Virus record (IMG/VR): IMGVR_UViG_3300034374_007216
Span: 1 to 64,000 of that record
Source of the DNA: a virus
DNA length: 64,000 nt
Direction: 5' to 3' (one strand)
In this document: in pieces, positions 1 through 64,000 of the stretch
Numbering within the stretch: the first letter of the stretch is position 1
Layout of the letters: each line of letters starts with the position of its first letter
Notes under the pieces: model-generated
What the model saw: only the letters and a program-made list of their open reading frames with translations
Told to the model about the DNA's origin: nothing
Databases searched by the model: none
Program-made: the position numbers and the translations under genes

Positions 1-331
1 CTTCTGTATCATCTGTAGGATTTAAATGTGCCTGTACGAGTGTGAGTGCGGCTGTCTTTGTAAGATAGCCACTACCTCGCTCCACACCGTTGTCATCAAG
101 CCATTGAAGAATGTCTTTTCTTGCCCAACCATTATCGGGGATGCCGTCATTGCCACCGTCAGTAGTGACTCCTTCATCGCCCTCAATGGTAAAGTGTTTT
201 GCTGGTAGTCTGTGTCGCCACTCATTTAACCACTCTTGAGTAACTTCCTCGGTTTCACCACGAATCCATTGACCCGCTCTATCGGCTCGCCTTCTCAAGT
301 AAAAAGGCCCGATGAAAGTTACTGTAGGCAC
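1..331 (-). CDS. Partial virion-associated protein with C-terminal HeH/LEM- or SAP-like segment
   Basis: The minus strand is open from a GTG at 329-331 to the window edge, about 110 codons, so the 3' end is missing. It starts VPTVTFIGPFYLRRRADR. Its last visible part, IPDNGWARKDILQWLDD followed by GYLTKTAALTLVQ, has the helix / extended loop / helix look of small HeH/LEM or SAP domains found in phage head-tail operons. It lies 9 bases downstream of the next gene in the head operon, with a weak GAGGG ribosome-binding site. The reading frame is convincing because it continues the operon and has biased composition; the function (head completion or connector) is only inferred from position. Confidence 0.7.
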   Translation of the reverse strand, partial: MPTVTFIGPFYLRRRADRAGQWIRGETEEVTQEWLNEWRHRLPAKHFTIEGDEGVTTDGGNDGIPDNGWARKDILQWLDDNGVERGSGYLTKTAALTLVQAHLNPTDDTE

Positions 332-340
332 TTAAAACCC

Positions 341-718
341 TCAGTTGTACATCACTAACAGGCTATGTGCTTCTGCCGCACCTGTAATGGTAATTGTCAA
401 ACTGCTTACTGCAATTTTTAAAGCCGCTTGTGTACCGCTTGTTTGGTTTCCTGTAGCCAATAGAATGCTTGTTACTCCACCTGCGAGTACGACTGTACCT
501 GCACCTGTTGTGGTAATAAGAGCCATCTTTGGTGCGGCATCGTAGCCGTTTGCTCCATCGCTGTTAGAAGCATTGAATGTACCCGGACCACCGCCCGGAT
601 ATGTTACATCTGCTGCTCCGTCGAGCCATTCTGTTGTGTCGTGAGAACCTGCTCGAAGTTCCCATGCACCTACTAATGTTGGTGTTGCTGTTCCGCTTAC
701 TGTTAATTCATTTGCCAT
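341..718 (-). CDS. Small Ala/Gly/Thr-rich probable capsid decoration protein
   Basis: 125 residues, ATG start 32 bases after the major capsid gene in the same operon. The sequence is rich in Ala, Gly, Thr and Val with almost no Lys or Arg, and alternates beta-type stretches such as LTITITGAAEAHSLLVMYN. There is no signal peptide or membrane helix. Size, composition and position directly behind the capsid gene fit a capsid decoration or head-stabilising protein, but no family is recognised and this is inference. Confidence 0.75.
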   Translation of the reverse strand: MANELTVSGTATPTLVGAWELRAGSHDTTEWLDGAADVTYPGGGPGTFNASNSDGANGYDAAPKMALITTTGAGTVVLAGGVTSILLATGNQTSGTQAALKIAVSSLTITITGAAEAHSLLVMYN

Positions 719-750
719 AATTTTTCACCTCAATGTTAAATTCTCCAACC

Positions 751-1851
751 TCACTTAAGGTCACGAACTGAACCATGACCTCCGAAGAAAGTTGTCCACA
801 ATTCGCCCATTGTTCGGTACATACCCTCTTGTCCAAGACGGTTGATAGCGAATGGGTCGCCTGTTTCAATACCACTTTCAAAGTATTGTGTTGGAATTGC
901 TGTACTAAAGTACAAGTAATCAGTATCAAGATAATAGATACGGCTGAGTGTGTCGGTTTGAACATCCTTTGATGGAATGATTGGAATACCGTTGTATGTT
1001 GCAACGATAAAACCTGCTTCAATACCGGGAACACCCTTGACACCGTTGTAGGTAGGTGTGACTCTCTTCTCTTCCATAAATCGCTGTTGGCTTTGGAGGA
1101 GTTGTTGTAGTCGCATCAATGTGTCGTAACCTGTAAGCATGACCTTTGGATTTCCACCACGAGTCCAAATCTTTTGGAACAAGTCGTCAAGTTGGTCGAG
1201 TGAAAGGTTTCGGTCTGTACCACTGTTTTCGTTGTGTTCTGCAAGTGACCATGTGTTTGCACTTCGGTCAATTGAGTAAATGTCTTCGTTAGCACTCGCC
1301 GATGCACCTGTTGTTACTCGGTCAAGTGATTCAAAGTCGTTACCTGCGGCAGTTCCTTTGTCAGTTGTGAGCATTTGGTTGATGTGTTCTGCGTGGTGCT
1401 TACCCATTTCTTCCTTAAGGATTGCACGAATGTCGCCAAGACCGTCATCTTTGTCGGAAAGGAACATTGCTGTTTCACTCATGTCGAATGTGTGGACAAC
1501 AGTTTTTGGCTTTGCGGCAATGTGTTGGAAGGTTGGCTTAGTTGTTTCTGGAAGAGTTGCGTTTTCTGCAACACCGCCACCAACTGAGAAGGATGGCTTT
1601 GCAGTAATAACTCTCCAACCACTTCGCTCCCAAGGTCGCTTTGGTAGGATTGAAAATGCGTTGAACTCTTGGTTCAATTGTGACCAAACCTTTCGACCAT
1701 AGATTGCTTGGTATGTACCAGCAGTGGTTGAAAGCATTGGTGCGTCTGCTTTGAGAAGTTCGCTACCGGAGTAGGAGTAGCCCATAGCGTTGCCGGCTCC
1801 GTAGTAGTATCGCTCCATGTCTGTAATGTTTCTAATGTAATCTCTTGCCAT
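751..1851 (-). CDS. Major capsid protein, HK97-fold type
   Basis: 366 residues, close to the usual length of HK97-fold capsid proteins. The N-terminal region is helical and polar (ARDYIRNITDMERYYYGAG). A central part has the typical spine-helix and P-domain pattern, followed by a C-terminal strand-rich part with GDPFAINRLGQEGMYRTMGELW. It follows the prohead protease gene by 11 bases, which is the canonical protease-capsid order. The chain would assemble into the icosahedral shell. The call rests on length, position and general pattern rather than on a decisive motif. Confidence 0.85.
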   Translation of the reverse strand: MARDYIRNITDMERYYYGAGNAMGYSYSGSELLKADAPMLSTTAGTYQAIYGRKVWSQLNQEFNAFSILPKRPWERSGWRVITAKPSFSVGGGVAENATLPETTKPTFQHIAAKPKTVVHTFDMSETAMFLSDKDDGLGDIRAILKEEMGKHHAEHINQMLTTDKGTAAGNDFESLDRVTTGASASANEDIYSIDRSANTWSLAEHNENSGTDRNLSLDQLDDLFQKIWTRGGNPKVMLTGYDTLMRLQQLLQSQQRFMEEKRVTPTYNGVKGVPGIEAGFIVATYNGIPIIPSKDVQTDTLSRIYYLDTDYLYFSTAIPTQYFESGIETGDPFAINRLGQEGMYRTMGELWTTFFGGHGSVRDLK

Positions 1852-1861
1852 TTAATTCACC

Positions 1862-3214
1862 TCATTCTCCTCGGAGAGTCCTCCTTGCAAGGGCATGGAC
1901 TTCATCCCAACCCATATTGCCTAAGTCCTCAGTGGAGGGAACATTAATTGATGAAACAGATGCAGACTTTTGAATAGTCGTGCTACCTGTTGAAATGTTG
2001 TCAATACGCTCCGAGAGTGCTTCAATTGACTTAACAATCTCAGCGAGTGGTGCTCGTGCGTCAAATTGAGCCTTTGCTTGTTGTGCTTTTGCAATTTCCA
2101 TTTCGTTGTTGAAACGACCTGCAAATTGAGATTCAAGGTTGTTTCGGAAATGCTGTTCCATAGCGGCGGCCTTATACACTTCGTAAGCGGCTTCAATATC
2201 AGCATCACTTACATTGCTTTCGTTAAGGTAGCCTTTTGACATAGATACAGGACCGAGAGCACCAGCAGGTGTTTTACCACCCGATGATGAAACGGCGTTG
2301 ATAGCACCTGTTGATGGGCTACCGTTTTCTTGTCCTCGGCCTCGTACCTGTCCAGCGAAATAGTCTGCACCATCCACTGAGTCAGGGTTGTCGAATCCAC
2401 CGAGTTGTGCTTTTTCCAAGTTGTCAAAGTGTGTTCGTGCCGCAACAGTATCAACACCTGCGGATTTTAGAGTGTCTTCCATCCACGATAGGTATTCTGC
2501 TGAGATAACATCACTATATTCGTCGCCTTTTTCCATGTCATCATCCTCTTTCATTTCTTTCTTTTCTTCTTGTTCTTTGCCTTTGCCTTTCTTTTCTTCA
2601 ATGGCTTCACGGAGTTGAGGGGGGATTCCCTTCTCCATTGCATCCAATCGTGCTTCAAGGCGTGACATAATATCGTTTAGTTCAGTTTCTTCTGTCATAC
2701 TTTTATCCTCCTTTAGAATACGAAATTGTGCTTCGGGGTTAATTCCCTTTTCACAAATCGTTATCTCATGCAACTCCATTTTTGAAATCTCTTGGTAATC
2801 GCCTTTTTCCATATCGGACCTTCGTACTCTTTTGAAGGCTTGACCTCCAATAGAGAATCCACGAAGGTTTCCTTTGCGGATTTCGGCGGCTACTTCACGA
2901 GCCTTCTCAATATCATTGCGGAGTTGGACAACGACAAACATACCTGTGTCATCCACTTCGGATTTCCACATTCTGCCGTTAGAATCAATGTAATTGTCAA
3001 TTACTTCTCCAACTTGAATGTTGGAGTGTGCCAATTGTACATTGCGGAATTTATCGCTTTTCATAAAACTGTTAAATGCATCATTCAAAGCACTACGAGT
3101 AATAAGGTCGCCTTGCTTATCAACTAATTCAACAGATGCATAACCTGCAACGACCAAATCCGAGCCACTCTTGAGGAGAGTGATACCCGATGCTGGTTGT
3201 TCTATAGAAAGCAT
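1862..3214 (-). CDS. Prohead maturation protease (HK97 family) fused to a scaffold-like C-terminus
   Basis: 450 residues. Residues 1-170 match the HK97 prohead protease pattern: VVAGYASVELVDKQGDLI, then the probable catalytic His63 in VQLAHSNI, Ser121 in RGFSIGG, and ELHEITICEKGINPEA. Family members cleave scaffold and capsid delta domains during head maturation. Residues 185-450 are charged and coiled-coil rich, as in protease-scaffold fusions. The extreme C-terminus has NMGWDEVHALARR, which resembles the C-terminus of the protein encoded at 9568-9909. It lies directly upstream of the capsid gene. Confidence 0.92.
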   Translation of the reverse strand: MLSIEQPASGITLLKSGSDLVVAGYASVELVDKQGDLITRSALNDAFNSFMKSDKFRNVQLAHSNIQVGEVIDNYIDSNGRMWKSEVDDTGMFVVVQLRNDIEKAREVAAEIRKGNLRGFSIGGQAFKRVRRSDMEKGDYQEISKMELHEITICEKGINPEAQFRILKEDKSMTEETELNDIMSRLEARLDAMEKGIPPQLREAIEEKKGKGKEQEEKKEMKEDDDMEKGDEYSDVISAEYLSWMEDTLKSAGVDTVAARTHFDNLEKAQLGGFDNPDSVDGADYFAGQVRGRGQENGSPSTGAINAVSSSGGKTPAGALGPVSMSKGYLNESNVSDADIEAAYEVYKAAAMEQHFRNNLESQFAGRFNNEMEIAKAQQAKAQFDARAPLAEIVKSIEALSERIDNISTGSTTIQKSASVSSINVPSTEDLGNMGWDEVHALARRTLRGE

Positions 3215-3251
3215 TGAAGGGGTCTTTCCCTCTTTTTGTATTTATATCTGC

Positions 3252-6200
3252 TTATGAATGAGAAATAATTGGCTGTTCATTGTCATAGTCTATAGAAATC
3301 TCTTCATTTTCGTCTGTACGAAGTTTAATGTGATTTAGTCGCTCGTTTTTCTTCTCTTTCTTTTCATCAGTAATTATTTTTTCACCATCGAAATCGGGCA
3401 AATTTTCTTCTTCCGTCAATTTGGTCGGTCCTCGTGGAGATTCTTGCGGAGTTCCTACATCAATACCCAAACCCTTTGGTCCTGTCCAAGTCATTTTTTC
3501 CTTACTAATAGTATCTAAAGTACGAAGAATGAGTTCAAGTGCTTTCTTTTTGGTTTCGGGTTTAAGCAATCTATTTTCATCATCTTCATCAATAAGACCC
3601 GCACTTTCTTCTTCCATTTGCTCTTCTGTTGGCTTTTTAGGCATGTCAAGTTCGGTTTTCTTAGTTACTATTCCTTTAATCATCAATGGTGCTACCGATG
3701 ACCAAAACGGCATAAGACTTTGAGATAGTACAACAGGATAGTCATTTTTCATAATACCACTAAGAGAACTTTTGGGAGAATGAATAAACCAATTATCCTC
3801 AAATTGCTCAAACTTGTATTTTACAATATCAACATCGTTTATGTGAATAAGTAATTCATCATCTATTATTTCTAAATCGTGTGGCATTATAATAGGTGTA
3901 AAAGATTTGGTTAGCAAATCAAGTGATTCAACGCTTGCCGCACCTTCTCCCTCACCTTCTCCTTCTATTTCTTTGAATTGTATATTATACACAGGTCGCT
4001 CTTTTCGATTCTTTTTCGTTACACCTGTAATAGATGCACGCACTATATCTCCGACTTTGAATGCTTTTTGTTGATTAAAGGCTGTGCCTACATCCATGTA
4101 ATAATGTCCTTTATGTTCTATTGCCCTGTTACCCAATCCTTCACCGTCGAGTATAGGACCAGCACCTAATTGATATGTGAATGGACCTTTACCCCTACGG
4201 TCAAGCACAATGAAATTGAAATCTTTTGTATCTCTATACAACAACCACTTAGGATGCCTTCTTTCACCTTTCATGTATGTTGATTTATTATCACGAAGGA
4301 GAATAACATCGTGTTCTTCTTTTAGTGAATTAACTGCTTCTTCAAGCCCCTCGTCATCTGTCATTTTAGTGTCGTGAGGACCGGGTACAATGACACTTTC
4401 ATGACTGTCAAATTGAGAACGGAGAATTTTCAGCCTTTCAAACAGTTGCATGTCGGATATATTATTATCGTCATAATTGATAATGTCAATAATATTTAAT
4501 TCTTCATCGCCAAGAATAGCATCAATAGTGTAGTTCTTTTTATTCAACTCTTCTATGGATTCCATAGTTTTCTTATTGACACCTTTTTTCTTCCCGTTTT
4601 CATCATACACAGTAATGCCTTCGTCATTCTTTACAATAACAATTCTCTTACCACTATACCACTTACTTACAACCCATGAACCACTAAAGCCACGCAAATG
4701 CTCAAGGTCATCTAAAGAAAATATTCTATGCATTGGTCGAATTGGTGGTGTCCAAGTGCTTTCATCTTTCTTTTCTAAAAGCACATCGGGGTTTAACAGT
4801 GAGGTAATAAGTTCACTCATTTCACTTTTACCTACTGCATATACATCTTCGCTCGGTGTTTCGTATGTATCTAAATCCATACTTTGATGAGCGGATTCAT
4901 TGTATTGAGGAGGCGGTGCGTTATCCCACACTTGTTTCACCATTTCATTTCCATGCACTATCTCCGATAATTCTTTTGGCACGCTATGATACAAGCCTGT
5001 TTCAATATTTGTTCCGGGTATCACTTGCCCGTCTTCTGTAATTTCAACACCAACACTCGGTGTTGCTTCGTAGCCCGAATGATATGCATGAGAATCAAAT
5101 GTGTCTGCAATTGAATTATTGACAGGTGACGGAGCACCAACGGGTAAGCCTTCTTGCATACCAGCAGAATAACTTTGTGAAATTTCTGGTGTAAATATAC
5201 CATCTTCACCTTCTAAATTAACAGTCGGATTAAAATGTACGATTGTATCTAAATGATTTCTTGTCATAAATGATGCCTTTTGCTTACCCTTAGCACCTAA
5301 AGTTTCAGCACCATGTATATCATTAGATATTGAGCCGATACCTGCGGCTTGTTGTTGATGAGCAAATGTACCATCAAATAGTCTGCTCATAGTGCGTGGA
5401 AAACTATGCAGTTCATGTCCTTTCCATTGGCTTTCACCATATTTAGATTGCAAACTTTGAATTGCTTGGTGGTAGCCTTTTTCATGAAGTATTCGATGAA
5501 ACATTTCATTATCATCTAAATCTTCAATTTCTTTACCCATTATTTCTTCATTGGGTAATAATTTAGAAAACGATGTGTTACCAACTTTATCAATTGCACC
5601 ACTTGTAAGCAATTGATTGATAGTTGAAGCCATAAGTGGTGTATTCAATTTGTTACTTTGTTCAATTAACTCACGAGCATGTTCTTTTGCTTGGGGGCTA
5701 CGCTCAATTCCAAGAGCATCAAGAACCTCATTCACCGACATATTACCATCAATCATTGTACCTTTGTCGGATAGATGTTGAGCAATTTGTGCATGTGCTT
5801 CTCCAACAGGTGATTTTTTACGCTCAATAATGTTCTGCTTTATTCCATAATTAGGTGCAGTAAGTCCATGAACTGAATGAGGTACAGTATTGATATATCG
5901 TTGTGCATCTCGGAAAAGTCGTGAATTATTATCTATGAACTTTTGTGGGTCGTTAGGGTCAAAAGCAGTGGGGTCTGCTTCAAGAAATTTAGGCATAATA
6001 ACATCTCTTGCCACTTGTGCAACAAGATTACGATGACCTTTGAAAATTGTATCTAAATGATTTTGCATAATTTCATAGTGTGTTGAACCACCACCCAACA
6101 CCGCTTTTGTTGCTTTGTTTTGCTCAACAGCAAGTTGTTGTTCTAATTCCTTTACTGATGAAAGAACTTGTTGGCGTTGCTCTCCTACTAATTCGGGGTT

Positions 6201-8984
6201 ATTCAAAACCCCATACAAATCTTCAAGTTCATCATTTATTGCTTCTTCTTTTTCCATTGCTGGTAAAGCACCACCAAATTGTAATGCGGCGGCGATAGCA
6301 TCGGTTACAGATGCTTTGTATTGTGATTTACTCTTTTGCTTCTCTTTTGATTTTTTATTTTCTTCATTAAGTATGTTCATCATAGATGGGAAAAAAGATT
6401 CTAATGACGACATATCTAAATTATCGAATTGACCATAACCCATATGGTCTTTCAAGTCTTCATAGTCGCCTCCACTCAAATAGGTCATAATTTGATTAGG
6501 ATTTGTGGTTTGAAGCATTTTTGCTGTTGATGTAATAATTTTAAGTGCATCTTTTGTTTCTGTATCTTGCACATAACGATTTTTCAACGCATTTGCTGTA
6601 GGTTTAGCAATGCCACCCCAACCCATAAGTTGTAAAAAATCATCCAATGTCAATCCAGCACTAAACTTTTCATCTCCACGAAGAAAATCTTTGTAGTTCA
6701 TTACTGATTTTTCTGCTGGTTGATTTGGATGGTCAAGACGACCAAGAAGTGTATTCATCATGTGTGCAATTTGGGCATTTTTGTGAATATGAGTGTCACT
6801 TGAACCCGGTCCATAACCGCTTGAACTTACGATATGTTCAGTTGGATTATGCGTAAATGGATGAGTCATAGGTGCAATGTAACTACCGAGAAAACTTTGT
6901 AAATCATTTTTTGTCATATTTCTAATAGCGTGTTCATACAATGGAATAAGTGATGATTTATGTTCAGTGTGATTGTTCTTTTCAGTAGCACCCTGCTTAA
7001 ATCCCGAAGCATAACTTCCATGTGGTTTTACTTTTGATGTGCCGAAAGGCGAAAGCATGTTTTGTATCGAAGATGGTATATTATTGTATGAAAATCCACC
7101 AATTGCCTTTTCCCCACTCATATATTTCACAGGGTCATATTCACCTATTTTTGTAGTGTGTTCGGGCATGAAGTGATAGGCTAACGATTTGTTATTATCA
7201 TTCATTTGTACGAAATTTTCACTTTCTGGATTTAAAGTGGTCAAATGTGAATCACCATCATTTCCATGTGTTGCATTCAAAATTTCATGCCATGTGGTCA
7301 CTGTTGAGCCTACACCACCTACTTTTTGAAATTCCTCCGCCCAAAACTTTCCGGGTCCATATGTATAACCATCTTTATGTTCTTTCCAATATGGTGCTTT
7401 TTCTTCGCTTGGATGTGGTCCATGTGGACTTGTTAAAAACGCTCTTGCGTTTCTTATGTCTTTCATTTTTGATTCTAACGAACCATTGTGATTTGCTTCT
7501 TGGATAAGTTCATCAATCCATTGTTTAGGTACTAATGGTTCATCCAATTTTCCATGTATAGGGTGATTTTCAAGCAAATCATTTGTATCGGGATTAAAAC
7601 CTGCAAGGTAATACAAGTCTTTGGCTGTTAATCTTACATGACTCAAATCCTTTCTTCCTTTTTTCTTGAAGTGGGAATTTGTTGCATCTTTTAAGTCATC
7701 CCAAGACAATTCTTTAAGTGGATTCTTATGAACATCTAAACGGGGTAAAAATCTAAGTCTTTTTTGCCCTTCTTTATCAGCACCATAGTTTTCATCTATT
7801 TTATCAATAATGTAATCTGCAATTGATTTTTCACCAAAAAATGTTTGTGGTGTATGTGCAAGTTCTCCAATTTGTTTCTGTAAAAAGCGAGCCTCACCAC
7901 CTTGTTCAAAATCAATGTCATTATCTTCTTGACGATAATGTGCGTTTCGGCCTGTAAGATGGGAAGGTCTTACCCACCAATTCATTTCGGGTGTCATACG
8001 CATAAGAGCGTTGTAAGTTATTCTTGCTGATGGTATTTTTTCTCCATTAGGTAATGTAATGACTTCATGTTTATCAAGACCCTTTTCGGGGTCGTTAATG
8101 TGATTCATTATAGCCGTTCTTTCTTCGGGGCTAAACCATTCAAGACCGTACATGTAACCGTTATGACCGAGATTTTTAGGGTGTCGAACACCATTTTCAT
8201 CTTCAACATGTTCATTTGAATCCCAATCTCTTGCTCTATCTTCAAAATGTAAATGACGCATTTCTCTATTTGCTTCATCGTCAGTTAGACCTTGACTCAA
8301 TAAATCGTCTTTAATTGCTGAATTTTCTCTTAACCATCGTTGGTAATCACGATGGTAAAAATCAATTTGATGATTGTTCATTGTTTGTTTAGTGATTGTA
8401 CTTCCGAGTAATTTTCTTTTTATTTTACCATAAGATGTTTCTGCATTGTAACCGTTAATCAACGGGTTATTCGCTTTACTTTCATGAGCAATGAATTTTT
8501 TCTCAAAGTCTTTTTCATCTTGAGCGTGTCCATTAAAAATATGTTTTCGTATCTTTTCAATATATTGTGAATTACCCGTAACAGCATTCTTTCTAAGTAA
8601 TGGATGATTTACTTCATGAAATGGAAAATGATGGCTACGGTACGGAGCATTTGGAGAAGATGGTTGATAATACGGCCACACCGCATGAGCATTTTCTGGA
8701 TTTAAGGGCGTTTGTAACCCATCACTCCACACATGGTCTGTGGGTTCATTATCAGCATGATGCCTTCCAAAAAGATAACCTTCTTGCCTTTTTTGTTCTT
8801 CATCTTCTTTAGCAATAATCATTTCAGCAGTATTCAAAAGTGATTTTTGAAATGCATCGAGTTTTTTGTCATCAAGTGCTTCGTAAGCAAGTATGTATTC
8901 CGCCGCAGATGTACGAAGGTCATAACCATCATGAAGTGATTTTAACAACTCATTAGTCGAGATGTCAAAACGCTTTGACTCCAT
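3252..8984 (-). CDS. Very large virion-type protein with an embedded degenerate ATP-dependent DNA-ligase-like domain
   Basis: 1910 residues from the ATG at 8984, chosen because GGCGGTGA precedes it by 5 bases; an ATG at 9002 overlapping the upstream stop is the alternative. Residues 1-1390 are rich in His, Asn and charged residues and match nothing I recognise. Residues about 1410-1640 follow the order of ATP-dependent DNA ligases: SKWYSGKR near residue 1441 (motif I region), YDENG, ILGDEEL (motif III region), NIIDIINYDD with FERLKILRS, HDVILLR (motif IV region) and YMKGERRHPKW (motif V region), then an OB-like stretch. The expected K-x-D-G-x-R is altered and the later lysines are Arg or missing, so the domain is probably inactive or binds nucleotide differently. 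It sits between the protease and portal genes, so a virion role is inferred. Confidence 0.8.
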   Translation of the reverse strand: MESKRFDISTNELLKSLHDGYDLRTSAAEYILAYEALDDKKLDAFQKSLLNTAEMIIAKEDEEQKRQEGYLFGRHHADNEPTDHVWSDGLQTPLNPENAHAVWPYYQPSSPNAPYRSHHFPFHEVNHPLLRKNAVTGNSQYIEKIRKHIFNGHAQDEKDFEKKFIAHESKANNPLINGYNAETSYGKIKRKLLGSTITKQTMNNHQIDFYHRDYQRWLRENSAIKDDLLSQGLTDDEANREMRHLHFEDRARDWDSNEHVEDENGVRHPKNLGHNGYMYGLEWFSPEERTAIMNHINDPEKGLDKHEVITLPNGEKIPSARITYNALMRMTPEMNWWVRPSHLTGRNAHYRQEDNDIDFEQGGEARFLQKQIGELAHTPQTFFGEKSIADYIIDKIDENYGADKEGQKRLRFLPRLDVHKNPLKELSWDDLKDATNSHFKKKGRKDLSHVRLTAKDLYYLAGFNPDTNDLLENHPIHGKLDEPLVPKQWIDELIQEANHNGSLESKMKDIRNARAFLTSPHGPHPSEEKAPYWKEHKDGYTYGPGKFWAEEFQKVGGVGSTVTTWHEILNATHGNDGDSHLTTLNPESENFVQMNDNNKSLAYHFMPEHTTKIGEYDPVKYMSGEKAIGGFSYNNIPSSIQNMLSPFGTSKVKPHGSYASGFKQGATEKNNHTEHKSSLIPLYEHAIRNMTKNDLQSFLGSYIAPMTHPFTHNPTEHIVSSSGYGPGSSDTHIHKNAQIAHMMNTLLGRLDHPNQPAEKSVMNYKDFLRGDEKFSAGLTLDDFLQLMGWGGIAKPTANALKNRYVQDTETKDALKIITSTAKMLQTTNPNQIMTYLSGGDYEDLKDHMGYGQFDNLDMSSLESFFPSMMNILNEENKKSKEKQKSKSQYKASVTDAIAAALQFGGALPAMEKEEAINDELEDLYGVLNNPELVGEQRQQVLSSVKELEQQLAVEQNKATKAVLGGGSTHYEIMQNHLDTIFKGHRNLVAQVARDVIMPKFLEADPTAFDPNDPQKFIDNNSRLFRDAQRYINTVPHSVHGLTAPNYGIKQNIIERKKSPVGEAHAQIAQHLSDKGTMIDGNMSVNEVLDALGIERSPQAKEHARELIEQSNKLNTPLMASTINQLLTSGAIDKVGNTSFSKLLPNEEIMGKEIEDLDDNEMFHRILHEKGYHQAIQSLQSKYGESQWKGHELHSFPRTMSRLFDGTFAHQQQAAGIGSISNDIHGAETLGAKGKQKASFMTRNHLDTIVHFNPTVNLEGEDGIFTPEISQSYSAGMQEGLPVGAPSPVNNSIADTFDSHAYHSGYEATPSVGVEITEDGQVIPGTNIETGLYHSVPKELSEIVHGNEMVKQVWDNAPPPQYNESAHQSMDLDTYETPSEDVYAVGKSEMSELITSLLNPDVLLEKKDESTWTPPIRPMHRIFSLDDLEHLRGFSGSWVVSKWYSGKRIVIVKNDEGITVYDENGKKKGVNKKTMESIEELNKKNYTIDAILGDEELNIIDIINYDDNNISDMQLFERLKILRSQFDSHESVIVPGPHDTKMTDDEGLEEAVNSLKEEHDVILLRDNKSTYMKGERRHPKWLLYRDTKDFNFIVLDRRGKGPFTYQLGAGPILDGEGLGNRAIEHKGHYYMDVGTAFNQQKAFKVGDIVRASITGVTKKNRKERPVYNIQFKEIEGEGEGEGAASVESLDLLTKSFTPIIMPHDLEIIDDELLIHINDVDIVKYKFEQFEDNWFIHSPKSSLSGIMKNDYPVVLSQSLMPFWSSVAPLMIKGIVTKKTELDMPKKPTEEQMEEESAGLIDEDDENRLLKPETKKKALELILRTLDTISKEKMTWTGPKGLGIDVGTPQESPRGPTKLTEEENLPDFDGEKIITDEKKEKKNERLNHIKLRTDENEEISIDYDNEQPIISHS

Positions 8985-8998
8985 GATTTCACCGCCTT

Positions 8999-9571
8999 TC
9001 ATAGCGGTTTAAATTTAGGGCAAGCGTGCAAATCCATTCCTTCGTGCAACAAACAACCTGTGCGGTCTGTACCGCCACAAAGACCGCATATTCCCATACC
9101 TGCTTCTCGCATGGTTGCTCTTGGATTTGCTTTTTGCACAGATGATTTACCACCTTGTGAATCTTCACGCTCAATACCGCCGCCTTCATGTGGATTCATT
9201 CTTGAGCCAAGATTTTCCATATCGGTTGCTTCTTTACCTTTCTTTTTCTTTGGAGCATCTTCTGCTTCAATGGTTCGACCATTTGTAGTAAAATATCCCG
9301 TCTTTGTTTGACCACCCGATTCTGCTACAAAGTGAGGATTGATGTCAGTAATCTTTTCACTCTTGTAACCGGGTTCGGCTTTTTCCATTTTGCCACCGCA
9401 ACCCATCTTCATGCAACCCATCTTGTTCATTTTAGTGCCGCACTTAGGACAGTTTTTACACTCACATGGTTCTTTTCCACAGTCGCACTTTGCTTTTTCT
9501 AATGCGTCAATTCGCAAAGATACCTCACGAGCCTTTTTCATAATTTCCGATTCTTCAAATCTTGGCTTCAT
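8999..9571 (-). CDS. Cys-rich zinc-binding protein of the head operon
   Basis: 190 residues, ATG start overlapping the stop of the upstream gene (ATGA). Residues 33-60 contain a dense cluster (CDCG, CECKNCPKCGTK, then GCMKMGCGG). The C-terminus has a second cluster, GICGLCGGTDRTGCLLHEG then HACPKF. Together they suggest at least two zinc ribbons around a polar linker. No known family is recognised. It is translationally coupled to both neighbours in the head block, so a minor virion or assembly role is the best guess. Confidence 0.8.
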   Translation of the reverse strand: MKPRFEESEIMKKAREVSLRIDALEKAKCDCGKEPCECKNCPKCGTKMNKMGCMKMGCGGKMEKAEPGYKSEKITDINPHFVAESGGQTKTGYFTTNGRTIEAEDAPKKKKGKEATDMENLGSRMNPHEGGGIEREDSQGGKSSVQKANPRATMREAGMGICGLCGGTDRTGCLLHEGMDLHACPKFKPL

Positions 9572-9909
9572 TCAATTTTCACTCCTTTTGCTTGGTTTGC
9601 TAAATCATGAATATCTTCCCACGACATATTGTGGAATTCTTCATTTGATTGTGGAATATATGATTTTTCGGTTTTGAGGATTGAATTATCTTCAAAATCA
9701 TTTCTAAACGGGTCTGCTAAAAGGTCTGTAGTAAGTGGAGTTGATACATGAACTAAACCCATTTTACGCAACAATGCTTGAGGATTGTTAATCATTTTTT
9801 TCAAAGCCTCATTTTCAGCCTTTAGAATGTTTAAATTGGTGTCCATTACTTCCATTTTGTTAATGAGTACACCCATAAGATACTCAGCATTGGGTGCTTC
9901 TTCACTCAT
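9568..9909 (-). CDS. Small coiled-coil protein with a scaffold-like C-terminal tail
   Basis: 113 residues. Residues 10-45 (VLINKMEVMDTNLNILKAEN and on) form a predicted coiled coil. The C-terminal NMSWEDIHDLANQ closely resembles NMGWDEVHALARR at the C-terminus of the protease-scaffold protein (1862-3214). This suggests both tails bind the same partner, for example the capsid shell or the portal. The gene overlaps the next one by 4 bases. Function is not known from family; a second scaffold or protease-cofactor role is inference. Confidence 0.78.
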   Translation of the reverse strand: MSEEAPNAEYLMGVLINKMEVMDTNLNILKAENEALKKMINNPQALLRKMGLVHVSTPLTTDLLADPFRNDFEDNSILKTEKSYIPQSNEEFHNMSWEDIHDLANQAKGVKIE

Positions 9910-9918
9910 TTAACCACC

Positions 9919-10266
9919 TCAAACTTTTCGACCATAACTTCCAGCACTTCGTCTGTATTGTGTTTGATGTCGCTTTGATGATGCAAAGCCAAGTCGCTCA
10001 CCTTTCAATACAGTTTGTTGTGAAGGCTCTTGAAATTTCATAACAGGTACTCCACCTGCAAACATATCTCGTGGTCCTAATGGTGTAACAACATCGGATT
10101 TTGAAATTTCACCATCTAAATCATCGGCAAGAAAATCACTTAATTTTTGCACTTCGGAAAGGTATTGCTTTGCCATTCGACCATCACCATTTTCTAACGC
10201 TTCAATAAACGCTTTTTGTGCTTGTTCCATTTTTCTTGCCATTGGATGCATCTTTAACAAGTCCAT
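9919..10266 (-). CDS. Small hypothetical head-operon protein
   Basis: 115 residues from ATG at 10266. The N-terminal half is helical and charged (HPMARKMEQAQKAFIEALEN, then a second helix ending in FLADDLDG). The C-terminal half is basic and extended (RHQTQYRRSAGSYGRKV). It follows the portal gene by 47 bases and precedes the coiled-coil protein by 9. The layout resembles small internal head or scaffold proteins, but no family is recognised. Confidence 0.7.
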   Translation of the reverse strand: MDLLKMHPMARKMEQAQKAFIEALENGDGRMAKQYLSEVQKLSDFLADDLDGEISKSDVVTPLGPRDMFAGGVPVMKFQEPSQQTVLKGERLGFASSKRHQTQYRRSAGSYGRKV

Positions 10267-10313
10267 TTTATCACCTGCTTGTGTTATCTCATACCATTCT
10301 TGTTTAAGAAGAT

Positions 10314-12071
10314 TTATGCACCACGAAATCTCCTTGCGTTTAGTAGTGCATTGACATTATTTTGTTGAATTGAAGGTTGTGGTCCTCGTTGTTGTACGCT
10401 TGAAAGCGGCGAACCACTACCCATTGTAGTTCTTCTTTCGGGTGCGGCCGGTCCTCTATCTCGTATGCCCATACCCTGTCCACCGGGTTGAGGTGGTGGC
10501 ATAATTTGTTGTGCTAATTGTGGAGGTATTTGTGGTCCAGCAGGAGGCATTCCGCCTCCCATCATTGGAGGTGGCATTCCACCACCGGGGGGCATTCCAC
10601 CACCCATCGGAGGTGGTGCTCCTCCGGGTGGAGGTGCTTGTTGAGGTTGTGGAGGTGGTGGTCGTTTATACACAAATCGTATATCTCTATTTGCTGAATC
10701 TTCAATAAGTTCGGGCATATATCCTAATTGAGCCATTCGCTGTGCAACATTGAGTTCTTGTTCATCACGGCGTAGTCGAGTAATTTCATCTTCTTCTTCG
10801 TTTGGATAAAGTGTCAATTTCCAATCATTAATGTTAAATTCTTTTAATAAACGAGGAAACAAAACTTCCGTGTACACTTTTTGCCCAAATTCAACAGCAC
10901 GATTTGTTACGAGAATTTGCAAACCTTCATTGTTTAATCCACCCGATTTACCATTATCAACCATAAAGATAGATGATACACCGTAAAATGCGGCAATACG
11001 ATTTCGTATTTCATCCCTTACAGCGATATACTGCATTTCTTCTAAGGTGTCCATGAATTTAACCCAATTCACTCCACCTCGACCCGTAGCAGATTCTATA
11101 CCAACTTTAGGCACATAGTGAGGGTCACGCTCCATTTTTTCATCAACGGCTTTCCAGAAAGATTTCATTGATTCAAGATTATCTGTAGTAACAGAAACTA
11201 TACCTTTAGGCATTCGTCGCTTTTGATAAGCAGTGTAAATATAATTGTCCATTGCAGTAAGTGTCATTGCTTGTCGCCACATTGTATTAACAGGACTTCG
11301 ACCATACAATTTTGATGGATTGTATTTACTCACATGGAGAACTTCGCCTTCAACAAAGTATTGTGTTTTACCCGAACCTGCCATATTAACATAATGTACT
11401 TCTTGCAATTCAGCCCCGCATGTTTCACAAACATCATCTTCCGCATGTGTTTTAGCCTCATCACGATGAATTAAACATATTTTATATCGGCCTCCACGAA
11501 CACCTCGCTTATCTGCTACGATTCGCATAAAAATAGGGTCGCCTCTCATCATTTCTTTAACTCGGAAAAAGGCAACTTCTTTTGTATTAGGGTCAATAAA
11601 ATATTCTTTAACCAAAATTAAAAACGCATCATCAACAATATTCAAATCACTTTCTATCTCACTTAATACATGAACAAATGATTGTTCCATGCTGTTTTGT
11701 TGTTTAAACAACCATTTAGAATATGTAAGTTCATCATTATCGGGCTTACGAACTTCTCCACCACATATTTTACATGATTCAACTTCGCTTTGATATTCTT
11801 CATCACATGATGTACATTTCATAATAAATTTCTTTTCCCAATAATGACCCCTGCGAAACATTTCTTGATTTAATTTAGAAAGAACGGTACGCAAGATAAG
11901 TGATTCATTACTTACCGCATAAAGTGCAGGTATAGTAATTCCTTGAGCCATAACAGGTTCTTGAATACCACTTGTCCAAAGAGGCATTGTTGGGGTAGGA
12001 GTTTCTCTTCGTCTAAACGGCTTACCAAGGGCTGATAAAAACCGGTTTATTCTTCCTTCCTCAGCCATCAT
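10314..12071 (-). CDS. Portal protein (HK97-like) carrying two zinc-ribbon insertions
   Basis: 585 residues; ATG overlaps the upstream stop and GGAGGG precedes it. The middle shows the phage portal pattern: VLHVSKYNPSKLYGRSPV, MDNYIYTAYQKRRMPKG, then a long helix and RNRIAAFYGVSSIFM before GLNNEGLQ. The portal dodecamer forms the DNA entry channel and docks the terminase. Unusually, Cys86/89/100/103 and Cys199/His202/Cys215/Cys218 form two zinc-ribbon-like insertions in the N-terminal half. Residues 480-585 are a Pro/Gly/Met-rich tail (PPPQPQQAPPPGG). The call is strong on pattern and on its place near the terminase and protease. Confidence 0.88.
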   Translation of the reverse strand: MMAEEGRINRFLSALGKPFRRRETPTPTMPLWTSGIQEPVMAQGITIPALYAVSNESLILRTVLSKLNQEMFRRGHYWEKKFIMKCTSCDEEYQSEVESCKICGGEVRKPDNDELTYSKWLFKQQNSMEQSFVHVLSEIESDLNIVDDAFLILVKEYFIDPNTKEVAFFRVKEMMRGDPIFMRIVADKRGVRGGRYKICLIHRDEAKTHAEDDVCETCGAELQEVHYVNMAGSGKTQYFVEGEVLHVSKYNPSKLYGRSPVNTMWRQAMTLTAMDNYIYTAYQKRRMPKGIVSVTTDNLESMKSFWKAVDEKMERDPHYVPKVGIESATGRGGVNWVKFMDTLEEMQYIAVRDEIRNRIAAFYGVSSIFMVDNGKSGGLNNEGLQILVTNRAVEFGQKVYTEVLFPRLLKEFNINDWKLTLYPNEEEDEITRLRRDEQELNVAQRMAQLGYMPELIEDSANRDIRFVYKRPPPPQPQQAPPPGGAPPPMGGGMPPGGGMPPPMMGGGMPPAGPQIPPQLAQQIMPPPQPGGQGMGIRDRGPAAPERRTTMGSGSPLSSVQQRGPQPSIQQNNVNALLNARRFRGA

Positions 12072-13360
12072 AATCCCTCCGCATATCCACCTATCGTATC
12101 AGCGTCTAAGCCCCACTTGTTTAAGAGTGATTCGGCTTTGTTTTTATCATCTTTCCAATTATTGAAAGTTACAAGTTGATATAATTCATTTTTTCTCATG
12201 GAATCTTTTTCATCAATAAAACTCATTACTGCTTTTGCTTGCAACGATTTTAATTTTAAATGAGGCAAAACACCTTTGAGTAAATCACGAATCATATCTT
12301 TTGATGAAAAAATAAGCCGATGAACAGGTTTAACTGTATTTTTTGCTAATTTTGTATCAGTAACAAGACGACCACAACCAAGCATTTTTTGCAATTCTTC
12401 ACAATGGGCTTTACCTCCATCGCCACTCGCTACAATAGTAACACGAGGGTCGCCACGCTCGGAAATAAAAATACTACCATCAGCATCAATAAATCCAGCA
12501 GTATAAGCCCAAATATCTTTAATAATAAAACCACTATTTCCCATTTTAATGAAAGTGCCTGTTTGTGTTCCTTTGTACACATTCACTTCTTCACCATACA
12601 TATTGAGTAGCGAACTCATTTTGTTTGCCGTCATTGATTTAGCAAACTCATCTTTACCCCTACGAAATAATTCCCTTGCTGATAAATTATCTTCTTTTTC
12701 TAATTCAGTTGAGGCAAAATACAATGCATCTTTTTCTGCTTTTGTGAGATTATCTATTTGATGAAGAGCGTTTTTCCATACTTTACGAGCATCTTTTCTC
12801 ATTTCCATTGCCGTAACATATTGGATTTTATCATCATCATTCCAATCTTCCTTTTGAGTTAAGTCTTGAAGAACAGTTGAGGCTTTCAAAAATTGTTGGC
12901 AAGCCTTTTGCAAACTTGTACTTCGACTTTCACCAAACTTACGAAGTGATTTTAAATCTCGATTATCAATACCTAATTGTTTTATGGTATCAATAAACCC
13001 TTCACCCCATGAAAGTGATTTAAGCGTCGTATCAACTTCCAACGCTTTTATTTTACGAATATCTTGAATAATTGTATCATATTCTGCTTTATTCACTTTA
13101 TCGTGTCTTCGCATTCTTTTAAACATACGAATAATTGAATCCGAATCTTTTCCATAATATGATTCTAACCAACCATCACCGTTTAAAGGAAAAGAATATT
13201 CTTTGTTTATTTTTTGAACAACTTTGTGTTTTTCTATTGGAATTTTATCGGGTTCAAAGAAAGGGTGCTGAGATATTGATTTTATGACAACATTCGATAA
13301 TTCATCAACGAAAGAAAGTGGGGTGTCGTATTCATCTCCGATAAGCATACTCCCCCACAT
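12068..13360 (-). CDS. Structural-operon protein with C-terminal LAGLIDADG homing-endonuclease domain
   Basis: 430 residues from ATG 13360 (GGAGTGG five bases upstream; GTG 13381 and ATG 13348 are alternatives). Residues 1-275 are helical and charged and unrecognised. At about residue 286 the sequence AYTAGFIDADGSIF matches the LAGLIDADG motif of homing endonucleases. It is followed by a typical single-domain pattern (VASGDGGKAHCEELQKMLG, RLIFSSKDMIRDLLKGVLPH and LKSLQAKAVMSF). One motif copy means such enzymes act as dimers. The fusion to a non-endonuclease N-terminus next to the portal gene suggests either an inserted mobile domain or a virion protein that took over a DNA-binding module. 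Confidence 0.82.
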   Translation of the reverse strand: MWGSMLIGDEYDTPLSFVDELSNVVIKSISQHPFFEPDKIPIEKHKVVQKINKEYSFPLNGDGWLESYYGKDSDSIIRMFKRMRRHDKVNKAEYDTIIQDIRKIKALEVDTTLKSLSWGEGFIDTIKQLGIDNRDLKSLRKFGESRSTSLQKACQQFLKASTVLQDLTQKEDWNDDDKIQYVTAMEMRKDARKVWKNALHQIDNLTKAEKDALYFASTELEKEDNLSARELFRRGKDEFAKSMTANKMSSLLNMYGEEVNVYKGTQTGTFIKMGNSGFIIKDIWAYTAGFIDADGSIFISERGDPRVTIVASGDGGKAHCEELQKMLGCGRLVTDTKLAKNTVKPVHRLIFSSKDMIRDLLKGVLPHLKLKSLQAKAVMSFIDEKDSMRKNELYQLVTFNNWKDDKNKAESLLNKWGLDADTIGGYAEGL

Positions 13361-13400
13361 ATTGACCACTCCATTGACCACTCATTTAACCTTTTTCTTA

Positions 13401-13889
13401 TTAATGGCCTGTTTGCTGTTGATGTGCCTGTAATGCTTGCCAATTAGGAAACATATTACCACAGGCATAACATTGTTCCATACGACCCATTTTGTACGCA
13501 TCGTCAGTTTTCTTTACTGCTACTTTGTTCTTATCTTTCGGTTTAGCCGTAATAGCAATTACCATAACCATTCCTTTCTTTTCTTTATCTTTCATTGCTT
13601 TCACCATTGTTGGTTTGCCACCGACACCTTGTTTTTTGGCACGCTTGCGTTTTGTAGCCGCTTGTTTCTCACCTTCGGACATTGAACCGCTTGTGCGTGG
13701 AGTCTTATCACTTACCTTAACACTTGGGCGACATTTAGGATAACCCTTGCCCGATAATTTAGCCTTACTTCGACCACATGGCGGGTGCTTACCATCTTTG
13801 TCTTTACGGCTTACATCCACCCACTTTTCCTTAAACCATCGGTTCAAGTCCTTTACAATGAGAACATCATGGCAGGTGCATCGTGTCAT
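13401..13889 (-). CDS. DUF5872-like protein with C-terminal C2H2 zinc finger
   Basis: 162 residues from the ATG at 13889, which overlaps the upstream stop. Residues 15-85 (WFKEKWVDVSRKDKDG, CGRSKAKLSGKGYPKCRPS, KTPRTSGSMSEGEKQAA) match a small domain that I recall from giant viruses and marine phages as DUF5872; its function is unknown. A Lys-rich linker follows. The last 25 residues, CYACGNMFPNWQALQAHQQQ, form a classic Cys2-His2 zinc finger, so the protein probably binds nucleic acid. It belongs to a run of small genes upstream of the portal operon. Confidence 0.85.
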   Translation of the reverse strand: MTRCTCHDVLIVKDLNRWFKEKWVDVSRKDKDGKHPPCGRSKAKLSGKGYPKCRPSVKVSDKTPRTSGSMSEGEKQAATKRKRAKKQGVGGKPTMVKAMKDKEKKGMVMVIAITAKPKDKNKVAVKKTDDAYKMGRMEQCYACGNMFPNWQALQAHQQQTGH

Positions 13890-14107
13890 TCTTTCTTCAC
13901 CCACGCATCACAGATATTATCAGCATGACAATTGAAATCGTACCAATTACAATATCCCGTTTTTGGGTCATCTGTAACCGAATTATCCCATGCTTTACAT
14001 GTCGCACATGTTTTTTTGAGTTTCTTTTGTTCTTGAGAAGCCTCACGGTAGTTTGGTGCATCACGCTTTTCCTTGAGAAAAGCCATGACATACTCAAACG
14101 CCGTCAT
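13886..14107 (-). CDS. Small Cys-rich (HiPIP-like) protein with N-terminal PMDxAWxLLK-type tag
   Basis: 73 residues. It opens MTAFEYVMAFLKEKRD, a diverged form of the helix tag seen at the N-terminus of several proteins in this window. The rest has CATCKAWDN, GYCNWYDFNCH and ICDAW. This Cys spacing resembles small high-potential iron-sulfur-like or zinc-binding proteins common in phages. ATGA overlaps join it to both neighbours. Metal binding is likely; redox function is not established. Confidence 0.75.
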   Translation of the reverse strand: MTAFEYVMAFLKEKRDAPNYREASQEQKKLKKTCATCKAWDNSVTDDPKTGYCNWYDFNCHADNICDAWVKKE

Positions 14108-14532
14108 TTTTTATTCCTCCAATCACTTTCCCAAAACTGTTTTGCATCCTCACTTTGATGTATAGAAGGCTCAATTTGACGATTGAATTTTTCTTGCAAA
14201 AGATGTTCTAATAACTGATACATAGCCGTATTGATTCCTTGTCGTCTGTTGATTTGATTTACATTTGCTCTATCAACTGTTATTTTGTCATCTTCATATC
14301 TTAAATTAGCATGTCCTACATTTTCTCCTTTAGGATTAGAAACAACAGCATCTATTCCGGGTGAAAATGGGTCATCATAATCCCAAGCAGTTATAGGGTA
14401 TATTTTGTTACTATCTTTTGGATTAACATAATCCACATTGATTATTTTTTGACCTTCATCTTGATTTTCTGTATATGAATCCCAATCTATAGGGGCTTTT
14501 AGTACGAACCAAGCAATTTCAAAGGGATTCAT
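14104..14532 (-). CDS. GNAT-like acetyltransferase domain with N-terminal tag
   Basis: 142 residues, start overlapping the upstream stop. It begins MNPFEIAWFVLKAPIDW, one of the N-terminal helix tags. The C-terminal half has the GNAT pattern: GENVGHANLRYEDD, then RRQGINTAMYQLLEHLLQE (acetyl-CoA pyrophosphate-loop region), and PSIHQSEDAKQFWES, an ending seen in phage GNAT-like proteins. GNAT enzymes move acetyl from acetyl-CoA to an amine; the target here is unknown. The glycine loop is imperfect (RRQGIN), so activity is uncertain. Confidence 0.75.
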   Translation of the reverse strand: MNPFEIAWFVLKAPIDWDSYTENQDEGQKIINVDYVNPKDSNKIYPITAWDYDDPFSPGIDAVVSNPKGENVGHANLRYEDDKITVDRANVNQINRRQGINTAMYQLLEHLLQEKFNRQIEPSIHQSEDAKQFWESDWRNKK

Positions 14533-14711
14533 TTCTTTTTCTTCCCCCGAAACTTACCTTTGCAGTATTGTACAGCCCAACCATTCGCATAGGCTGATGG
14601 ATAAACTTTGAATTTTCTTTTTGCCGCCGCTTTACCTTCGGGGCATAGTTTTTTTTCAAGTGAATCCCACGCAGTACCCATACCTACACAATGACCGCAT
14701 TCACAACTCAT
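14529..14711 (-). CDS. Small conserved viral protein with YPSAYANGWA motif
   Basis: 60 residues from ATG 14711, preceded by GGGGG; an ATG at 14732 is the alternative. It has CECGHC near the N-terminus, then KKLCPEGKAAAKRKFKVYPS, AYANGWAVQYCKGK and a Lys-rich tail. The YPSAYANG-x-A-x-x-CKGK block recurs in small proteins of marine phages and large DNA viruses; no biochemical function is known. It precedes the GNAT-like gene with a 4-base overlap. Confidence 0.8.
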   Translation of the reverse strand: MSCECGHCVGMGTAWDSLEKKLCPEGKAAAKRKFKVYPSAYANGWAVQYCKGKFRGKKKK

Positions 14712-14741
14712 ATCAAAACCCCCATTCATCAAAAGGATATA

Positions 14742-16226
14742 TCACGGTATCATCCATCCATCTGCGGGATTATGATTTCGATGTGGTTTCCCACCAATCC
14801 ACTCATCAAAGCCGGGTAGTACATCATCAAGTAAGACCACTGAACCTTTGAATTCTTTTGTCGCCCAATTTGCAAGTGCAAGCGACATAGCAAGGTCATC
14901 ATGTGTACCCACAGACTCAAGTTTGCCATTCTTCTGCATACCAAATCTGTTCAATTCAGTTTCTAACTTGTGTGTAAATTCTTGACTTCTTTTATCACCA
15001 TAAGGTGTTTGAATTTGACCTTGTTCAAATGCCATTAAAAGCGACATAAACAAACTTTCTTTTCGTGTTTTTGTGGTCATAAAAGTACGAATTGGTATAT
15101 CATTTCGCATGTCTTGAAGTTCTGCGGCAAACATTCTTTGGAAATTATTTCCTTCAAGTTCAATTAAATCTGGTTGAAAACGATTATTCAGTAAAAGAAT
15201 ATGATTTTTCTGTGCCGCACCACTCATACCTTTTTCATGCACAATACTTACTATTTGCTTTACATTTTCACCGGGAGGTGTTCGTAGTACAGTCATAGCA
15301 GTAAAGTCGGCATTCTTGTCCGATGCAATTGCAGTATCCCATCCGATAAAGTGTTGCCCGAAAACACCTAACACTTCACCCTCATCGTCATATTCATACT
15401 CCGCTCGGTCAAGTAAAACAAGGTCTTTATTTCGTGCTTTTTCAAGAATGTCGTGAGGAAACATACTTGCTACATCATGAATAGGTTCGCACAAATATTC
15501 ACGAGAAAATTGAATTGCTGGCATTGTAAGTCGTCGCTCATCAAGTGCTTGAATATTCCATCGCTCCGGCCATAATGCTACGCCCTCTTTGTTGATTGCA
15601 GGGTATGTTTCAACAGTAAATGTTTCAGTTTCTTCAAGTTGCGAATACAAGTCGTTGTAACTAAATGGCGTACCGACCATCATCAAACGACCTGTGTGGT
15701 GGAGAACAGGAAGCAATACACCATAGAACCAATCAGCCGCACGCTGTAGTTCTGTACCTGTTGTACCCCAAAGAATGTCATCACACAATACAACATTAGG
15801 GTGGAAACCACGAGTACCACCACCAACCGATTTTGCCATGATACGGCTACCGTTTGAAAATTCAAAGTAGGTTTTTCGCCACGGTCTGCCTTCGGGAATA
15901 AGATGTCGAATAGATGGTGTGCTTTCGATATTGTTACGAATAAAACGCATGTGTTCAAGCGTTTGTTCAAGAGAATGTGAGAAAATCATGATGTGAGTGC
16001 CGGGTTGAAAAGCGGCAATCCAAAGAGCATATGACATGAAAAAGACGGACTTACCGTGGTCACGAGATGCTTTTACGCAGTAGTATCTGTTTTTTGCTAA
16101 ACCCTCATCCCACGCTTCGTGGTGTCGTGAATAATCGAAGCCAAGAATATCACGAAAGAAATATTCAAACGACTTTGCCGACATCTTGCGGTCCATGTCG
16201 AGAATGAATTCTTCCATGTCCGACAT
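14742..16226 (-). CDS. terL: Terminase large subunit (ATPase and nuclease)
   Basis: 494 residues, starting after GAGATGATACT. The ATPase half has the deviant Walker A SRDHGKS (residues 54-60), Walker B VVLCDD (145-150, ending in Asp-Asp rather than Asp-Glu) and a coupling-type motif VGTPF. The RNase-H-fold nuclease half has FIGWDTAIASDKNAD (Asp297 and Asp303/307 region), LIELEGNNF and a late GTHDDLAMSLALANW. It packages viral DNA into the prohead through the portal. Its length is normal for the family and it lies in the leftward head/packaging block. Confidence 0.95.
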   Translation of the reverse strand: MSDMEEFILDMDRKMSAKSFEYFFRDILGFDYSRHHEAWDEGLAKNRYYCVKASRDHGKSVFFMSYALWIAAFQPGTHIMIFSHSLEQTLEHMRFIRNNIESTPSIRHLIPEGRPWRKTYFEFSNGSRIMAKSVGGGTRGFHPNVVLCDDILWGTTGTELQRAADWFYGVLLPVLHHTGRLMMVGTPFSYNDLYSQLEETETFTVETYPAINKEGVALWPERWNIQALDERRLTMPAIQFSREYLCEPIHDVASMFPHDILEKARNKDLVLLDRAEYEYDDEGEVLGVFGQHFIGWDTAIASDKNADFTAMTVLRTPPGENVKQIVSIVHEKGMSGAAQKNHILLLNNRFQPDLIELEGNNFQRMFAAELQDMRNDIPIRTFMTTKTRKESLFMSLLMAFEQGQIQTPYGDKRSQEFTHKLETELNRFGMQKNGKLESVGTHDDLAMSLALANWATKEFKGSVVLLDDVLPGFDEWIGGKPHRNHNPADGWMIP

Positions 16227-16230
16227 AGTA

Positions 16231-17400
16231 TCATCTCAACATCTCAAGATACATGTTCATAACGAGCAAACCTGCTTCGTGTGGAGTTGCTTTACGAAGA
16301 ATATCACCATGAAGTTCGTAAGCATAATCAACAAATGATTTATTTATATATTGACCAATATTTTCACGAGTAACACTTGGCATCCCTTCTCTAAGATTTT
16401 GATTGAATTGTTGTAATTGTGTATCAATTGTTCCTTGAGCACCCGCTCCACCTCTTTGCATCATGTTATGTATATCTTGCAATTGTGTCATTTGTTGCAT
16501 ATTAAAAGGAGTTGTTGTGGCAAAAGTACGCATTGGTTGCATTTGAGAGCCTAAATATTGAGGAGGTGACTGTTCTGGTTGAAATTGAGTTAAAGATGTT
16601 TGAGTAGTATTTGATTGTAAGGGTGTTTGAGTAGTATTTAGTGGCATTTGAAAGGAAACATTTGGGTCTATTGGTACACTCATTCTTTCAAGTAATCGTG
16701 CTTGTTGTTGCATATTTGCATCAACCCCTGTAGGAGTTTGAGATGCGGCAGGTTGTAGCATCATTTGTTGGCCTATCGCTTGAGGTGAAAATGGTCCTTG
16801 TGGGTTCTGCAAAGGTTGGCTAACTGCTACAGGACCGCTTATTTGTTGTGGTGTGGTAGTTTGAGGTGCGGCAGTTTGTTGTGCAGTTTGATGTGCTTGT
16901 GTTGGGTCTTGCCTTTGTGATAGCGTATCTTGTGCTTGATTTAACATAGCAAGTCGAGCCATTTCTCTTTGTCGCTCTTCGTATTCTTTCGTAGCCATGT
17001 CTTGAGTCTGCTGTGCCTCGGTAGGACTACCACCGGTTAAACCGCCGACATTTGCACGAAATTGGTCTTTGGCAGATGTCAATGCACTAAGATTACCCCC
17101 TTGTAAGCCGTATGCTGTTTGAAGGCCTGTCAAAGCGGCGGCAAGGCCTGTACCAGCAACATTAGCACCAGCCGCAAAGCGTTGAGCACGAGTGGGTTTA
17201 ACACCAAGTTGTGAACCGGGAATGAAGCCTTGACGAACATCATTGGGATTATTTGGGTTTTGTACAAGCCCTCTTGCCCCACCAAAAAGAGTGGCCACAT
17301 TACCCAAAAAAGAAGTCTTTGGTGCAGACCCCGGTTGCGTCACTTGATACTGTATGTTACTATTAGCCGCTTGTTTGCGAATCAATACTTTATTATTCAA
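16231..17400 (-). CDS. Gln/Pro-rich probable internal virion protein
   Basis: 389 residues from a TTG at 17400 whose TTGA overlaps the upstream stop; GGGAGGGGTG precedes it. The N-terminus MNNKVLIRKQAANSN is basic and resembles the starts of the genes at 28524 and 28576. Residues 60-130 are Gly/Ala-rich (AAGANVAGTGLAAALTG). Residues 140-340 are very rich in Gln, Thr and Pro, and the C-terminus is a short helical segment. Low complexity and position before terL suggest a minor virion or ejection protein; no family is recognised. Confidence 0.72.
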   Translation of the reverse strand: MNNKVLIRKQAANSNIQYQVTQPGSAPKTSFLGNVATLFGGARGLVQNPNNPNDVRQGFIPGSQLGVKPTRAQRFAAGANVAGTGLAAALTGLQTAYGLQGGNLSALTSAKDQFRANVGGLTGGSPTEAQQTQDMATKEYEERQREMARLAMLNQAQDTLSQRQDPTQAHQTAQQTAAPQTTTPQQISGPVAVSQPLQNPQGPFSPQAIGQQMMLQPAASQTPTGVDANMQQQARLLERMSVPIDPNVSFQMPLNTTQTPLQSNTTQTSLTQFQPEQSPPQYLGSQMQPMRTFATTTPFNMQQMTQLQDIHNMMQRGGAGAQGTIDTQLQQFNQNLREGMPSVTRENIGQYINKSFVDYAYELHGDILRKATPHEAGLLVMNMYLEMLR

Positions 17401-19313
17401 AGTACACCCCTCCCTTTTAACACCGCCATAACTCTATCCATAACATCATTTGATTTGTAATATTCGGCCAACATTCGCTGTCGTGGGTCGGCTATGCTCG
17501 CTTGTGCTCTTGCCTCAAGTTCAGTTAGCGGTGCATCACTTATTGGTTGTGGTCGTCGCCTTCCTGCCATTTCAAGCAACTGCCTAAAGTCAGCAGGTGA
17601 ATATTGTCCGATTTGTGGTCGAACTTGTTGAAATTGTTGCATAGGTGTAGCGGGATAAGTTGAGGGTACGGGTGTCACAGGGGATGCGTTCGGCGGAGAT
17701 ATAACCGAAGATGAGAGAGAAGGTTGTGAAGGAGGCAACCTTGCATCCCCTGCGACAGTAAGTGATGGGTCGAAGCCCTGTGTTGGTGCATAGTCACTGA
17801 TTTCGTGTAAATATGCATCCATGTGAGGCTCAAGACTATACGCATCATATTGCCCCGTTTCTGTGTTCATTGTTGGATAGTTGATGACATTTCTTGGCTT
17901 CATAGCCTCAGTTGGTATATCTCCAACTCCCATTTGTATATTATGACCTCTAAAACTTGCTTGATGGTTTGCAAGAGCCTCAATAATTGTTCTAAATCTA
18001 TCAACTTGCCCCATAAGTTTGTCACTATAATGAGCATTTGTAACTTTTAATTCATCAGCAGTTATTTGATGGTCGCCAAAATTACTTCTGCCTTGTTCTC
18101 CCGATGCACCCGATGCACGAGCAAGAGCAAGCACACGCTTGGCTGTTTCGTGTAATCCTTTACCACCTTTTTCACCAGCAGTAAGATATTGTGCTTGTTG
18201 TTCAAGTGAAAGTGCATCTTCATTAGCACCATATTTTTGAGCCATGTAATCGTATAATTTTTTAAAAGTACCTTGCCAATTACGACCAAACAAAAACATC
18301 ATAGCAGGTACATGTGACATATCTTCAATAAGTGCTTGGCGTAAATCGGGTGTTTGAAGAATTTCATGAAGAGGTCTGTTAATCATATCGGGATTTGCCA
18401 TTGTACCTTGATTGATTGTTACATTGATGTTAGGTATATGTTCCATACCTCCTTGTAAGGCTTCATCAATCATTGCGTAAGCCGCTTGATGCAAGTCTGT
18501 GGCTTTTTGTTTGCCTTTCTTTTGCAAGTTTTCTTTTAAATTAGGATAAAAGAAAATATCGGGCAAATGATGTGTAACACTCCATGTATGTACAGGGGTT
18601 TGGTCGCCGTAGTAACCTTCGGGAGCATGACCCATCATACCCGAATCAACTTCTCCGGGGTGTTGTTGAGCATGAGAACGAATATATCTTTCGGGAGCAG
18701 TATTTTTAGCATAAATATATGGTTTTGTTATCCACTGCATTGCATTTTTAATTTCCGCTTGAGGTATGCCTATATCTTCTAAAGCGTGTAATAATTGTTG
18801 ATGAAATGGAATATAATATGATTCAAGGAAACGACCAATAGGAGTTTTGTCATAATTTTTATTTGTGAGCATAGTAATTTTACTTCCACCATGTGTTCTT
18901 GATGGTCTATTTGTTATATATCGTGTAGCGTCGCCGGGTGGTAACGCATTAGCAAGTATTTTACGCCATTCTGGATGCATAATATTTGACAATTGATGTG
19001 AGTCTGCATTAGTGTGAGTATCATTAAATTGGTTAATTGCATGTTGTACAACCTCTTTAGGGTCAATATTGAGGCCTCGTGCCGCTAAAAATTCACCAAC
19101 ATGATGAATAACAGCATCAATTCCATGACGAAAATCACCCATTGCTGTTTGCCATACGAATTCTCCGTGTTTTCCTTCAACCCATTGTCCATCGTATGAA
19201 TTACCTTGACCGTCATGAGCGAATGCTGGAATATCGAATTGGTTTTCACCTGCACGAAAATGTGATGGTGGAGGATTTCTCAAAATTGCTGGTCCTGTTG
19301 GTGTGTGAGCCAT
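17397..19313 (-). CDS. Large His/Pro-rich hypothetical virion protein
   Basis: 638 residues from ATG 19313, chosen because GGGGTGGAG lies five bases upstream; an ATG at 19355 overlapping the upstream stop would add 14 residues. The first 440 residues look globular and His-rich (WVEGKHGEFVWQTAMGDF, HLPDIFFYPNLKENL, MMFLFGRNWQGTFKKLYD). Residues 510-590 are Pro/Ser-rich, and a short charged C-terminus follows. Its His/Asn-rich style is like the 1910-residue protein. No domain is recognised; coupling to neighbours and location suggest a structural role. Confidence 0.75.
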   Translation of the reverse strand: MAHTPTGPAILRNPPPSHFRAGENQFDIPAFAHDGQGNSYDGQWVEGKHGEFVWQTAMGDFRHGIDAVIHHVGEFLAARGLNIDPKEVVQHAINQFNDTHTNADSHQLSNIMHPEWRKILANALPPGDATRYITNRPSRTHGGSKITMLTNKNYDKTPIGRFLESYYIPFHQQLLHALEDIGIPQAEIKNAMQWITKPYIYAKNTAPERYIRSHAQQHPGEVDSGMMGHAPEGYYGDQTPVHTWSVTHHLPDIFFYPNLKENLQKKGKQKATDLHQAAYAMIDEALQGGMEHIPNINVTINQGTMANPDMINRPLHEILQTPDLRQALIEDMSHVPAMMFLFGRNWQGTFKKLYDYMAQKYGANEDALSLEQQAQYLTAGEKGGKGLHETAKRVLALARASGASGEQGRSNFGDHQITADELKVTNAHYSDKLMGQVDRFRTIIEALANHQASFRGHNIQMGVGDIPTEAMKPRNVINYPTMNTETGQYDAYSLEPHMDAYLHEISDYAPTQGFDPSLTVAGDARLPPSQPSLSSSVISPPNASPVTPVPSTYPATPMQQFQQVRPQIGQYSPADFRQLLEMAGRRRPQPISDAPLTELEARAQASIADPRQRMLAEYYKSNDVMDRVMAVLKGRGVL

Positions 19314-19351
19314 AAGACTCCACCCCTTGAGCAATGGGTATCGAATCTGTA

Positions 19352-21001
19352 TCATCCCATATGCCCCCTACGAGAAATAAGAATACCAGCAGGGTCAAGA
19401 CCCATTCTGCTTGAATTTGTTTCAAGATTTTGTGTTGGTCCATCATTCTTTTCATCTTCATCTTCATTGTTTTGAACACCTGCGGGGTGGTCGGGAACAT
19501 GACCGTTTTCAAACGCCGAGCCTCCACCTTGCATCGCTTTCTTTAATTTCGCTTCTCTTTCTTTTGCCGCAATAAGCCGACGCATTAAATTAAGCATTTC
19601 CATATGTCTTGCGAAATTTTTTGCTTTCAAAATGTCGCTTTGAGTTCTATCTTCACTCATCATAATACTTGATGGTGGTGCTGGCATACTTGGTACAGAT
19701 GATTGAACAGGTGGTAATTGTGGTGGCATCATTGGTGGCATCATTGGTGGTTGTGGAGGTCGTGGTGCTCTTACTCGTAGTGGTCGAAGTGATGGTTGTC
19801 GCATCATTCCCTTTTGTTGTGGCAACAATCCACCAAGACGACCCGCTCCTGTTGGACCAGCATAACTGCCTCGTTGTGCAAATCGAGCGTGTGGTGAAAA
19901 TGTAGTTCGCACATTACCAAGAATTTTTCTTGCCTCGGATTGACCTTGATAGGCTCGGTATCGTTGTGGGTCTTTACTCATCGGTTGTTTAGTCGCAATA
20001 CCCCTGTGGCTCATTTCAACGGCTAAGTGAGGCAACATCAAACCTGTTTTCTTACCACCTTTGATACCACGCATACGGGCTTTAAACCGTCGCATTGTTG
20101 CCCCTACCGGGTCCATGCCGCCGGGAGGTCGCTTGAATTGTCCTGTTGATGGTCGAAATTCTTGACGGGCTTCTTGTTTTCTGCGTCGTGCAATTGTGCG
20201 TGGTGTTTCTATTTTGAGCAAATTACTCCAAGCATCATCCATCGGCTCGCTCATAGTGAAACCTGTTTTTTCATTAAACGGTACATCAGTAAAATCACGA
20301 TATTCACCTTCTATATCATCAAACGGGGGTCGTGCATCATCAACAATAAAATTATGTAAATCATATAATCTATCAAAAAAATCTTCACGAGATGTAGCAC
20401 CTGCTAAATGGTCTATATCGGGTTGTGTAAAATCATCCCCAATTCCTTCGTATTCCCACGGTTTATCTATCAATTCTTGAATCCAATTATACCATTCGGG
20501 GTGAACATCATCACGATTTGGCATATTATATCTGTATTTGTATTGATTTTCTCCGGGGTGTACAGTAGGTTCTTCCTTCAACAATGTACTCCAAGCATCA
20601 TCCATCGGCTCGCTCATTGCGATTGGTAATGGTCCTGTCATTGCTGAACCTGTGCCTGTTTTAGCACCTGTAGCAAGGTCAAGTAAATTACCTCGACTAC
20701 CGGGCGGTCCACCTGTAAGTCCAATTTCACGCTCTTCATCTCTTTTGTTTGAATCATTCATAGCAACAGGGCTTTCTTCACCACGCAATCCTTGTGAAGC
20801 ACGAATTTTAATGTGTTTTATTTTACCCTTATTTGCTTTCTTTTCTTCTTCTTTGAGTTTCTTTTCTTCACGCTTTTGCTCATTGTATTCGGGTGAAGCG
20901 GGATTGTATTTTGTTTCATCTTCATTTGCAGATGAATACATCTTATCCGATTCACTACGAGGGTTATACAGGCGAGTGTCCGAACCTCTTCCCATAACCA
21001 T
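19352..21001 (-). CDS. Hypothetical multi-module protein with two internal SEPMDDAW tags
   Basis: 549 residues. The start ATG follows the upstream TAA (TAATG). Two copies of SEPMDDAWSxLLK occur, encoded at about 20212-20256 and 20578-20623, and the DNA under them is nearly identical for 28 bases. Between them is an acidic region (GEYRDFTDVPFNEKTGF). After the second copy comes a basic Arg/Gly segment, then a Pro/Met-rich stretch (PPQPPMMPPMMPPQLPP) and a helical C-terminus. The pattern of tag plus cargo-like module matches 26194-28524 and 28576-30453. Function is unknown; an internal virion or delivered protein is inferred. Confidence 0.75.
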   Translation of the reverse strand: MVMGRGSDTRLYNPRSESDKMYSSANEDETKYNPASPEYNEQKREEKKLKEEEKKANKGKIKHIKIRASQGLRGEESPVAMNDSNKRDEEREIGLTGGPPGSRGNLLDLATGAKTGTGSAMTGPLPIAMSEPMDDAWSTLLKEEPTVHPGENQYKYRYNMPNRDDVHPEWYNWIQELIDKPWEYEGIGDDFTQPDIDHLAGATSREDFFDRLYDLHNFIVDDARPPFDDIEGEYRDFTDVPFNEKTGFTMSEPMDDAWSNLLKIETPRTIARRRKQEARQEFRPSTGQFKRPPGGMDPVGATMRRFKARMRGIKGGKKTGLMLPHLAVEMSHRGIATKQPMSKDPQRYRAYQGQSEARKILGNVRTTFSPHARFAQRGSYAGPTGAGRLGGLLPQQKGMMRQPSLRPLRVRAPRPPQPPMMPPMMPPQLPPVQSSVPSMPAPPSSIMMSEDRTQSDILKAKNFARHMEMLNLMRRLIAAKEREAKLKKAMQGGGSAFENGHVPDHPAGVQNNEDEDEKNDGPTQNLETNSSRMGLDPAGILISRRGHMG

Positions 21002-21735
21002 TATTCAACCCCCATGTTTTCTTGCAATTGGCGTTTTATACGCATCCAAGTTTCGGGGCTTTCTTTACCCAACTCAACTTGAAGAATGTTAAATGTTTGA
21101 TTGACTTGTTGCCCATCACTCTTTGCACCCCATTGGTCTTGGAAACGCAACAAGTCTTTGACAGTTTCTCGTACTTCTTTATGAAGAGCGACAGCATCTC
21201 GTACAAACCCATCTTCATGTACAGTTCCTTCATCAAGTAGTTCACTTAGTTTGTGATTTAATTTCTCAGCATTTGAACGGAGTAAAGCAATTTCTTGACC
21301 CGCAACAAGTGCCACTTCCATAGCCGCAGATTTTTGGACAAGTGGTTGAAAATGACTCTTCATATGACGATATACAACAGTTTCTTTTATCTCTAATTGA
21401 TTTGCTATTTCATCGGATGTAATTTCATTTGAGAAATAAGCGGTTTCATACTCAGCACGCATTGGTGTAGTACACACAGGACACGATTCATTTGCCGCTT
21501 CGTAATATTCACCCATATGATTTCGATAATGACGGTCTGCGGTGTTCTGCCTCCACCCCATATCTTTATCCAATTGACGAGCAGAAATGTGGCCTTGAAG
21601 CATCTCTTCTTCTAATGAATCACGCTCTTCGGAAATGCAAAAAGCACAGGAACGCTTGACTATACGCTCCGCCGCCATGAGCGTTCTATAGAGTTCAAGT
21701 TCAAAACAATTATGGATGAAAGGTGCTTCCAACAT
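21001..21735 (-). CDS. Double zinc/HTH protein, candidate small terminase subunit
   Basis: 244 residues from ATG 21735; a TTG at 21792 or an ATG at 21675 are alternatives. It contains two similar units. Unit one is SCAFCISEERDSLEEEML, GHISARQLDKDMGW and ADRHYRNHMGEY. Unit two is SCPVCTTPMRAEYE, NEITSDEIANQLEI and VYRHMKSHF. Each is a Cys pair plus a helix-turn-helix ending in an R-H-x-x-x-H element. The C-terminal 110 residues are coiled coil (LLRSNAEKLNHKLSELLDEG). DNA-binding HTH plus an oligomerising coil at the head of the packaging operon fits a small terminase subunit or a late regulator; this is inference. Confidence 0.78.
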   Translation of the reverse strand: MLEAPFIHNCFELELYRTLMAAERIVKRSCAFCISEERDSLEEEMLQGHISARQLDKDMGWRQNTADRHYRNHMGEYYEAANESCPVCTTPMRAEYETAYFSNEITSDEIANQLEIKETVVYRHMKSHFQPLVQKSAAMEVALVAGQEIALLRSNAEKLNHKLSELLDEGTVHEDGFVRDAVALHKEVRETVKDLLRFQDQWGAKSDGQQVNQTFNILQVELGKESPETWMRIKRQLQENMGVE

Positions 21736-21738
21736 ACC

Positions 21739-22050
21739 ATGTGGGGGCGAAAACGAATAGCCAAAATACCCCTCACAAAAGAAACGCTTCAAAGCCTAAC
21801 AAACGCCGCATCCGATGTTTGTCATGGTCGTTTTGCTCCAAAACACATTGTAGCCGAGCGTTTAAGAATTTGTTCAACTTGTCCTTACGGCGGTACAAGA
21901 TGTGATTTGTGTGGCTGTTTTATCAAAACAAAAGTATCACTATTGAATTCTAAATGCCCAATAGAAAAGTGGTCAAGCCCCTCTCGTGATGCGGGAATAG
22001 ACAGCACTCAAGAAAATAGTGCTGGCGAAGATTCCAATGACAAGGTATGA
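21739..22050 (+). CDS. Small phage-type zinc-ribbon protein (CP.EKW family)
   Basis: 103 residues read rightward inside the otherwise leftward block. RLRICSTCPYGGTRCDLCGC followed by FIKTKVSLLNSKCPIEKW matches a small zinc-ribbon family widespread in phages (R-x-x-x-C-x-x-C, C-x-x-C-G-C, CP-x-x-KW). Its function is unknown. The start is uncertain: ATG 21739 or ATG 21712. The last 78 bases overlap the 3' end of the membrane-protein gene on the other strand. The strong motif makes this a real gene despite the overlap. Confidence 0.75.
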   Translation: MWGRKRIAKIPLTKETLQSLTNAASDVCHGRFAPKHIVAERLRICSTCPYGGTRCDLCGCFIKTKVSLLNSKCPIEKWSSPSRDAGIDSTQENSAGEDSNDKV

Positions 22051-22215
22051 TGCTTTTTCCGAGCCAAGTGTATCTCCTTTAAACAAGAGAATCATTGTAA
22101 GAGCCACAATGAATGAAATAATTTGTACCATAATCATGTCAATAATCACGCTTCGATTTGGGTTTAAAACATCAAGTGTTGTTGCGGCAAATGAAGATGG
22201 AAGGTATTTATCCAT
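21973..22215 (-). CDS. Small two-helix membrane protein
   Basis: 80 residues, ATG after GGGAGGAAGATA. Two hydrophobic segments are clear: MIMVQIISFIVALTMILLF (about 27-45) and SYLVIGIFASTIFLSAVYS (about 56-74), joined by a short polar turn. It could be a holin-like or membrane-anchoring protein near the packaging genes, but archaeal viral holins are poorly defined, so no function is assigned. Its 3' end overlaps the oppositely oriented zinc-ribbon gene. Confidence 0.8.
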   Translation of the reverse strand: MDKYLPSSFAATTLDVLNPNRSVIIDMIMVQIISFIVALTMILLFKGDTLGSEKASYLVIGIFASTIFLSAVYSRITRGA

Positions 22216-22216
22216 A

Positions 22217-22852
22217 TTATCTTCCTCCCGTTATAATACTACGAGCAAATGAACCAACACCGCCTCCAACTTTTTGCATCATTCCCTCATCAGCAAGTGC
22301 TGAATGTAGCATACCACCCATCATTGATTGTTGTGCAAAATATGCTAATTGTTGTTGGTTTTGTTCAGCCGCATTAATGTTTTGTTGTGCGGTGCTTTGA
22401 AGAGATGAAAAATGAGATTTTACATTTTCACTGCTAATGGTTTGCAAGTGTTGTGGTAATTTTGATACATCAAGTGTCATTGTTCCATTATCTTCGTCAA
22501 TGTTGAATGTAGCATTTCGCAATATTTCAAGAACTGAAAACGAAATAAGTGAAGATAACATATCAATCATTAAGCCCATTTGATTACTTGCAATAAACCT
22601 GTCAATAGGCACTATACCACGAAGCAACATGATTTGCAATTCCATATCGGATGGTGGAGTAATTGGTTGCTGACCCCATTGACTTGCTTGGCCTCCCGTC
22701 ATACCGTTCATGAACGCCCCTGTGCCACCTTGCATCATTGGTTGTTGTGTTGCCCACGGATTTTGCATTTGCATAGGAGAATTTCCCATTGATGCACCTA
22801 AATTTAACGCACCATTGCTATTTGTATATTGTGTGCTACTCAAACCTAACAT
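22217..22852 (-). CDS. Met/Gln-rich hypothetical virion protein
   Basis: 211 residues from ATG 22852, just after the upstream stop. The N-terminal 70 residues are Gly/Met/Gln-rich (GNSPMQMQNPWATQQPMMQG). A helical core follows (MELQIMLLRGIVPIDRFI and GLMIDMLSSLISFSVLEIL), then a Gln-rich helix and a Gly-rich end. The two hydrophobic stretches could insert into a membrane or pack in a bundle. It lies in the block of minor structural-type genes; no family is recognised. Confidence 0.72.
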   Translation of the reverse strand: MLGLSSTQYTNSNGALNLGASMGNSPMQMQNPWATQQPMMQGGTGAFMNGMTGGQASQWGQQPITPPSDMELQIMLLRGIVPIDRFIASNQMGLMIDMLSSLISFSVLEILRNATFNIDEDNGTMTLDVSKLPQHLQTISSENVKSHFSSLQSTAQQNINAAEQNQQQLAYFAQQSMMGGMLHSALADEGMMQKVGGGVGSFARSIITGGR

Positions 22853-22853
22853 C

Positions 22854-23783
22854 TTACTCGATACCCCCAAACATTTCTTGTTCAAGAGCATTTTGGTTAT
22901 TTATCATATCTTGAAATGAGGCAGTTGGTTGGTTCATCATAAATAATTCATGCTCAAAAATCCTCAAATCAAATGTAATTGTAGTGATGTCATTGCGATT
23001 AGTCATTGGATTTGTATAATGAGTAATTGTAATTCCATTGGTTTTCTTTGAATCTCGAATCAACTCATCAAGGAACGGTTCATATTTTTGCAACATTTCG
23101 GGTGTTGGGTCTTTTTTCTTAAATGAAGAAACCGGCACAGTAACTACGCTGACTCCTTTTTTCACTTGGTCACGAAGTCTTTTTGGATTAGCCTCTCTAA
23201 TTTTATCTTCTTCTGCTTCCCACTTGCAAAGAAGATGATACAAATGCATGTGTTCGGGGCAATATGTACCTTTCATTTTTCGACCATTCGTAACTTTTTC
23301 TTTTGCTACAAATGCTTCGGCTTGCCCCGTAACAGGGTTTTGCCAATACAATTCCCAAAGTGTATTACCTGTATCTTCATCGCATATTTTGGCATAGAGA
23401 TTATCATATTGAATGAGTGTAGCACAATCGCAACCATCAACAACGCACATACTTGATTGTTTATCGTAGCGATATTTACGACCAAAAAACAATCGAAGAG
23501 GATTTAACAAATTTCTTTTTGATGGAGTGAGCAATCGGTATGCTTGTTTAATGTCTTTTTTTCTTGCTTTGTTTGGGTCGGGATGGCGACTTGGATAAAA
23601 ATTGACTTTTGGAACTTCTAAGTTTGCTTGATTTGCAATGTTTTGCATAGACTGTTGAGCGGTGGCTTGCTCTAACAAAGCGGCATGACTTAACCCTGCA
23701 TTTCCTTGTTGGCTTAGTGCGTACAAATGTGCTTCATTTGCATCCGATAAACGATACTGTGGTTCTCGATAAAAATTCATCAT
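22854..23783 (-). CDS. Hypothetical zinc-binding protein of the structural block
   Basis: 309 residues, ATG after AGGTGATTCACA and overlapping the upstream stop. A helical, Gln-rich N-terminus (ALLEQATAQQSMQNIANQAN) is followed by a basic segment and then Cys/His residues in SSMCVVDGCDCATLIQYDN and GTYCPEHMHLYHLLC, which could form a zinc site. The C-terminal part (ITITHYTNPMTNRNDITTIT) is strand-like. No known fold is recognised. It sits between the AbrB-type regulator and the Met/Gln-rich protein. Confidence 0.72.
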   Translation of the reverse strand: MMNFYREPQYRLSDANEAHLYALSQQGNAGLSHAALLEQATAQQSMQNIANQANLEVPKVNFYPSRHPDPNKARKKDIKQAYRLLTPSKRNLLNPLRLFFGRKYRYDKQSSMCVVDGCDCATLIQYDNLYAKICDEDTGNTLWELYWQNPVTGQAEAFVAKEKVTNGRKMKGTYCPEHMHLYHLLCKWEAEEDKIREANPKRLRDQVKKGVSVVTVPVSSFKKKDPTPEMLQKYEPFLDELIRDSKKTNGITITHYTNPMTNRNDITTITFDLRIFEHELFMMNQPTASFQDMINNQNALEQEMFGGIE

Positions 23784-23950
23784 TGTGAATCACCTTTTAT
23801 TTGTGCTGTAAAACCATTGCTGGTTTGTACAATACTCCATTCTATTTTTGTTCCTTTTTTAAGATTTAGAAATTCTGCTATCCACATTGGAATAACAGTT
23901 CTTACACTTTTTGTATCTTTTCCTACTGATGCTACTGTTGTTTTTGTCAT
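23780..23950 (-). CDS. AbrB/SpoVT-type swapped-hairpin DNA-binding protein
   Basis: 56 residues from ATG 23950, preceded by AGGTGATAAT. The sequence TTVASVGKDTKSVRTVIPMW followed by IAEFLNLKKGTKIEWSI matches the AbrB/SpoVT fold (beta strands, a basic Ser/Arg stretch, a helix ending LxLKKGxKIEW). Such proteins dimerise and bind DNA as transition-state regulators or antitoxins, and they are common in archaea. No toxin gene is seen beside it, so a viral transcription regulator is the likelier role. Confidence 0.85.
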   Translation of the reverse strand: MTKTTVASVGKDTKSVRTVIPMWIAEFLNLKKGTKIEWSIVQTSNGFTAQIKGDSQ

Positions 23951-23958
23951 ATTATCAC

Positions 23959-24675
23959 CTATGCTGTAAGTAAATTTACCATTGTATTTTCCACATTCCA
24001 ACCTATTCTCGTTGCCATGAATGATTTTCTTGTTGGTACACCTGCTTTTTGCAAACGAATTAAATCATCACGAAAAGCATCAAATATTTTGTGTTCTCCT
24101 ATTCTGTCTTGCCCCCACAACATTGCGGCAGTTTCATCAAAAAACCTATCCGCTTTGTTTGCTACAATCATAATTAACTTTGGAATATATTTTTTACCTT
24201 TCCATCTGCTTTTTAAATTTCTATATCGGTATTGTCTATGTACGATAGCATCCACTAAATATTTGAAACCAGCAATTTGTTGTAATGCTTCTTCGCCGCC
24301 TTTCAACACTCTATCGTCAAATATATACACAATTGCTTCGGCTTGTCGAGTTACCATGTCATCAATCCATAGATTCCAAAAACGCTCTTGACCACCTATA
24401 TCGGATGAAAATACAACACGCTTTTGACCTTTCCATGAAATACGCTTTCGTGTAGGTTTTGGAAGTAAATACCTACCGAGAATTCGCATATGTTCAGTAC
24501 GCTCTTCTAACGGTATGTCTTCCATTTCACCGGGTGTTGTCATAAAACGGTCAAGTGTAGTTTTACCAACTAATCCCGCACCGTAAATACCGACCTTGCG
24601 TGGCTTCCATGAGTTGTATAGGGTTTGACCCCATATTGCCGCACCGACAACCGCCGAGCCAACGGGTTCAACCAT
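23959..24675 (-). CDS. Arf/Ras-like small GTPase
   Basis: 238 residues, ATG after GGGGTGGTTAG, overlapping the upstream gene by 8 bases. The G-domain motifs are complete: P-loop GAGLVGKT (residues 32-39), switch II DIGGQERFW (92-100) and NKAD (173-176). DxGGQ with a following E-R-F is typical of the Arf/Ras/Rab superfamily rather than bacterial GTPases. An N-terminal hydrophobic segment (SAVVGAAIWGQTLYNSW) could be an amphipathic membrane helix, as in Arf proteins. It lies beside a single-pass membrane protein (24668-24928) and a two-pass one (24940-25509). The role, perhaps membrane remodelling or host regulation, is unknown. Confidence 0.88.
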   Translation of the reverse strand: MVEPVGSAVVGAAIWGQTLYNSWKPRKVGIYGAGLVGKTTLDRFMTTPGEMEDIPLEERTEHMRILGRYLLPKPTRKRISWKGQKRVVFSSDIGGQERFWNLWIDDMVTRQAEAIVYIFDDRVLKGGEEALQQIAGFKYLVDAIVHRQYRYRNLKSRWKGKKYIPKLIMIVANKADRFFDETAAMLWGQDRIGEHKIFDAFRDDLIRLQKAGVPTRKSFMATRIGWNVENTMVNLLTA

Positions 24676-24928
24676 CTAACCACCCCAATACCCAATTTCC
24701 AAAATCTTCGACTTTGTTCCAAAACCATTCCACTGTATTTACCCATAACGATTCACCTGTTATGTTTTCCCATAAACTCACAAACATCATACCTAAAATT
24801 GTAAAAAGAATTGTTCTTATCCATCCAATACCTTTTTCGTAATAATTATCAAGTGTGTTTTGCGTATGCAATGCTCGTAGCGTAGCCTCAGTCGAATCAT
24901 CTTCGGGAGTTTTAAAGATTCGACCCAT
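24668..24928 (-). CDS. Small membrane protein next to the GTPase
   Basis: 86 residues. There is a polar N-terminus (FKTPEDDSTEATLRALHTQN), one clear membrane helix (WIRTILFTILGMMFVSLW, about 36-53) and a Trp-rich amphipathic C-terminus (NTVEWFWNKVEDFGNWVLGW). The gene overlaps the GTPase gene by 8 bases, so the two are translationally coupled. It may be the membrane partner of that GTPase; this is inference from coupling only. Confidence 0.8.
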   Translation of the reverse strand: MGRIFKTPEDDSTEATLRALHTQNTLDNYYEKGIGWIRTILFTILGMMFVSLWENITGESLWVNTVEWFWNKVEDFGNWVLGWLDG

Positions 24929-24939
24929 GAGGTATCACC

Positions 24940-25509
24940 TCACTCTTCTTTCTTTTGAAAACGCTTATCTGGTGTTCCATCTTTTTTTAATGTAACATCT
25001 TCATCTGCAATACCCAAACCTAAATTGATTGGTTGTTTAATTTCAGCAGTATGTTTTGGCGGATTTTCAATAAGTTTGTTTTCTTCTTTAAAAGCGGATG
25101 GTGCATCTATAACACCCCAAGACGGCGGCATTTTACCGGGATTTAACTCCATCCATCTAAGTTCTGCTTCAAGTTGTGCTTCTTGCACTCTTATTTCCAT
25201 TTCCGACCTGCGTGCATCAAATTGATTTTGCATGTTACGGTATCGAAAACTGCGTTCTCTCTCAATGTTTTGAAGGCGTACTTTTTCTTGCATGTTTTGT
25301 TCAAAGAACATTTTGAAGAAATAATACGCTATACCTTGTACAAAAAATGCCGCCATAGCGTAAGTGAACCCGTTCACTACGGGGTCATTACTGTTTAGCC
25401 ACATATCTGCATCAAAGAAACCTATTGCCAATCCTACAAGTGCAGATTGGGCAAGAATTAGCCCCATTAGTCGTATTTCAGCCTCGGTTGTGTTACTATT
25501 CGGTTGCAT
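24940..25509 (-). CDS. Two-pass membrane protein with cytosolic coiled coil
   Basis: 189 residues from ATG 25509, preceded by GAGTGAGGA. Two hydrophobic segments (LMGLILAQSALVGLAIGFF and GFTYAMAAFFVQGIAYYFF) are followed by a long charged coiled coil (RNMQNQFDARRSEMEIRVQE) and a polar tail. The candidate origin element begins about 45 bases upstream. It is probably co-transcribed with the other membrane protein and the GTPase. No family is recognised. Confidence 0.8.
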   Translation of the reverse strand: MQPNSNTTEAEIRLMGLILAQSALVGLAIGFFDADMWLNSNDPVVNGFTYAMAAFFVQGIAYYFFKMFFEQNMQEKVRLQNIERERSFRYRNMQNQFDARRSEMEIRVQEAQLEAELRWMELNPGKMPPSWGVIDAPSAFKEENKLIENPPKHTAEIKQPINLGLGIADEDVTLKKDGTPDKRFQKKEE

Positions 25510-25553
25510 TGTCCTCACTCTTGGTCAAAAATATGGTCATTATAACTGTTTCG

Positions 25554-25722
25554 CTTTATTCACTTTATTCAAAACTTTATTCACTCAAATGACTATTCCT
25601 ACTTTATTCACTTTATTCATAGTGTCTTAAAATAATATATAATAAATAATAGAGGTATAATGAATAATGAATATTTGCTTTGGTCATTTTGGTGAATAAA
25701 GTTTTGAATAAAGTGAATAAAG
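25554..25722. repeat. Inverted-repeat, AT-rich element, copy 1 (candidate replication origin)
   Basis: A 31-base arm at 25554-25584 is repeated exactly in inverted orientation at 25692-25722. Each arm is built from iterons of the form TTTATTCAC / TTTATTCA. Further iterons at 25601-25620 lie inside. The core at about 25628-25670 is almost pure A+T. Iterons around an AT-rich core are typical of replication origins (initiator boxes plus unwinding element). A second copy lies at 34563-34795. It falls in the only long gap of this leftward block. A termination or recombination function is possible. Confidence 0.7.
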
Positions 25723-25729
25723 TGAGTGC

Positions 25730-26191
25730 TTACCATTGCCTAAAGACAGGTACTGAAGTATCTCCGTAGCCTAATTGCTGTAATGCTCTCATACGATGGC
25801 GACCATCATGACCCACAGGACTATCGGTAAATACATAGTCTGCTCTTGGTATTACAAAACGCATATCTTCTCCTTGCATTGCTCTTTGCATGAGGTTTTT
25901 GTAGTAATCATCTTCAACCATTTCATCTGTTCCTGTTTCTTGTAAGAATTGATTTGGAGTCATGTTGGTTATTTCCGCAAAATCTTCTAAATCACTTTCA
26001 TGCGGTATTTCTCTTTCAGTTGAATCAAATGTTTTTCCTTCTTTTATCCAAACACCCGGTAATCCCCCATGAAGACTTTTATCTTGTGTCCAATCTTCAT
26101 TATCTCCTTGAGTGACAAAACGAATACCGGGTACATTTGTTTCATACACCGGCATTTTCAAAAACAACCAAGCCTTGTCCATCGGAGTCAT
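25730..26191 (-). CDS. ParB-like nuclease-fold protein with N-terminal tag
   Basis: 153 residues. It starts MTPMDKAWLFLKMPVY, the helix tag. The C-terminal part, VFTDSPVGHDGRHRMRALQQ then LGYGDTSVPVFRQW, is the ParB-like pattern (DGRHR followed by a helix and VPV). ParB-like domains bind nucleotide or DNA and some act as nucleases or regulators. The middle is acidic. It lies between the candidate origin and the four-tag protein, 2 bases from the latter. DNA partition is not implied because no ParA is seen. Confidence 0.78.
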   Translation of the reverse strand: MTPMDKAWLFLKMPVYETNVPGIRFVTQGDNEDWTQDKSLHGGLPGVWIKEGKTFDSTEREIPHESDLEDFAEITNMTPNQFLQETGTDEMVEDDYYKNLMQRAMQGEDMRFVIPRADYVFTDSPVGHDGRHRMRALQQLGYGDTSVPVFRQW

Positions 26192-26193
26192 TT

Positions 26194-28524
26194 TTACAAC
26201 TCCCGAAGAGTTCCCTTGTCTTTGAAATGTCTTGCCCTGTTTTCATGTTCTCCTTCAAGAGTTAATTTGCCACCTTCGGTGTGGCTGATGTCTTTATGGT
26301 CGTGGCTACCGTATATGCCACGCTTTCTTCGTTCTTGGTTAAGTTGCTCTCTATACTTTATTCTTTCGGGGCTGGACTCATACTTCTTGTCGTACTCCAA
26401 CTTGTGCCGCTTGGCTTCGGGGCTTACACGCTCTTTGAGCAGTTGAAAGGCGATTTCCATAGGTTCGCTGGCGAGTTTCTTCCATTGAGAGGGGTGTACT
26501 GCGTGCGCTCTTACGGGGTCAAGGAGGCCATCGGGTTTAGTATCACCAAAATCAATACCACCGGGCATTTCCGCTTGCGAGTCTTGCCATGCGTCAAACA
26601 TTATTTCCATTACTGCTCGGTCTAATTCCTCTTTTGTAGTAGGAAAATGATTTTGAAAAGCCATATTCATGAAGTAATTTCCTTGATTATTCAAAAAGGA
26701 TAACTTGTCATCATCACTCATGTTTTCCACATAATCCCACAAAGAATTGGTAGTAGCAATAAGTTGTTCATCTGCTTCATCATTCCATATTTGTTCATGA
26801 GGATGAATGTACTCTTCGTCTTGATAATCAATGTCTTCCTTGAGCAGTTGGAAGGCGATGTTCATTGGTTCGCTGGCGAGTTTTTCATCTTCATTTTCTG
26901 CTTCTTCATTTTCTGGCTCTTGCTTTTTAGGCAACCGCACAGTTAATGGTTTTCTGTTTGTATATACATTAACAGGGTTTGCAATTCCCATTCTTTTTCT
27001 TTCTTCATTTGCCGCCTGTAATTCATCTAATCTATTTTGCCATAACATTTCGCCTCTTTTCTTATCATCTGCTCTTTTTTCCCAATAGGTTAAGGGTACG
27101 AAATCTGGCGATGACTCATTAGTTGTTCTAAAATTTAAATGATTTCTGCCGGTATCTCTCATAGTATTTTTTAAATTGTTAATAAATCTTACATCCATAT
27201 CATCCGGTTTATCCAAACCTAATGGATAATTGGGTAAATTTTCCATTGGTGCTATATTTTCATTCAATCTAAATCGGGGGCTGAATAACCGGTAGCGGAG
27301 TAATTGACTATAATCATTTTTGAGCAACCGCAAAGCGATGTCCATTGGTTCGCCTGTGTATTTCATTTGGTCGGCTTCACTAAAACCAGCATTATCACAC
27401 ATTTCATCATATAATTCATATTCCATTATTTCTTCACAACTTGCGTTTTCAACTTCTTCTATCAAAGATTCCATATATTTTAACGCTTCGTGCTTATGCG
27501 GAGTTTCATATTCGGGGTCATTTTCCTCACCAAAAGTCCAATTAGGCCCATCTTCATCTTCATCTTCAATTATCTGATTTAGGTAATTTTGGTAATCTGA
27601 AAGTATTTCTGTTCTAACAGTTTCAGCACAAGAGCAAGGGTCATTATTTTCTATTGTTTGCATATCTATCATGGGTGTATCTTCTTGCATTGGTGCTTGC
27701 TCTTCAACACTTTGAGTCATTGGAGGTTGCAATTCAAGGCTTTGTTTGAGCAGTTGGAAGGCGATTTCCATTGGTTCACCTTTTGGAAATGTAAAATCCG
27801 TTAATGGTTCATTTAAAAGTTGTTGATTTTTACTCCATTGTTGAAATGGGTCGTGAAAATCCTCAATAGATTCCCATGATTGAGGTGTTCGCTCAAGAGT
27901 AACGGGTGAAACATCTTCACTAAGAACAGGTGGTATTCCATATGCTATCAATTGTTTTGCGGCTTCAATTTCCTTTTCTTTTAATTCATCAATAGATAAA
28001 TTATTCGTTGGCATTAAAGCAGTTGCCGCCATTCTTAATGCATGAAAATCTATAGGTCTGTTTGTAATTCTTTGAATATCACTTTCTGGTACATCGCCAT
28101 AAATTATACCTTCGGGTTGCAAGACTTCTGCATATCTTTGTGGTGTATTTTTACCTTCAAACCCATAAAGATGCAACGGTCTATTTCCATGCTTGTAACT
28201 TGAAGGCACATCTGCTTTTGAATGCGATTGAAAATCGGGATTGAATGAAAATAATTCTGCGGGATATGTAAAACGGCCACCTAAAGGTACTCCGTCTAAT
28301 TCCAAAGGTAATTTATCTATATTTTTGTGTCGAGCGTATCTTAGGTTATTTCTAAAAAATACATTTTCTCCACTCATTAACGACCTTGCTTCTGCTGGTG
28401 TTTTGTATTCTGCTGGTTGCATTCTAAGTGAATGTATGCTTCCACCTAACGGGTTCACATCTTCAAGATACTGCCGATACTCTTGGGGCGAAATGTACGC
28501 TTTGCGTATCGCCACCTTCCGCAT
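26194..28524 (-). CDS. Multi-module protein with four internal EPMxIAxxLLK tags
   Basis: 776 residues. The N-terminus MRKVAIRKAYISPQEY resembles that of the divergent gene. Four helix tags are encoded at about 26430-26475 (SEPMEIAFQLLKER), 26833-26880 (SEPMNIAFQLLKED), 27317-27358 (GEPMDIALRLLKND) and 27747-27787 (GEPMEIAFQLLKQS). They separate an N-terminal globular module of about 240 residues and several shorter acidic modules. The DNA of the tags is also conserved (GAGCAGTTGGAAGGCGAT on the plus strand), suggesting recent duplication or recombination. No enzyme motif is certain. It could be a processed polyprotein or a virion cargo protein. Confidence 0.78.
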   Translation of the reverse strand: MRKVAIRKAYISPQEYRQYLEDVNPLGGSIHSLRMQPAEYKTPAEARSLMSGENVFFRNNLRYARHKNIDKLPLELDGVPLGGRFTYPAELFSFNPDFQSHSKADVPSSYKHGNRPLHLYGFEGKNTPQRYAEVLQPEGIIYGDVPESDIQRITNRPIDFHALRMAATALMPTNNLSIDELKEKEIEAAKQLIAYGIPPVLSEDVSPVTLERTPQSWESIEDFHDPFQQWSKNQQLLNEPLTDFTFPKGEPMEIAFQLLKQSLELQPPMTQSVEEQAPMQEDTPMIDMQTIENNDPCSCAETVRTEILSDYQNYLNQIIEDEDEDGPNWTFGEENDPEYETPHKHEALKYMESLIEEVENASCEEIMEYELYDEMCDNAGFSEADQMKYTGEPMDIALRLLKNDYSQLLRYRLFSPRFRLNENIAPMENLPNYPLGLDKPDDMDVRFINNLKNTMRDTGRNHLNFRTTNESSPDFVPLTYWEKRADDKKRGEMLWQNRLDELQAANEERKRMGIANPVNVYTNRKPLTVRLPKKQEPENEEAENEDEKLASEPMNIAFQLLKEDIDYQDEEYIHPHEQIWNDEADEQLIATTNSLWDYVENMSDDDKLSFLNNQGNYFMNMAFQNHFPTTKEELDRAVMEIMFDAWQDSQAEMPGGIDFGDTKPDGLLDPVRAHAVHPSQWKKLASEPMEIAFQLLKERVSPEAKRHKLEYDKKYESSPERIKYREQLNQERRKRGIYGSHDHKDISHTEGGKLTLEGEHENRARHFKDKGTLREL

Positions 28525-28540
28525 GGTATTTCTAAACGCC

Positions 28541-28558
28541 CATAAATTAAAGAATTAT
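28541..28558. promoter_or_regulatory. Divergent promoter region between the two tag-bearing genes
   Basis: The 45-51 bases between the divergent starts contain an A+T-only run (ATAAATTAAAGAATTAT). On each strand this is placed about 20-30 bases before a start codon, where an archaeal TATA box would lie for a leaderless or short-leader transcript. No Shine-Dalgarno-like sequence precedes either start, which supports leaderless initiation. The 22-base early-type promoter is absent here. Confidence 0.45.
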
Positions 28559-28575
28559 CGCCTTATGCGATGTGC

Positions 28576-30453
28576 ATGAGTCGTGTTGCTGTCAAGAAAG
28601 GCAACGACGACATCGAGAAAGAATTAGCCGGAACTGTTGGTGGAGCGGCGGCTGGTAGGTTGGCTGGTGCGGCTATTGGTAGTATTGTACCGGGAGTAGG
28701 CACTGTTATTGGTGGTATGTTAGGTGGTGCTTTAGGAGCAAAAGTTGGAGATAAAATTACTGATGCGGCGGGTGTTGGAGGTCAAGCCCCAAGTAGTACA
28801 CAAAACTCGATGGCATCTTCATCAATGGCTACATCGGGTTCGGACAACACTCAAGCAGGTCAAGAAGACAACGCCGAACAATTATCCGCCCAACAATCAG
28901 CCGCTCAAAGAGCAGGTGGGGCGGCGATGGCAATAGGCCAACATTTTGCACAGCAACAACAAATGCAACAACAGAACAATCAACAAATGGCTGAAAAGGC
29001 TAAGCAAAATTCACAAATTCAAACAGGCGAGCCGATGGATATGTCATGGCGTTTGTTAAAAGATATTTATTTTAATCAATTATACAATAAACCAGAATAT
29101 GCTCAAGCAAGACAACAAATCATTGATGCGGCTATTGAAAACATGCAAAATGTTCAATATTCACCAGATACTCATGCAAGGATTCGTGCCGGATTTCCGG
29201 GGTATGAACCATCTCATACAATAAATGGTCGAAATTTTTATACAGATGAACTTGGTCAAGATATAGATGCTCGATACCCCGAAGATTACATGTATGACCA
29301 AGAACATAGTAACCAAAAAAGATTTCCCGGCATGGTTAATATTCCACCATATCATTTAATGGATGCTATGAAAAATTTTGTTGATTGGGAAAATATACCT
29401 TTAGTCACAGAAGGTGAAAAAGTAGGTCAAAAAAAAGATGTAGGAATTGAAAATCTATTTGGTATTGGTACACCATATAAACGACAAGAACCTTATCGTG
29501 GTGTTTTACAAGAAAGATTAGGAGGATTACCTTCTGTTAAAACATTTCTTGGTAGGGATATGAGATATAAACCAGAAAGTACAGAAAATATTCACCATAG
29601 TTATTTTATGCATCCTAATTTAGAGCGTGGGCAAAATTTGCTTGAAGCAAATATTGAAAGACAAAAAGAACAAAAACGATTAGCAGAAGAAGCAGAAGCA
29701 GAACAAAAACGATTAGCAGAAGAACAACGAATAAAAGATGAAAATAGAAAAAGACAACAAGCGATAAATAGAGAAACAAGGAAAAAGAAAAAATTAGCCG
29801 ATGAAGCAGGTTTAACTGTTGAAGAATGGGAAAAAGCAGAAGAAGAAAGAATAAAAAGAGAGAAAAAAGAAGAAAAAGCAAGAATAAAAGCAGAAAAAGA
29901 ACAAAAATTACAAGAAACAATTGCAGAAAACCAACGAATAATTCAAGCAAAAATTCAAGCAAAAATAGAACGAAACAAAAGAGAAGAAAATTTCCCAAAC
30001 GATGTTAATGAAGTTCCCGAAGATGTTTTAAATACAGAAGAAGGGCGTAAAATAGCATCTAAATGGGAAAGAATTGGAAATAGAGTTTATTATAATAAAA
30101 GTCCTGTTGAAGACATGACTGATATAAGAAATGCGTGGAACATAGATTGGAAAGAAAAAGTTCTTGCTGTTGCTGTTGGGCGTAAATTAGGTTATATTAA
30201 AAAATCCGAACCAATGGATTTGGCTTGGCAACTTCTTAAAAATGAACTACAACTTCCACTTCGCTTAGGAGAAAAAATTCGTGAAGATGTCATGGCACTT
30301 GACAGGCAACACAAAATAATGGACAATCCCGATGGCACGCTAATTCAAAACATTCATCCCGACATGGAAAATGTCGTTAAGTTGCTCACAAATATGGAAG
30401 CCGATAAACAACCTGTACCTACACGGCCTTCAAGACCTGCATACCTGTTTTGA
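28576..30453 (+). CDS. Glycine-zipper, long-helix protein with two tags, probable internal or ejection protein
   Basis: 625 residues from ATG 28576 (ATG 28570 also possible). The start MSRVAVKKG parallels the divergent gene. Residues 18-70 are a glycine-zipper-like hydrophobic stretch (GTVGGAAAGRLAGAAIGSIV, then GGMLGGALGAKVGD). A Gln-rich stretch follows, then tag one GEPMDMSWRLLKD (29026-29066). After a globular part there is a very long Lys/Glu/Arg/Gln helix (about residues 350-480), and tag two SEPMDLAWQLLKN lies near the end (30206-30247). Membrane-inserting zipper plus long helix resembles DNA-ejection proteins; this is inference. The 3' end overlaps the HMG-CoA lyase gene by 35 bases. 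Confidence 0.8.
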   Translation: MSRVAVKKGNDDIEKELAGTVGGAAAGRLAGAAIGSIVPGVGTVIGGMLGGALGAKVGDKITDAAGVGGQAPSSTQNSMASSSMATSGSDNTQAGQEDNAEQLSAQQSAAQRAGGAAMAIGQHFAQQQQMQQQNNQQMAEKAKQNSQIQTGEPMDMSWRLLKDIYFNQLYNKPEYAQARQQIIDAAIENMQNVQYSPDTHARIRAGFPGYEPSHTINGRNFYTDELGQDIDARYPEDYMYDQEHSNQKRFPGMVNIPPYHLMDAMKNFVDWENIPLVTEGEKVGQKKDVGIENLFGIGTPYKRQEPYRGVLQERLGGLPSVKTFLGRDMRYKPESTENIHHSYFMHPNLERGQNLLEANIERQKEQKRLAEEAEAEQKRLAEEQRIKDENRKRQQAINRETRKKKKLADEAGLTVEEWEKAEEERIKREKKEEKARIKAEKEQKLQETIAENQRIIQAKIQAKIERNKREENFPNDVNEVPEDVLNTEEGRKIASKWERIGNRVYYNKSPVEDMTDIRNAWNIDWKEKVLAVAVGRKLGYIKKSEPMDLAWQLLKNELQLPLRLGEKIREDVMALDRQHKIMDNPDGTLIQNIHPDMENVVKLLTNMEADKQPVPTRPSRPAYLF

Positions 30454-31255
30454 TTTCATCAACAATTGCTGATGAAATTTTTAGTTTCTCTTCATTTACG
30501 CCTGTTTCAAAACCCCACACATGAAGGTACTTCACAAGTTTTTCAGTTGAAATGTTTGCACCACTTTTTTCGGCAAAAGGACAACCACCAAGCCCTCCTA
30601 TGCTACTATCGAATTCAGTAATGCCGTAAAACAAACCGCTTTGAATTATTTTTATAGCCTTTTCTTCATCTCCTTTATGGTGCAAGTGCAACGCAGGTTT
30701 TATTTTCTCAGCAATTGAAATGCTTGCCATGTCTTTCACCTGCCAAATTTCACCGATGCCTACGGTGTCTGCAAACACAACCGTCGAGCCAAATAATTTT
30801 GCATCACGAATACAATTTTTCAATACTAAGTTTGTAACTTTACCGGTGTACGGAGAGCCAAACGCCATGCTAAGATACACTCGCACATTTTCTTTTGGCA
30901 CACCATTGAGCATCGTTTGATACATTTGCACAATTTCACTGCGAGTCTTTTTCATGTTTCGCATGTTAAATTCTTCACACGGTGAAAACACGATGTTGAA
31001 TTTTTCCGCCCCTGCCGCTTTTGCTCGGTCAAAGCCACGCTGATTCATGACAAGTACGCCGCCATGCTGAAACACCTGCTCCGCATCAGCCATCTGCGGA
31101 ACAAGTTTAGGGTGAGCGAAACTTACTTCTTCGACGCTCTCCAACCCCGCATCGTAAAGTGAATGGATAAGACGCACTTTAGTTTCAGTGTCAATAATTT
31201 GTTTGATATTTTGTAATCCATCTCTCGGACCTACTTCGTACACTGAAACACGCAT
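30419..31255 (-). CDS. mvaB: HMG-CoA lyase-like enzyme (HMGL TIM barrel)
   Basis: 278 residues, slightly shorter than the usual 295-300. It follows HMG-CoA lyase along its length: VGPRDGLQN (Arg11, Asp12), VSFAHPKLVPQMADAE, VRVYLSMAFGSPYTGKV, FADTVGIG, the metal-binding pair His190/His192 in ALHLHH, the catalytic-loop signature GGLGGCPFA (Cys225) and SGANISTE (Asn234). The enzyme splits 3-hydroxy-3-methylglutaryl-CoA to acetoacetate and acetyl-CoA in leucine breakdown and links to archaeal isoprenoid precursors. The catalytic residues look intact, so it is probably an active auxiliary metabolic gene. It is last in a leftward trio with two tag proteins. Other HMGL-family lyases are possible. 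Confidence 0.88.
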   Translation of the reverse strand: MRVSVYEVGPRDGLQNIKQIIDTETKVRLIHSLYDAGLESVEEVSFAHPKLVPQMADAEQVFQHGGVLVMNQRGFDRAKAAGAEKFNIVFSPCEEFNMRNMKKTRSEIVQMYQTMLNGVPKENVRVYLSMAFGSPYTGKVTNLVLKNCIRDAKLFGSTVVFADTVGIGEIWQVKDMASISIAEKIKPALHLHHKGDEEKAIKIIQSGLFYGITEFDSSIGGLGGCPFAEKSGANISTEKLVKYLHVWGFETGVNEEKLKISSAIVDEIKTGMQVLKAV

Positions 31256-31285
31256 GGAATCATGAATGCTGTCGAAGTTTTAAAT

Positions 31286-31966
31286 TTATCTTCTTGAGTG
31301 GTATTGACTACCCATTCTTTGCATCATTCTGTTTCTTTGGGAGTTTGGACCGCCGCCTCGTCTTGGTCGTACTTGGACTTTTGGTGTTGTTTGAATTGGC
31401 TTGAAAACATCTCTTCGTGGTGCAGGTGGTTTGGGCGTTGGTCGTGCGGGGTTTGCTTGAGGGAATCTTGGTTGTTCTATTCTTGCAGGGCCTTCGGGGT
31501 CATATGTTGGTACATCTTCGACCATCCCCATTCCGCCCATTGGCGACCAACTTCTTTCTTGATTTACTTCACTCATAGGAGTTTCATCATCCCTTGCATA
31601 CTCTTGCACAGTGCCATCCCATAGCACTTTATCATTATAATGTGCTGGATGTAAAGGGTCATAGGGTAAAGTTTGGAACATTTCCCAATCTTCAACGGGT
31701 TGAATACCTCGACGCTGATTTATTTTTTGTGCCGCAATCAAACGGTTTGCGTCGCTTTGATTACCTGTATTACCCAAATAACTTAACGAAGGAGCGGAGT
31801 GAATTTGAGCACCTGTAGGAGTCATGCCCTGTTCTTCGTATGCTTGTCGGTAATCGGCCATACGCTCCGGTGTCATACGCAACCCACCCGCTCTTGCGGC
31901 GTGTTGTAGGTCTTCACGACTAAGGGCTTTGAGAAGTTCCCATGCTTGATTAAAAGCACTCGCCAT
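31286..31966 (-). CDS. Pro/Arg-rich protein with N-terminal tag
   Basis: 226 residues from ATG 31966, chosen because it puts the helix tag (MASAFNQAWELLKALS) at the N-terminus as in its neighbours. The middle is polar and probably globular (MTPERMADYRQAYEEQGM, NRLIAAQKINQRRGIQP). The last 70 residues are rich in Pro and Arg (RPTPKPPAPRRD, RPRRGGGPNSQRNRMMQRMG) and may bind nucleic acid. No family is recognised. Upstream spacing is short and lacks a clear ribosome-binding site. Confidence 0.75.
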   Translation of the reverse strand: MASAFNQAWELLKALSREDLQHAARAGGLRMTPERMADYRQAYEEQGMTPTGAQIHSAPSLSYLGNTGNQSDANRLIAAQKINQRRGIQPVEDWEMFQTLPYDPLHPAHYNDKVLWDGTVQEYARDDETPMSEVNQERSWSPMGGMGMVEDVPTYDPEGPARIEQPRFPQANPARPTPKPPAPRRDVFKPIQTTPKVQVRPRRGGGPNSQRNRMMQRMGSQYHSRR

Positions 31967-31998
31967 GCAAGTCGTACGAACATTTAGCATATAAAAAT

Positions 31999-32679
31999 TT
32001 AGAAATCTGTAAGTGATGTTTGCTTTGACGGGTCAAAGGGCTTAGATTTGTTACGAGTTCGGTCCATAAACGGATAAGCACCAATGTCATATTCTTTCAA
32101 TGGACTGTTTTCTGCGTAAGGAATTTCGGGTTCGTATAAAAATGAACTTGCTTCATGAATAGAATTATCATCGGGCCTTAAATTAGAAAAACTTAATCTA
32201 ACACCGGGTGGTAAATTTTGCATAAATTTTTCATGAAAGGAATGTGATTTTTCATTTCTGTTGTCGGATTCAATGTTATAACCTCTTGCTAAAATAGCAC
32301 GAATTAATTTGTCGTAATATCCTTGCCTTCTATAATTTGAATTTGTAAATCCTTGAAAATTTCGTAATGTGTTTTCACCTAAATCAACATCGGAAAGACC
32401 TGTAATAAAATGTTTATATTCTGGTGTTGCTAAATAAAAACCTGTTTGTCCATAATCGTTAAGATTTCTAACCAAAAGATTTGGGCGTGGCAAATAAATT
32501 TCCGGCTCTCTAAACGCCCATTCACCTTCCGAATCAGCCCAATCAATTACTTCTCCGGTGTTTGGGTCGAACCGTTTTTGACTAAACAATCCGGCGATTT
32601 GAGCCATAGTATTTTTATTGCTTAGTTGAGAAAATGGCGACTTAAGCAAGTTCCACGCTTGCTCAAACGGGGTCGCCAT
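31999..32679 (-). CDS. GNAT-like protein with N-terminal tag
   Basis: 226 residues. It begins MATPFEQAWNLLKSPFS, the helix tag. The C-terminal half has NSNYRRQGYYDKLIRAIL, the GNAT acetyl-CoA loop region, then NIESDNRNEKSHSFHEKFM, like the late strand and helix of phage GNAT-like proteins. It is the first gene of the leftward trio ending in the HMG-CoA lyase. A TATA-like run lies about 25 bases upstream. Acetyltransferase activity is plausible but not certain because the loop glycines are incomplete. Confidence 0.72.
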   Translation of the reverse strand: MATPFEQAWNLLKSPFSQLSNKNTMAQIAGLFSQKRFDPNTGEVIDWADSEGEWAFREPEIYLPRPNLLVRNLNDYGQTGFYLATPEYKHFITGLSDVDLGENTLRNFQGFTNSNYRRQGYYDKLIRAILARGYNIESDNRNEKSHSFHEKFMQNLPPGVRLSFSNLRPDDNSIHEASSFLYEPEIPYAENSPLKEYDIGAYPFMDRTRNKSKPFDPSKQTSLTDF

Positions 32680-32698
32680 AGCACAGGTATGAAGATTT

Positions 32699-32717
32699 TT
32701 TATTTTAAATTTTTTTT
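32699..32717 (-). promoter_or_regulatory. TATA-like promoter of the tag/HMG-CoA lyase operon
   Basis: The minus strand reads AAATTTAAAATAAAAAA ending about 20 bases before the ATG at 32679. This suits an archaeal TATA box driving a leaderless or nearly leaderless transcript. It differs from the 22-base promoter used by the rightward operons. Confidence 0.45.
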
Positions 32718-33177
32718 GGGAAGGCGTTTCATGATTTTTTGTCCGAGAGGTGTATGCGACTAAAAGAAGTGCTATGGGATAGCACTTTGCTATGCCTCCT
32801 TCTAAGGCGTGCTATGGGGTCTGTGCTATGGGGTGGTGGCTTGCAGTACCCCACTCTATAGACCGTTGTACTGCTTTGTGCTATGGCCTCAGCCCCTCCC
32901 GTCGTGCGTGCATGGGGCGTAGGGGCAGGGGCGTAGTGCGTCGTTCTATAGAGCCACCACCGTTGCACGCAAGCGTGTGCGTCTATGCAATTTGCATACG
33001 CCCTCCGCCCTAACCCCTATCCCATATACACCCGTAAAACGCAATCCCCCATGAATAGCGACCATTGACCCCAACCCATATGGGTGCGTTATGCACCTGC
33101 TTCACTGTGCTTTGTGCTTTGTGCTATGTGCATACGCTACATCATGCGTGAGGCAAAATCGGTGTATGGCATTGATT
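32718..33177. other. GC-rich non-coding island with hairpins and short repeats
   Basis: About 460 bases with no convincing gene, in clear contrast to the AT-rich genome. It has a perfect hairpin at 32767-32787 (9-base stem AAGTGCTAT, loop GGG), several copies of GTGCTATGGG, an inverted GGTGGTGGC...GCCACCACC pair about 115 bases apart, a perfect 7+1+7 palindrome TATGCAA-T-TTGCATA at 32984-32998, and repeated TGCTTTGTGCTT near 33108. It separates the leftward block from the rightward operons. It may be a regulatory or structured-RNA region; no known RNA is recognised. Confidence 0.5.
33071..33089 (+). repeat. 19-base inverted repeat, left copy
   Basis: CCAACCCATATGGGTGCGT occurs here and exactly in inverted orientation at 34288-34306. 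The pair flanks the single-gene transcription unit 33220-34062 with its promoter and terminator. The centre CCCATATGGG is itself palindromic, so each copy could be an operator. Confidence 0.7.
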
Positions 33178-33199
33178 AGTATATAAACTAACTAAGAAA
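33178..33199 (+). promoter_or_regulatory. Early-type promoter, copy 1
   Basis: AGTATATAAACTAACTAAG plus AAA, the only copy with TATATAAA in place of TATTTAAA. It lies 20 bases before the ATG of the 33220 gene, with GGTCGGTGA as ribosome-binding site in between. Confidence 0.8.
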
Positions 33200-33219
33200 T
33201 AGCAGGTCGGTGAAAAACC

Positions 33220-34062
33220 ATGAGCAAATACATGAAGCCCATAGACACAAGCCCAATAAACAGACAAGACGCATACGCAGTGCAACACAGCGTATGTGCA
33301 AACCGCATCAGCGAGTTCCTTGCGAGCAGGAGTGCAGAAGTATCTCTTCCGTACACTCGTGAGAGCGTACTCGCAGGTGTACCAACCTTCGCAACCAACT
33401 ACGAGCACGCTACCTTCACACAAGCAGAAATCCTTGTGTTCGCAAACCAATGCTTTGAGCATGTGCAAGCATACGGAACAGTTGCAGTGAAAGACCAAGT
33501 GCCTTCATATACGAGCACTGCGAAAGACTTCGCCAAAATGTTCGCCCTCACATACAAAGTGAGCAAGGGTGCAAATGAAGGTCAAGTACGCAACGGTGTT
33601 TTCCAAGCCCTTGCACAGTACCGACGAGCCATGAAGTCTGCACAAGCGAAAGACGAACTCAACACCTCACTCAATGCAGGTGTAGGATGGTTCGCTGATG
33701 GTGTCGTTGATGCAAACGGCGTTGCACGACCATACGCTGACGAATCTAAGGCTCGCAAAGCATGGGTACGCAAGCATATCGGTGAAGATTGGTGGGTTGG
33801 CCGTACTAAAGCGGACAAGCAATCACTCCTCGCAACCGCTAAAGTGTACAAGCAAGCCAATGCACTCGGCAAATCCGAGCAAGCACCTGCAAACACCTAC
33901 ACAATCCAAGCCGTCGAGAAAGCACATCACTCAACCATCAAGCGTATTGCTCGTGATATGAGTGGCGGCACGACCTTTGCAAGCAAGGACAAAGCGTTGC
34001 AGTACATCACTGACAACATCGCTCAATTCTATGCACTCGACTTGAGTGCATACAACCTTTGA
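33220..34062 (+). CDS. Probable highly expressed protein of unknown function in a single-gene unit
   Basis: 280 residues with no recognised domain. It is helical and Ala-rich (VRNGVFQALAQYRRAMKSAQ, KADKQSLLATAKVYKQANAL). Codon use differs from neighbours: many C-ending codons (AAC, TAC, CGC, ATC) and GC content clearly above the surrounding genes. It has its own promoter, a strong hairpin/T-tract terminator and flanking 19-base inverted repeats. Together these suggest a strongly expressed early protein or a recently acquired unit. It could be a DNA-binding or anti-host protein; nothing in the sequence decides this. Confidence 0.85.
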   Translation: MSKYMKPIDTSPINRQDAYAVQHSVCANRISEFLASRSAEVSLPYTRESVLAGVPTFATNYEHATFTQAEILVFANQCFEHVQAYGTVAVKDQVPSYTSTAKDFAKMFALTYKVSKGANEGQVRNGVFQALAQYRRAMKSAQAKDELNTSLNAGVGWFADGVVDANGVARPYADESKARKAWVRKHIGEDWWVGRTKADKQSLLATAKVYKQANALGKSEQAPANTYTIQAVEKAHHSTIKRIARDMSGGTTFASKDKALQYITDNIAQFYALDLSAYNL

Positions 34063-34131
34063 GTAGGCTCGCAGTAGTCCGTTTTCCTGACCCACTCACC
34101 CGTTGAGTGTTCTCATACGAGTTGTTGAGTG

Positions 34132-34153
34132 CATGAGGGCTTCGGCCCTCATG
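34132..34153 (+). terminator. Hairpin with TTCG loop downstream of the 33220 gene
   Basis: A perfect 9-base stem (CATGAGGGC) closed by a stable TTCG tetraloop, 70 bases after the stop codon. No T-run follows directly, so it may protect the transcript 3' end or act together with the second hairpin. Confidence 0.6.
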
Positions 34154-34164
34154 TACTCCCCTTT

Positions 34165-34199
34165 GGGCGTGGTCGCATAGGCGACCACGCCCTTTTTTT
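34165..34199 (+). terminator. Intrinsic-type terminator
   Basis: A perfect 12-base stem (GGGCGTGGTCGC), ATAG loop, then a run of seven T. It has the form of a bacterial rho-independent terminator; the T-run alone would suit archaeal termination. It ends the 33220 unit. Confidence 0.8.
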
Positions 34200-34474
34200 A
34201 TTTTCAAAATCCTCATAGCACGACGGGTCGTGGGTGCTGTCGCCACGCTACGCCCGAACAAAAAGTTCAGCCTTGCGTGTTAATGCGACGCACCCATATG
34301 GGTTGGACTCTTCACGCATCTTGATTAATTCCGCATCGTGAAGATATTCATTTGAACAATTCCACATCGGGAGGGGTGTGCAATTGCACAATCCCGCATT
34401 ATATATTTGAGCATCCGAATAATATGGGTGTGGGTATTTGCTCATCGCCTTGACTTTTAGAGCGACCTAAGATA
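34200..34474. other. Non-coding stretch before the operator and origin elements
   Basis: No supported gene. It contains the right copy of the 19-base inverted repeat and partial repeats of GATG(T/C)GGAATT on the minus strand. A minus-strand open frame of 65 codons (34248-34445) is present but has no ribosome-binding site, and the DNA there is repeat-rich. Confidence 0.4.
34288..34306 (-). repeat. 19-base inverted repeat, right copy
   Basis: Exact inverted copy of 33071-33089 with the palindromic centre CCCATATGGG. Confidence 0.7.
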
Positions 34475-34486
34475 CGAACATGTTCG
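34475..34486. promoter_or_regulatory. Palindromic operator-like site 1
   Basis: CGAACATGTTCG, a perfect 12-base palindrome preceded by GATA. The same palindrome recurs 30 bases on, centre to centre. A dimeric repressor or activator binding both on one face of the helix would explain this. Confidence 0.6.
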
Positions 34487-34504
34487 ATTAGTCTGTATTG
34501 GTAT

Positions 34505-34516
34505 CGAACATGTTCG
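34505..34516. promoter_or_regulatory. Palindromic operator-like site 2
   Basis: Second CGAACATGTTCG, preceded by GTAT, exactly 30 bases from the first (about three helical turns). It is 47 bases upstream of the second origin-like element. Confidence 0.6.
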
Positions 34517-34562
34517 CCTTTAGTCATATCTTGCGTCAAGCAAACCGTGATACTGCGAGCCA

Positions 34563-34795
34563 CTTTATTCACTATGTTCAAAACCCACTTCACTCATTTG
34601 ACTATTCGCTTTAGTCATAGTCATGATACCCCTACACTTCATAGCGAAAATGCCCCACGCTTTATTCACTTTATCATAGGTACTACAATTAATAATAATA
34701 TATATTATAGAGTATATGAATAAAGTGAATATTCCTGTACGGCCAAACTGCTTTAGTCAAACGGGTGAATAAAGTTTTGAATAAAGTGAATAAAG
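34563..34795. repeat. Inverted-repeat, AT-rich element, copy 2 (candidate replication origin)
   Basis: The right arm at 34765-34795 is identical, base for base, to the 31-base right arm of copy 1 (25692-25722). The left arm at 34563-34593 is a diverged inverted copy. Inner iterons (CTTTATTCACTTTAT near 34660 and its inverse near 34718) surround an AT core (AATAATAATATATATTATAG). It lies in an 875-base gene-free gap just ahead of the first multi-gene early operon. Same organisation as copy 1, so a shared protein-binding function is very likely; origin function is inference. Confidence 0.72.
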
Positions 34796-34904
34796 TGATA
34801 CAAATGACACACACCTAAACGCAACACTGCGAGCCTGTCAAGACTGACCAAGCCTTGCACAACATAACAACCTGCGGTGAATAAAAAGGCCACTGAAATT
34901 GATT

Positions 34905-34926
34905 AGTATTTAAACTAACTAAGAAA
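34905..34926 (+). promoter_or_regulatory. Early-type promoter, copy 2
   Basis: AGTATTTAAACTAACTAAG plus AAA, 11 bases before the ATG at 34938. TATTTAAA is the TATA box. The five bases before it (GATTA) are shared with copy 1. Confidence 0.85.
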
Positions 34927-34937
34927 GTTTTGAGCCG

Positions 34938-35261
34938 ATGAAAACCGAAAACATCAATCCCCTAAACCTAAACCCACAACAGTTGAACATACAGATGGCA
35001 CACATACTACAGAAGTATGGCTTCGATGCAGTGCATGACAGACTACACGCAGTAGGTGGTCGAATGATTATAGGCTCACCTGTTGTCAATCGCACTCACA
35101 TTAACAACCTTGCTCATGTGTCCATTGAACTTATCTTCGATGTGTATAACATGAACACCACCATTCGTATGCTTGAATGGGCAAACGACAACGGCATGAC
35201 CGTGGACTTTTGGAACAACAAGAACGGAATCCTTCACGATGTACGAGAGGTGGTCGCATGA
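34938..35261 (+). CDS. Small hypothetical early protein
   Basis: 107 residues, first gene of an early operon. It has LNPQQLNIQMAHILQKYGFD, a central strand/helix region and an end NKNGILHDVREVVA. No family is recognised. The upstream SD is weak (GAGCCGATG overlaps the start), so the transcript may have a very short leader. The next gene overlaps by ATGA. Confidence 0.78.
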   Translation: MKTENINPLNLNPQQLNIQMAHILQKYGFDAVHDRLHAVGGRMIIGSPVVNRTHINNLAHVSIELIFDVYNMNTTIRMLEWANDNGMTVDFWNNKNGILHDVREVVA

Positions 35262-35473
35262 TTGGGCCTGTCGCATGGGAAGAACTGCATTGCCGACCAC
35301 CTGCTACACCACAGAAGTTTCTTGAGATTGAGTACAAAGGACAGTTGTACAAATACGATGTTGCGAGTGCAGTGTGGTTGTTCGATTACTACCAACAGTT
35401 TCGTACATGGTGCGAAGAAGATGTACGCAACAACAACGGTGAATACGCAGACGAGATTGAGGTGATTGCTTGA
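35258..35473 (+). CDS. Small hypothetical early protein
   Basis: 71 residues from ATG 35258 overlapping the previous stop; GAGGTGGTCGC precedes it. The sequence FLEIEYKGQLYKYDVASAVW suggests a compact beta/alpha domain. It ends DEIEVIA; this ending arises because GAGGTGATTGC, coding EVIA, is also the ribosome-binding site of the next gene. Confidence 0.75.
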   Translation: MIGPVAWEELHCRPPATPQKFLEIEYKGQLYKYDVASAVWLFDYYQQFRTWCEEDVRNNNGEYADEIEVIA

Positions 35474-35592
35474 ACCACGATACATTACTAAAATCCTATA
35501 TGAATGAATGTCTTAAACAATGTAAAGTGCCGACATGGGAAGGGTGGACTGAATTAAAACGATTGCATGAGGAGATTGAGGTGATTGCTTGA
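35470..35592 (+). CDS. Very small early protein with TTG start
   Basis: 40 residues from a TTG at 35470 whose TTGA overlaps the previous stop: NHDTLLKSYMNECLKQCKVP, then TWEGWTELKRLHEEIEVIA. It uses the same GAGGTGATTGCTTGA junction as the genes on either side, which is the main support for it being real. Helical; function unknown. Confidence 0.65.
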   Translation: MNHDTLLKSYMNECLKQCKVPTWEGWTELKRLHEEIEVIA

Positions 35593-35876
35593 CAGAAGAA
35601 TACGAATACCCCGATGACTTAGACGAATGGGATTACCCACAGTGGCACGAAGACTTGTACGAAACACTACAACAATTCGGCTTGGCAGACAAGCCTCGAT
35701 TACTCTTAGGGTTGGAACGAATCATGCGAGCACATATCAACAACGCAGATGCTTCACAACTTTCAAGACTACGACAAGAGAACACAGTGCTACAATCAAA
35801 ATTACAGAATGCGAATGAGCAATTCAAACTTTTGTACACAGAAATTTACATGAAACATGATGGGGTGATTGCTTGA
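35589..35876 (+). CDS. Small acidic coiled-coil protein
   Basis: 95 residues from TTG 35589 after GAGGTGATTGC. The acidic start TEEYEYPDDLDEWDYPQW is followed by a helix and a coiled coil (QLSRLRQENTVLQSKLQNAN). It ends KHDGVIA at another GGGGTGATTGCTTGA junction. Unknown function. Confidence 0.78.
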   Translation: MTEEYEYPDDLDEWDYPQWHEDLYETLQQFGLADKPRLLLGLERIMRAHINNADASQLSRLRQENTVLQSKLQNANEQFKLLYTEIYMKHDGVIA

Positions 35877-36118
35877 GCCGTGATGTCCACTGCACAACAT
35901 GCGTTGATTGGTACAACCCTGTACCCTACGACGAAGACGAAGGTGAGAACTCCGAGCCTATCGCTTTCAGCAAACGCCCATGTCAAATGGACATGAGTGA
36001 ATGGTGTCACTTCGCAGGTGAACGACACATCATACACATAGTAAATGATAACTTACTTACACACATGGAAGTATGCACCGACTGTTATATGAAACATGAA
36101 GGAGTGTATGAACAATGA
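35873..36118 (+). CDS. Small zinc-binding protein
   Basis: 81 residues from TTG 35873. Cys and His positions (DVHCTTCVDWYNP, KRPCQMDMSEWCHF, EVCTDCYMKH) suggest one or two zinc sites, similar in style to small phage zinc proteins. It overlaps both neighbours by 4 bases. Function unknown. Confidence 0.78.
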   Translation: MSRDVHCTTCVDWYNPVPYDEDEGENSEPIAFSKRPCQMDMSEWCHFAGERHIIHIVNDNLLTHMEVCTDCYMKHEGVYEQ

Positions 36119-36279
36119 ACAACCATCAAAGGATTCTAAACAGAATCAAAGAATTGGCACAAGAAATAAAGAACGAACCATATACAAAGTCGTGTATGGA
36201 AGGCGACCGTGTAGGCTGGATTAGTGGTGAAGCACTTCTTGACATAATTCAAGAATTTGAAGAAATTTACTTGAGTTGA
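36115..36279 (+). CDS. Small helical hypothetical protein
   Basis: 54 residues from ATG 36115 overlapping the previous stop, SD GGAGTG upstream. MNNHQRILNRIKELAQEIKN is followed by GWISGEALLDIIQEFEEIY. All helical; no family recognised. Operon overlap supports it. Confidence 0.65.
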   Translation: MNNHQRILNRIKELAQEIKNEPYTKSCMEGDRVGWISGEALLDIIQEFEEIYLS

Positions 36280-36289
36280 GGGGTGAAGA

Positions 36290-36388
36290 ATGAACAACAT
36301 CGAAACAAGACACGGACTCGCAACACCTGTTGTTGCATACGAAACTGATGGGCAACTTACCATCGTACTAATGATTGAGGATGAATAG
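36290..36388 (+). CDS. Very small hypothetical protein
   Basis: 32 residues from ATG 36290, preceded by GAGGGGTGAAGA. The sequence RHGLATPVVAYETDGQLTIV could form a small beta sheet. The stop codon TAG lies inside the next early promoter (AGTATTTAAAC), a compact arrangement seen at other operon ends here. Confidence 0.55.
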   Translation: MNNIETRHGLATPVVAYETDGQLTIVLMIEDE

Positions 36389-36408
36389 TATTTAAACTAA
36401 CTAAGAAA
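36387..36408 (+). promoter_or_regulatory. Early-type promoter, copy 3
   Basis: Exact AGTATTTAAACTAACTAAG plus AAA, overlapping the stop codon of the preceding gene and 16 bases before the ATG at 36425, with GGAGATGA between. Confidence 0.88.
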
Positions 36409-36424
36409 AATGGAGATGAATTAT

Positions 36425-36544
36425 ATGAACAGGAATGAATGGATAAAAAGACATGAACAAATGAGCAAAGATGAACTGCTTGTACTTGCGTACAGGTTGA
36501 GCATACAACATGAAGAATGGAGAAAGAAAGCACAGGAGGAATAA
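36425..36544 (+). CDS. Very small helical protein at the operon start
   Basis: 39 residues: NRNEWIKRHEQMSKDELLVL, then AYRLSIQHEEWRKKAQEE. It has a consensus GGAGATGA ribosome-binding site and the conserved leader, and its last codons carry AGGAGGA, the ribosome-binding site of the next gene. It may encode a functional peptide or serve mainly in translational coupling. Confidence 0.65.
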   Translation: MNRNEWIKRHEQMSKDELLVLAYRLSIQHEEWRKKAQEE

Positions 36545-36546
36545 AT

Positions 36547-38853
36547 ATGGGTAGCCAAAAGAAAGAAGCATTAGAAAAGTACAGACAACTGATAAGCGAC
36601 TACGAAATGGATTATCCCTTCAACACGATGAACATGATAAGCATTGACCTTATACCCGAAGGCGAAAAGGTTTCTGCAAAGATAATCAAAGACACAAAGT
36701 TACGAATCACAGCCGATGAAAACAGCAACATCGCTACATTCATCAGCAACCACCTTCCTGTATTCATACGAGCATGTCCACTCGTGCCACGACCCGGAGT
36801 TCTTGAATCAACACCTGCCTACTCATCGAATGAGGCATGGAAAATCATTGAGCGTATTTCAAATAAGATGTTGAGCAAAGACAAATCACCAAAACCTATG
36901 TACGACAATGGCTACATTGACCCTTATGGTTCTATCATTATCATGCCTTATGTTAATGCTGACGCATCAGCAGTTGCATCTCTCGGTCATTACATTTACA
37001 TGGGTGAGGGCAAAGACGGTATCACCGCAGGTGGCGATGGCTTCAAGATGGCTGTACCACTTAAACCGATGAGTGAATGTTCCGTAGCAAATGATTTGAG
37101 AAAGCATGGCTTCGACCCTGCTAAACTTGAACTTGAATTCGTATCAGTAAATAATACAACTGCGAGAGATAGTTATATTGGCACAAGTAATTACATTGTT
37201 CAGTTGCGTGGGTGTGAAGGCCCAAGAGCAATCGCACCTGCACCAAAGGGCGTTACCATTAGTGGTACATTCCACGGTGAAGGTCGTATCATTGTTGAGC
37301 ATGTCTTCCTGTGTGCAGATGACAGCGAAGAAGAATTGGCGAAGTTAGAAGATGCCTTGCGTGAAGGTATGCCAAGCGGTACTGTTGTCATTCACCCAAC
37401 AGGGTGTCATCTTACTCACCATGCAGGACAGTGCATGAAGTATAATGTTCCTTACATAGCCTCAGCCAATGTCAAGGTTGGTGAACAATGGACTCAAGCG
37501 GCGGCAGGTTGGGTTGTCCTTGACCCCAATGGTACTTACGAGCCACAACCCTATGACATGACTGATTACATTGATGAGTTCATTCAAGGACTCAACTCAC
37601 AAATCGGTGGTTACGCTCGACAACATGGTTGGCTCTCCAATATGTTTCATCAATTCATGGGTGGCCCAATCAATGACCCACATCATACAGCAATTCTTGC
37701 AGGTGCGTTTGTTGGTTGGCTCGCTAAGGCAACCCTTTCAGTTGGTATGGGTGAAACAAGACACATCGTTTCTAACACAGAAGGTAATTTACCTCTTGTT
37801 CAAATGTCGCTTGCTACCATATACAGAAATAATTCTTACATAGTGAATTCGAGTGAGATTGGAGAGAGTTACTTATCAAGTAAAAGGAGGCATTACTATG
37901 CTGATATAGAAGCAACACCTATGTCTTGGAAATCTGTTGAGTCTATGTATCAAATTGTAGGCGATGCTTATGGTACGAAAATTGATTGGAGTACATCATA
38001 CGGTGGTGCGAAGTATCGCAAATCAATGAAGATGGGTTTAAACACTACTCGTGCAATCATTAAACTGTTGCGTCATCCTTCCGCTTCAAACCTCAAAGAT
38101 TTGTGCGACAAAGCCAATGCAAATGAACACGCAACACACAACACTAACTTCTTCTTTAGCAAATTCTTGAGCAAGTCTGCTCTTGATTGGGGTACAAAAC
38201 CACAACACATTCACACTCTTTCCCCATTCAATATGTTCTATGCAGGTCTTGATGTTATGAACAATCTTAATACATCATACAATACAAAATCATTTGACAA
38301 GAGAGTTGCGAATGTGCATAAGGAATACAAGTCGGAAACAATTGAATCACTTCGTAAATCTCCTATAGGATTACGAAGCGAAGGTTTGCTTCGTGAGGGT
38401 ATGAAAACTCTTAATGAAAATCAAAGACACCCAAGAGGTCAGCATTCCAATCCGGGTAACCTAAGCACATATATTCCTTGTGGTATTAACAATTGTAAAA
38501 GATGTGCTGAATACCTTGACCAAATGAAATATACACTCGTACAAAATATTCAATCGAATATTCCTGTTCAAGAGTCATTCGTTTTATCATTCCCTGTTCA
38601 ACTCATTGGTAAAGCAGTACATGAGGAATCAATGGAAGACTTATCAAACAAACTTACAGTGTGGAAGAACCTTCATACACAACTTAACACTTTTGAAAAA
38701 CGCCAAGCGATTGATAGCATTAAGAAAATAACGAAGTCAATTCCACATAATATAATGGCAAAGAACAACATACTGATAACAAAGATAGCCTACTTCTTTA
38801 GCACACTTGATGCAGAATTACTCATTTACTTTAACACAAATGGAGATGAATGA
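36547..38853 (+). CDS. Large protein with a PEP-utilising-type (phosphohistidine swivel) domain
   Basis: 768 residues from ATG 36547, 8 bases after AGGAGGA. Residues about 279-330 (GTVVIHPTGCHLTHHAGQ, CMKYNVPYIASANVKVGEQW) resemble the swivelling phosphohistidine domain of PEP synthase/PPDK-type enzymes (T-x-G-x-x-x-H-x-A, then IP-x-V, then G-x-x-x). His291 or His292 would be the phosphorylated residue. The N-terminal 270 residues hold VPRPGVLEST and YIYMGEGKDGITAGGDG; the rest is unrecognised, with CGINNCKRC near the C-terminus. No nucleotide-binding partner domain is evident. It may be a virus-specific phosphotransfer or structural derivative. Confidence 0.75.
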   Translation: MGSQKKEALEKYRQLISDYEMDYPFNTMNMISIDLIPEGEKVSAKIIKDTKLRITADENSNIATFISNHLPVFIRACPLVPRPGVLESTPAYSSNEAWKIIERISNKMLSKDKSPKPMYDNGYIDPYGSIIIMPYVNADASAVASLGHYIYMGEGKDGITAGGDGFKMAVPLKPMSECSVANDLRKHGFDPAKLELEFVSVNNTTARDSYIGTSNYIVQLRGCEGPRAIAPAPKGVTISGTFHGEGRIIVEHVFLCADDSEEELAKLEDALREGMPSGTVVIHPTGCHLTHHAGQCMKYNVPYIASANVKVGEQWTQAAAGWVVLDPNGTYEPQPYDMTDYIDEFIQGLNSQIGGYARQHGWLSNMFHQFMGGPINDPHHTAILAGAFVGWLAKATLSVGMGETRHIVSNTEGNLPLVQMSLATIYRNNSYIVNSSEIGESYLSSKRRHYYADIEATPMSWKSVESMYQIVGDAYGTKIDWSTSYGGAKYRKSMKMGLNTTRAIIKLLRHPSASNLKDLCDKANANEHATHNTNFFFSKFLSKSALDWGTKPQHIHTLSPFNMFYAGLDVMNNLNTSYNTKSFDKRVANVHKEYKSETIESLRKSPIGLRSEGLLREGMKTLNENQRHPRGQHSNPGNLSTYIPCGINNCKRCAEYLDQMKYTLVQNIQSNIPVQESFVLSFPVQLIGKAVHEESMEDLSNKLTVWKNLHTQLNTFEKRQAIDSIKKITKSIPHNIMAKNNILITKIAYFFSTLDAELLIYFNTNGDE

Positions 38854-38854
38854 C

Positions 38855-40057
38855 ATGAGAAGAAACAAAAACAAACAATACAGAAAAGAGAAAAAGAAAG
38901 GAAACAAATTCAATTTGAGCAAAGCAAAACAATTAACACAAAAAGAAACGGAGATAACAACAATGAACAATTATAAAACAACAACGACGACAACATGGCA
39001 AACAAAAGCGGATTGCCACAGCGGTCAGCGTGTAGTATTCACTACACATGACGGCATAGAAATATTAGCAGGTGGTAAGAATCGTAGTGGTGGGTGGCAC
39101 AAGGCACACCCACTACCACAACTCGCCATAGGCCCAGATGAAACGATGGCTTCACCATCAATTCTCAAATCAAAAACAATCGTACCTCAAGGTTGGTCTT
39201 GCGAGCAACACTTGACGAACCCCGAACCACCAATCTTCGTGTACCTCGACTTTCCAGATTTCGGTGTACCCGCACTCAACAGATACTTTTGGTATGCTCT
39301 TGTTGATGACATCCGTGAACATGGTATCAAGTCTGTATCAACACAGTGTGCAGGTGGTCATGGTCGTACAGGTGTTCAACTTGCTATCCTTCGCTACCTC
39401 ATGGCTACTGATGAAGAGCGTGCTACTTATACCGACGCAGGTGTATTGATTGATTGGGTGCGTGGCGTTCACTGTACCCATGCTGTTGAAACCAAAGGCC
39501 AACAAGAATACATCGCTATGGTCTGCGACATTCCTGTTGGTGAGAACAAGATACACAGTTACTACGGTGGCTACTCTTACGGTGGAGGTAAGTCCTCTTT
39601 CTATCAAGGGGCTGATACGGGAAAAGTAACGACGGCTACTACTACTTCTAAGCAAACAAGTTGGGATGATTGGGATGACATTGAATGGAAGAGTAGTAGT
39701 CGTGATAAGTATGATGATGATATTGTTGAGTGTGATGCTTGCAATTCTCTTTCATTCGATATGGTTTCAATGACTTGTTCTAATTGTGATTACGACAGCG
39801 AGTATGCTGAATCAAAACTTCAACATCAATGTGAACAGTGTTTCTCTAACCGACCCTATGGTGAATTCCTTGCGGGTGATTTCATCTGCATACAATGTCG
39901 TGCTGATAACATGGGTATTAAACACAATGAGCATGAGGCTGAATGTTCAACCTGTAACAAAATGATTGACAACAGATACCTTTCTCAAATAGATAGCATT
40001 GATACATTCATTTGTCGCAAGTGCGATGCTGAACAATTGGAGAGTGAAGAACAATGA
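38855..40057 (+). CDS. Dual-specificity-type phosphatase with C-terminal zinc ribbons
   Basis: 400 residues from ATG 38855, after GGAGATGA. A Lys-rich N-terminus leads to a phosphatase domain with the P-loop QCAGGHGRTGVQLAILRY (Cys165, Arg171 of CX5R). A general-acid Asp candidate lies upstream in YLDFPDFGVP. After a Gly/Ser linker, four or more Cys pairs follow (CDACNSLSFDM, TCSNCDY, CEQCFSNRP, CIQC, CSTCNKM, CRKC), forming about three zinc ribbons. The substrate could be protein, RNA 5' ends or nucleotides; unknown. It is in the same operon as the 768-residue protein. Confidence 0.85.
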   Translation: MRRNKNKQYRKEKKKGNKFNLSKAKQLTQKETEITTMNNYKTTTTTTWQTKADCHSGQRVVFTTHDGIEILAGGKNRSGGWHKAHPLPQLAIGPDETMASPSILKSKTIVPQGWSCEQHLTNPEPPIFVYLDFPDFGVPALNRYFWYALVDDIREHGIKSVSTQCAGGHGRTGVQLAILRYLMATDEERATYTDAGVLIDWVRGVHCTHAVETKGQQEYIAMVCDIPVGENKIHSYYGGYSYGGGKSSFYQGADTGKVTTATTTSKQTSWDDWDDIEWKSSSRDKYDDDIVECDACNSLSFDMVSMTCSNCDYDSEYAESKLQHQCEQCFSNRPYGEFLAGDFICIQCRADNMGIKHNEHEAECSTCNKMIDNRYLSQIDSIDTFICRKCDAEQLESEEQ

Positions 40058-40164
40058 TTGTAATTGAAATGGAAGATGATAATTTTATCGTAAGAGTATA
40101 TGATAGGGAAACAGGAAAAGATGTTGATTATAGAATTGATTATGTGGAAGGTGAAGAACAATGA
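40054..40164 (+). CDS. Very small hypothetical protein
   Basis: 36 residues from ATG 40054, overlapping stops on both sides (ATGA): IVIEMEDDNFIVRVYDRETG, then KDVDYRIDYVEGEEQ. Strand-rich and acidic. The SD GTGAAGA lies in the end of the preceding gene, and the same GTGAAGAACAATGATTG junction is repeated at its own 3' end. Confidence 0.65.
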   Translation: MIVIEMEDDNFIVRVYDRETGKDVDYRIDYVEGEEQ

Positions 40165-40616
40165 TTGAAATAAAACATAACATGAGTGAGAAAGATTTTC
40201 AACAAGCGATTGATGAAGGTTTGATTCATCGAGGAACAAATGAAAAATACAATTGGCATCGTTATCACATCAAAGGTACACAAATCTTTTGGAATGAATA
40301 TCATTCTCGTAGGGATATTGAAACACTTGTCGAAGCAGGTCATGGTGGTATCGCTACCATTATGGCAGGTACACAATCTTCATGCAATTGGAAATCGAGA
40401 GAATATGCTTTACTTAAATATGAACACAGCAAGTTGAAACAGTTGGCTCTTGATACAGGTCTAATCAAACGCAACGGGAAACCCTGCACCGCATGTAAAT
40501 CAACCAACACTGAAACAGATGGACAACCACATTACATTGATGGTGGGTATGCTCACACTTGGTCGAGGTACTGTTTTGATTGTGAGCATAGCGAAGTCGG
40601 AGGTGCTACATTTTGA
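40161..40616 (+). CDS. Hypothetical zinc-ribbon protein
   Basis: 151 residues. The N-terminal part looks like a small alpha/beta domain (GTNEKYNWHRYHIKGTQIFW, AGHGGIATIMAGTQSSCNW). The C-terminus has CTACKSTNTETDG and YCFDCEHS, a four-Cys ribbon. ATGA overlap upstream and a TTG overlap with the helicase gene downstream. Function unknown. Confidence 0.78.
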   Translation: MIEIKHNMSEKDFQQAIDEGLIHRGTNEKYNWHRYHIKGTQIFWNEYHSRRDIETLVEAGHGGIATIMAGTQSSCNWKSREYALLKYEHSKLKQLALDTGLIKRNGKPCTACKSTNTETDGQPHYIDGGYAHTWSRYCFDCEHSEVGGATF

Positions 40617-43222
40617 ACAATAACATCATACACAAAATGGTTCGGGTCTTCGTGGGGTACGGAGAGCCTATCGAGATTGACGACAGGGGTGCGAACAAAC
40701 CCGACTATCCTTTCTTCCACAAGTTAGCATCGCAACAAACAATTGACGACTACCAACTTGTCGAAGCGAGTGAGCGATTCCATAAGTATCGTAACACGCA
40801 ACTACCTCAACTCCTTCGTGATGCGGGGTTGATTGAACAAGCCTCCGAAGTGAATCAGTTTCTTTTACTGATGAAAGAAAAGGGTGAGCGTGGTATGATT
40901 GAACGGGAACGCATACTGCAAGAACAAAGCGAAGCCGATAAGCGTATGCGAAAGGCATCGGCTTTGATTAGCAACGCACTCCGCAAGGGTAAGTCTGCTT
41001 TACCTTTGGTGAATGAAGTGGGCGATGCTCTCAAGTGCGAGCATGATGATGCTCTTGCTTTCATCGAGCAGGGTGTTTCGGTATGGAAGCCACCCACTTC
41101 TCTTCAAGTTCACTTCTCGGAGGTTGATGATAAATGGACAAACCGATGGGGCAATACTTTCACGAATAAAAGAATTGCACTGCACTACGAATACAATCCA
41201 TCACTCAATCAAGTCTTGAAGAATACACTCGGCTTCCCTGCCATCAAGTTCGATGGTGCAACTAAACTTTGGACAATACAAGATGATGTTGATGTTATCA
41301 ACAATGCTCTCAAAGTTCTCGCTGAGTTCCGTACTCCCGAAGGTTACATTCTCTTTGTTGATGAAGATTCGTTGAAGCGAATCAATGTATCAGCAACCAA
41401 ACAGAAATCTATAGAACACTCGACTGAAACGAAGGCGACCCTTATCAATGGCGGTACAAGTATTGAGTTAGTTATTCCTTACATACAAGATAAGTTCGTG
41501 CGTGAATGTATGATGAGTGAGGTCAAGGCTACGCAGGGTAGGAAGTTCGACCCCGACAAGAAGGTATGGACTATCGCTATCGGTGAAGCCTCTCCGCTTA
41601 TTGACCGCTTGCGTAAGTATGATGACGATGATGACGATGACGACATGACTCCGCTTCTCAAGTTAGCCGATGTGATTCAAGGCATACCCGAAGTGGCCGA
41701 CTACATGGAGGAGAGAGCGAAGCGTATAGCCATCAGTGGTGCTTCATCACTTGATGACGAGATGATAGTCGCTAAATTACAGGAAGATTTGATGAGTGTC
41801 TTTCCCGAAGGGCGAAGCCTCTATCCGTTTCAGTATGTAGGGGTACAGTTCGCTCAACTGTCGGGAGGGCGATGCCTCATTGGAGATGACATGGGTATCG
41901 GAAAGACGATACAAGCCATCGCACACATAGGACTCAACCAAGACAAACTACCTGCTCTCATCATTGTACCCGCATCGGTCAAGTACAATTGGCTCAAAGA
42001 ATGTGGTGCGTGGCTACCAGATATGACGAGTATTGTTCTTGAAGGGCGTAGTGGTGTGATACCGAATGCCGACATCGTGATATGCAACTACGATATTGTT
42101 GTAGGTCGGCAACCTGCTCTCATGGACTACGGTTTCAACATTGTCGTATGCGATGAGTCGCATTACCTCAAGAACAGTAAAGCAAAGCGTACTCAAGCCA
42201 CGCTTGAAATCGCTAAACAATCCGAGTCCGTTGTTTGTTTGTCGGGTACGGCAATCACCAACAGACCCAACGAGTTCTTCACGACGCTTAACTTGTTGCG
42301 ACCCAATGAGTTCCCTTCATTCTTCGACTACGGTATTCGATACTGTGCAGGTGAACAAACACGCTTTGGTTGGGATTTCAACGGTGCATCGAACACCGAT
42401 GAGTTGCACAATCGAACAAGAGATTTCTGTATTCGCAGACTCAAGAAAGAAGTCTTGACTGAACTGCCCGACAAGATACGCACGATACATACAGTCGAGC
42501 CGAGCAGTAAGGAAATCAAACGATACAACGAACTTCATCGTGCATGGATGGAGGAATACAACTCACTTGAAACATTACCCGCAGGTTTCGTACTCAACAT
42601 GCTTACTGCCTTGCGACATGAGTGTGGTCTTATCAAAGTACCATCGGCAGTACAATACATCAAGGAGTACCGTGAAATCACAGGCAAACAACTCGTTGTC
42701 TTTGCACATCACACTGATGTTCTTCGTGATACTGCGAACCTGCTTCGCCAAGACAAAGACCACAAGTGGAGGATTGGTGGTATCACAGGCGACATGCCAG
42801 CCGAGAAGCGACAACAGAATGTTGAGGCATTCCAAAACGGACAGTTAGATGTCATTCTATGTAGCACAGTGGCGGCGAAGGAGGGTATCACACTCACCAA
42901 TGCTGACACGGTTCTCTTCATCGAAAGAGAATGGACACCTGCATGGGAAGAGCAAGCAGAAGATAGGGTGAATCGTATCGGTCAAGAATCACAGTCGGTA
43001 CAGGCTGTATTCTTATCGGTGGCGAACACCATTGACGAGAAGTTCAACCATGTGGTTGAGAATAAACGAGCCGTCATACAAGCGGTACTTGACGGTGGCA
43101 CACTCGATGAGCGTGAGGGCATTGCCTCCATGCTCATTAAGACAATGATTGAGGCAGGTGATTTACCTGCTGATTTCTTAAACAAAGGAAAGAAAAAGGA
43201 GAAACAATTGAAGAGTATTTAA
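40613..43222 (+). CDS. SNF2-family helicase of SMARCAL1/HARP type
   Basis: 869 residues from a TTG overlapping the upstream stop. N-terminal residues 150-350 contain two HARP-like units (FDGATKLWTIQDDVD and FDPDKKVWTIAIGEA, each F-D-x-x-x-K-x-W-x-I). The SNF2 motor has motif I GDDMGIGKT (424-432), motif II DESH (514-517), LSGTAITNRPNEF, and in lobe two VAAKEGITLTNAD and EDRVNRIGQ (783-791). SMARCAL1-type enzymes rewind RPA-coated DNA at stalled forks. A role at viral replication forks is therefore likely. Length and motifs are complete. Confidence 0.92.
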   Translation: MNNNIIHKMVRVFVGYGEPIEIDDRGANKPDYPFFHKLASQQTIDDYQLVEASERFHKYRNTQLPQLLRDAGLIEQASEVNQFLLLMKEKGERGMIERERILQEQSEADKRMRKASALISNALRKGKSALPLVNEVGDALKCEHDDALAFIEQGVSVWKPPTSLQVHFSEVDDKWTNRWGNTFTNKRIALHYEYNPSLNQVLKNTLGFPAIKFDGATKLWTIQDDVDVINNALKVLAEFRTPEGYILFVDEDSLKRINVSATKQKSIEHSTETKATLINGGTSIELVIPYIQDKFVRECMMSEVKATQGRKFDPDKKVWTIAIGEASPLIDRLRKYDDDDDDDDMTPLLKLADVIQGIPEVADYMEERAKRIAISGASSLDDEMIVAKLQEDLMSVFPEGRSLYPFQYVGVQFAQLSGGRCLIGDDMGIGKTIQAIAHIGLNQDKLPALIIVPASVKYNWLKECGAWLPDMTSIVLEGRSGVIPNADIVICNYDIVVGRQPALMDYGFNIVVCDESHYLKNSKAKRTQATLEIAKQSESVVCLSGTAITNRPNEFFTTLNLLRPNEFPSFFDYGIRYCAGEQTRFGWDFNGASNTDELHNRTRDFCIRRLKKEVLTELPDKIRTIHTVEPSSKEIKRYNELHRAWMEEYNSLETLPAGFVLNMLTALRHECGLIKVPSAVQYIKEYREITGKQLVVFAHHTDVLRDTANLLRQDKDHKWRIGGITGDMPAEKRQQNVEAFQNGQLDVILCSTVAAKEGITLTNADTVLFIEREWTPAWEEQAEDRVNRIGQESQSVQAVFLSVANTIDEKFNHVVENKRAVIQAVLDGGTLDEREGIASMLIKTMIEAGDLPADFLNKGKKKEKQLKSI

Positions 43223-43235
43223 ACTAACAAAGAAA
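43214..43235 (+). promoter_or_regulatory. Early-type promoter, copy 4
   Basis: AGTATTTAAACTAACAAAG plus AAA (one change, T to A). It overlaps the last codons and stop of the helicase gene, whose end (KQLKSI) is the same as that of the gene at 46937-47224 because both end in this promoter. It drives the gene at 43252. Confidence 0.85.
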
Positions 43236-43251
43236 AAAGGAGATGAAAATT

Positions 43252-43521
43252 ATGACAATGATAACAGAAATATATAGAATAAAAGAAGAAGGAACGGTAG
43301 TAAGCCTATGTGAGTTTCTTAATGAAACCGAATGGCATGAGGCGTTTTGCAAAAGATACCCCGAATACCATGACAATGATGACTTCGATATTCACGCACA
43401 CATCAGTAGTGATATGTGTGAAATTGAAGCAATGCTTCAAGCAGACCATAGGATTTGGTCGGTTGAATGGATTGAAGAAGCGGATTACTTTTTGATTCGT
43501 GAATGGGAGAAGGTGGAATAA
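43252..43521 (+). CDS. Small acidic hypothetical protein
   Basis: 89 residues from ATG 43252, placed after GGAGATGA. TEWHEAFCKRYPEYHDNDDF and ISSDMCEIEAMLQADHRIWS, ending EADYFLIREWEKVE. Rich in Asp, Glu, Trp and Tyr, in the style of DNA-mimic or phage early proteins, but no family is recognised. It is first in its operon. Confidence 0.75.
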   Translation: MTMITEIYRIKEEGTVVSLCEFLNETEWHEAFCKRYPEYHDNDDFDIHAHISSDMCEIEAMLQADHRIWSVEWIEEADYFLIREWEKVE

Positions 43522-43857
43522 ATGACATTGAAAGAAGAAAGACTATTGGCCTATCCTATTGAATGGGATGATGTAAAAAGGAACAACAAGTACCCTGCTG
43601 ACGACAATAACGACGGTTTCCACTATGGTATTGAGTGGATGGATGACGACAGATACACTGTTGCAGACATTACATGGTACAAGACGGAAGAAGAGCGATG
43701 GTCTATCCTCGCCCAACAATGCTTGAAGTGTGGTAGTTATGGACACATTACAGGACACCACGAAATGCCGAGAACTCACTCGCTTGACCAACTTGAAAGG
43801 TTTGGTTGGGATGGTATCAAAGAGTACATTGAATATGAGGAAAGCAAGGTGGAATAA
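43522..43857 (+). CDS. Small acidic hypothetical protein
   Basis: 111 residues, ATG directly after the previous TAA. It is acidic and aromatic (DDNNDGFHYGIEWMDDDRYT), with one Cys/His group (QCLKCGSYGHITGHHE) that could bind zinc. The shared C-terminal ending of this and the preceding gene, (W/S)EKVE or ESKVE, comes from the AAGGTGGAA ribosome-binding region. Confidence 0.75.
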   Translation: MTLKEERLLAYPIEWDDVKRNNKYPADDNNDGFHYGIEWMDDDRYTVADITWYKTEEERWSILAQQCLKCGSYGHITGHHEMPRTHSLDQLERFGWDGIKEYIEYEESKVE

Positions 43858-43869
43858 CTAACAAAGAAA
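43858..43869 (+). promoter_or_regulatory. Partial copy of the early leader without TATA box
   Basis: CTAACAAAGAAA followed by AAGGAGATGAAA, the downstream half of the early promoter/leader placed directly after a stop codon. The AGTATTTAAA part is missing. It probably serves as a translation leader or is a promoter remnant left by duplication. Confidence 0.6.
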
Positions 43870-43884
43870 AAGGAGATGAAAAAT

Positions 43885-44325
43885 ATGGATGAATATTGGT
43901 ATGAATATAGAGGATTGAGAAAGACAGACAAGCCCTTCTTACAATTGAGAAGGCTCGCCACAAATGGTGTATTACACATACAGGGGTACGGAAATGAGGC
44001 GAACAGACCATACGGTTTTGCTGATAGATTTTCAGCACCCGATGTGGTTGTTGAAGCGGTTGCCAAGCATGAACAAGAGCGTGAGTTTTCACTCGCAAGT
44101 GACGAAAAGTTATACTTTAGAAATGTGTTGGAGATTGTTCGCTACGCTGACGGCCACCAACTTATCATCAAGATTGAACACGATGACAACAACGACGACG
44201 GACAATTTGTTCTTGACATGGATTCAAGAGCAGATGGGTTGCTCAACTTCGCAGAAGAGAACGGACTTATCATTGATTGTAGCGATAAGCAACGATTCGT
44301 TTCAGTCGTTGGTGATGAAGAGTGA
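43885..44325 (+). CDS. Hypothetical early protein
   Basis: 146 residues from ATG 43885 (the ATG at 43876 lies inside GGAGATGA). DEYWYEYRGLRKTDKPFLQL, RFSAPDVVVEAVAKHEQERE and a C-terminal acidic region with MDSRADGLLNFAEENGLIID. A small alpha/beta domain; no family recognised. It overlaps the next gene by GTGA. Confidence 0.75.
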   Translation: MDEYWYEYRGLRKTDKPFLQLRRLATNGVLHIQGYGNEANRPYGFADRFSAPDVVVEAVAKHEQEREFSLASDEKLYFRNVLEIVRYADGHQLIIKIEHDDNNDDGQFVLDMDSRADGLLNFAEENGLIIDCSDKQRFVSVVGDEE

Positions 44326-44537
44326 GCGTGATGGCTACCATTTCAATTAAAGAAAGAATGCTTGACTACATCTTAGATGTAACAGAAAGAGGTGCATCAT
44401 ACTCGGCCAAACAAATTCATGAAAGAGTATTCATGAAGTACGAGCCACGACACATGCCGAGTGTAACCGCCATGCCTTCTTTCATCAAGAGAACAGGTGA
44501 GTTTAGACGAGAGTTTGAGATGTGGCGAAGATTATGA
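44322..44537 (+). CDS. Small winged-helix-like protein
   Basis: 71 residues from GTG 44322. SIKERMLDYILDVTERGASY then SAKQIHERVFMKYEPRHMPS followed by VTAMPSFIKRTGEFRRE has the three-helix and wing pattern of small winged-helix DNA-binding domains (ERMLDYI, S-A-K-Q-I, then a recognition helix). It may be an early transcription regulator; this is inference from pattern. Confidence 0.7.
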   Translation: MSVMATISIKERMLDYILDVTERGASYSAKQIHERVFMKYEPRHMPSVTAMPSFIKRTGEFRREFEMWRRL

Positions 44538-44629
44538 GATGCTACAAGTGTAAAGAGAAAGCGTACCCGATGCATCCAGAATACAGGGTGTGTCGAGCAT
44601 GTTGGACAGGTATGAGGAAGAAGAAATGA
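44534..44629 (+). CDS. Tiny Cys-rich (zinc-binding) protein
   Basis: 31 residues from ATG 44534, overlapping the previous stop: RCYKCKEKAYPMHPEYRVC, RACWTGMRKKK. Two C-x-x-C pairs in this spacing form a minimal zinc ribbon. The next gene overlaps by ATGA. Small size lowers confidence, but the motif is clear. Confidence 0.65.
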   Translation: MRCYKCKEKAYPMHPEYRVCRACWTGMRKKK

Positions 44630-44748
44630 AATGTCAAATAAATAATTGTGCTAATCAAACGAATATGAAAATAAACCGATTCAAAATAGGAGTAAGTACC
44701 ATGTACAAAATATGGGTATGTGAAGAATGTTATAAAAAAGGGGAATAA
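44626..44748 (+). CDS. Tiny Cys-rich protein
   Basis: 40 residues from ATG 44626: KCQINNCANQTNMKINRFK, then IGVSTMYKIWVCEECYKKGE. The pairs C-x5-C and C-x-x-C suggest one zinc site. It overlaps the preceding tiny zinc gene. Confidence 0.6.
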   Translation: MKCQINNCANQTNMKINRFKIGVSTMYKIWVCEECYKKGE

Positions 44749-44750
44749 AA

Positions 44751-44819
44751 ATGAAAGACGAATTAAAAATAAGAATTGAAACAGACGAATACATTTACGA
44801 AGAGTGGGTGATTGAATGA
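44751..44819 (+). CDS. Possible micropeptide gene
   Basis: 22 residues from ATG 44751: KDELKIRIETDEYIYEEWV, IE. Its end supplies GTGATTGAATGA, the junction that starts the MIDTDKY gene series. It is preceded by GGGGAATAAAA. Real translation is plausible because of coupling, but the peptide may have no function of its own. Confidence 0.4.
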   Translation: MKDELKIRIETDEYIYEEWVIE

Positions 44820-45127
44820 TTGACACAGACAAATACAAAGGGCATACACCCGTTAGGAAGGAATGGCCTCGTTGGTGCGAGGATTGGCTATACAGCATAT
44901 ATAATCGAAACGCATTGGTTGAAATCATCCCAAATTGGAATCAAGATAACAACCTTGCTTGCGACGCACCACTTATCCTTCAAGCATACGAAGAGAAATG
45001 CAAAGAAGTCAAGCGGTTGCGTGAACGACTCATCCGAGCATACGATTGGGTTGAGAAAGTAGTTCACGGTGATGACTCAGTGATGGCGGATTACACGGAA
45101 TATGTATGCGGAGATGAAGAAGAATGA
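44816..45127 (+). CDS. MIDTDKY-family protein 1 (Ea22-like)
   Basis: 103 residues. The start MIDTDKYKGHTPV and the late block CDAPLILQAY...EVKRLRERL match a five-member tandem family here. The layout (N-terminal H-T-P-x-x-W, then NL-x-x-DAPLLL, then a coil) resembles Ea22/DUF551-type early phage proteins of unknown function. The start region DNA (GAATGATTGACACAGACAAA) is identical in all members. Confidence 0.78.
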   Translation: MIDTDKYKGHTPVRKEWPRWCEDWLYSIYNRNALVEIIPNWNQDNNLACDAPLILQAYEEKCKEVKRLRERLIRAYDWVEKVVHGDDSVMADYTEYVCGDEEE

Positions 45128-45453
45128 TTGACACAGACAAATACAAGTTAGTTAATGGAACAAGTTATGACAAGAGAACTGATGATGAAGTCATTAGAAT
45201 CTTAGAACACTGTCGCATGAATAACATCAGGGTCATCTTAGATTATGGCGACACTAAAACAGGTAAGTCTTGGAATGATAGATACGGTATTACAGGTAGG
45301 GTCGGTAGGTCAAGCGGTCAAATAAAAATCCCTATCCTTCTTCACAACAAAAGAAGTAATTGGGGAGGGGCTATGCTTACTCATTGTATAATCGGCATCA
45401 AAAGAAGTAAAGGTAAAGATACACTTTACAGATGGAAGGAGATGATTGAATGA
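45124..45453 (+). CDS. MIDTDKY-family protein 2 (different body)
   Basis: 109 residues. It shares the MIDTDKY start but not the DAPLLL block. The body (VIRILEHCRMNNIRVILDYG, TKTGKSWNDRYGITGRVGRS, NWGGAMLTHCIIGIKR) matches a small phage family with a D-x-x-T-G-x-x-W centre, of unknown function. This shows that the conserved start was joined to an unrelated gene. Confidence 0.78.
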   Translation: MIDTDKYKLVNGTSYDKRTDDEVIRILEHCRMNNIRVILDYGDTKTGKSWNDRYGITGRVGRSSGQIKIPILLHNKRSNWGGAMLTHCIIGIKRSKGKDTLYRWKEMIE

Positions 45454-45833
45454 TTGACACAGACAAATATGGAGATATGACTATGAAAGATATAACTGCA
45501 CCTATTGACGAAAAAACTGGTGAACCACAACAGATACCTGCAAGGTGGGAGGTTAAGTTGTGTTGGACAGAAGCGTATAGTATAATAGGCGGTGGTGAGG
45601 TGATTTGTAATCTAACAGGAAACAAAGACTCAGCAAACAGAAAGGAATGGGCTGAACTCATAGCAGACGCACCACTTCTCCTTGCCGAAGTCAAGCGATT
45701 ACAAGATGCACTCAAAGAGGCAGTTGAAGTTGTTAAGGAAATGGAGGGCATGGCATATGCTGGTGCTGATGCTGACAAGTTTGCTAACCATACGCTTGAG
45801 TTCATAGGGAATGTAAAGGAGTTGATTGAATGA
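45450..45833 (+). CDS. MIDTDKY-family protein 3 (Ea22-like)
   Basis: 127 residues: MIDTDKYGDMTMKD, a variable middle (GGGEVICNLTGNKDSANRKE) and IADAPLLLAEVKRLQDALKE followed by a coiled coil. It overlaps both neighbours by ATGA. Unknown function; same family as the genes at 44816, 45830 and 46307. Confidence 0.78.
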   Translation: MIDTDKYGDMTMKDITAPIDEKTGEPQQIPARWEVKLCWTEAYSIIGGGEVICNLTGNKDSANRKEWAELIADAPLLLAEVKRLQDALKEAVEVVKEMEGMAYAGADADKFANHTLEFIGNVKELIE

Positions 45834-46306
45834 TTGACACAGACAAATACGAAGGACATACAGAAGGTAAATGGCATTGCGAAACAGGGTCATCCATAGA
45901 GGGAGAAGAACAGGGAAGTGTTGAACTCATTTCTTCTCATTCCAAAGAGTTCCATGAGCGATGGTTGTCCGATGCTTCCCTTCGCCATGATGAGCAACAG
46001 GATGAAAACACAATGGGCGAAAGAACGCAACACCTCATTACCAACATAGCGCACATGTACCACCCCAATGATGAAGGGAGATATGGCATGTGGTATGAAG
46101 AGCATAACAGACTTGTGCCAGATGAGATTTGGCAAAAGGAACAACGAGCGAACATGCGACTGATAGAAGACGCACCACTCCTGCTCGCAGAAGTCAAGCG
46201 GTTGCGTGAAGCATTACAAAAGATGCTAAATGACTTTGAAACGAAGAAAACTGATATGTGGACTATGCGAAACCGTATAGAAACTATACTCAAAGGAGAT
46301 GATTGA
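45830..46306 (+). CDS. MIDTDKY-family protein 4 (Ea22-like)
   Basis: 158 residues: MIDTDKYEGHTEGKWHCETG, a longer middle with HMYHPNDEGRYGMWYEEHNR, then IEDAPLLLAEVKRLREALQK and a charged end. It is the longest member. The DAPLLLAEVKRLREAL block is close to that of member 3 at both protein and DNA level. Confidence 0.78.
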   Translation: MIDTDKYEGHTEGKWHCETGSSIEGEEQGSVELISSHSKEFHERWLSDASLRHDEQQDENTMGERTQHLITNIAHMYHPNDEGRYGMWYEEHNRLVPDEIWQKEQRANMRLIEDAPLLLAEVKRLREALQKMLNDFETKKTDMWTMRNRIETILKGDD

Positions 46307-46699
46307 ATGATTGACACAGACAAATACGAAGGACATACACCTCCACCGTGGGAGTGCAACGACATAGAAGGGCGAGAGATATGGAAATGTCTTTTCAATG
46401 GGGAGTGCTTCACTGACCCTTCAACCTACGGTACAGATGGCTATGAAGAAGTAGTGATTGCGACCATGAATCCGTTATCGGATGACGAGAACGAAGAAGA
46501 GTTCACGACAATGATGACCAACAAAATACTCATGGCAGACGCACCACTTTTCCTTGAGGAAGTCAAGCGGTTGCGTCGTGTTCTTGAGGACATTGAATCC
46601 ATGATACCCGACAACCACGAAGAGATAAGCCCTATCTTGAGCGACATCCTTAGCGAATGCCACAGGGTACTACCCATGTTTAACGAAGTGATTGAATGA
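46307..46699 (+). CDS. MIDTDKY-family protein 5 (Ea22-like)
   Basis: 130 residues: MIDTDKYEGHTPPPWECNDI, middle VIATMNPLSDDENEEEF, then ADAPLFLEEVKRLRRVLEDI. The H-T-P-P-P-W element is closest to the phage Ea22-type start (TPGPW). The ATG follows the previous TGA directly instead of overlapping it. Confidence 0.78.
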   Translation: MIDTDKYEGHTPPPWECNDIEGREIWKCLFNGECFTDPSTYGTDGYEEVVIATMNPLSDDENEEEFTTMMTNKILMADAPLFLEEVKRLRRVLEDIESMIPDNHEEISPILSDILSECHRVLPMFNEVIE

Positions 46700-46944
46700 G
46701 CCTTGAAAATGTTTTAGAACACTGTGGATTTAAAACCGCATTTGATTTTCTTTATCATCATCTTTCTCAAGATGAGTTGTTAGATTTGCTCGAAGCATAT
46801 GTCAATGCAGATACTTCGGGTGAACCTTACCAATGGATTAAAGAAATCGCAGAAGAGAGTTATGAGTATGTTGATTATCAACAATTAGCAGACGACAAAG
46901 ACGATGCGAAGTACAGGGAATGGGAGGACAGAAGGAATGGTTAG
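46696..46944 (+). CDS. Small acidic hypothetical protein
   Basis: 82 residues from ATG 46696 (ATGA overlap). SLENVLEHCGFKTAFDFLYH, HLSQDELLDLLEAYVNADTS, then an acidic helix. It overlaps the next gene by 8 bases. No family recognised. Confidence 0.75.
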   Translation: MSLENVLEHCGFKTAFDFLYHHLSQDELLDLLEAYVNADTSGEPYQWIKEIAEESYEYVDYQQLADDKDDAKYREWEDRRNG

Positions 46945-47224
46945 AAGGTGTTCGTACTGCGATGAAGAGGGGCATACCCTAAAGGGTTGCAGGGAGTTGA
47001 AGGCGTACAACAAATTACAGGCTTCACTTCCCACACCAGATGTTGTACACATAGGTCATCCTTTGAAGTTAGGTCATGCACAACCATACCTTTGTGCAAC
47101 CAAGAAAGTAAGATGGCCGAACAAGTTATGGCATGACAACAAGTTCACTGATTCATTACCAATATGTGAAGAGTGTCTTGAAGTGTATAGTGCAACGACG
47201 GGAAAACAATTGAAGAGTATTTAA
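46937..47224 (+). CDS. CCHC zinc-knuckle protein
   Basis: 95 residues from ATG 46937. The N-terminus RRCSYCDEEGHTLKGCRELK is a perfect C-x2-C-x4-H-x4-C zinc knuckle, the single-stranded nucleic-acid-binding element of retroviral and cellular proteins. A second Cys pair (ICEEC) lies near the C-terminus. The body (HIGHPLKLGHAQPYLCATKK) is unrecognised. The last codons and stop lie in the next early promoter. Confidence 0.8.
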   Translation: MVRRCSYCDEEGHTLKGCRELKAYNKLQASLPTPDVVHIGHPLKLGHAQPYLCATKKVRWPNKLWHDNKFTDSLPICEECLEVYSATTGKQLKSI

Positions 47225-47237
47225 ACTAACTAAGAAA
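47216..47237 (+). promoter_or_regulatory. Early-type promoter, copy 5
   Basis: Exact AGTATTTAAACTAACTAAG plus AAA, overlapping the 3' end of the zinc-knuckle gene and 16 bases before the ATG at 47254, with GAAGGTGA between. Confidence 0.88.
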
Positions 47238-47253
47238 AAAGAAGGTGAAAATT

Positions 47254-47559
47254 ATGAATAAAGAAGAAGCAATAGAAAAACTACGAGAAGAAATTAAACC
47301 AAACGATATACTATACACGCAACTACATCATGTATCAAAGTCAGGTATGACGAGGCACATAGCAGTGCGTTTCCTCAAAGACAATTACCCTTACGATTAT
47401 ACTTACCTTGTAGCAAAAGCACTTGACGGTAAAATCAGCGACAAATACCACGGCATCAAGCGAGAAGGATGTGGCATGGATATGGGCTTCGACCTCATCT
47501 ATAACTTATCCTATGTCCTCTATGGTGACGGCTACGCAATCAAACAAAGGTGGTTATGA
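47254..47559 (+). CDS. Conserved small phage protein (HVSKSGMTRHI type)
   Basis: 101 residues from ATG 47254. LYTQLHHVSKSGMTRHIAVR, then IKREGCGMDMGFDLIYNLSY, is a pattern found in many unrelated phages (VS-x-SGM-x-RHI ... GCGMDMGF-x-L-x-YNLS) without known function. First gene of its operon. GTG 47245 is inside the ribosome-binding site and was not chosen. Confidence 0.82.
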   Translation: MNKEEAIEKLREEIKPNDILYTQLHHVSKSGMTRHIAVRFLKDNYPYDYTYLVAKALDGKISDKYHGIKREGCGMDMGFDLIYNLSYVLYGDGYAIKQRWL

Positions 47560-47816
47560 AGATGAACGGAAGAGAATTTAAAGAAGAGATGATAAATAAA
47601 TTGAGAAGCGGTGAAGCATTCAGTTTAGTCACAAGATACGGAAACGAAGTTTGGGTTGAGGCTGAATTAAATAGCGATGAAAGTATTTCATCAGCACAAT
47701 TATGGTGTGGTACGAAAACGATTGCTATTGCACACAGTGATACAGTTACAGATGAGGCATGGGCATTAGCAGTAGCGAGAACTGCTCAAGAGTTTGATGA
47801 AAGAGAGGAGGAATGA
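47556..47816 (+). CDS. Small hypothetical protein
   Basis: 86 residues from ATG 47556 overlapping the previous stop, with AAAGGTGG upstream. KMNGREFKEEMINKLRSGEA, FSLVTRYGNEVWVEAELNSD and a helical C-terminus ending EFDEREEE, where GAGGAGGA is the next ribosome-binding site. An 11-codon frame (47821-47856) follows before the next gene and is not called. Confidence 0.75.
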   Translation: MKMNGREFKEEMINKLRSGEAFSLVTRYGNEVWVEAELNSDESISSAQLWCGTKTIAIAHSDTVTDEAWALAVARTAQEFDEREEE

Positions 47817-47856
47817 AGAATGAATAAAGAACAGTATGGAAAGATGAGGTGGTAGC

Positions 47857-48387
47857 ATGAAAAAATTTGAAGAGCAAATAAAAGAATTGATAGAAAGAAT
47901 ACAGAAAGACATTGATGAAGGTAATTTAAACTTACCTACCAACATGGTAACATGTTTAACTTACTTGAAAAAACAAGAACAGAAATTAATGGTAAAACAA
48001 AATGAACTAAAATTTACGCCTCAAGTGGGCATGGTGTGGTTTGAAGATTATGATTACACATCTTTAGTTGGGTTCATGATAAATGATTATTTATCCACGG
48101 TGTATAATTTACCTGCGTCTTGGTTCTTCCTTTTACGCTACAATCTGCGTTTATCAAATGATGATGAAATTATATTTTCTTTAGTTGATGGGGAGATTGA
48201 TGTAATGAATAACTTGCGAGTACCATACACATGTGCTTTCAATGAAGGGAAGATGTTAGGTTTGATTGATGAGAATGAAGAGATAAAATATCCTACGCCA
48301 GATGTTATTCTTGATGCGTTGTATTTGATAGAAGAATTAGAACTTTTATCGAACATAAACAGTAGCCATGCATTCACACTCGCATGA
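47857..48387 (+). CDS. Hypothetical protein
   Basis: 176 residues, ATG after GAGGTGGTAGC. N-terminal coiled coil (KKFEEQIKELIERIQKDIDE), then an alpha/beta body (YNLPASWFFLLRYNLRLSND, VILDALYLIEELELLSNIN). More AT-rich and Leu/Asn-rich than its neighbours. No family recognised. Confidence 0.75.
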   Translation: MKKFEEQIKELIERIQKDIDEGNLNLPTNMVTCLTYLKKQEQKLMVKQNELKFTPQVGMVWFEDYDYTSLVGFMINDYLSTVYNLPASWFFLLRYNLRLSNDDEIIFSLVDGEIDVMNNLRVPYTCAFNEGKMLGLIDENEEIKYPTPDVILDALYLIEELELLSNINSSHAFTLA

Positions 48388-48413
48388 ATTTGATGATAGT
48401 CATTGGTGATAAT

Positions 48414-48635
48414 ATGAAAAGAAAATTTACAGTAGGACAAAACAAATGGCTCGTAGTCGAGCGAATTTACAAGGACTTCTATCAAATCATCGAGGCACAC
48501 CGATGCCCCGAAGTACAGGTAGGCGACCTTATGCGTAAAGAAGGGAGGGGATGGACAGCGTACAAGTCATTAGACTCGGCTTTACCACGACACACATTCC
48601 CAACACAGATTGATTTTGGAGGCGAAGAAGAATGA
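48414..48635 (+). CDS. Small hypothetical protein
   Basis: 73 residues from ATG 48414, preceded by GGTGATAAT; ATG 48384, overlapping the upstream stop, would add 10 residues. KWLVVERIYKDFYQIIEAHR then CPEVQVGDLMRKEGRGWTAY. A short beta-type domain; ends FGGEEE at a GGAGGCGAAGAAGAATGA junction shared with other genes in this operon set. Confidence 0.72.
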   Translation: MKRKFTVGQNKWLVVERIYKDFYQIIEAHRCPEVQVGDLMRKEGRGWTAYKSLDSALPRHTFPTQIDFGGEEE

Positions 48636-48805
48636 CTGACACAGACAAATACGAATACATGGTGACTCACGACAAGTGTGGTGAATCCGATGGCCCGTTT
48701 GCAACATACGAAGAAGCGAAGGCTCACTACGAATACCTATGCTCCGAGGCTGACCCCGATAGCACCCAATACTATTTCATTGAGGAAGTGAAGAAGAATG
48801 ATTGA
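48632..48805 (+). CDS. Small protein with MTDTDKY start
   Basis: 57 residues from ATG 48632 overlapping the previous stop: TDTDKYEYMVTHDKCGESDG, PFATYEEAKAHYEYLCSEAD, ending IEEVKKND. The start copies the MIDTDKY series almost exactly (ATGACTGACACAGACAAATA). The body (PFATYEEAKAHYE) is like small phage domains that display a sequence-by-position pattern; unknown function. It overlaps the next gene by 8 bases. Confidence 0.7.
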   Translation: MTDTDKYEYMVTHDKCGESDGPFATYEEAKAHYEYLCSEADPDSTQYYFIEEVKKND

Positions 48806-49058
48806 CACGCAAGAGCCAACCTTTGAGGTTGTATGGTTGTGTGAACCCGATGAAAAGAATTGGGATGGTATTTTAGGTGCAGGTATGTATGAACCACGAC
48901 CTAATTTCTATACAGAACATGATGCAATGTTGTATATCAAAAACGAGCAACTACGGAGTCGTGCTATTATCAATTACTACAAAGTAGTTGAAGGCGAAAT
49001 AGAGTTTGATAGATACAAAATAATAGAGGCGAAGAAGAATGAATTTATTTACAAATAA
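48798..49058 (+). CDS. Small hypothetical protein with partial MIDT start
   Basis: 86 residues: MIDTQEPTFEVVWLCEPDEK, NFYTEHDAMLYIKNEQLRSR, then a charged end. It shares only MIDT with the tandem family. GAAGAAGAATGA precedes it. The last 20 bases overlap the next gene. Confidence 0.75.
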   Translation: MIDTQEPTFEVVWLCEPDEKNWDGILGAGMYEPRPNFYTEHDAMLYIKNEQLRSRAIINYYKVVEGEIEFDRYKIIEAKKNEFIYK

Positions 49059-49254
49059 ACAATTGAAATTGATACATTACTGTATCACATCGGAGTATTT
49101 CAACGGTATGGATGACCCTTGGTATCTTTGGCTTCAACTTGGTTTTGGAGATAGGGAAGAATTCCCCGAAGGGAAAGAAAGAGATGAAAAAGATGAGCAA
49201 GCACTTAAAACGCTTAGTGAACTTGCCGATTCGATATTACTAATGATAGAATAA
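49039..49254 (+). CDS. Small hypothetical protein
   Basis: 71 residues, ATG after GAGGCGAAGAAGA. FTNKQLKLIHYCITSEYFNG and a helical C-terminus (ALKTLSELADSILLMIE). No family recognised. Overlap with the upstream gene supports it. Confidence 0.75.
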   Translation: MNLFTNKQLKLIHYCITSEYFNGMDDPWYLWLQLGFGDREEFPEGKERDEKDEQALKTLSELADSILLMIE

Positions 49255-49285
49255 CGATAAAATAAAATGTTGAGGTACGGGTATC

Positions 49286-49945
49286 ATGGTCGCACCTTTC
49301 GATGAGGCTTTCTCATACCTGCGACAAAATAATCCGACAGGACAATACATAGGTGGTAGCACAGGGGCGAGAAGATTCGACTTACCAATGGGGCAGTTCG
49401 TCGGTAAGCGTGGCGATAGCCCTGCTCACCTTCAAAACGAATTCGACATGAATCAATACTTGAATGCACTTGGCGTTGATGTACCACAGGCACAGGAACA
49501 ACTAATGGATGGGCGACCCATGATGCTTACTGAGTTTGAACAGGGTCAAGAATTAGGGCGAGCAAGCCCACAGGATATTCAACAATTAACGACGGACTTC
49601 GTGCCTCATGCCCTCATATCCAATTGGGATATGTTGGGGTTGGGGCGTGATAATGTCATACGCAGACCCGATGGTTCTCTTACCTATGTGGATGTAGGTG
49701 GGGCAGGTCCTTTCCGAGCACAAGGGGGGCATAAGGGTGCGTTTGGAACAAGCGTAGGGGAGTTAGATACCCTACGAGAAAAGAATCCCGAACTTGCAGG
49801 TATTACTGAACAAGACATCGGGCGGTCATTCGATGAGTACGGCGGTCAATCCGCTATGGAAGATGCGTTACAACATCTAAGAGATAGGCGTACTCAAGAC
49901 ATTATGCGACAAAGAATACAGGATTTAACCCGCCGAGTCGCATAA
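49286..49945 (+). CDS. HipA/PI4K-like kinase-fold protein with N-terminal tag
   Basis: 219 residues. It begins MVAPFDEAFSYLRQNNP, a diverged helix tag and the only one in the rightward operons. Then come a substrate- or nucleotide-type region (FVGKRGDSPAHLQNEFDMNQ) and the catalytic-like block ALISNWDMLGLGRDNVIRRP followed by DGSLTYVDVGGAGPFRAQG. N-W-D, D-N and V-D-V-G-G correspond to the catalytic and metal-binding loops of HipA and PI3/4-kinase-like proteins. I recall phage and bacterial proteins with the same D-x-GG-x-x-x-FRAQG ending. Kinase activity is inferred. Confidence 0.75.
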   Translation: MVAPFDEAFSYLRQNNPTGQYIGGSTGARRFDLPMGQFVGKRGDSPAHLQNEFDMNQYLNALGVDVPQAQEQLMDGRPMMLTEFEQGQELGRASPQDIQQLTTDFVPHALISNWDMLGLGRDNVIRRPDGSLTYVDVGGAGPFRAQGGHKGAFGTSVGELDTLREKNPELAGITEQDIGRSFDEYGGQSAMEDALQHLRDRRTQDIMRQRIQDLTRRVA

Positions 49946-49955
49946 TTCTTTAATC

Positions 49956-49977
49956 AGTATTTAAACTGACTAAGAAA
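49956..49977 (+). promoter_or_regulatory. Early-type promoter, copy 6
   Basis: AGTATTTAAACTGACTAAG plus AAA (one change). It is 31 bases before the chosen GTG start at 50009; the leader has both GGGGTTGA and GGAGATGA. Confidence 0.85.
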
Positions 49978-50008
49978 GAAGGGGTTGAAAAACAAGGAGA
50001 TGAAAAAA

Positions 50009-50260
50009 GTGGCATACATTTTGAGAACAGACGGAACAACGACAGACATTGGGTGGAATCCACCATACGAAAAGATACGAGATGGAGTAGGAGGGTGGAT
50101 TGAATATGTACCCACTGCTGATGGTAACTACATGTATTGTCATGAAGAAGGCAAACTATTGGGGCTACCCGTTAATGAGAAGGCGACATCTATGATTGAT
50201 TTCGATGACATCATTGTAGGTGATGTTGTGGTTATGGATGCAAAAGAAGAGGAGGAATGA
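50009..50260 (+). CDS. DUF3846-like small protein
   Basis: 83 residues from GTG 50009, six bases after GGAGATG; in-frame ATG 50000 and TTG 49985 lie in the leader. VGGWIEYVPTADGNYMYCHE, then EGKLLGLPVNEKATSM and DIIVGDVVVMD match the DUF3846 pattern (GG-x-IE, EEGK-x-x-LP-x-N-x-x-A, D-x-IVGD-x-x-V), small phage proteins of unknown function. First gene of its operon. Confidence 0.85.
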   Translation: MAYILRTDGTTTDIGWNPPYEKIRDGVGGWIEYVPTADGNYMYCHEEGKLLGLPVNEKATSMIDFDDIIVGDVVVMDAKEEEE

Positions 50261-50263
50261 AGA

Positions 50264-50524
50264 ATGAGAATGACGAAAGAAAATAGAGAATGGCTTGAAA
50301 TTGCTTTGTTATTAGGCGAAGACAATATGACATTATTCCACGATTCCCGTTGGGAATGGATTTGTGAATATGATGTGTTCATGAATGCTTATGTTCGTTT
50401 TGGCGGAGATGCAGACACACACTTTACAAATGACGAGGCTCTTGAGCAGACGATAGAATACGCATACATGAAAATCCAAGATTGTTTTGAAGAAATTTGC
50501 AGAAGGATGATGAGGCTGAAATAA
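50264..50524 (+). CDS. Small hypothetical protein
   Basis: 86 residues, ATG after GAGGAGGAATGAAGA. WLEIALLLGEDNMTLFHDSR, AYVRFGGDADTHFTNDEALE, then a helix with a Cys. No family recognised. It is in the DUF3846 operon. Confidence 0.75.
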   Translation: MRMTKENREWLEIALLLGEDNMTLFHDSRWEWICEYDVFMNAYVRFGGDADTHFTNDEALEQTIEYAYMKIQDCFEEICRRMMRLK

Positions 50525-50525
50525 A

Positions 50526-50819
50526 ATGACAAAAGAAAAAGAAATTGAAAAGCAAATAAAACAGGAGATGCTTGTCATACAAGCAAAGATGGAACGGCTA
50601 CAGGCATGGAAGGACAGTGGGTACGGGCAACCTTGTGTTGAACACACTTGGCAACTTTTAAACAATCCCGAAATAATTCTTGGCACGAATCCTAAGATAT
50701 ACATTTTGAAATTCAAATGCAACAGATGTGGTATGGCTATGCAAGAACAGGCATCGGTTGTCGAAGAAACACTCTATGACGAGTGGCAAGAATTTAGAGA
50801 AGGAGGCGAAGAAGAATGA
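50526..50819 (+). CDS. Small coiled-coil/zinc protein
   Basis: 97 residues. An N-terminal coiled coil (KEKEIEKQIKQEMLVIQAKM), then C...H (PCVEHTW) and FKCNRCGMAMQEQ, giving a possible zinc site, and an acidic end GGEEE at a GGAGGCGAAGAAGAATGA junction. Function unknown. Confidence 0.75.
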   Translation: MTKEKEIEKQIKQEMLVIQAKMERLQAWKDSGYGQPCVEHTWQLLNNPEIILGTNPKIYILKFKCNRCGMAMQEQASVVEETLYDEWQEFREGGEEE

Positions 50820-51334
50820 ATATTTTCGTACTTGATACCAACCCAATCATTGCGGCTGAAATGCACTGCGACAAGCATGTGCCTAAGATGTGTGTTGAAG
50901 CGGCACAAATGATGGCATCAGCCCTACGCCGCCACGGTGCGACTGATGAGCAGATGCCACTCACCAAAGCAGGTAAAGCATACAAAGGTGGGTACAAACA
51001 TCACCCATGTACAGTATGGGCGGGAGATTCATGGGCAAACCTCGATTGGCTTGCTTCTCACGCTATTGCTTTGTGCGTTGAGTTTGAGTTCCGCTTCGGA
51101 AAAGAACACGCTTGCCTACAACCTATTGTCAAAATGGATGCACTCAACAGAAAAATGTACGAATCTATTCCATACAAAGAACTTACACCATTCGCACAGG
51201 CAATGCCCGACGAGTATCGTGATGAAGATGCGGTCAAGGCATACCGAGCATACTACCATTCCAAGCAGTTCGCCAAGTGGGAGAAGGGTACACCTGCTCC
51301 TTCGTGGTGGCGAGGCGTGGAGGTGACAGCGTGA
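50816..51334 (+). CDS. Conserved phage protein of the MNIFVLD / CDKHVxKM family
   Basis: 172 residues. NIFVLDTNPIIAAEMHCDKH then VPKMCVEAAQMMASAL, a central HHPCTVWAGDSWANLDWLAS and a helical C-terminus match a widespread phage family with conserved C-D-K-H and H-P-C-x-x-W. Its function is not established to my knowledge, although the His/Cys/Asp pattern suggests an enzyme or metal site. It ends RGVEVTA at the GGCGTGGAGGTGACAGCGTG junction. Confidence 0.8.
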   Translation: MNIFVLDTNPIIAAEMHCDKHVPKMCVEAAQMMASALRRHGATDEQMPLTKAGKAYKGGYKHHPCTVWAGDSWANLDWLASHAIALCVEFEFRFGKEHACLQPIVKMDALNRKMYESIPYKELTPFAQAMPDEYRDEDAVKAYRAYYHSKQFAKWEKGTPAPSWWRGVEVTA

Positions 51335-51492
51335 GTTGTGAAAACAAATGGCTTACTACAGGGTGGCACATCTCTTACGGGTGGACTCCAATAGCAAGGA
51401 GGCAAAAGTGGCATTGGTATTGCGAGTGCTGTGGTGAGGAAAGGTATTCTTCAACTACACCACGAAAGCGAGGCGTGGAGGTGACGGCATGA
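51331..51492 (+). CDS. Small zinc-type protein with GTG start
   Basis: 53 residues from GTG 51331, overlapping the upstream stop: SCENKWLTTGWHISYGWTPI, KWHWYCECCGEERYSST, ending RGVEVTA. CECCGEE may bind metal with the N-terminal Cys. Preceded by GGAGGTGACAGC, the same junction that recurs after it. Confidence 0.7.
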   Translation: MSCENKWLTTGWHISYGWTPIARRQKWHWYCECCGEERYSSTTPRKRGVEVTA

Positions 51493-51698
51493 GTGAATAT
51501 AGAAAACAGTTAGAAGAAAGAGATGGAGTTAGCCGAGTGTTTTGTTTGAAGTGTAATACTTTGTATCAAGACCCTAATGGTTATCCGATAGGTTTCACTG
51601 TGAGATATTGTTGCTCTCAAGAAACTGAAACAAACCAAGAGCGTATAGATTTCCTCGTGACTTATCCTCATAGGCAAGGCGTGGAGGTGACAGTATGA
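51489..51698 (+). CDS. Small zinc-type protein
   Basis: 69 residues from ATG 51489: FCLKCNTLYQDPNGYPIGFT and VRYCCSQETET, a four-Cys set. It ends PHRQGVEVTV at the third GGCGTGGAGGTGACAG junction. Function unknown. Confidence 0.75.
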   Translation: MSEYRKQLEERDGVSRVFCLKCNTLYQDPNGYPIGFTVRYCCSQETETNQERIDFLVTYPHRQGVEVTV

Positions 51699-51853
51699 GT
51701 GAAAAATGTAGTAGTAAAGGATGTAATGAACCAGCATACAGACAATGCAAAAATTGTGAAGTAATACGATGTGAAGACTGTGAATCAATTTTCCCAAACG
51801 GGATTGATTATTTCACAAGTCTTTGTCGTGAATGCGAGGAGGTGAAGGCGTGA
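51695..51853 (+). CDS. B-box-like small zinc protein
   Basis: 52 residues from ATG 51695: SEKCSSKGCNEPAYRQCKNC, EVIRCEDCESIF, LCRECEEVKA. The order C-x4-C, C-x2-C, C-x2-C, C-x2-C resembles compact cross-brace zinc fingers. It overlaps the methyltransferase-like gene by GTGA after GAGGAGGTGAAGGC. Confidence 0.7.
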   Translation: MSEKCSSKGCNEPAYRQCKNCEVIRCEDCESIFPNGIDYFTSLCRECEEVKA

Positions 51854-52500
51854 GAGTTCTTGTAGCATGTGAATGTAGTGGAAGAGTGCGTGAGGCTTTT
51901 CGGAAGTTGGGGCATGATGCTTGGTCTTGCGACATACAACCTGCCGACGATGATTCACCGTATCATTACCAAACTGATGTATTCGATGTTATTAACAAAG
52001 GGTGGGATTTGATGATTGCACACCCTCCATGTACATACCTTACCGTAACGGGTAATTCATGGTTCTATCATCCAGATGACAAACACTTACCTTTGGAAGA
52101 GCGACGACCTCATCCACGGTTTCCGAATCGCAGACAACACCGTGAAGAAGCGGTGGAGTTCTTCATGGCGTTGTACAATGCCGACATACCAAAGATTGCT
52201 ATTGAGAATCCTGTTGGTATCATGAGTACGAGGTTTAGAAAACCCGACCAAATATTTCAGCCGTATCAATTCGGCGACCCTTACGAGAAAAAGACATGCC
52301 TTTGGTTGAAGGGGCTTGACAAACTTGAAGATACAAATGTTGTCGAACCCGAACCAAGAGTTGTTTTCAAGAGTGGTAAGTCAATGCCAGCATGGTATGT
52401 GGAGGCGGCGAAACTACCACCGAAAGAAAGAGAGAAAGCAAGGAGTGTTACATTCCAAGGGTTTGCCGATGCAATGGCTGAACAATGGGGAGATGAATAA
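51850..52500 (+). CDS. Phage-type cytosine-C5 methyltransferase-like protein
   Basis: 216 residues from GTG 51850. RVLVACECSGRVREAFRKLG is the AdoMet-type motif I; IAHPPCTYLTVTGN holds the catalytic-type P-P-C; IAIENPVGIMS corresponds to the E-N-x motif. It lacks the long target-recognition domain of true restriction-type methylases and belongs to a short phage group whose product may modify DNA or free nucleotides. It ends next to a small early gene. A role in DNA modification is inferred. Confidence 0.8.
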   Translation: MRVLVACECSGRVREAFRKLGHDAWSCDIQPADDDSPYHYQTDVFDVINKGWDLMIAHPPCTYLTVTGNSWFYHPDDKHLPLEERRPHPRFPNRRQHREEAVEFFMALYNADIPKIAIENPVGIMSTRFRKPDQIFQPYQFGDPYEKKTCLWLKGLDKLEDTNVVEPEPRVVFKSGKSMPAWYVEAAKLPPKEREKARSVTFQGFADAMAEQWGDE

Positions 52501-52842
52501 ATGTGGATAGCAATAACAGAAGGATGGCTAAGTATAGTAGGACATAGGGATAAACCCGAACACCTCTTAGTAAGGGCGAGGAATCCCGAAGCAATAAGAA
52601 GAACATTTGGTAAGGAACGGATGTATTACATTGGTGATGCAGACTATCCTTATCGAGCAGATATACCAAGAGGTGAGGTTGCCGAGTTTCTCACTCGCAG
52701 ACTGACACACATGAAGTATGACAACTTCAAGAACACAGTTGATGATTGGGAATATAGGGATGTATTACATTCAGTATGGAACAGAATGTACAGATACGGA
52801 GAACAATACAGAAGAGATGGATTAGGAGTTGAAGAAGAATGA
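52501..52842 (+). CDS. Small hypothetical protein
   Basis: 113 residues, ATG directly after the previous stop with GGGGAGATGAA. WIAITEGWLSIVGHRDKPEH, YIGDADYPYRADIPRGEVAE and a Tyr/Arg-rich helical end. No family recognised; ends GVEEE at a GAAGAAGAATGA junction. Confidence 0.75.
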   Translation: MWIAITEGWLSIVGHRDKPEHLLVRARNPEAIRRTFGKERMYYIGDADYPYRADIPRGEVAEFLTRRLTHMKYDNFKNTVDDWEYRDVLHSVWNRMYRYGEQYRRDGLGVEEE

Positions 52843-53141
52843 AGGAACATGACTTTGCTACGAAGATAATTGATGGTTTGGTTGAGAAATTGGAACGATT
52901 ACAAAAGTTGGAGGCGGCGGTTGTTGGTTCGTGGATGGAGTCTTGTGACCAAGGCTCACCGTGGCACAAACTGTTGAGATACCCTTGTGTTGATTTAGGA
53001 TATTTGGAACTGCGTGATGTTGAAGTCACTCGTGAGGCGTTTGACGGTAGCACTTTCTCATACACTACTCGTGAGTTTCACTTGAAAGAAGAGTACGAAG
53101 AAATGGCGAAAGCGTGGATTGCACGAGGTGAAGAAGAATGA
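52839..53141 (+). CDS. Small hypothetical protein
   Basis: 100 residues, ATGA overlap upstream. FATKIIDGLVEKLERLQKLE forms a helix; GSPWHKLLRYPCVDLGYLEL and RGEEE follow. Unknown function. Its end contains the GAGGTGAAGAAGAATGA ribosome-binding junction for the phosphatase gene. Confidence 0.75.
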   Translation: MKEHDFATKIIDGLVEKLERLQKLEAAVVGSWMESCDQGSPWHKLLRYPCVDLGYLELRDVEVTREAFDGSTFSYTTREFHLKEEYEEMAKAWIARGEEE

Positions 53142-53572
53142 ACACACCAATTAAGGTAGGTGGTGGCACACTCACGATGTGCGACATCCATGACTTCCGT
53201 GATACACTACGCAAAGAACATACGGTGGTAACTCTATGTCGCTACCCTCCGAATTGGAGTAGTAGTGATAAGAATGAGCGACATCACTATTACTTTAGAG
53301 CACACAACAGCGACCCTGCGATTTGGTGTCATGCTGTTAATTTAGTCATGGACTTACTCAAAGAGGGTAAAGATGTTCTCTTGCATTGTGTTCATGGTCG
53401 TGACCGAACAGGTGGGGTTGCGTATGTCGTGCTACGACTACATGACTACGACCACGACACAGCATACAGAACAATGGTTGAGGCTCGCCCTTCACAAGAG
53501 ATGGAGTGGGCGACCAAGTTAGTGTACGGGCAACCATTGTACAGACAAATAATTGATGAGTATTTAAACTAA
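53138..53572 (+). CDS. Dual-specificity-type phosphatase
   Basis: 144 residues. The P-loop LLHCVHGRDRTGGVAYVVLR has Cys84 and Arg90 of CX5R plus the usual R-T-G. A candidate acid lies in HNSDPAIW. The whole protein is one compact DSP domain, unlike the zinc-ribbon fusion at 38855-40057. A tRNA, RNA 5'-triphosphate or phosphoprotein substrate is possible; unknown. Last gene of its operon; the next early promoter overlaps its stop. Confidence 0.88.
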   Translation: MNTPIKVGGGTLTMCDIHDFRDTLRKEHTVVTLCRYPPNWSSSDKNERHHYYFRAHNSDPAIWCHAVNLVMDLLKEGKDVLLHCVHGRDRTGGVAYVVLRLHDYDHDTAYRTMVEARPSQEMEWATKLVYGQPLYRQIIDEYLN

Positions 53573-53580
53573 CTAAGAAA
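53559..53580 (+). promoter_or_regulatory. Early-type promoter, copy 7
   Basis: Exact AGTATTTAAACTAACTAAG plus AAA. It overlaps the phosphatase stop codon and is 16 bases before ATG 53597, with AAAGGAGATGA between. Confidence 0.88.
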
Positions 53581-53596
53581 AAAGGAGATGAATAAT

Positions 53597-54592
53597 ATGG
53601 CACACAATATAGCACAAACAGAAAATGGAAGATATATGACCGCATGGACAGGCAATACGCCGTGGCATGGGTTGGGAACACAAGCACAAGGTTTGATGAC
53701 CGCAACGGAAGCATTGACACTTGCCCATCTTGATTGGGAAGTTGAGAAGCGACCACTATGGAACAAGCGAGAAGATGGGTTGCTTGAGGTTATACCCGAC
53801 ACATTTGGCGTATTTAGAAAGGACAATGGCGTGTCACTAACAAGAGGAAAAGCAGTAGGTAAGGTATGGAAACCATTTCAAAATATTGAATCAATGGATT
53901 TTCTCGATGAACTTACACAGACTCAAGAGGCGAAGATTGAGGTAACGGGTGCTCTCGGTAACGGTGAGCAGGTATGGGTACTTGCTAAACTACCCGATTC
54001 AATTATCATCAATGGTATGGATGTAGTGGACCAATATATTCTCGTGGTGAACAATCACGACGGTAGTGGTTCTCTCAAGATTTTCCTTACACCTATTCGT
54101 GTCGTTTGTAACAATACACTTACAATGGCTCTTAGAGGCAGAAACAACGGCTACAACATTCGACACACAGGCAAACTACACGACAGGGTTGCGGCGGCAC
54201 GAGAGGCACTTAACATGGTCAATAAGGACTTCATGGATTGGGGTGAATTGGCAGGGCAACTTGTTACCTTTGAAATGACCGAAGATGACATGGACTCATA
54301 CTTCATTGATACACTCGGTTTGACTTTCAACAAAGAAGGCGACTTGACAACCCGTTCCAGCAATATTCTTTTATCAGTAAAAGAAACTCTTGCTCGGCCA
54401 ACAAACAAACTCGCCGGCATGGAAGGTACGGCGTGGGCGGCATACAATGCCGTAACCGAAGCGATTGACCACGACTTCACTAAACTACAGAACGGTGAAG
54501 TGAGTCATAAGCGAATGGAGTCAGCATTGTTTGGTACATACGCACGAACAAAACAGAAGGCATTCATGAAAGCGTTGGAGATGACAGTTTGA
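53597..54592 (+). CDS. DUF932 phage/plasmid-like protein
   Basis: 331 residues from ATG 53597. TPWHGLGTQAQGLMTATEAL, a typical start; then FGVFRKDNGVSLTRGKAVGK, NHDGSGSLKIFLTPIRVVCN, NTLTMALR and IRHTGKLHDRVAAAREAL are the hallmarks of the DUF932 (TIGR03299) family found in phages and plasmids of bacteria and archaea. The biochemical role is unknown, but the family often lies near replication and recombination genes. Length normal. Confidence 0.9.
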   Translation: MAHNIAQTENGRYMTAWTGNTPWHGLGTQAQGLMTATEALTLAHLDWEVEKRPLWNKREDGLLEVIPDTFGVFRKDNGVSLTRGKAVGKVWKPFQNIESMDFLDELTQTQEAKIEVTGALGNGEQVWVLAKLPDSIIINGMDVVDQYILVVNNHDGSGSLKIFLTPIRVVCNNTLTMALRGRNNGYNIRHTGKLHDRVAAAREALNMVNKDFMDWGELAGQLVTFEMTEDDMDSYFIDTLGLTFNKEGDLTTRSSNILLSVKETLARPTNKLAGMEGTAWAAYNAVTEAIDHDFTKLQNGEVSHKRMESALFGTYARTKQKAFMKALEMTV

Positions 54593-54912
54593 AATTACAT
54601 GGAATAGGAACTGATACATGGTACAAAAGAGAACCTGTAGTGTGTGCTGATGGATATAAAATATCCATTCAAGCATCTTCCACTCATTACTCATCACCAA
54701 GAAGTACAGCAAAAAAATACAAGGCTTGTGAATTAGGTTATCCAAGTGAAGCAGACGAACTAATCAATAGTTATGCAGAAAGCGAAGATTATACCTCCAC
54801 TATATATCCTTATGTTCCCGCCAAAGTGATTCAAGCATTGCTTGAGAAACATGGTGGTGTTGTTAGTGGTGAATGTCCATTGTTAGATTTGACGGAGAGT
54901 GAAGAAGAGTGA
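54589..54912 (+). CDS. Small hypothetical protein
   Basis: 107 residues from a TTG whose TTGA overlaps the DUF932 stop. IGTDTWYKREPVVCADGYKI, SIQASSTHYSSPRSTAKKYK and a helical, acidic end. The SD GGAGATGACAG lies in the DUF932 3' end. No family recognised. Confidence 0.75.
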   Translation: MKLHGIGTDTWYKREPVVCADGYKISIQASSTHYSSPRSTAKKYKACELGYPSEADELINSYAESEDYTSTIYPYVPAKVIQALLEKHGGVVSGECPLLDLTESEEE

Positions 54913-55166
54913 AAGATGAAACAATCACAATCATAGATGTTGATGATGAGTTCATCAATGATACAATCATTTTAGATAACGAAGAAAGAAGATTTATTTC
55001 TATGACAAAGGCTGAGGGCATTGCTTGTCCACACTGTAAAGAGCGTGATGAAAGAAACCTTCTGTATCAAATGGACAACGGTGAATACTTTTACATAGGG
55101 TATTGTTGTGGGAAGTTTAGCATCTGCGAGGTAAATGGTGAGGACAATGGATTGGCAACCGAGTAA
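54909..55166 (+). CDS. Small zinc-ribbon protein
   Basis: 85 residues from GTG 54909. An acidic strand-rich start (TITIIDVDDEFINDTIILDN), then IACPHCKERDERNLLYQ and YIGYCCGKFSIC, a zinc-ribbon set. It overlaps the next gene by 20 bases. Function unknown. Confidence 0.75.
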   Translation: MKDETITIIDVDDEFINDTIILDNEERRFISMTKAEGIACPHCKERDERNLLYQMDNGEYFYIGYCCGKFSICEVNGEDNGLATE

Positions 55167-55866
55167 AGAACTTATACAATGGGGAAACGAACATTTTGGA
55201 ATGTTAGCAAAGGATTCAGTTTGGTCGCCCGAAGATTCGGGCGTACAGTATCGAAAAATGGATGACAACAAGTTTGCTCTCATCTTCATGCTCAATCATC
55301 CTTTGGCTCAAGAACATCATGAAAAATTCAGTTTGCTGATGGAGGCTTGCGGGTACGAAGTTGAGAAACCCGATGGGCTACAAATGGTAACACCTCCACT
55401 CAATCCAATTCAACAAGCAGAAATGCAACATGAAATGAGGCAAAAGATTGCTGAAACATGGGCGTGTGAGTGTGGTTTTCCTCTCGCTAACTGCGACCTT
55501 GAACAAAGAGTTGATGAGTATGTTGAAACTATTGATGCTGATGTTGGCGACGGTCAAACAACTCCCGTTGATATTTGGCGTTGCATTATTCAGTGTAGTG
55601 CGTGTGGTACGGATTTGTCTATTGACCCCGACGACTATCATCTTTTAGCAGGTGATTCATTGTTCATGTCTTGGACATCAAGCACCCATCACTACACTGC
55701 TCTAACAAGAGCACAGTTGAAGGACTTCGCTGATGCGGGTTTATTCACCGATGGCTACAGTGCCAACATTACAGTTCTTGGTGAAAAGGTAGGAGATGAG
55801 AAAGTACCTTCATGGTTATGGGGTATTTCAGTAATATCAAAAGAACTGAATGATGAAGAAGAGTAA
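55147..55866 (+). CDS. Hypothetical protein with Cys pairs
   Basis: 239 residues from ATG 55147, preceded by GTGAGGAC. WQPSKELIQWGNEHFGMLAK, FALIFMLNHPLAQEHHEKFS, then CECGFPLANC and QCSACGTDLSIDP, which may form one zinc site. C-terminal HHYTALTRAQLKDFADAGLF. No family recognised. Fourth gene of the DUF932 operon. Confidence 0.75.
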   Translation: MDWQPSKELIQWGNEHFGMLAKDSVWSPEDSGVQYRKMDDNKFALIFMLNHPLAQEHHEKFSLLMEACGYEVEKPDGLQMVTPPLNPIQQAEMQHEMRQKIAETWACECGFPLANCDLEQRVDEYVETIDADVGDGQTTPVDIWRCIIQCSACGTDLSIDPDDYHLLAGDSLFMSWTSSTHHYTALTRAQLKDFADAGLFTDGYSANITVLGEKVGDEKVPSWLWGISVISKELNDEEE

Positions 55867-55867
55867 C

Positions 55868-57079
55868 ATGAAACTCTCAAAAGCGTGTGATTTAATCACA
55901 CTTATGCCAAAGATTTCCGCTTCGGATGTAACGAAAGAAGAGTGCATCGAACTATGGGAATTTTTAAACACCGATAAAAGATTATCAATGACTCAACACA
56001 TGTTGAAAATCAAGTTAGCCGATGAGTGTGGTGTATTTGTTGATAACCTCATCGAAGCGATGGATGATAAACCATTGTGTGAAGTTCTATCATGGGAAGC
56101 AGGTGATACAGGCAACGATGAGATAGAACTTATACACATCATGAACATCATGCGTAACGCTCATGCTCATGAAAGACATTGGATATTGGATTTATGTTTC
56201 AATCTATCAGCACCCCAATGTGAATTTGTTTGGAGATGGGCGTTAAATTACAGATGGAATTCTATACGCAACATCATGGTGAAGTGGCTTGACAAAGAAA
56301 GCAAACTGAATGAAACATACGACTTCGATACGAAACTTTCAGTCATTTACGACGGTTTAGATGTAGGTATGATAGATGAGGACTACGAGAAACTTGAGGC
56401 GTGGGCATCGAATGATGTACCAGAAAAGTATTGGTTTGTTACTGATTGCTCGACATTGATGTTTGTTAAGAATGGCATAGTTCGATGGCGAAACGGAAAA
56501 ATAAATACTGAGTATTCTATTGTTACCAGCAAAGATAATTCATCGGCATGGGTGTGGGAGAATCCAAAACAAACAGGGCTTTGGTGCAGTGAGGACACAG
56601 GACTATCTTTTGCTACATACAAAGAGCCATTAGATACATCGTGGATTCAATCAAGAATGTTATTAGAATCGTATGCGAAAGGCGGATTTTTAATTCATCA
56701 TAAAAATAAATACTACTTACTTACAAGTGGAACAAACACATTATACGCACAGGTTATGACTGTACAGAATTTGGATAAAGGAGGATATGAATTTGTTATC
56801 GGTTTTGTTGATGGTAGCGAGGTTGTTGATACGACGACACTCGTGATGGAACTATTACCATTTGAACTTGAGAGTGCTCTCAAAAGGAGGAAGGTCTATC
56901 CGAACATTAGACACGCATTCCATCCCATAGAAGATTGTTTAGTGGTGAAATTAAACTTTACATGGACAGTTGAAAAGGGGTGGCACATTGTTTTCGATAG
57001 TGTTGAAGATTCATACGGTATTGATAACATAGATGACATAGCGTATTTCTATTCGATAGTTGGTGATGATTATGAGTAA
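55868..57079 (+). CDS. Hypothetical helical/beta protein
   Basis: 403 residues from ATG 55868. The N-terminal 190 residues are helical and repeat-like (ELIHIMNIMRNAHAHERHWI, FNLSAPQCEFVWRWALNYRW). The C-terminal part is strand-rich, with many Trp and Tyr (RWRNGKINTEYSIVTSKDNS, YYLLTSGTNTLYAQVMTVQN). No motif recognised. It overlaps the next gene by 8 bases. Confidence 0.75.
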   Translation: MKLSKACDLITLMPKISASDVTKEECIELWEFLNTDKRLSMTQHMLKIKLADECGVFVDNLIEAMDDKPLCEVLSWEAGDTGNDEIELIHIMNIMRNAHAHERHWILDLCFNLSAPQCEFVWRWALNYRWNSIRNIMVKWLDKESKLNETYDFDTKLSVIYDGLDVGMIDEDYEKLEAWASNDVPEKYWFVTDCSTLMFVKNGIVRWRNGKINTEYSIVTSKDNSSAWVWENPKQTGLWCSEDTGLSFATYKEPLDTSWIQSRMLLESYAKGGFLIHHKNKYYLLTSGTNTLYAQVMTVQNLDKGGYEFVIGFVDGSEVVDTTTLVMELLPFELESALKRRKVYPNIRHAFHPIEDCLVVKLNFTWTVEKGWHIVFDSVEDSYGIDNIDDIAYFYSIVGDDYE

Positions 57080-57482
57080 TGTAGCATACATAGGATTGGG
57101 TTTAATTCTTAATAAAATTAGATACCATACTGTAGTTGCTATTCGCAAAGGTGGGTATGGGTACAAGGCGAGATGTTACATTAAGCGTATGAAGTGCAGT
57201 GATGAACAATTGAAGTGTATGGAAATATGGGCTAACATGCATGGCTTGACGCTAATGGAAACCACCAAAATAGAAAACAAAGAAAATTTGGTTAAGTGGT
57301 TAGATGTGCTTGAGCCTTACATACATCTTTTAGACTCGGATATAAGAAAAGGCTATCTTAGAGTGAAGTGGATGTGTGAGAATCCCATGCCACGCATACC
57401 CAAAAACATGCATAGGTATTGGAATCAATTCTATGATTGGGTAAGAGCATGGGATGCATACAACGAGGAAATTGATGATTAG
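57072..57482 (+). CDS. Hypothetical protein, possibly a decayed LAGLIDADG-like fold
   Basis: 136 residues from ATG 57072, after GGTGATGATT. VAYIGLGLILNKIRYHTVVA and ENKENLVKWLDVLEPYIHLL loosely follow the first strand-helix and late helix of LAGLIDADG endonucleases, but the acidic catalytic residues are absent. The likeness may be chance. The end is Trp/Tyr-rich. The stop codon abuts the next promoter. Confidence 0.7.
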   Translation: MSNVAYIGLGLILNKIRYHTVVAIRKGGYGYKARCYIKRMKCSDEQLKCMEIWANMHGLTLMETTKIENKENLVKWLDVLEPYIHLLDSDIRKGYLRVKWMCENPMPRIPKNMHRYWNQFYDWVRAWDAYNEEIDD

Positions 57483-57502
57483 TATTTAAACTAACTAAGA
57501 AA
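57481..57502 (+). promoter_or_regulatory. Early-type promoter, copy 8
   Basis: Exact AGTATTTAAACTAACTAAG plus AAA, starting on the stop codon of the preceding gene and 17 bases before the clamp-loader ATG. It therefore drives the replication operon. Confidence 0.88.
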
Positions 57503-57519
57503 AAAGGGGTTGAGAAAAA

Positions 57520-58449
57520 ATGACTTGGAATGAATTGATACGACCACAAACGCCACAAGAAATTGTTGGCAACGATGAGTTTGTCCTTGACGCTCAAGAG
57601 TGGGAGAGAACGGGGCAATACCCATCTGCTCTCCTATTTATTGGTGAATCGGGAACAGGTAAATCAAGTGCGGCCCATGTCATTGTACGCTCCCTGCTTG
57701 GAAAGTATCACAACGATATGAATGTCCTTTGGACAAACGCAAGCGACGATAGAGGTATTGCTTACATTCGTGAGGAATTGAAGGACTTTGTTCGTTTGCG
57801 AGGTATCGGTGTAAAGCGAAAACCTGTAGTATTGGATGAGGCTGATGGGCTTACTCCTACGGCACAAGACGCTTTGCGTGGTATTATGGAACAATATTCC
57901 GAGAGTATTGTCTTCATACTAACGGCTAACTATGGCGATAAAATTAGACCTGCTATCAAAAGCAGATGTACAACATACATTTTCAATCGCTTGTCGCCGG
58001 AGCAGGGGGCTTCTCACCTTCACAGACTTACAGAATCATGCGGTGCTCCTGTTGATTGGACTCCGTATTATGGCGATGTTGTAAAGTATCACGATGGCGA
58101 CCTCCGAGCCGCCATCAATACACTTGAACGCATTCCTAAAACAGCAGACGCTATTCAAAGATTCGTCATTGAGGATAATGACGATTGGTGGGATTACATA
58201 CCAGAAAACAAGTGGAATGAACTTCGTAAGCAAATGCTTACATTATTAAATTCAACGGGCGATAGGTTGGCCTTCATGAACAACTTCCATCGTAGCACGA
58301 GGAAACACTTTGACACAGATGCAGATACTACATTTGCTGTCATGTCGGTGTATGGTGATATGATGAGGTATGTGTATGAGTGGGGTGGCAGTGACATCTC
58401 ATTCGTGGAAGTGCTTGTAGCACGATTGAAAAAGGAAATTGGTGAATGA
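57520..58449 (+). CDS. rfcS: Clamp loader small subunit (RFC-S-like AAA+ ATPase)
   Basis: 309 residues, close to the family's 315-330. WNELIRPQTPQEIVGNDEFV is the usual RFC start (W-x-x-x-Y-R-P-x-x); Walker A GESGTGKSS (42-50); Walker B VVLDEADGL (103-111) with D-E-A-D; sensor-1 LTANYGDKI; Arg-finger SRC motif (148-150). It loads the PCNA-like clamp, encoded at 60916, on primer ends. No separate RFC large subunit is seen in the window, so it may act alone or with host RFC-L. Next gene starts one base after the stop. Confidence 0.93.
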   Translation: MTWNELIRPQTPQEIVGNDEFVLDAQEWERTGQYPSALLFIGESGTGKSSAAHVIVRSLLGKYHNDMNVLWTNASDDRGIAYIREELKDFVRLRGIGVKRKPVVLDEADGLTPTAQDALRGIMEQYSESIVFILTANYGDKIRPAIKSRCTTYIFNRLSPEQGASHLHRLTESCGAPVDWTPYYGDVVKYHDGDLRAAINTLERIPKTADAIQRFVIEDNDDWWDYIPENKWNELRKQMLTLLNSTGDRLAFMNNFHRSTRKHFDTDADTTFAVMSVYGDMMRYVYEWGGSDISFVEVLVARLKKEIGE

Positions 58450-58450
58450 A

Positions 58451-59785
58451 ATGACTAATTGGGAAACAGAAGATGAATATGGAGATATAGAAGAGGTTGA
58501 GGCTCAAGGCTTTGGTGCATCCGAAGCACCTGCTGAGAAATCAATCCTTCCGAATGAGGTAATGAGTCGTATTTCGGCTTATGCTGAACGAACAGGAAAA
58601 AGTGTAGTTGAGGCTACACAGGAGTTTTATGCTGACATTGAGAAGCATTACGGTTGTACCGAGCCGAGCCAAGAAGATGAAGAACTGCTTATTGATTGGG
58701 CAGAACAATTCTTTGTTGAAACACGAAAAAGAAGTGGTGGTGCAAGTAGCAAACTACAGACCTTTGTAGGTTGCTTCGTTGGTATGGCTGACAAAAAGGC
58801 TGACCGACTAAAGAACATTGTGGCGGCGAACCTTAAGTTGTTTAAGGAAAACCCGAATGAAGCAATCTCATCCGGCAGACTCGGTGCGTTTGAGAAAGGC
58901 GACAACGGCAAATGGACTCTCGTAACCAAAGAGGGTACAAAGGAATTAGATACACCTACAAGTGAAACACCACAATACTCTATCAAAGTGGGAAGTGATT
59001 TAGTTTGTTTGACAACATACAACAACGACCCTTCCCCTTATGTGAAAATGGGGAGATACTTTTACTTCTTAGGTGATGAAGAAGAAAACTTTGTGAAGAA
59101 TGGTTCGATACGCTTGTGGCGTATTGACATGACAGGTAAAAATGTCTATCTCAAAGTTGATGTTGGGCGACCTTGTAAAATTCAAGTAACTCCACCAAGA
59201 GATAATGCAGGTGAGGCATTCCAAGATGTACTCGGTACATACGATGATGTTGATATTACTTACACAGATGAGTTCGTTTCGGACAACCTACGACCATTAC
59301 TACACCCATCTCGATTTTGGACTAATCCGGAATTTCATGACTTGTTCGTTTCTATTGATGAACTTGAAGAAGCATACGAAGAAAGAAAGTTGTTTGCTAA
59401 CATTGAGGGAGAGCGTAAATCATACGGTCCTCTCGTCATTACAAAAGGTACAATCAATCGCTTGAACACTGAACCTCGTGATAGCGACTATGATGATGAG
59501 GGTCATAACTACAACATGACACTCAACAGCAACATTACAGGCGACATTGACTGTTGGATTCCGGGTGCAGTTGGTAAATGTAGCGAACCGTTCCGAGCAC
59601 ATTGGGGTGAAGATTCATACCTGTACGCTGAGAAATCCACCGTCTTCGTATTCGGCAGAATCGGTATGAAGACAAAGGATGGTCTTACATCACCCAAACT
59701 CACAGTGTTTGGCATCTATGCCGACCCACGACGCTCACGAGAGCGTATCACAGGCGGCGATACAGGAGTAGGTCAATTCGATTAG
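58451..59785 (+). CDS. Candidate single-stranded DNA-binding (RPA-like) protein
   Basis: 444 residues from ATG 58451, after GGTGAATGAA. Acidic N-terminus; a helical region to about residue 120; then strand-rich parts (YSIKVGSDLVCLTTYNND, IRLWRIDMTGKNVYLKVDVG, SYGPLVITKGTINRL, TVFVFGRIGMKTKDG, KLTVFGIYADPRR) compatible with two or more OB folds. It lies between the clamp loader and the RecA-fold ATPase, where viruses usually keep the ssDNA-binding protein. No Cys4 zinc motif. Role inferred from fold impression and position. Confidence 0.75.
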   Translation: MTNWETEDEYGDIEEVEAQGFGASEAPAEKSILPNEVMSRISAYAERTGKSVVEATQEFYADIEKHYGCTEPSQEDEELLIDWAEQFFVETRKRSGGASSKLQTFVGCFVGMADKKADRLKNIVAANLKLFKENPNEAISSGRLGAFEKGDNGKWTLVTKEGTKELDTPTSETPQYSIKVGSDLVCLTTYNNDPSPYVKMGRYFYFLGDEEENFVKNGSIRLWRIDMTGKNVYLKVDVGRPCKIQVTPPRDNAGEAFQDVLGTYDDVDITYTDEFVSDNLRPLLHPSRFWTNPEFHDLFVSIDELEEAYEERKLFANIEGERKSYGPLVITKGTINRLNTEPRDSDYDDEGHNYNMTLNSNITGDIDCWIPGAVGKCSEPFRAHWGEDSYLYAEKSTVFVFGRIGMKTKDGLTSPKLTVFGIYADPRRSRERITGGDTGVGQFD

Positions 59786-59796
59786 GAGTAATAAAT

Positions 59797-60777
59797 ATGG
59801 CAGGTTTTGGAGCAACAGTAAAAGTTGAAGAAGAGAAAGAAGTACAAGAAGAGAAACCAACAAAGAGTGCATCAGCACCCAAGTTGAGTAACGGCGACCC
59901 ATTCGCACATCTTCGTAACGAAGAAGCGAACATGGTTGATGAAAAAATTACTCATCATTTTGTTGGAATTTGTGGGCATGATGGTACAGGTAAGTCGGGT
60001 ATTGTTCTCGACGCATTCAACCAATACATGCAGAAGAATCCCGATGCAGAACTACACTCGATTGATTTCGATATGGGTGTAGCAATGCTTAACTCGGCTA
60101 TCACGAACAACCCTAACATCAAGTCATGGAAGGCTTGGCAGATGGGTGTTACAGACCGTACCGCATACGATTATCCGGGTACACATCAGCGTGTTATGGA
60201 AATCATACGATACATCTTACAGCGTGTTGAAAGAGAAGGTGCTCCGGTATGGGGCGTACTCATTAGTGGTATTGACTCATGGCTTGAGGTATGTACCAAC
60301 AACATGCGTATCATTGATTTGGGTTTGGCTAAAGATGGTATCGAAGCCGCCGACAATCGTGGTGCGGGTGAAGCAAAGCGTGTTGAGCGACAATCCGATT
60401 GGGCTATTCGTAACACTCGATTCCACCAACTTACAGCACTATCTCGTAGTCTTGTAAGAGCAGGTGTTCGTGTGTATTGGGAAACCCATCTTCGTAACAC
60501 CAACTTTTCGTACAATCAAGATTCATCAAGTAACACTTCGTGGCAACCCGAATGGGAAAAGAAAACGAACAACTACTTGCCTACAATCATTTGGACAGAA
60601 CAAGAGTTGCACTACGACGATGAAGGTGAACTTGTCAAGACTGAATACAAAGCACGATTCCACAAGTGTAAAACGAATCCAGCACTTCAAGACCAAGTGC
60701 GTACCATATTCGTTACACAACCAGATGGAGAACCACAGTGGTTCGGCTTGCCCGAACTATACGATGGTAGTTTGTGA
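59797..60777 (+). CDS. RecA-fold ATPase (RadA/RadB or Sak4 type)
   Basis: 326 residues. A charged N-terminal tail of about 50 residues precedes the ATPase core: Walker A GHDGTGKSG (60-68), LHSIDFDMGVAMLN, Walker B-type WGVLISGIDSWLE, and a polar C-terminal part. This resembles phage Sak4/AAA_24 and archaeal RadB-like recombinases, which load on ssDNA with the SSB and promote annealing or strand exchange. It lacks the N-terminal helix-hairpin-helix domain of cellular RadA. Co-operonic with the clamp loader. Confidence 0.82.
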   Translation: MAGFGATVKVEEEKEVQEEKPTKSASAPKLSNGDPFAHLRNEEANMVDEKITHHFVGICGHDGTGKSGIVLDAFNQYMQKNPDAELHSIDFDMGVAMLNSAITNNPNIKSWKAWQMGVTDRTAYDYPGTHQRVMEIIRYILQRVEREGAPVWGVLISGIDSWLEVCTNNMRIIDLGLAKDGIEAADNRGAGEAKRVERQSDWAIRNTRFHQLTALSRSLVRAGVRVYWETHLRNTNFSYNQDSSSNTSWQPEWEKKTNNYLPTIIWTEQELHYDDEGELVKTEYKARFHKCKTNPALQDQVRTIFVTQPDGEPQWFGLPELYDGSL

Positions 60778-60915
60778 TATTCACTCTCTATGGGATTACC
60801 ATGAGTGAAAAAAATGGTTTTGTGGGGGTAATAAACGGAAGAGGCTCAACCTACTCACAGGGGGATTTTATCATTTTCATCTCCTTTCCGTTTTCCATTT
60901 TTTTGAGGCGATAAT

Positions 60916-61668
60916 ATGACACATGTTTTAGTTGATAGGAAAAAGTTTCTTGACTTTTTATCTTGCTTCGGCAAGAGTGCTACAGATTTACGATTAGATT
61001 GTACAACATCAAGAATTACGGGTGAAATAGCATTTGCTCAGTATTTCTTTAGGCGACAGTTTAACGGTGCTACAGTCAAAGAAGAAGGCACGCTACACAT
61101 TGTTTTCTTAGAAAAGGTAATTGCTTTCTTGAAGGCGAGCAAACAACCAACAGTTGAATTTCGACAAGTAAGTGTAGCAAAGCCCATACACATTGAAAGT
61201 GGCGGCAACAAGATACAACTGCCAAGCAGTGATGACATCATATCAGCAAGCAAAGTGCCTGTTGTGAAAAGAATGCTCGACAAATCTTTGAAGAACAATT
61301 GGACATCATTTGCAGAAGATGAACTTACAGTACACGCTTCTATAGAAACTAAGGATTTAATTTCTCTTTCTTCAATGAAGAGTTTGGTATCGGATAATGC
61401 TGAATACAAACTTCGTGTTCATTGCGGTGAGAAAGAGTTTGGTATCATTGCAGGTAAAGCAATTAGTGGTCGAATATTTACCACTATTCCAACAAATGAT
61501 TGCGATGGCCCGAACACTACTATCTCATCGAACTTTGGTAAGTGGTTGCCTACTTGTTTCATGTATCTCGATGACGGTCATGCAAGAGTACACATGGGTC
61601 AAGATACCGTTGTCATCTTTGAACAAGATAATACTTTACTCATGATAATAAACGAAAGTGATTTTTGA
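60916..61668 (+). CDS. pcn: PCNA-like sliding clamp
   Basis: 250 residues, the standard PCNA length. FLDFLSCFGKSATDLRLDCT, VKEEGTLHIVFLEKVIAFLK, the KIQLPS region, an inter-domain stretch, then ELTVHASIETKDLISLSSMK, DNAEYKLRVHCGEKEFGIIA and ARVHMGQDTVVIFEQDNTLL show the two-domain repeat typical of PCNA. It is quite diverged. It encircles DNA and tethers the polymerase. A 138-base gap upstream holds no early-type promoter; GAGGCGATAAT precedes the ATG. ATG of polB overlaps its stop. Confidence 0.8.
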   Translation: MTHVLVDRKKFLDFLSCFGKSATDLRLDCTTSRITGEIAFAQYFFRRQFNGATVKEEGTLHIVFLEKVIAFLKASKQPTVEFRQVSVAKPIHIESGGNKIQLPSSDDIISASKVPVVKRMLDKSLKNNWTSFAEDELTVHASIETKDLISLSSMKSLVSDNAEYKLRVHCGEKEFGIIAGKAISGRIFTTIPTNDCDGPNTTISSNFGKWLPTCFMYLDDGHARVHMGQDTVVIFEQDNTLLMIINESDF

Positions 61669-64000
61669 TGATTGTTGATTGGTTCTCGGAAGACCCGTAT
61701 GACCCGCCGACTATTTATGAGCGTACTCGTGATACTAACGGTAACTTACATGAAACATGGATTACCAGCGAAGATGAAGGATATGTTTATCCTTTCTGTT
61801 GGGTAAGGCAGAACGCTCCTACATGGGTACTGAATCGCCTTGTAAGAGCGAAAGCACGCATACAACACGACATAGTGGCGAAGGACATCAATGGATGCAA
61901 ACTATGGCGAGTTGATACGAACCATCCAAATGCAGTGTGGGAAATCAAAGAGATGTGTGAGAAGTGGACTTGCGAAGCAGACCTTCCCTATCTTGACCAA
62001 ATACTCATTCAAAGATACCCACATGGTATTCCAGAATTTGTACCTCGCAAGTGGTATTACGATATGGAATGGAAAACAGATGGTAAGGGGGAGATAACAG
62101 TTATCGCTGTTGTTGATACCCATACAGATACACCTGTTGTATTTTCATGGAGTAAAGAATCCCAACAGAAGTTCTTGACTGATGACAAATACATTGACAG
62201 GTATGGAGGCTACGAACTTCGGACTTATCCAAATGAAGATAGAATGCTCAAAGGATTCTTAGCACATCTCAAAGAATGCGACCCCGACATGCTCATTGCT
62301 CACGCAGGGGCGTGGGCTGACTTACCTAAATTGTATGAGCGTCTTGGTGATATGAGAAAGGACATGTCGCCGCTCGGTGTCTTTTTACCACCAAAGAAAA
62401 ACGGTGAAGGTTACAAAAGTACAGCACAACCAATCAAAGGCAGACTCGTATTTGATACTGCGGCGATGTCATCCGAAGGCAGTGGCTTTGAGGGTGTATG
62501 GCAGAAGTCGGGGCGGGGGCAAGCACAAGAGCGTAAGTTGAATTGGTTTGCTGTTGAATTAAACTTAGGACACAAACTTACCAATGAAATAGAAGGCATG
62601 ACTGTATTCAATGGTTGGGATGATTACTATGATGACTTCGTTGATTACTGTTTAGTTGATACTACTCTCCTTCGTGATATTGATGTAAAACTCAATTGTA
62701 CCGATTTCCACTTAGCCTTGCAGAAGGTTGCAGGTGTTCAGTTCGCAAGCACTCACAATGTATCACGATACTTCCGTGGGTTGATTGCTCGCATTACTGA
62801 TATGAAAGCACCGACGACATACAAAGAAACACGACCCGAACTACAGGCCGCATGGGTTATGCCACCAATTCCGGGCCGACATGAGAATGTAGCGTTAGTT
62901 GATTTTGCTTCGCTATATCCAAATATTATTTTATCAGCAAATCTTTGTTGGACTACGCTTACTGATAAGCCGGGTCCAAACACTCTCACTCTCGACATTC
63001 CACCTAAGTTAGATGACAAAGGTAATCACATTCCGGGTACGGGTGGGGTGTTCCATTGGCGACAGGACATTGAAGGTATTCTTCCAAAGGCAGTGCGTCA
63101 ATTACTCGCTTTGCGTAAATCATACAAGCAACGCATGAAAGACGCTACAGACCCCGACATCAAACTTGGTTATCACATGTTACAGATGGCGGTCAAGGTT
63201 GCGGTCAATGCTATCTATGGTATGGTGGGTATGAGTAAATTGCAGGGTGGATGGATAAGTTATCCTATCGCTCAATCAATTACTTATCTTGGTCGTAAGT
63301 CTATCACTATGCTTGTGGATAGAAGCGAAGAGATGGGTTATCGTGGTCTTGCAGGTCATACTGATTCTTGTTACATACAAGTTCCGTTTGATGAGGCTGA
63401 GGATGTAGCACAGAAACTTACAGATATTGCACAGAATGAAATGAATTTGAAATTCCTCGATGTTGAATTAGAAGCATTCTTCCCGTATTGGTTCACAGCC
63501 AATACTAAGAATCGTAACTTCGGCATCAAGTCCTACCCTCCCGAAGATGCGGGTGACATGAAGGTTACAGGTTATTCGTTGAAGGCATCGAATGCACCAC
63601 CGCTAACAAAAGAAATACTCATGAAAGTATTTACTATGATTTCAAACGGCGAAGAAGAGGATGCCATCTTTGATGAGGTTCGCCCTCACATCAAGCGTAC
63701 ATACAATGGTGAGCGTGAAATTGATGAGGCGGCATCGTATGGTCGCATACAAAAACATCTTGATGATTATGATGTAGTAGTGCCTAATCCAGCGAAGGCG
63801 GCACGCTATTCAAACAGATACTTAGGTACGAATTACGGAAAGAATGAGAGTGTCAAATGGGTATTCATTGATGGTGTACCAAATGGTCAAGATGTATGTA
63901 ATGTTATTGCTTACGACAAGGTGAAACAGTTGGAAGAATATTCTATAGATTGGTACACTGTGGTTGATAAGTGGATTAAGAAGAAATTAAAATCGGTGTA
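61668..64000 (+). CDS. polB: Family B DNA polymerase, 3' end beyond window
   Basis: 777 codons visible, open at the right edge; the ATG overlaps the clamp stop codon. Proofreading domain: Exo I YYDMEW (Asp132, Glu134), Exo II-type IAHAGAWADLP, Exo III-type YCLVDTTLL. Polymerase: motif A VDFASLYPNII (Asp412), motif B KVAVNAIYG (Lys510), motif C GHTDSCYI (residues 563-570), where the usual first Asp of DTDS is His564 and Asp566 remains. This is the replicative enzyme. The set PolB, PCNA, RFC-S is of archaeal type. The missing C-terminus should hold the thumb and a PIP box. Confidence 0.95.
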   Translation, partial: MIVDWFSEDPYDPPTIYERTRDTNGNLHETWITSEDEGYVYPFCWVRQNAPTWVLNRLVRAKARIQHDIVAKDINGCKLWRVDTNHPNAVWEIKEMCEKWTCEADLPYLDQILIQRYPHGIPEFVPRKWYYDMEWKTDGKGEITVIAVVDTHTDTPVVFSWSKESQQKFLTDDKYIDRYGGYELRTYPNEDRMLKGFLAHLKECDPDMLIAHAGAWADLPKLYERLGDMRKDMSPLGVFLPPKKNGEGYKSTAQPIKGRLVFDTAAMSSEGSGFEGVWQKSGRGQAQERKLNWFAVELNLGHKLTNEIEGMTVFNGWDDYYDDFVDYCLVDTTLLRDIDVKLNCTDFHLALQKVAGVQFASTHNVSRYFRGLIARITDMKAPTTYKETRPELQAAWVMPPIPGRHENVALVDFASLYPNIILSANLCWTTLTDKPGPNTLTLDIPPKLDDKGNHIPGTGGVFHWRQDIEGILPKAVRQLLALRKSYKQRMKDATDPDIKLGYHMLQMAVKVAVNAIYGMVGMSKLQGGWISYPIAQSITYLGRKSITMLVDRSEEMGYRGLAGHTDSCYIQVPFDEAEDVAQKLTDIAQNEMNLKFLDVELEAFFPYWFTANTKNRNFGIKSYPPEDAGDMKVTGYSLKASNAPPLTKEILMKVFTMISNGEEEDAIFDEVRPHIKRTYNGEREIDEAASYGRIQKHLDDYDVVVPNPAKAARYSNRYLGTNYGKNESVKWVFIDGVPNGQDVCNVIAYDKVKQLEEYSIDWYTVVDKWIKKKLKSV

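What the first reader, a model, noticed from the sequence alone, without database searches (positions are those of the whole stretch)
30419..31255. Intact HMG-CoA lyase-like gene carried as an auxiliary metabolic gene
All key residues expected for HMG-CoA lyase are present (Arg11/Asp12, His190/His192, Cys225 in GGLGGCPFA, Asn234). The enzyme yields acetyl-CoA and acetoacetate from leucine breakdown and could draw HMG-CoA from archaeal isoprenoid lipid synthesis. It is in an operon with two tag proteins, one GNAT-like and so a possible acetyl-CoA user.
Basis: partly seen in the sequence, partly recalled or inferred. Interest (0 to 1): 0.75.

Follow-up and report, generated by a model that had tools for sequence, protein, structure and literature searches.

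The report
Archaeal-virus HMG-CoA lyase-like gene
A marine archaeal virus of the magrovirus kind carries an intact gene resembling the enzyme that splits HMG-CoA, the precursor of archaeal membrane lipids; such genes were already known in these viruses, but they turn out to form an old virus-specific family that keeps every catalytic residue and often has its own promoter and a tiny membrane protein beside it.

Summary
The gene is real: 278 aa, 30419-31255 (-), TIM-barrel model closest to HMG-CoA lyases (HMGL), not isopropylmalate or homocitrate synthases. All eight residues named for human HMGL (R41, D42, E72, Y167, H233, H235, C266, N275) have counterparts, kept in essentially all 92 viral homologues; which residue aligns with H235 is not fully settled. 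The 82.8-kb parent record has a thermosome, and related HMGL-bearing viruses have PolB, so it is a magrovirus (predicted Poseidoniales host). HMGL in magroviruses is already published (ICTV Aoguangviridae 2023; Xu 2023), so the headline is not new.

New here: viral HMGLs form one clade (100/100), at most 39% identical to sampled bacterial homologues, under purifying selection (dN/dS about 0.08), at several genomic sites. In about half of relatives HMGL overlaps a conserved ~51-aa one-helix membrane microprotein behind a shared promoter-like element; the window lacks it. The 'operon with two tag proteins' is not supported: each gene has its own TATA-like box. Of the pathway partners tested, the viruses encode none, so substrate must come from the host. 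Best reading: it cleaves host HMG-CoA, blocking lipid synthesis and returning acetyl-CoA. Activity, host genomes and archaeal HMGLs were not testable.

The parts
30419..31255 (-). HMG-CoA lyase-like gene, 278 aa
31220..31225 (-). codons of R11-D12 (human R41 catalytic, D42 metal ligand)
   Evidence: R11 and D12 invariant in 81/81 viral homologues; R-D-G motif in 92/92
30680..30688 (-). codons of H190-L191-H192, predicted metal-binding HxH (human H233/H235), followed by a remodelled loop HKGDE instead of the cellular HDTxG
   Evidence: H190 and H192 81/81; spacing shifted -2/+2 relative to cellular; residue correspondence not settled by coordinates
30581..30583 (-). codon of C225 (human C266, catalytic)
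   Evidence: GLGGCP in 92/92 viral homologues
31278..31284 (-). TATA-like box TTTAAAA, 29 nt before the HMGL ATG; no Shine-Dalgarno site
31286..31966 (-). neighbour: tag protein (MASAFNQAWELLK...), with its own TATA-like sequence upstream; ORF listed from 31990
31999..32679 (-). neighbour: tag protein with a weakly GNAT-like core (RRQGYYDKLI...SDNRNEKSHSFHEKF), own TATA-like box at 32703-32709
28570..30453 (+). convergent tag-repeat protein whose 3' end overlaps the 3' end of HMGL by 35 bp

Best explanation
The gene encodes a metal-dependent HMG-CoA lyase of a virus-specific clade. Shown: the sequence family, the predicted fold, conserved catalytic residues, purifying selection, the magrovirus context, a TATA-like box of its own, and no virus-encoded partner among the three families tested. 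Inferred: made during infection of a Poseidoniales archaeon, it cleaves host HMG-CoA into acetyl-CoA and acetoacetate. Because HMG-CoA is the branch point of the mevalonate pathway in archaea (established knowledge), this would stop new isoprenoid lipid synthesis, which a tailed virus does not need, and return acetyl-CoA to the cell. In the roughly half of relatives that encode the coupled one-helix microprotein, the enzyme may be held at the membrane; the window virus lacks that partner.
For: HMGL and not synthase; AF2 model (pLDDT 82.5) matches HMGL structures first (2cw6, E 1.3e-21, TM 0.85-0.86; best isopropylmalate synthase 4.5e-12). Eight residues of human HMGL (PMC6941031) have counterparts, kept in essentially all 92 viral sequences (two regex misses are variant flanking residues). 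dN/dS median 0.08 over 97 pairs. Viral sequences form one clade apart from 38 bacterial HMGL and HMGL-like rows, 100/100. Thermosome in G000 at 73513-74940 and in 24 of 31 HMGL-bearing records of 50 kb or more; PolB in 25 of 25 large records tested. Lone enzyme: no CoA-transferase, HMG-CoA reductase or carboxyltransferase family in 23 records. HMGL present in 10 of 13 records of 75 kb or more found by TerL similarity.
Against: No activity, expression or substrate data. Score is below the curated PRK05692 cut-off. The DRE-TIM motif HxHDTxG..A.AN is rewritten in the viral clade, so substrate or rate could differ. Absent from some relatives (G004, G009, G011), so not essential. That Poseidoniales make HMG-CoA by the mevalonate route is general knowledge of archaea, not tested here.
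Confidence: 0.58

Rival explanations
1. It boosts host leucine catabolism: HMG-CoA arises from host leucine degradation and the viral lyase completes the last step to feed acetyl-CoA and acetoacetate into energy metabolism (the annotation given in Xu 2023).
For: This is the pathway of bacterial HMGL operons such as the Acinetobacter stretch; same reaction; so annotated for magroviruses in PMC10160649.
Against: No carboxyltransferase or CoA-transferase family in 23 large virus records. Whether Poseidoniales carry the leucine pathway was not testable here.
Confidence: 0.15
2. A neofunctionalised DRE-TIM aldolase: same retro-aldol chemistry, different acyl-CoA or carrier-bound substrate, explaining the rewritten HxH loop.
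For: The HDTxG/AN motif near-universal in the cellular sequences is replaced by HLHHKGDE in the viral clade; PRK05692 cut-off not reached; at most 39% identity to the bacterial homologues found.
Against: R, E, Y and C catalytic residues all kept, including Y167, for which a motif search found only 5 of 24 bacterial relatives.
Confidence: 0.2
3. A non-enzymatic or virion-associated role (for example scaffold or regulator).
For: Neighbours are often structural or tag proteins.
Against: Catalytic residues invariant over deep divergence; HMGL carries no tag sequence.
Confidence: 0.04

Closest known systems
Magroviral HMG-CoA lyase (Aoguangviridae, YSH_150918; ICTV profile PMC10768690; Xu et al. 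2023 PMC10160649)
   Same: Same enzyme annotation in tailed viruses linked to Poseidoniales; the relatives found here carry PolB and chaperonin genes as described for that order.
   Different: Published sequences were not in the collections here, so direct identity was not measured. In the passages and sections read, the published accounts do not describe the clade, the microprotein, the promoter element or active-site conservation.
Cellular HMG-CoA lyase (human 2cw6; bacterial 1ydo, 1ydn, 2ftp; NCBIfam PRK05692)
   Same: Fold, four catalytic residues, metal ligands, GGLGGCP loop; human about 35% identity in the structural alignment.
   Different: Viral clade has a shifted HxH and remodelled following loop, a shorter loop around residue 62, and ends about 20 residues earlier; below the curated cut-off.
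Klosneuvirus HMGL-like protein (A0A1V0SKU2)
   Same: Only other strong viral structural match (E 1.4e-18, TM 0.87).
   Different: 26% identity; giant virus of eukaryotes; not sampled in the tree.

Membership tests
HMG-CoA lyase (EC 4.1.3.4) | HMGL-like TIM barrel (PF00682, HMGL structures as nearest) | tested here: met
HMG-CoA lyase (EC 4.1.3.4) | Catalytic R41, E72, Y167, C266 | tested here: met
   R11, E42, Y127, C225
HMG-CoA lyase (EC 4.1.3.4) | Mg2+ ligands D42, H233, H235, N275 | tested here: inconclusive
   D12 and N234 clear; HxH present as H190/H192 but offset by 2; no coordinates to superpose
HMG-CoA lyase (EC 4.1.3.4) | Curated score cut-off of NCBIfam PRK05692 (246 bits); a naming threshold, so the protein is filed as HMG-CoA lyase-like | tested here: not met
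   212.6 bits
HMG-CoA lyase (EC 4.1.3.4) | Cleaves HMG-CoA | not testable with these tools
   needs assay
Isopropylmalate / homocitrate synthases | Best match to LeuA/LysS/NifV models | tested here: not met
   LEU1_arch 35 bits against a cut-off of 485; weaker structural match
Magrovirales auxiliary metabolic gene | Encoded by a magrovirus (PolB, thermosome, tailed-virus head genes) | tested here: met
   thermosome in own record; TerL, portal, prohead protease and SU10-type MCP in the window; PolB in related records, not tested in the own record
Magrovirales auxiliary metabolic gene | Derived from a host gene | not testable with these tools
   no archaeal genome could be reached; bacterial HMGLs form a separate group

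The most novel reading that the evidence does not exclude
Magroviruses carry an ancient, virus-specific HMG-CoA lyase module with a shared promoter element (TTTAATTTCTACAC type) and, in about half of the genomes found, a translationally coupled one-helix membrane microprotein that anchors or regulates the enzyme, so that the virus shuts off archaeal lipid synthesis at the membrane.
Probability: 0.25. Interest if true: 0.7.

Novelty: new member of a known kind. Interest (0 to 1): 0.42.

Why it matters
Magroviruses are reported to be widespread in surface oceans, and they are known only from metagenomes. An enzyme that destroys the precursor of archaeal membrane lipids, retained across deep viral divergence and at several genomic sites, would be a direct handle on how these viruses reprogramme archaeal cells. 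The microprotein and promoter give a specific, cheaply testable prediction.

Tried and rejected
(1) Synthase identity (LeuA, homocitrate): rejected by profile scores and structure search. (2) 'Acinetobacter phage MD-2021a' as a phage HMGL: its HMGL lies in what reads as a bacterial leucine-degradation operon (acyl-CoA dehydrogenase, carboxylases, enoyl-CoA hydratase, HMGL), most likely a chromosome contaminant. (3) Tag protein operon: not supported because of individual TATA-like boxes and variable neighbours. (4) Microprotein in the window or in G000 from 60.0 to 79.9 kb: no significant match (best E 0.76). (5) Host relatives: one genome-contig scan was allowed and returned bacteria only; the genome search refuses relatives of a virus record, so archaeal HMGLs are missing from the trees. 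(6) Named magrovirus records ON649702, PP497040 and OR863078 are not held; two key papers (PMC11706807, PMC5434244) are not held either. (7) Poseidoniales metabolism papers with HMG-CoA: none found beyond the ICTV profile. (8) A first bacterial sample was biased by the search pattern; repeated with HMGL-model matches from 20 genomes, same result.

Full report
An uninterrupted 278-codon ORF lies at 30419-31255 on the minus strand. It matches the HMGL-like domain and, among curated models, HMG-CoA lyase far above any synthase (212.6 against 35 bits), though below NCBI's naming cut-off of 246. Solved relatives found by sequence are all HMG-CoA lyases. A predicted structure (pLDDT 82.5) matches human and bacterial HMG-CoA lyases as its first 14 hits (E 1.3e-21 to 1.5e-18); isopropylmalate synthase follows at 4.5e-12.

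Active site. A review of human HMGL lists R41, E72, Y167 and C266 as catalytic and D42, H233, H235 and N275 as metal ligands (PMC6941031). The window protein has R11, D12, E42, Y127, C225 and N234 at the aligned positions and an HxH at 190/192. In 81 viral homologues these are invariant; adding 11 divergent homologues the motifs are found in 91-92 of 92, the two misses in the script being variant flanking residues. The HxH is offset: from the conserved D of DT(V)G to the first histidine viral proteins have mostly 27 residues and cellular ones mostly 29, and the following loop is correspondingly longer. A gap-free alignment would put K194 at H235; but K194 varies while H190 and H192 do not, and one divergent lineage has other spacings on both sides with HLH kept. 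I take HLH to be the metal motif with a remodelled loop; superposition is needed.

Family and virus. Viral scans returned 157 relatives, of which 80 were kept (46-66% identity). Bacterial relatives reach at most 39%. In a tree with both strong HMGL-model matches and HMGL-like bacterial proteins, all viral rows are on one side of a 100/100 branch. Archaeal and eukaryotic sequences are missing, so the source is open. The parent record (82,798 bases) has a thermosome at 73513-74940; 24 of 31 HMGL-bearing records of 50 kb or more have one and 25 of 25 large records tested have PolB. Together with the tailed-virus head genes in the window, this makes it a magrovirus; the Poseidoniales host is predicted from the literature, not shown here. 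HMGL is present in 10 of 13 TerL relatives of 75 kb or more, absent in three. It sits in several places: among tag proteins, beside tail-fibre-like or other structural genes, and beside TerL. Purifying selection is strong (median dN/dS 0.08, 97 pairs; pairs with the truncated L065 show spurious dN values in that output and should be ignored).

Prior knowledge. HMGL is already reported in magroviruses: as modulation of host metabolism in the ICTV Aoguangviridae profile (PMC10768690) and as a leucine-degradation AMG in Xu et al. 2023 (PMC10160649), which also says AMGs are sporadically distributed. The identification is therefore not new; the breadth and structure of the family are better resolved here.

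Expression. In the window, HMGL, the preceding tag protein and the GNAT-like protein each have a TATA-like box within 36-17 nt of the start, and no Shine-Dalgarno sequence; only 7 of 52 window genes have such a box (background 4%). This points to separate, nearly leaderless transcripts rather than an operon. The right arm uses a different element, GATTAGTATTTAAACTAACTAAG, in 8 copies with none expected by chance.

Microprotein. In 40 of 81 viral loci (41 with L001) the HMGL start overlaps or abuts the stop of a 43-60 codon ORF: one hydrophobic helix, then an acidic stretch and a C-terminal motif of the type [FL]..xC..G[LM]R[RK]; profile hits nearby raise this to 46 loci. Pooled pN/pS is about 0.27. 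No family is known for it in Pfam or PHROGs. 34 of 40 have a TATA-like box at the right distance and none a Shine-Dalgarno. A shared element of the TTTAATTTCTACAC type lies just upstream of the HMGL unit in 36 loci and almost nowhere else in 1.1 Mb (the pattern was derived from these loci, so only its absence elsewhere is informative). The window lacks the microprotein.

Mechanism. In the 23 large virus records tested there is no HMG-CoA reductase, CoA-transferase or carboxyltransferase family, so HMG-CoA must come from the host. In archaea HMG-CoA is the entry to isoprenoid lipid synthesis (established knowledge). Cleaving it would halt lipid synthesis and give back acetyl-CoA and acetoacetate. 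This is my preferred explanation; the reaction and its consequence are inferred, not shown.

Noticed in passing
33174-57499 (+), 8 sites: Right-arm promoter-like element GATTAGTATTTAAACTAACTAAG, 8 copies, all on the plus strand, none expected by chance.
   Followed up: partly
L001-L082 upstream of HMGL, e.g. the microORFs of L005, L007, L009, L046: Conserved ~51-aa single-helix membrane microprotein translationally coupled to HMGL in about half of the viral loci; no known family.
   Followed up: yes
26194-28524 (-), 28570-30453 (+), 31286-32679 (-): A short [F/M]xxAW/F.LLK tag recurs at the N-terminus or internally in many unrelated magroviral proteins (clusters 1, 17, 18, 20, 22, 33, 35); HMGL does not carry it.
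   Followed up: no
3252-9002 (-): 1916-aa protein with a weak ATP-dependent DNA ligase domain (E 0.00077) inside the virion-gene arm.
   Followed up: no
L244-L252: A divergent HMGL lineage lies directly beside TerL in other magroviruses, showing that the gene occupies different sites.
   Followed up: partly
L011 (CAKLQH020000001): Record labelled Acinetobacter phage appears to be bacterial chromosome with a leucine-degradation operon.
   Followed up: no
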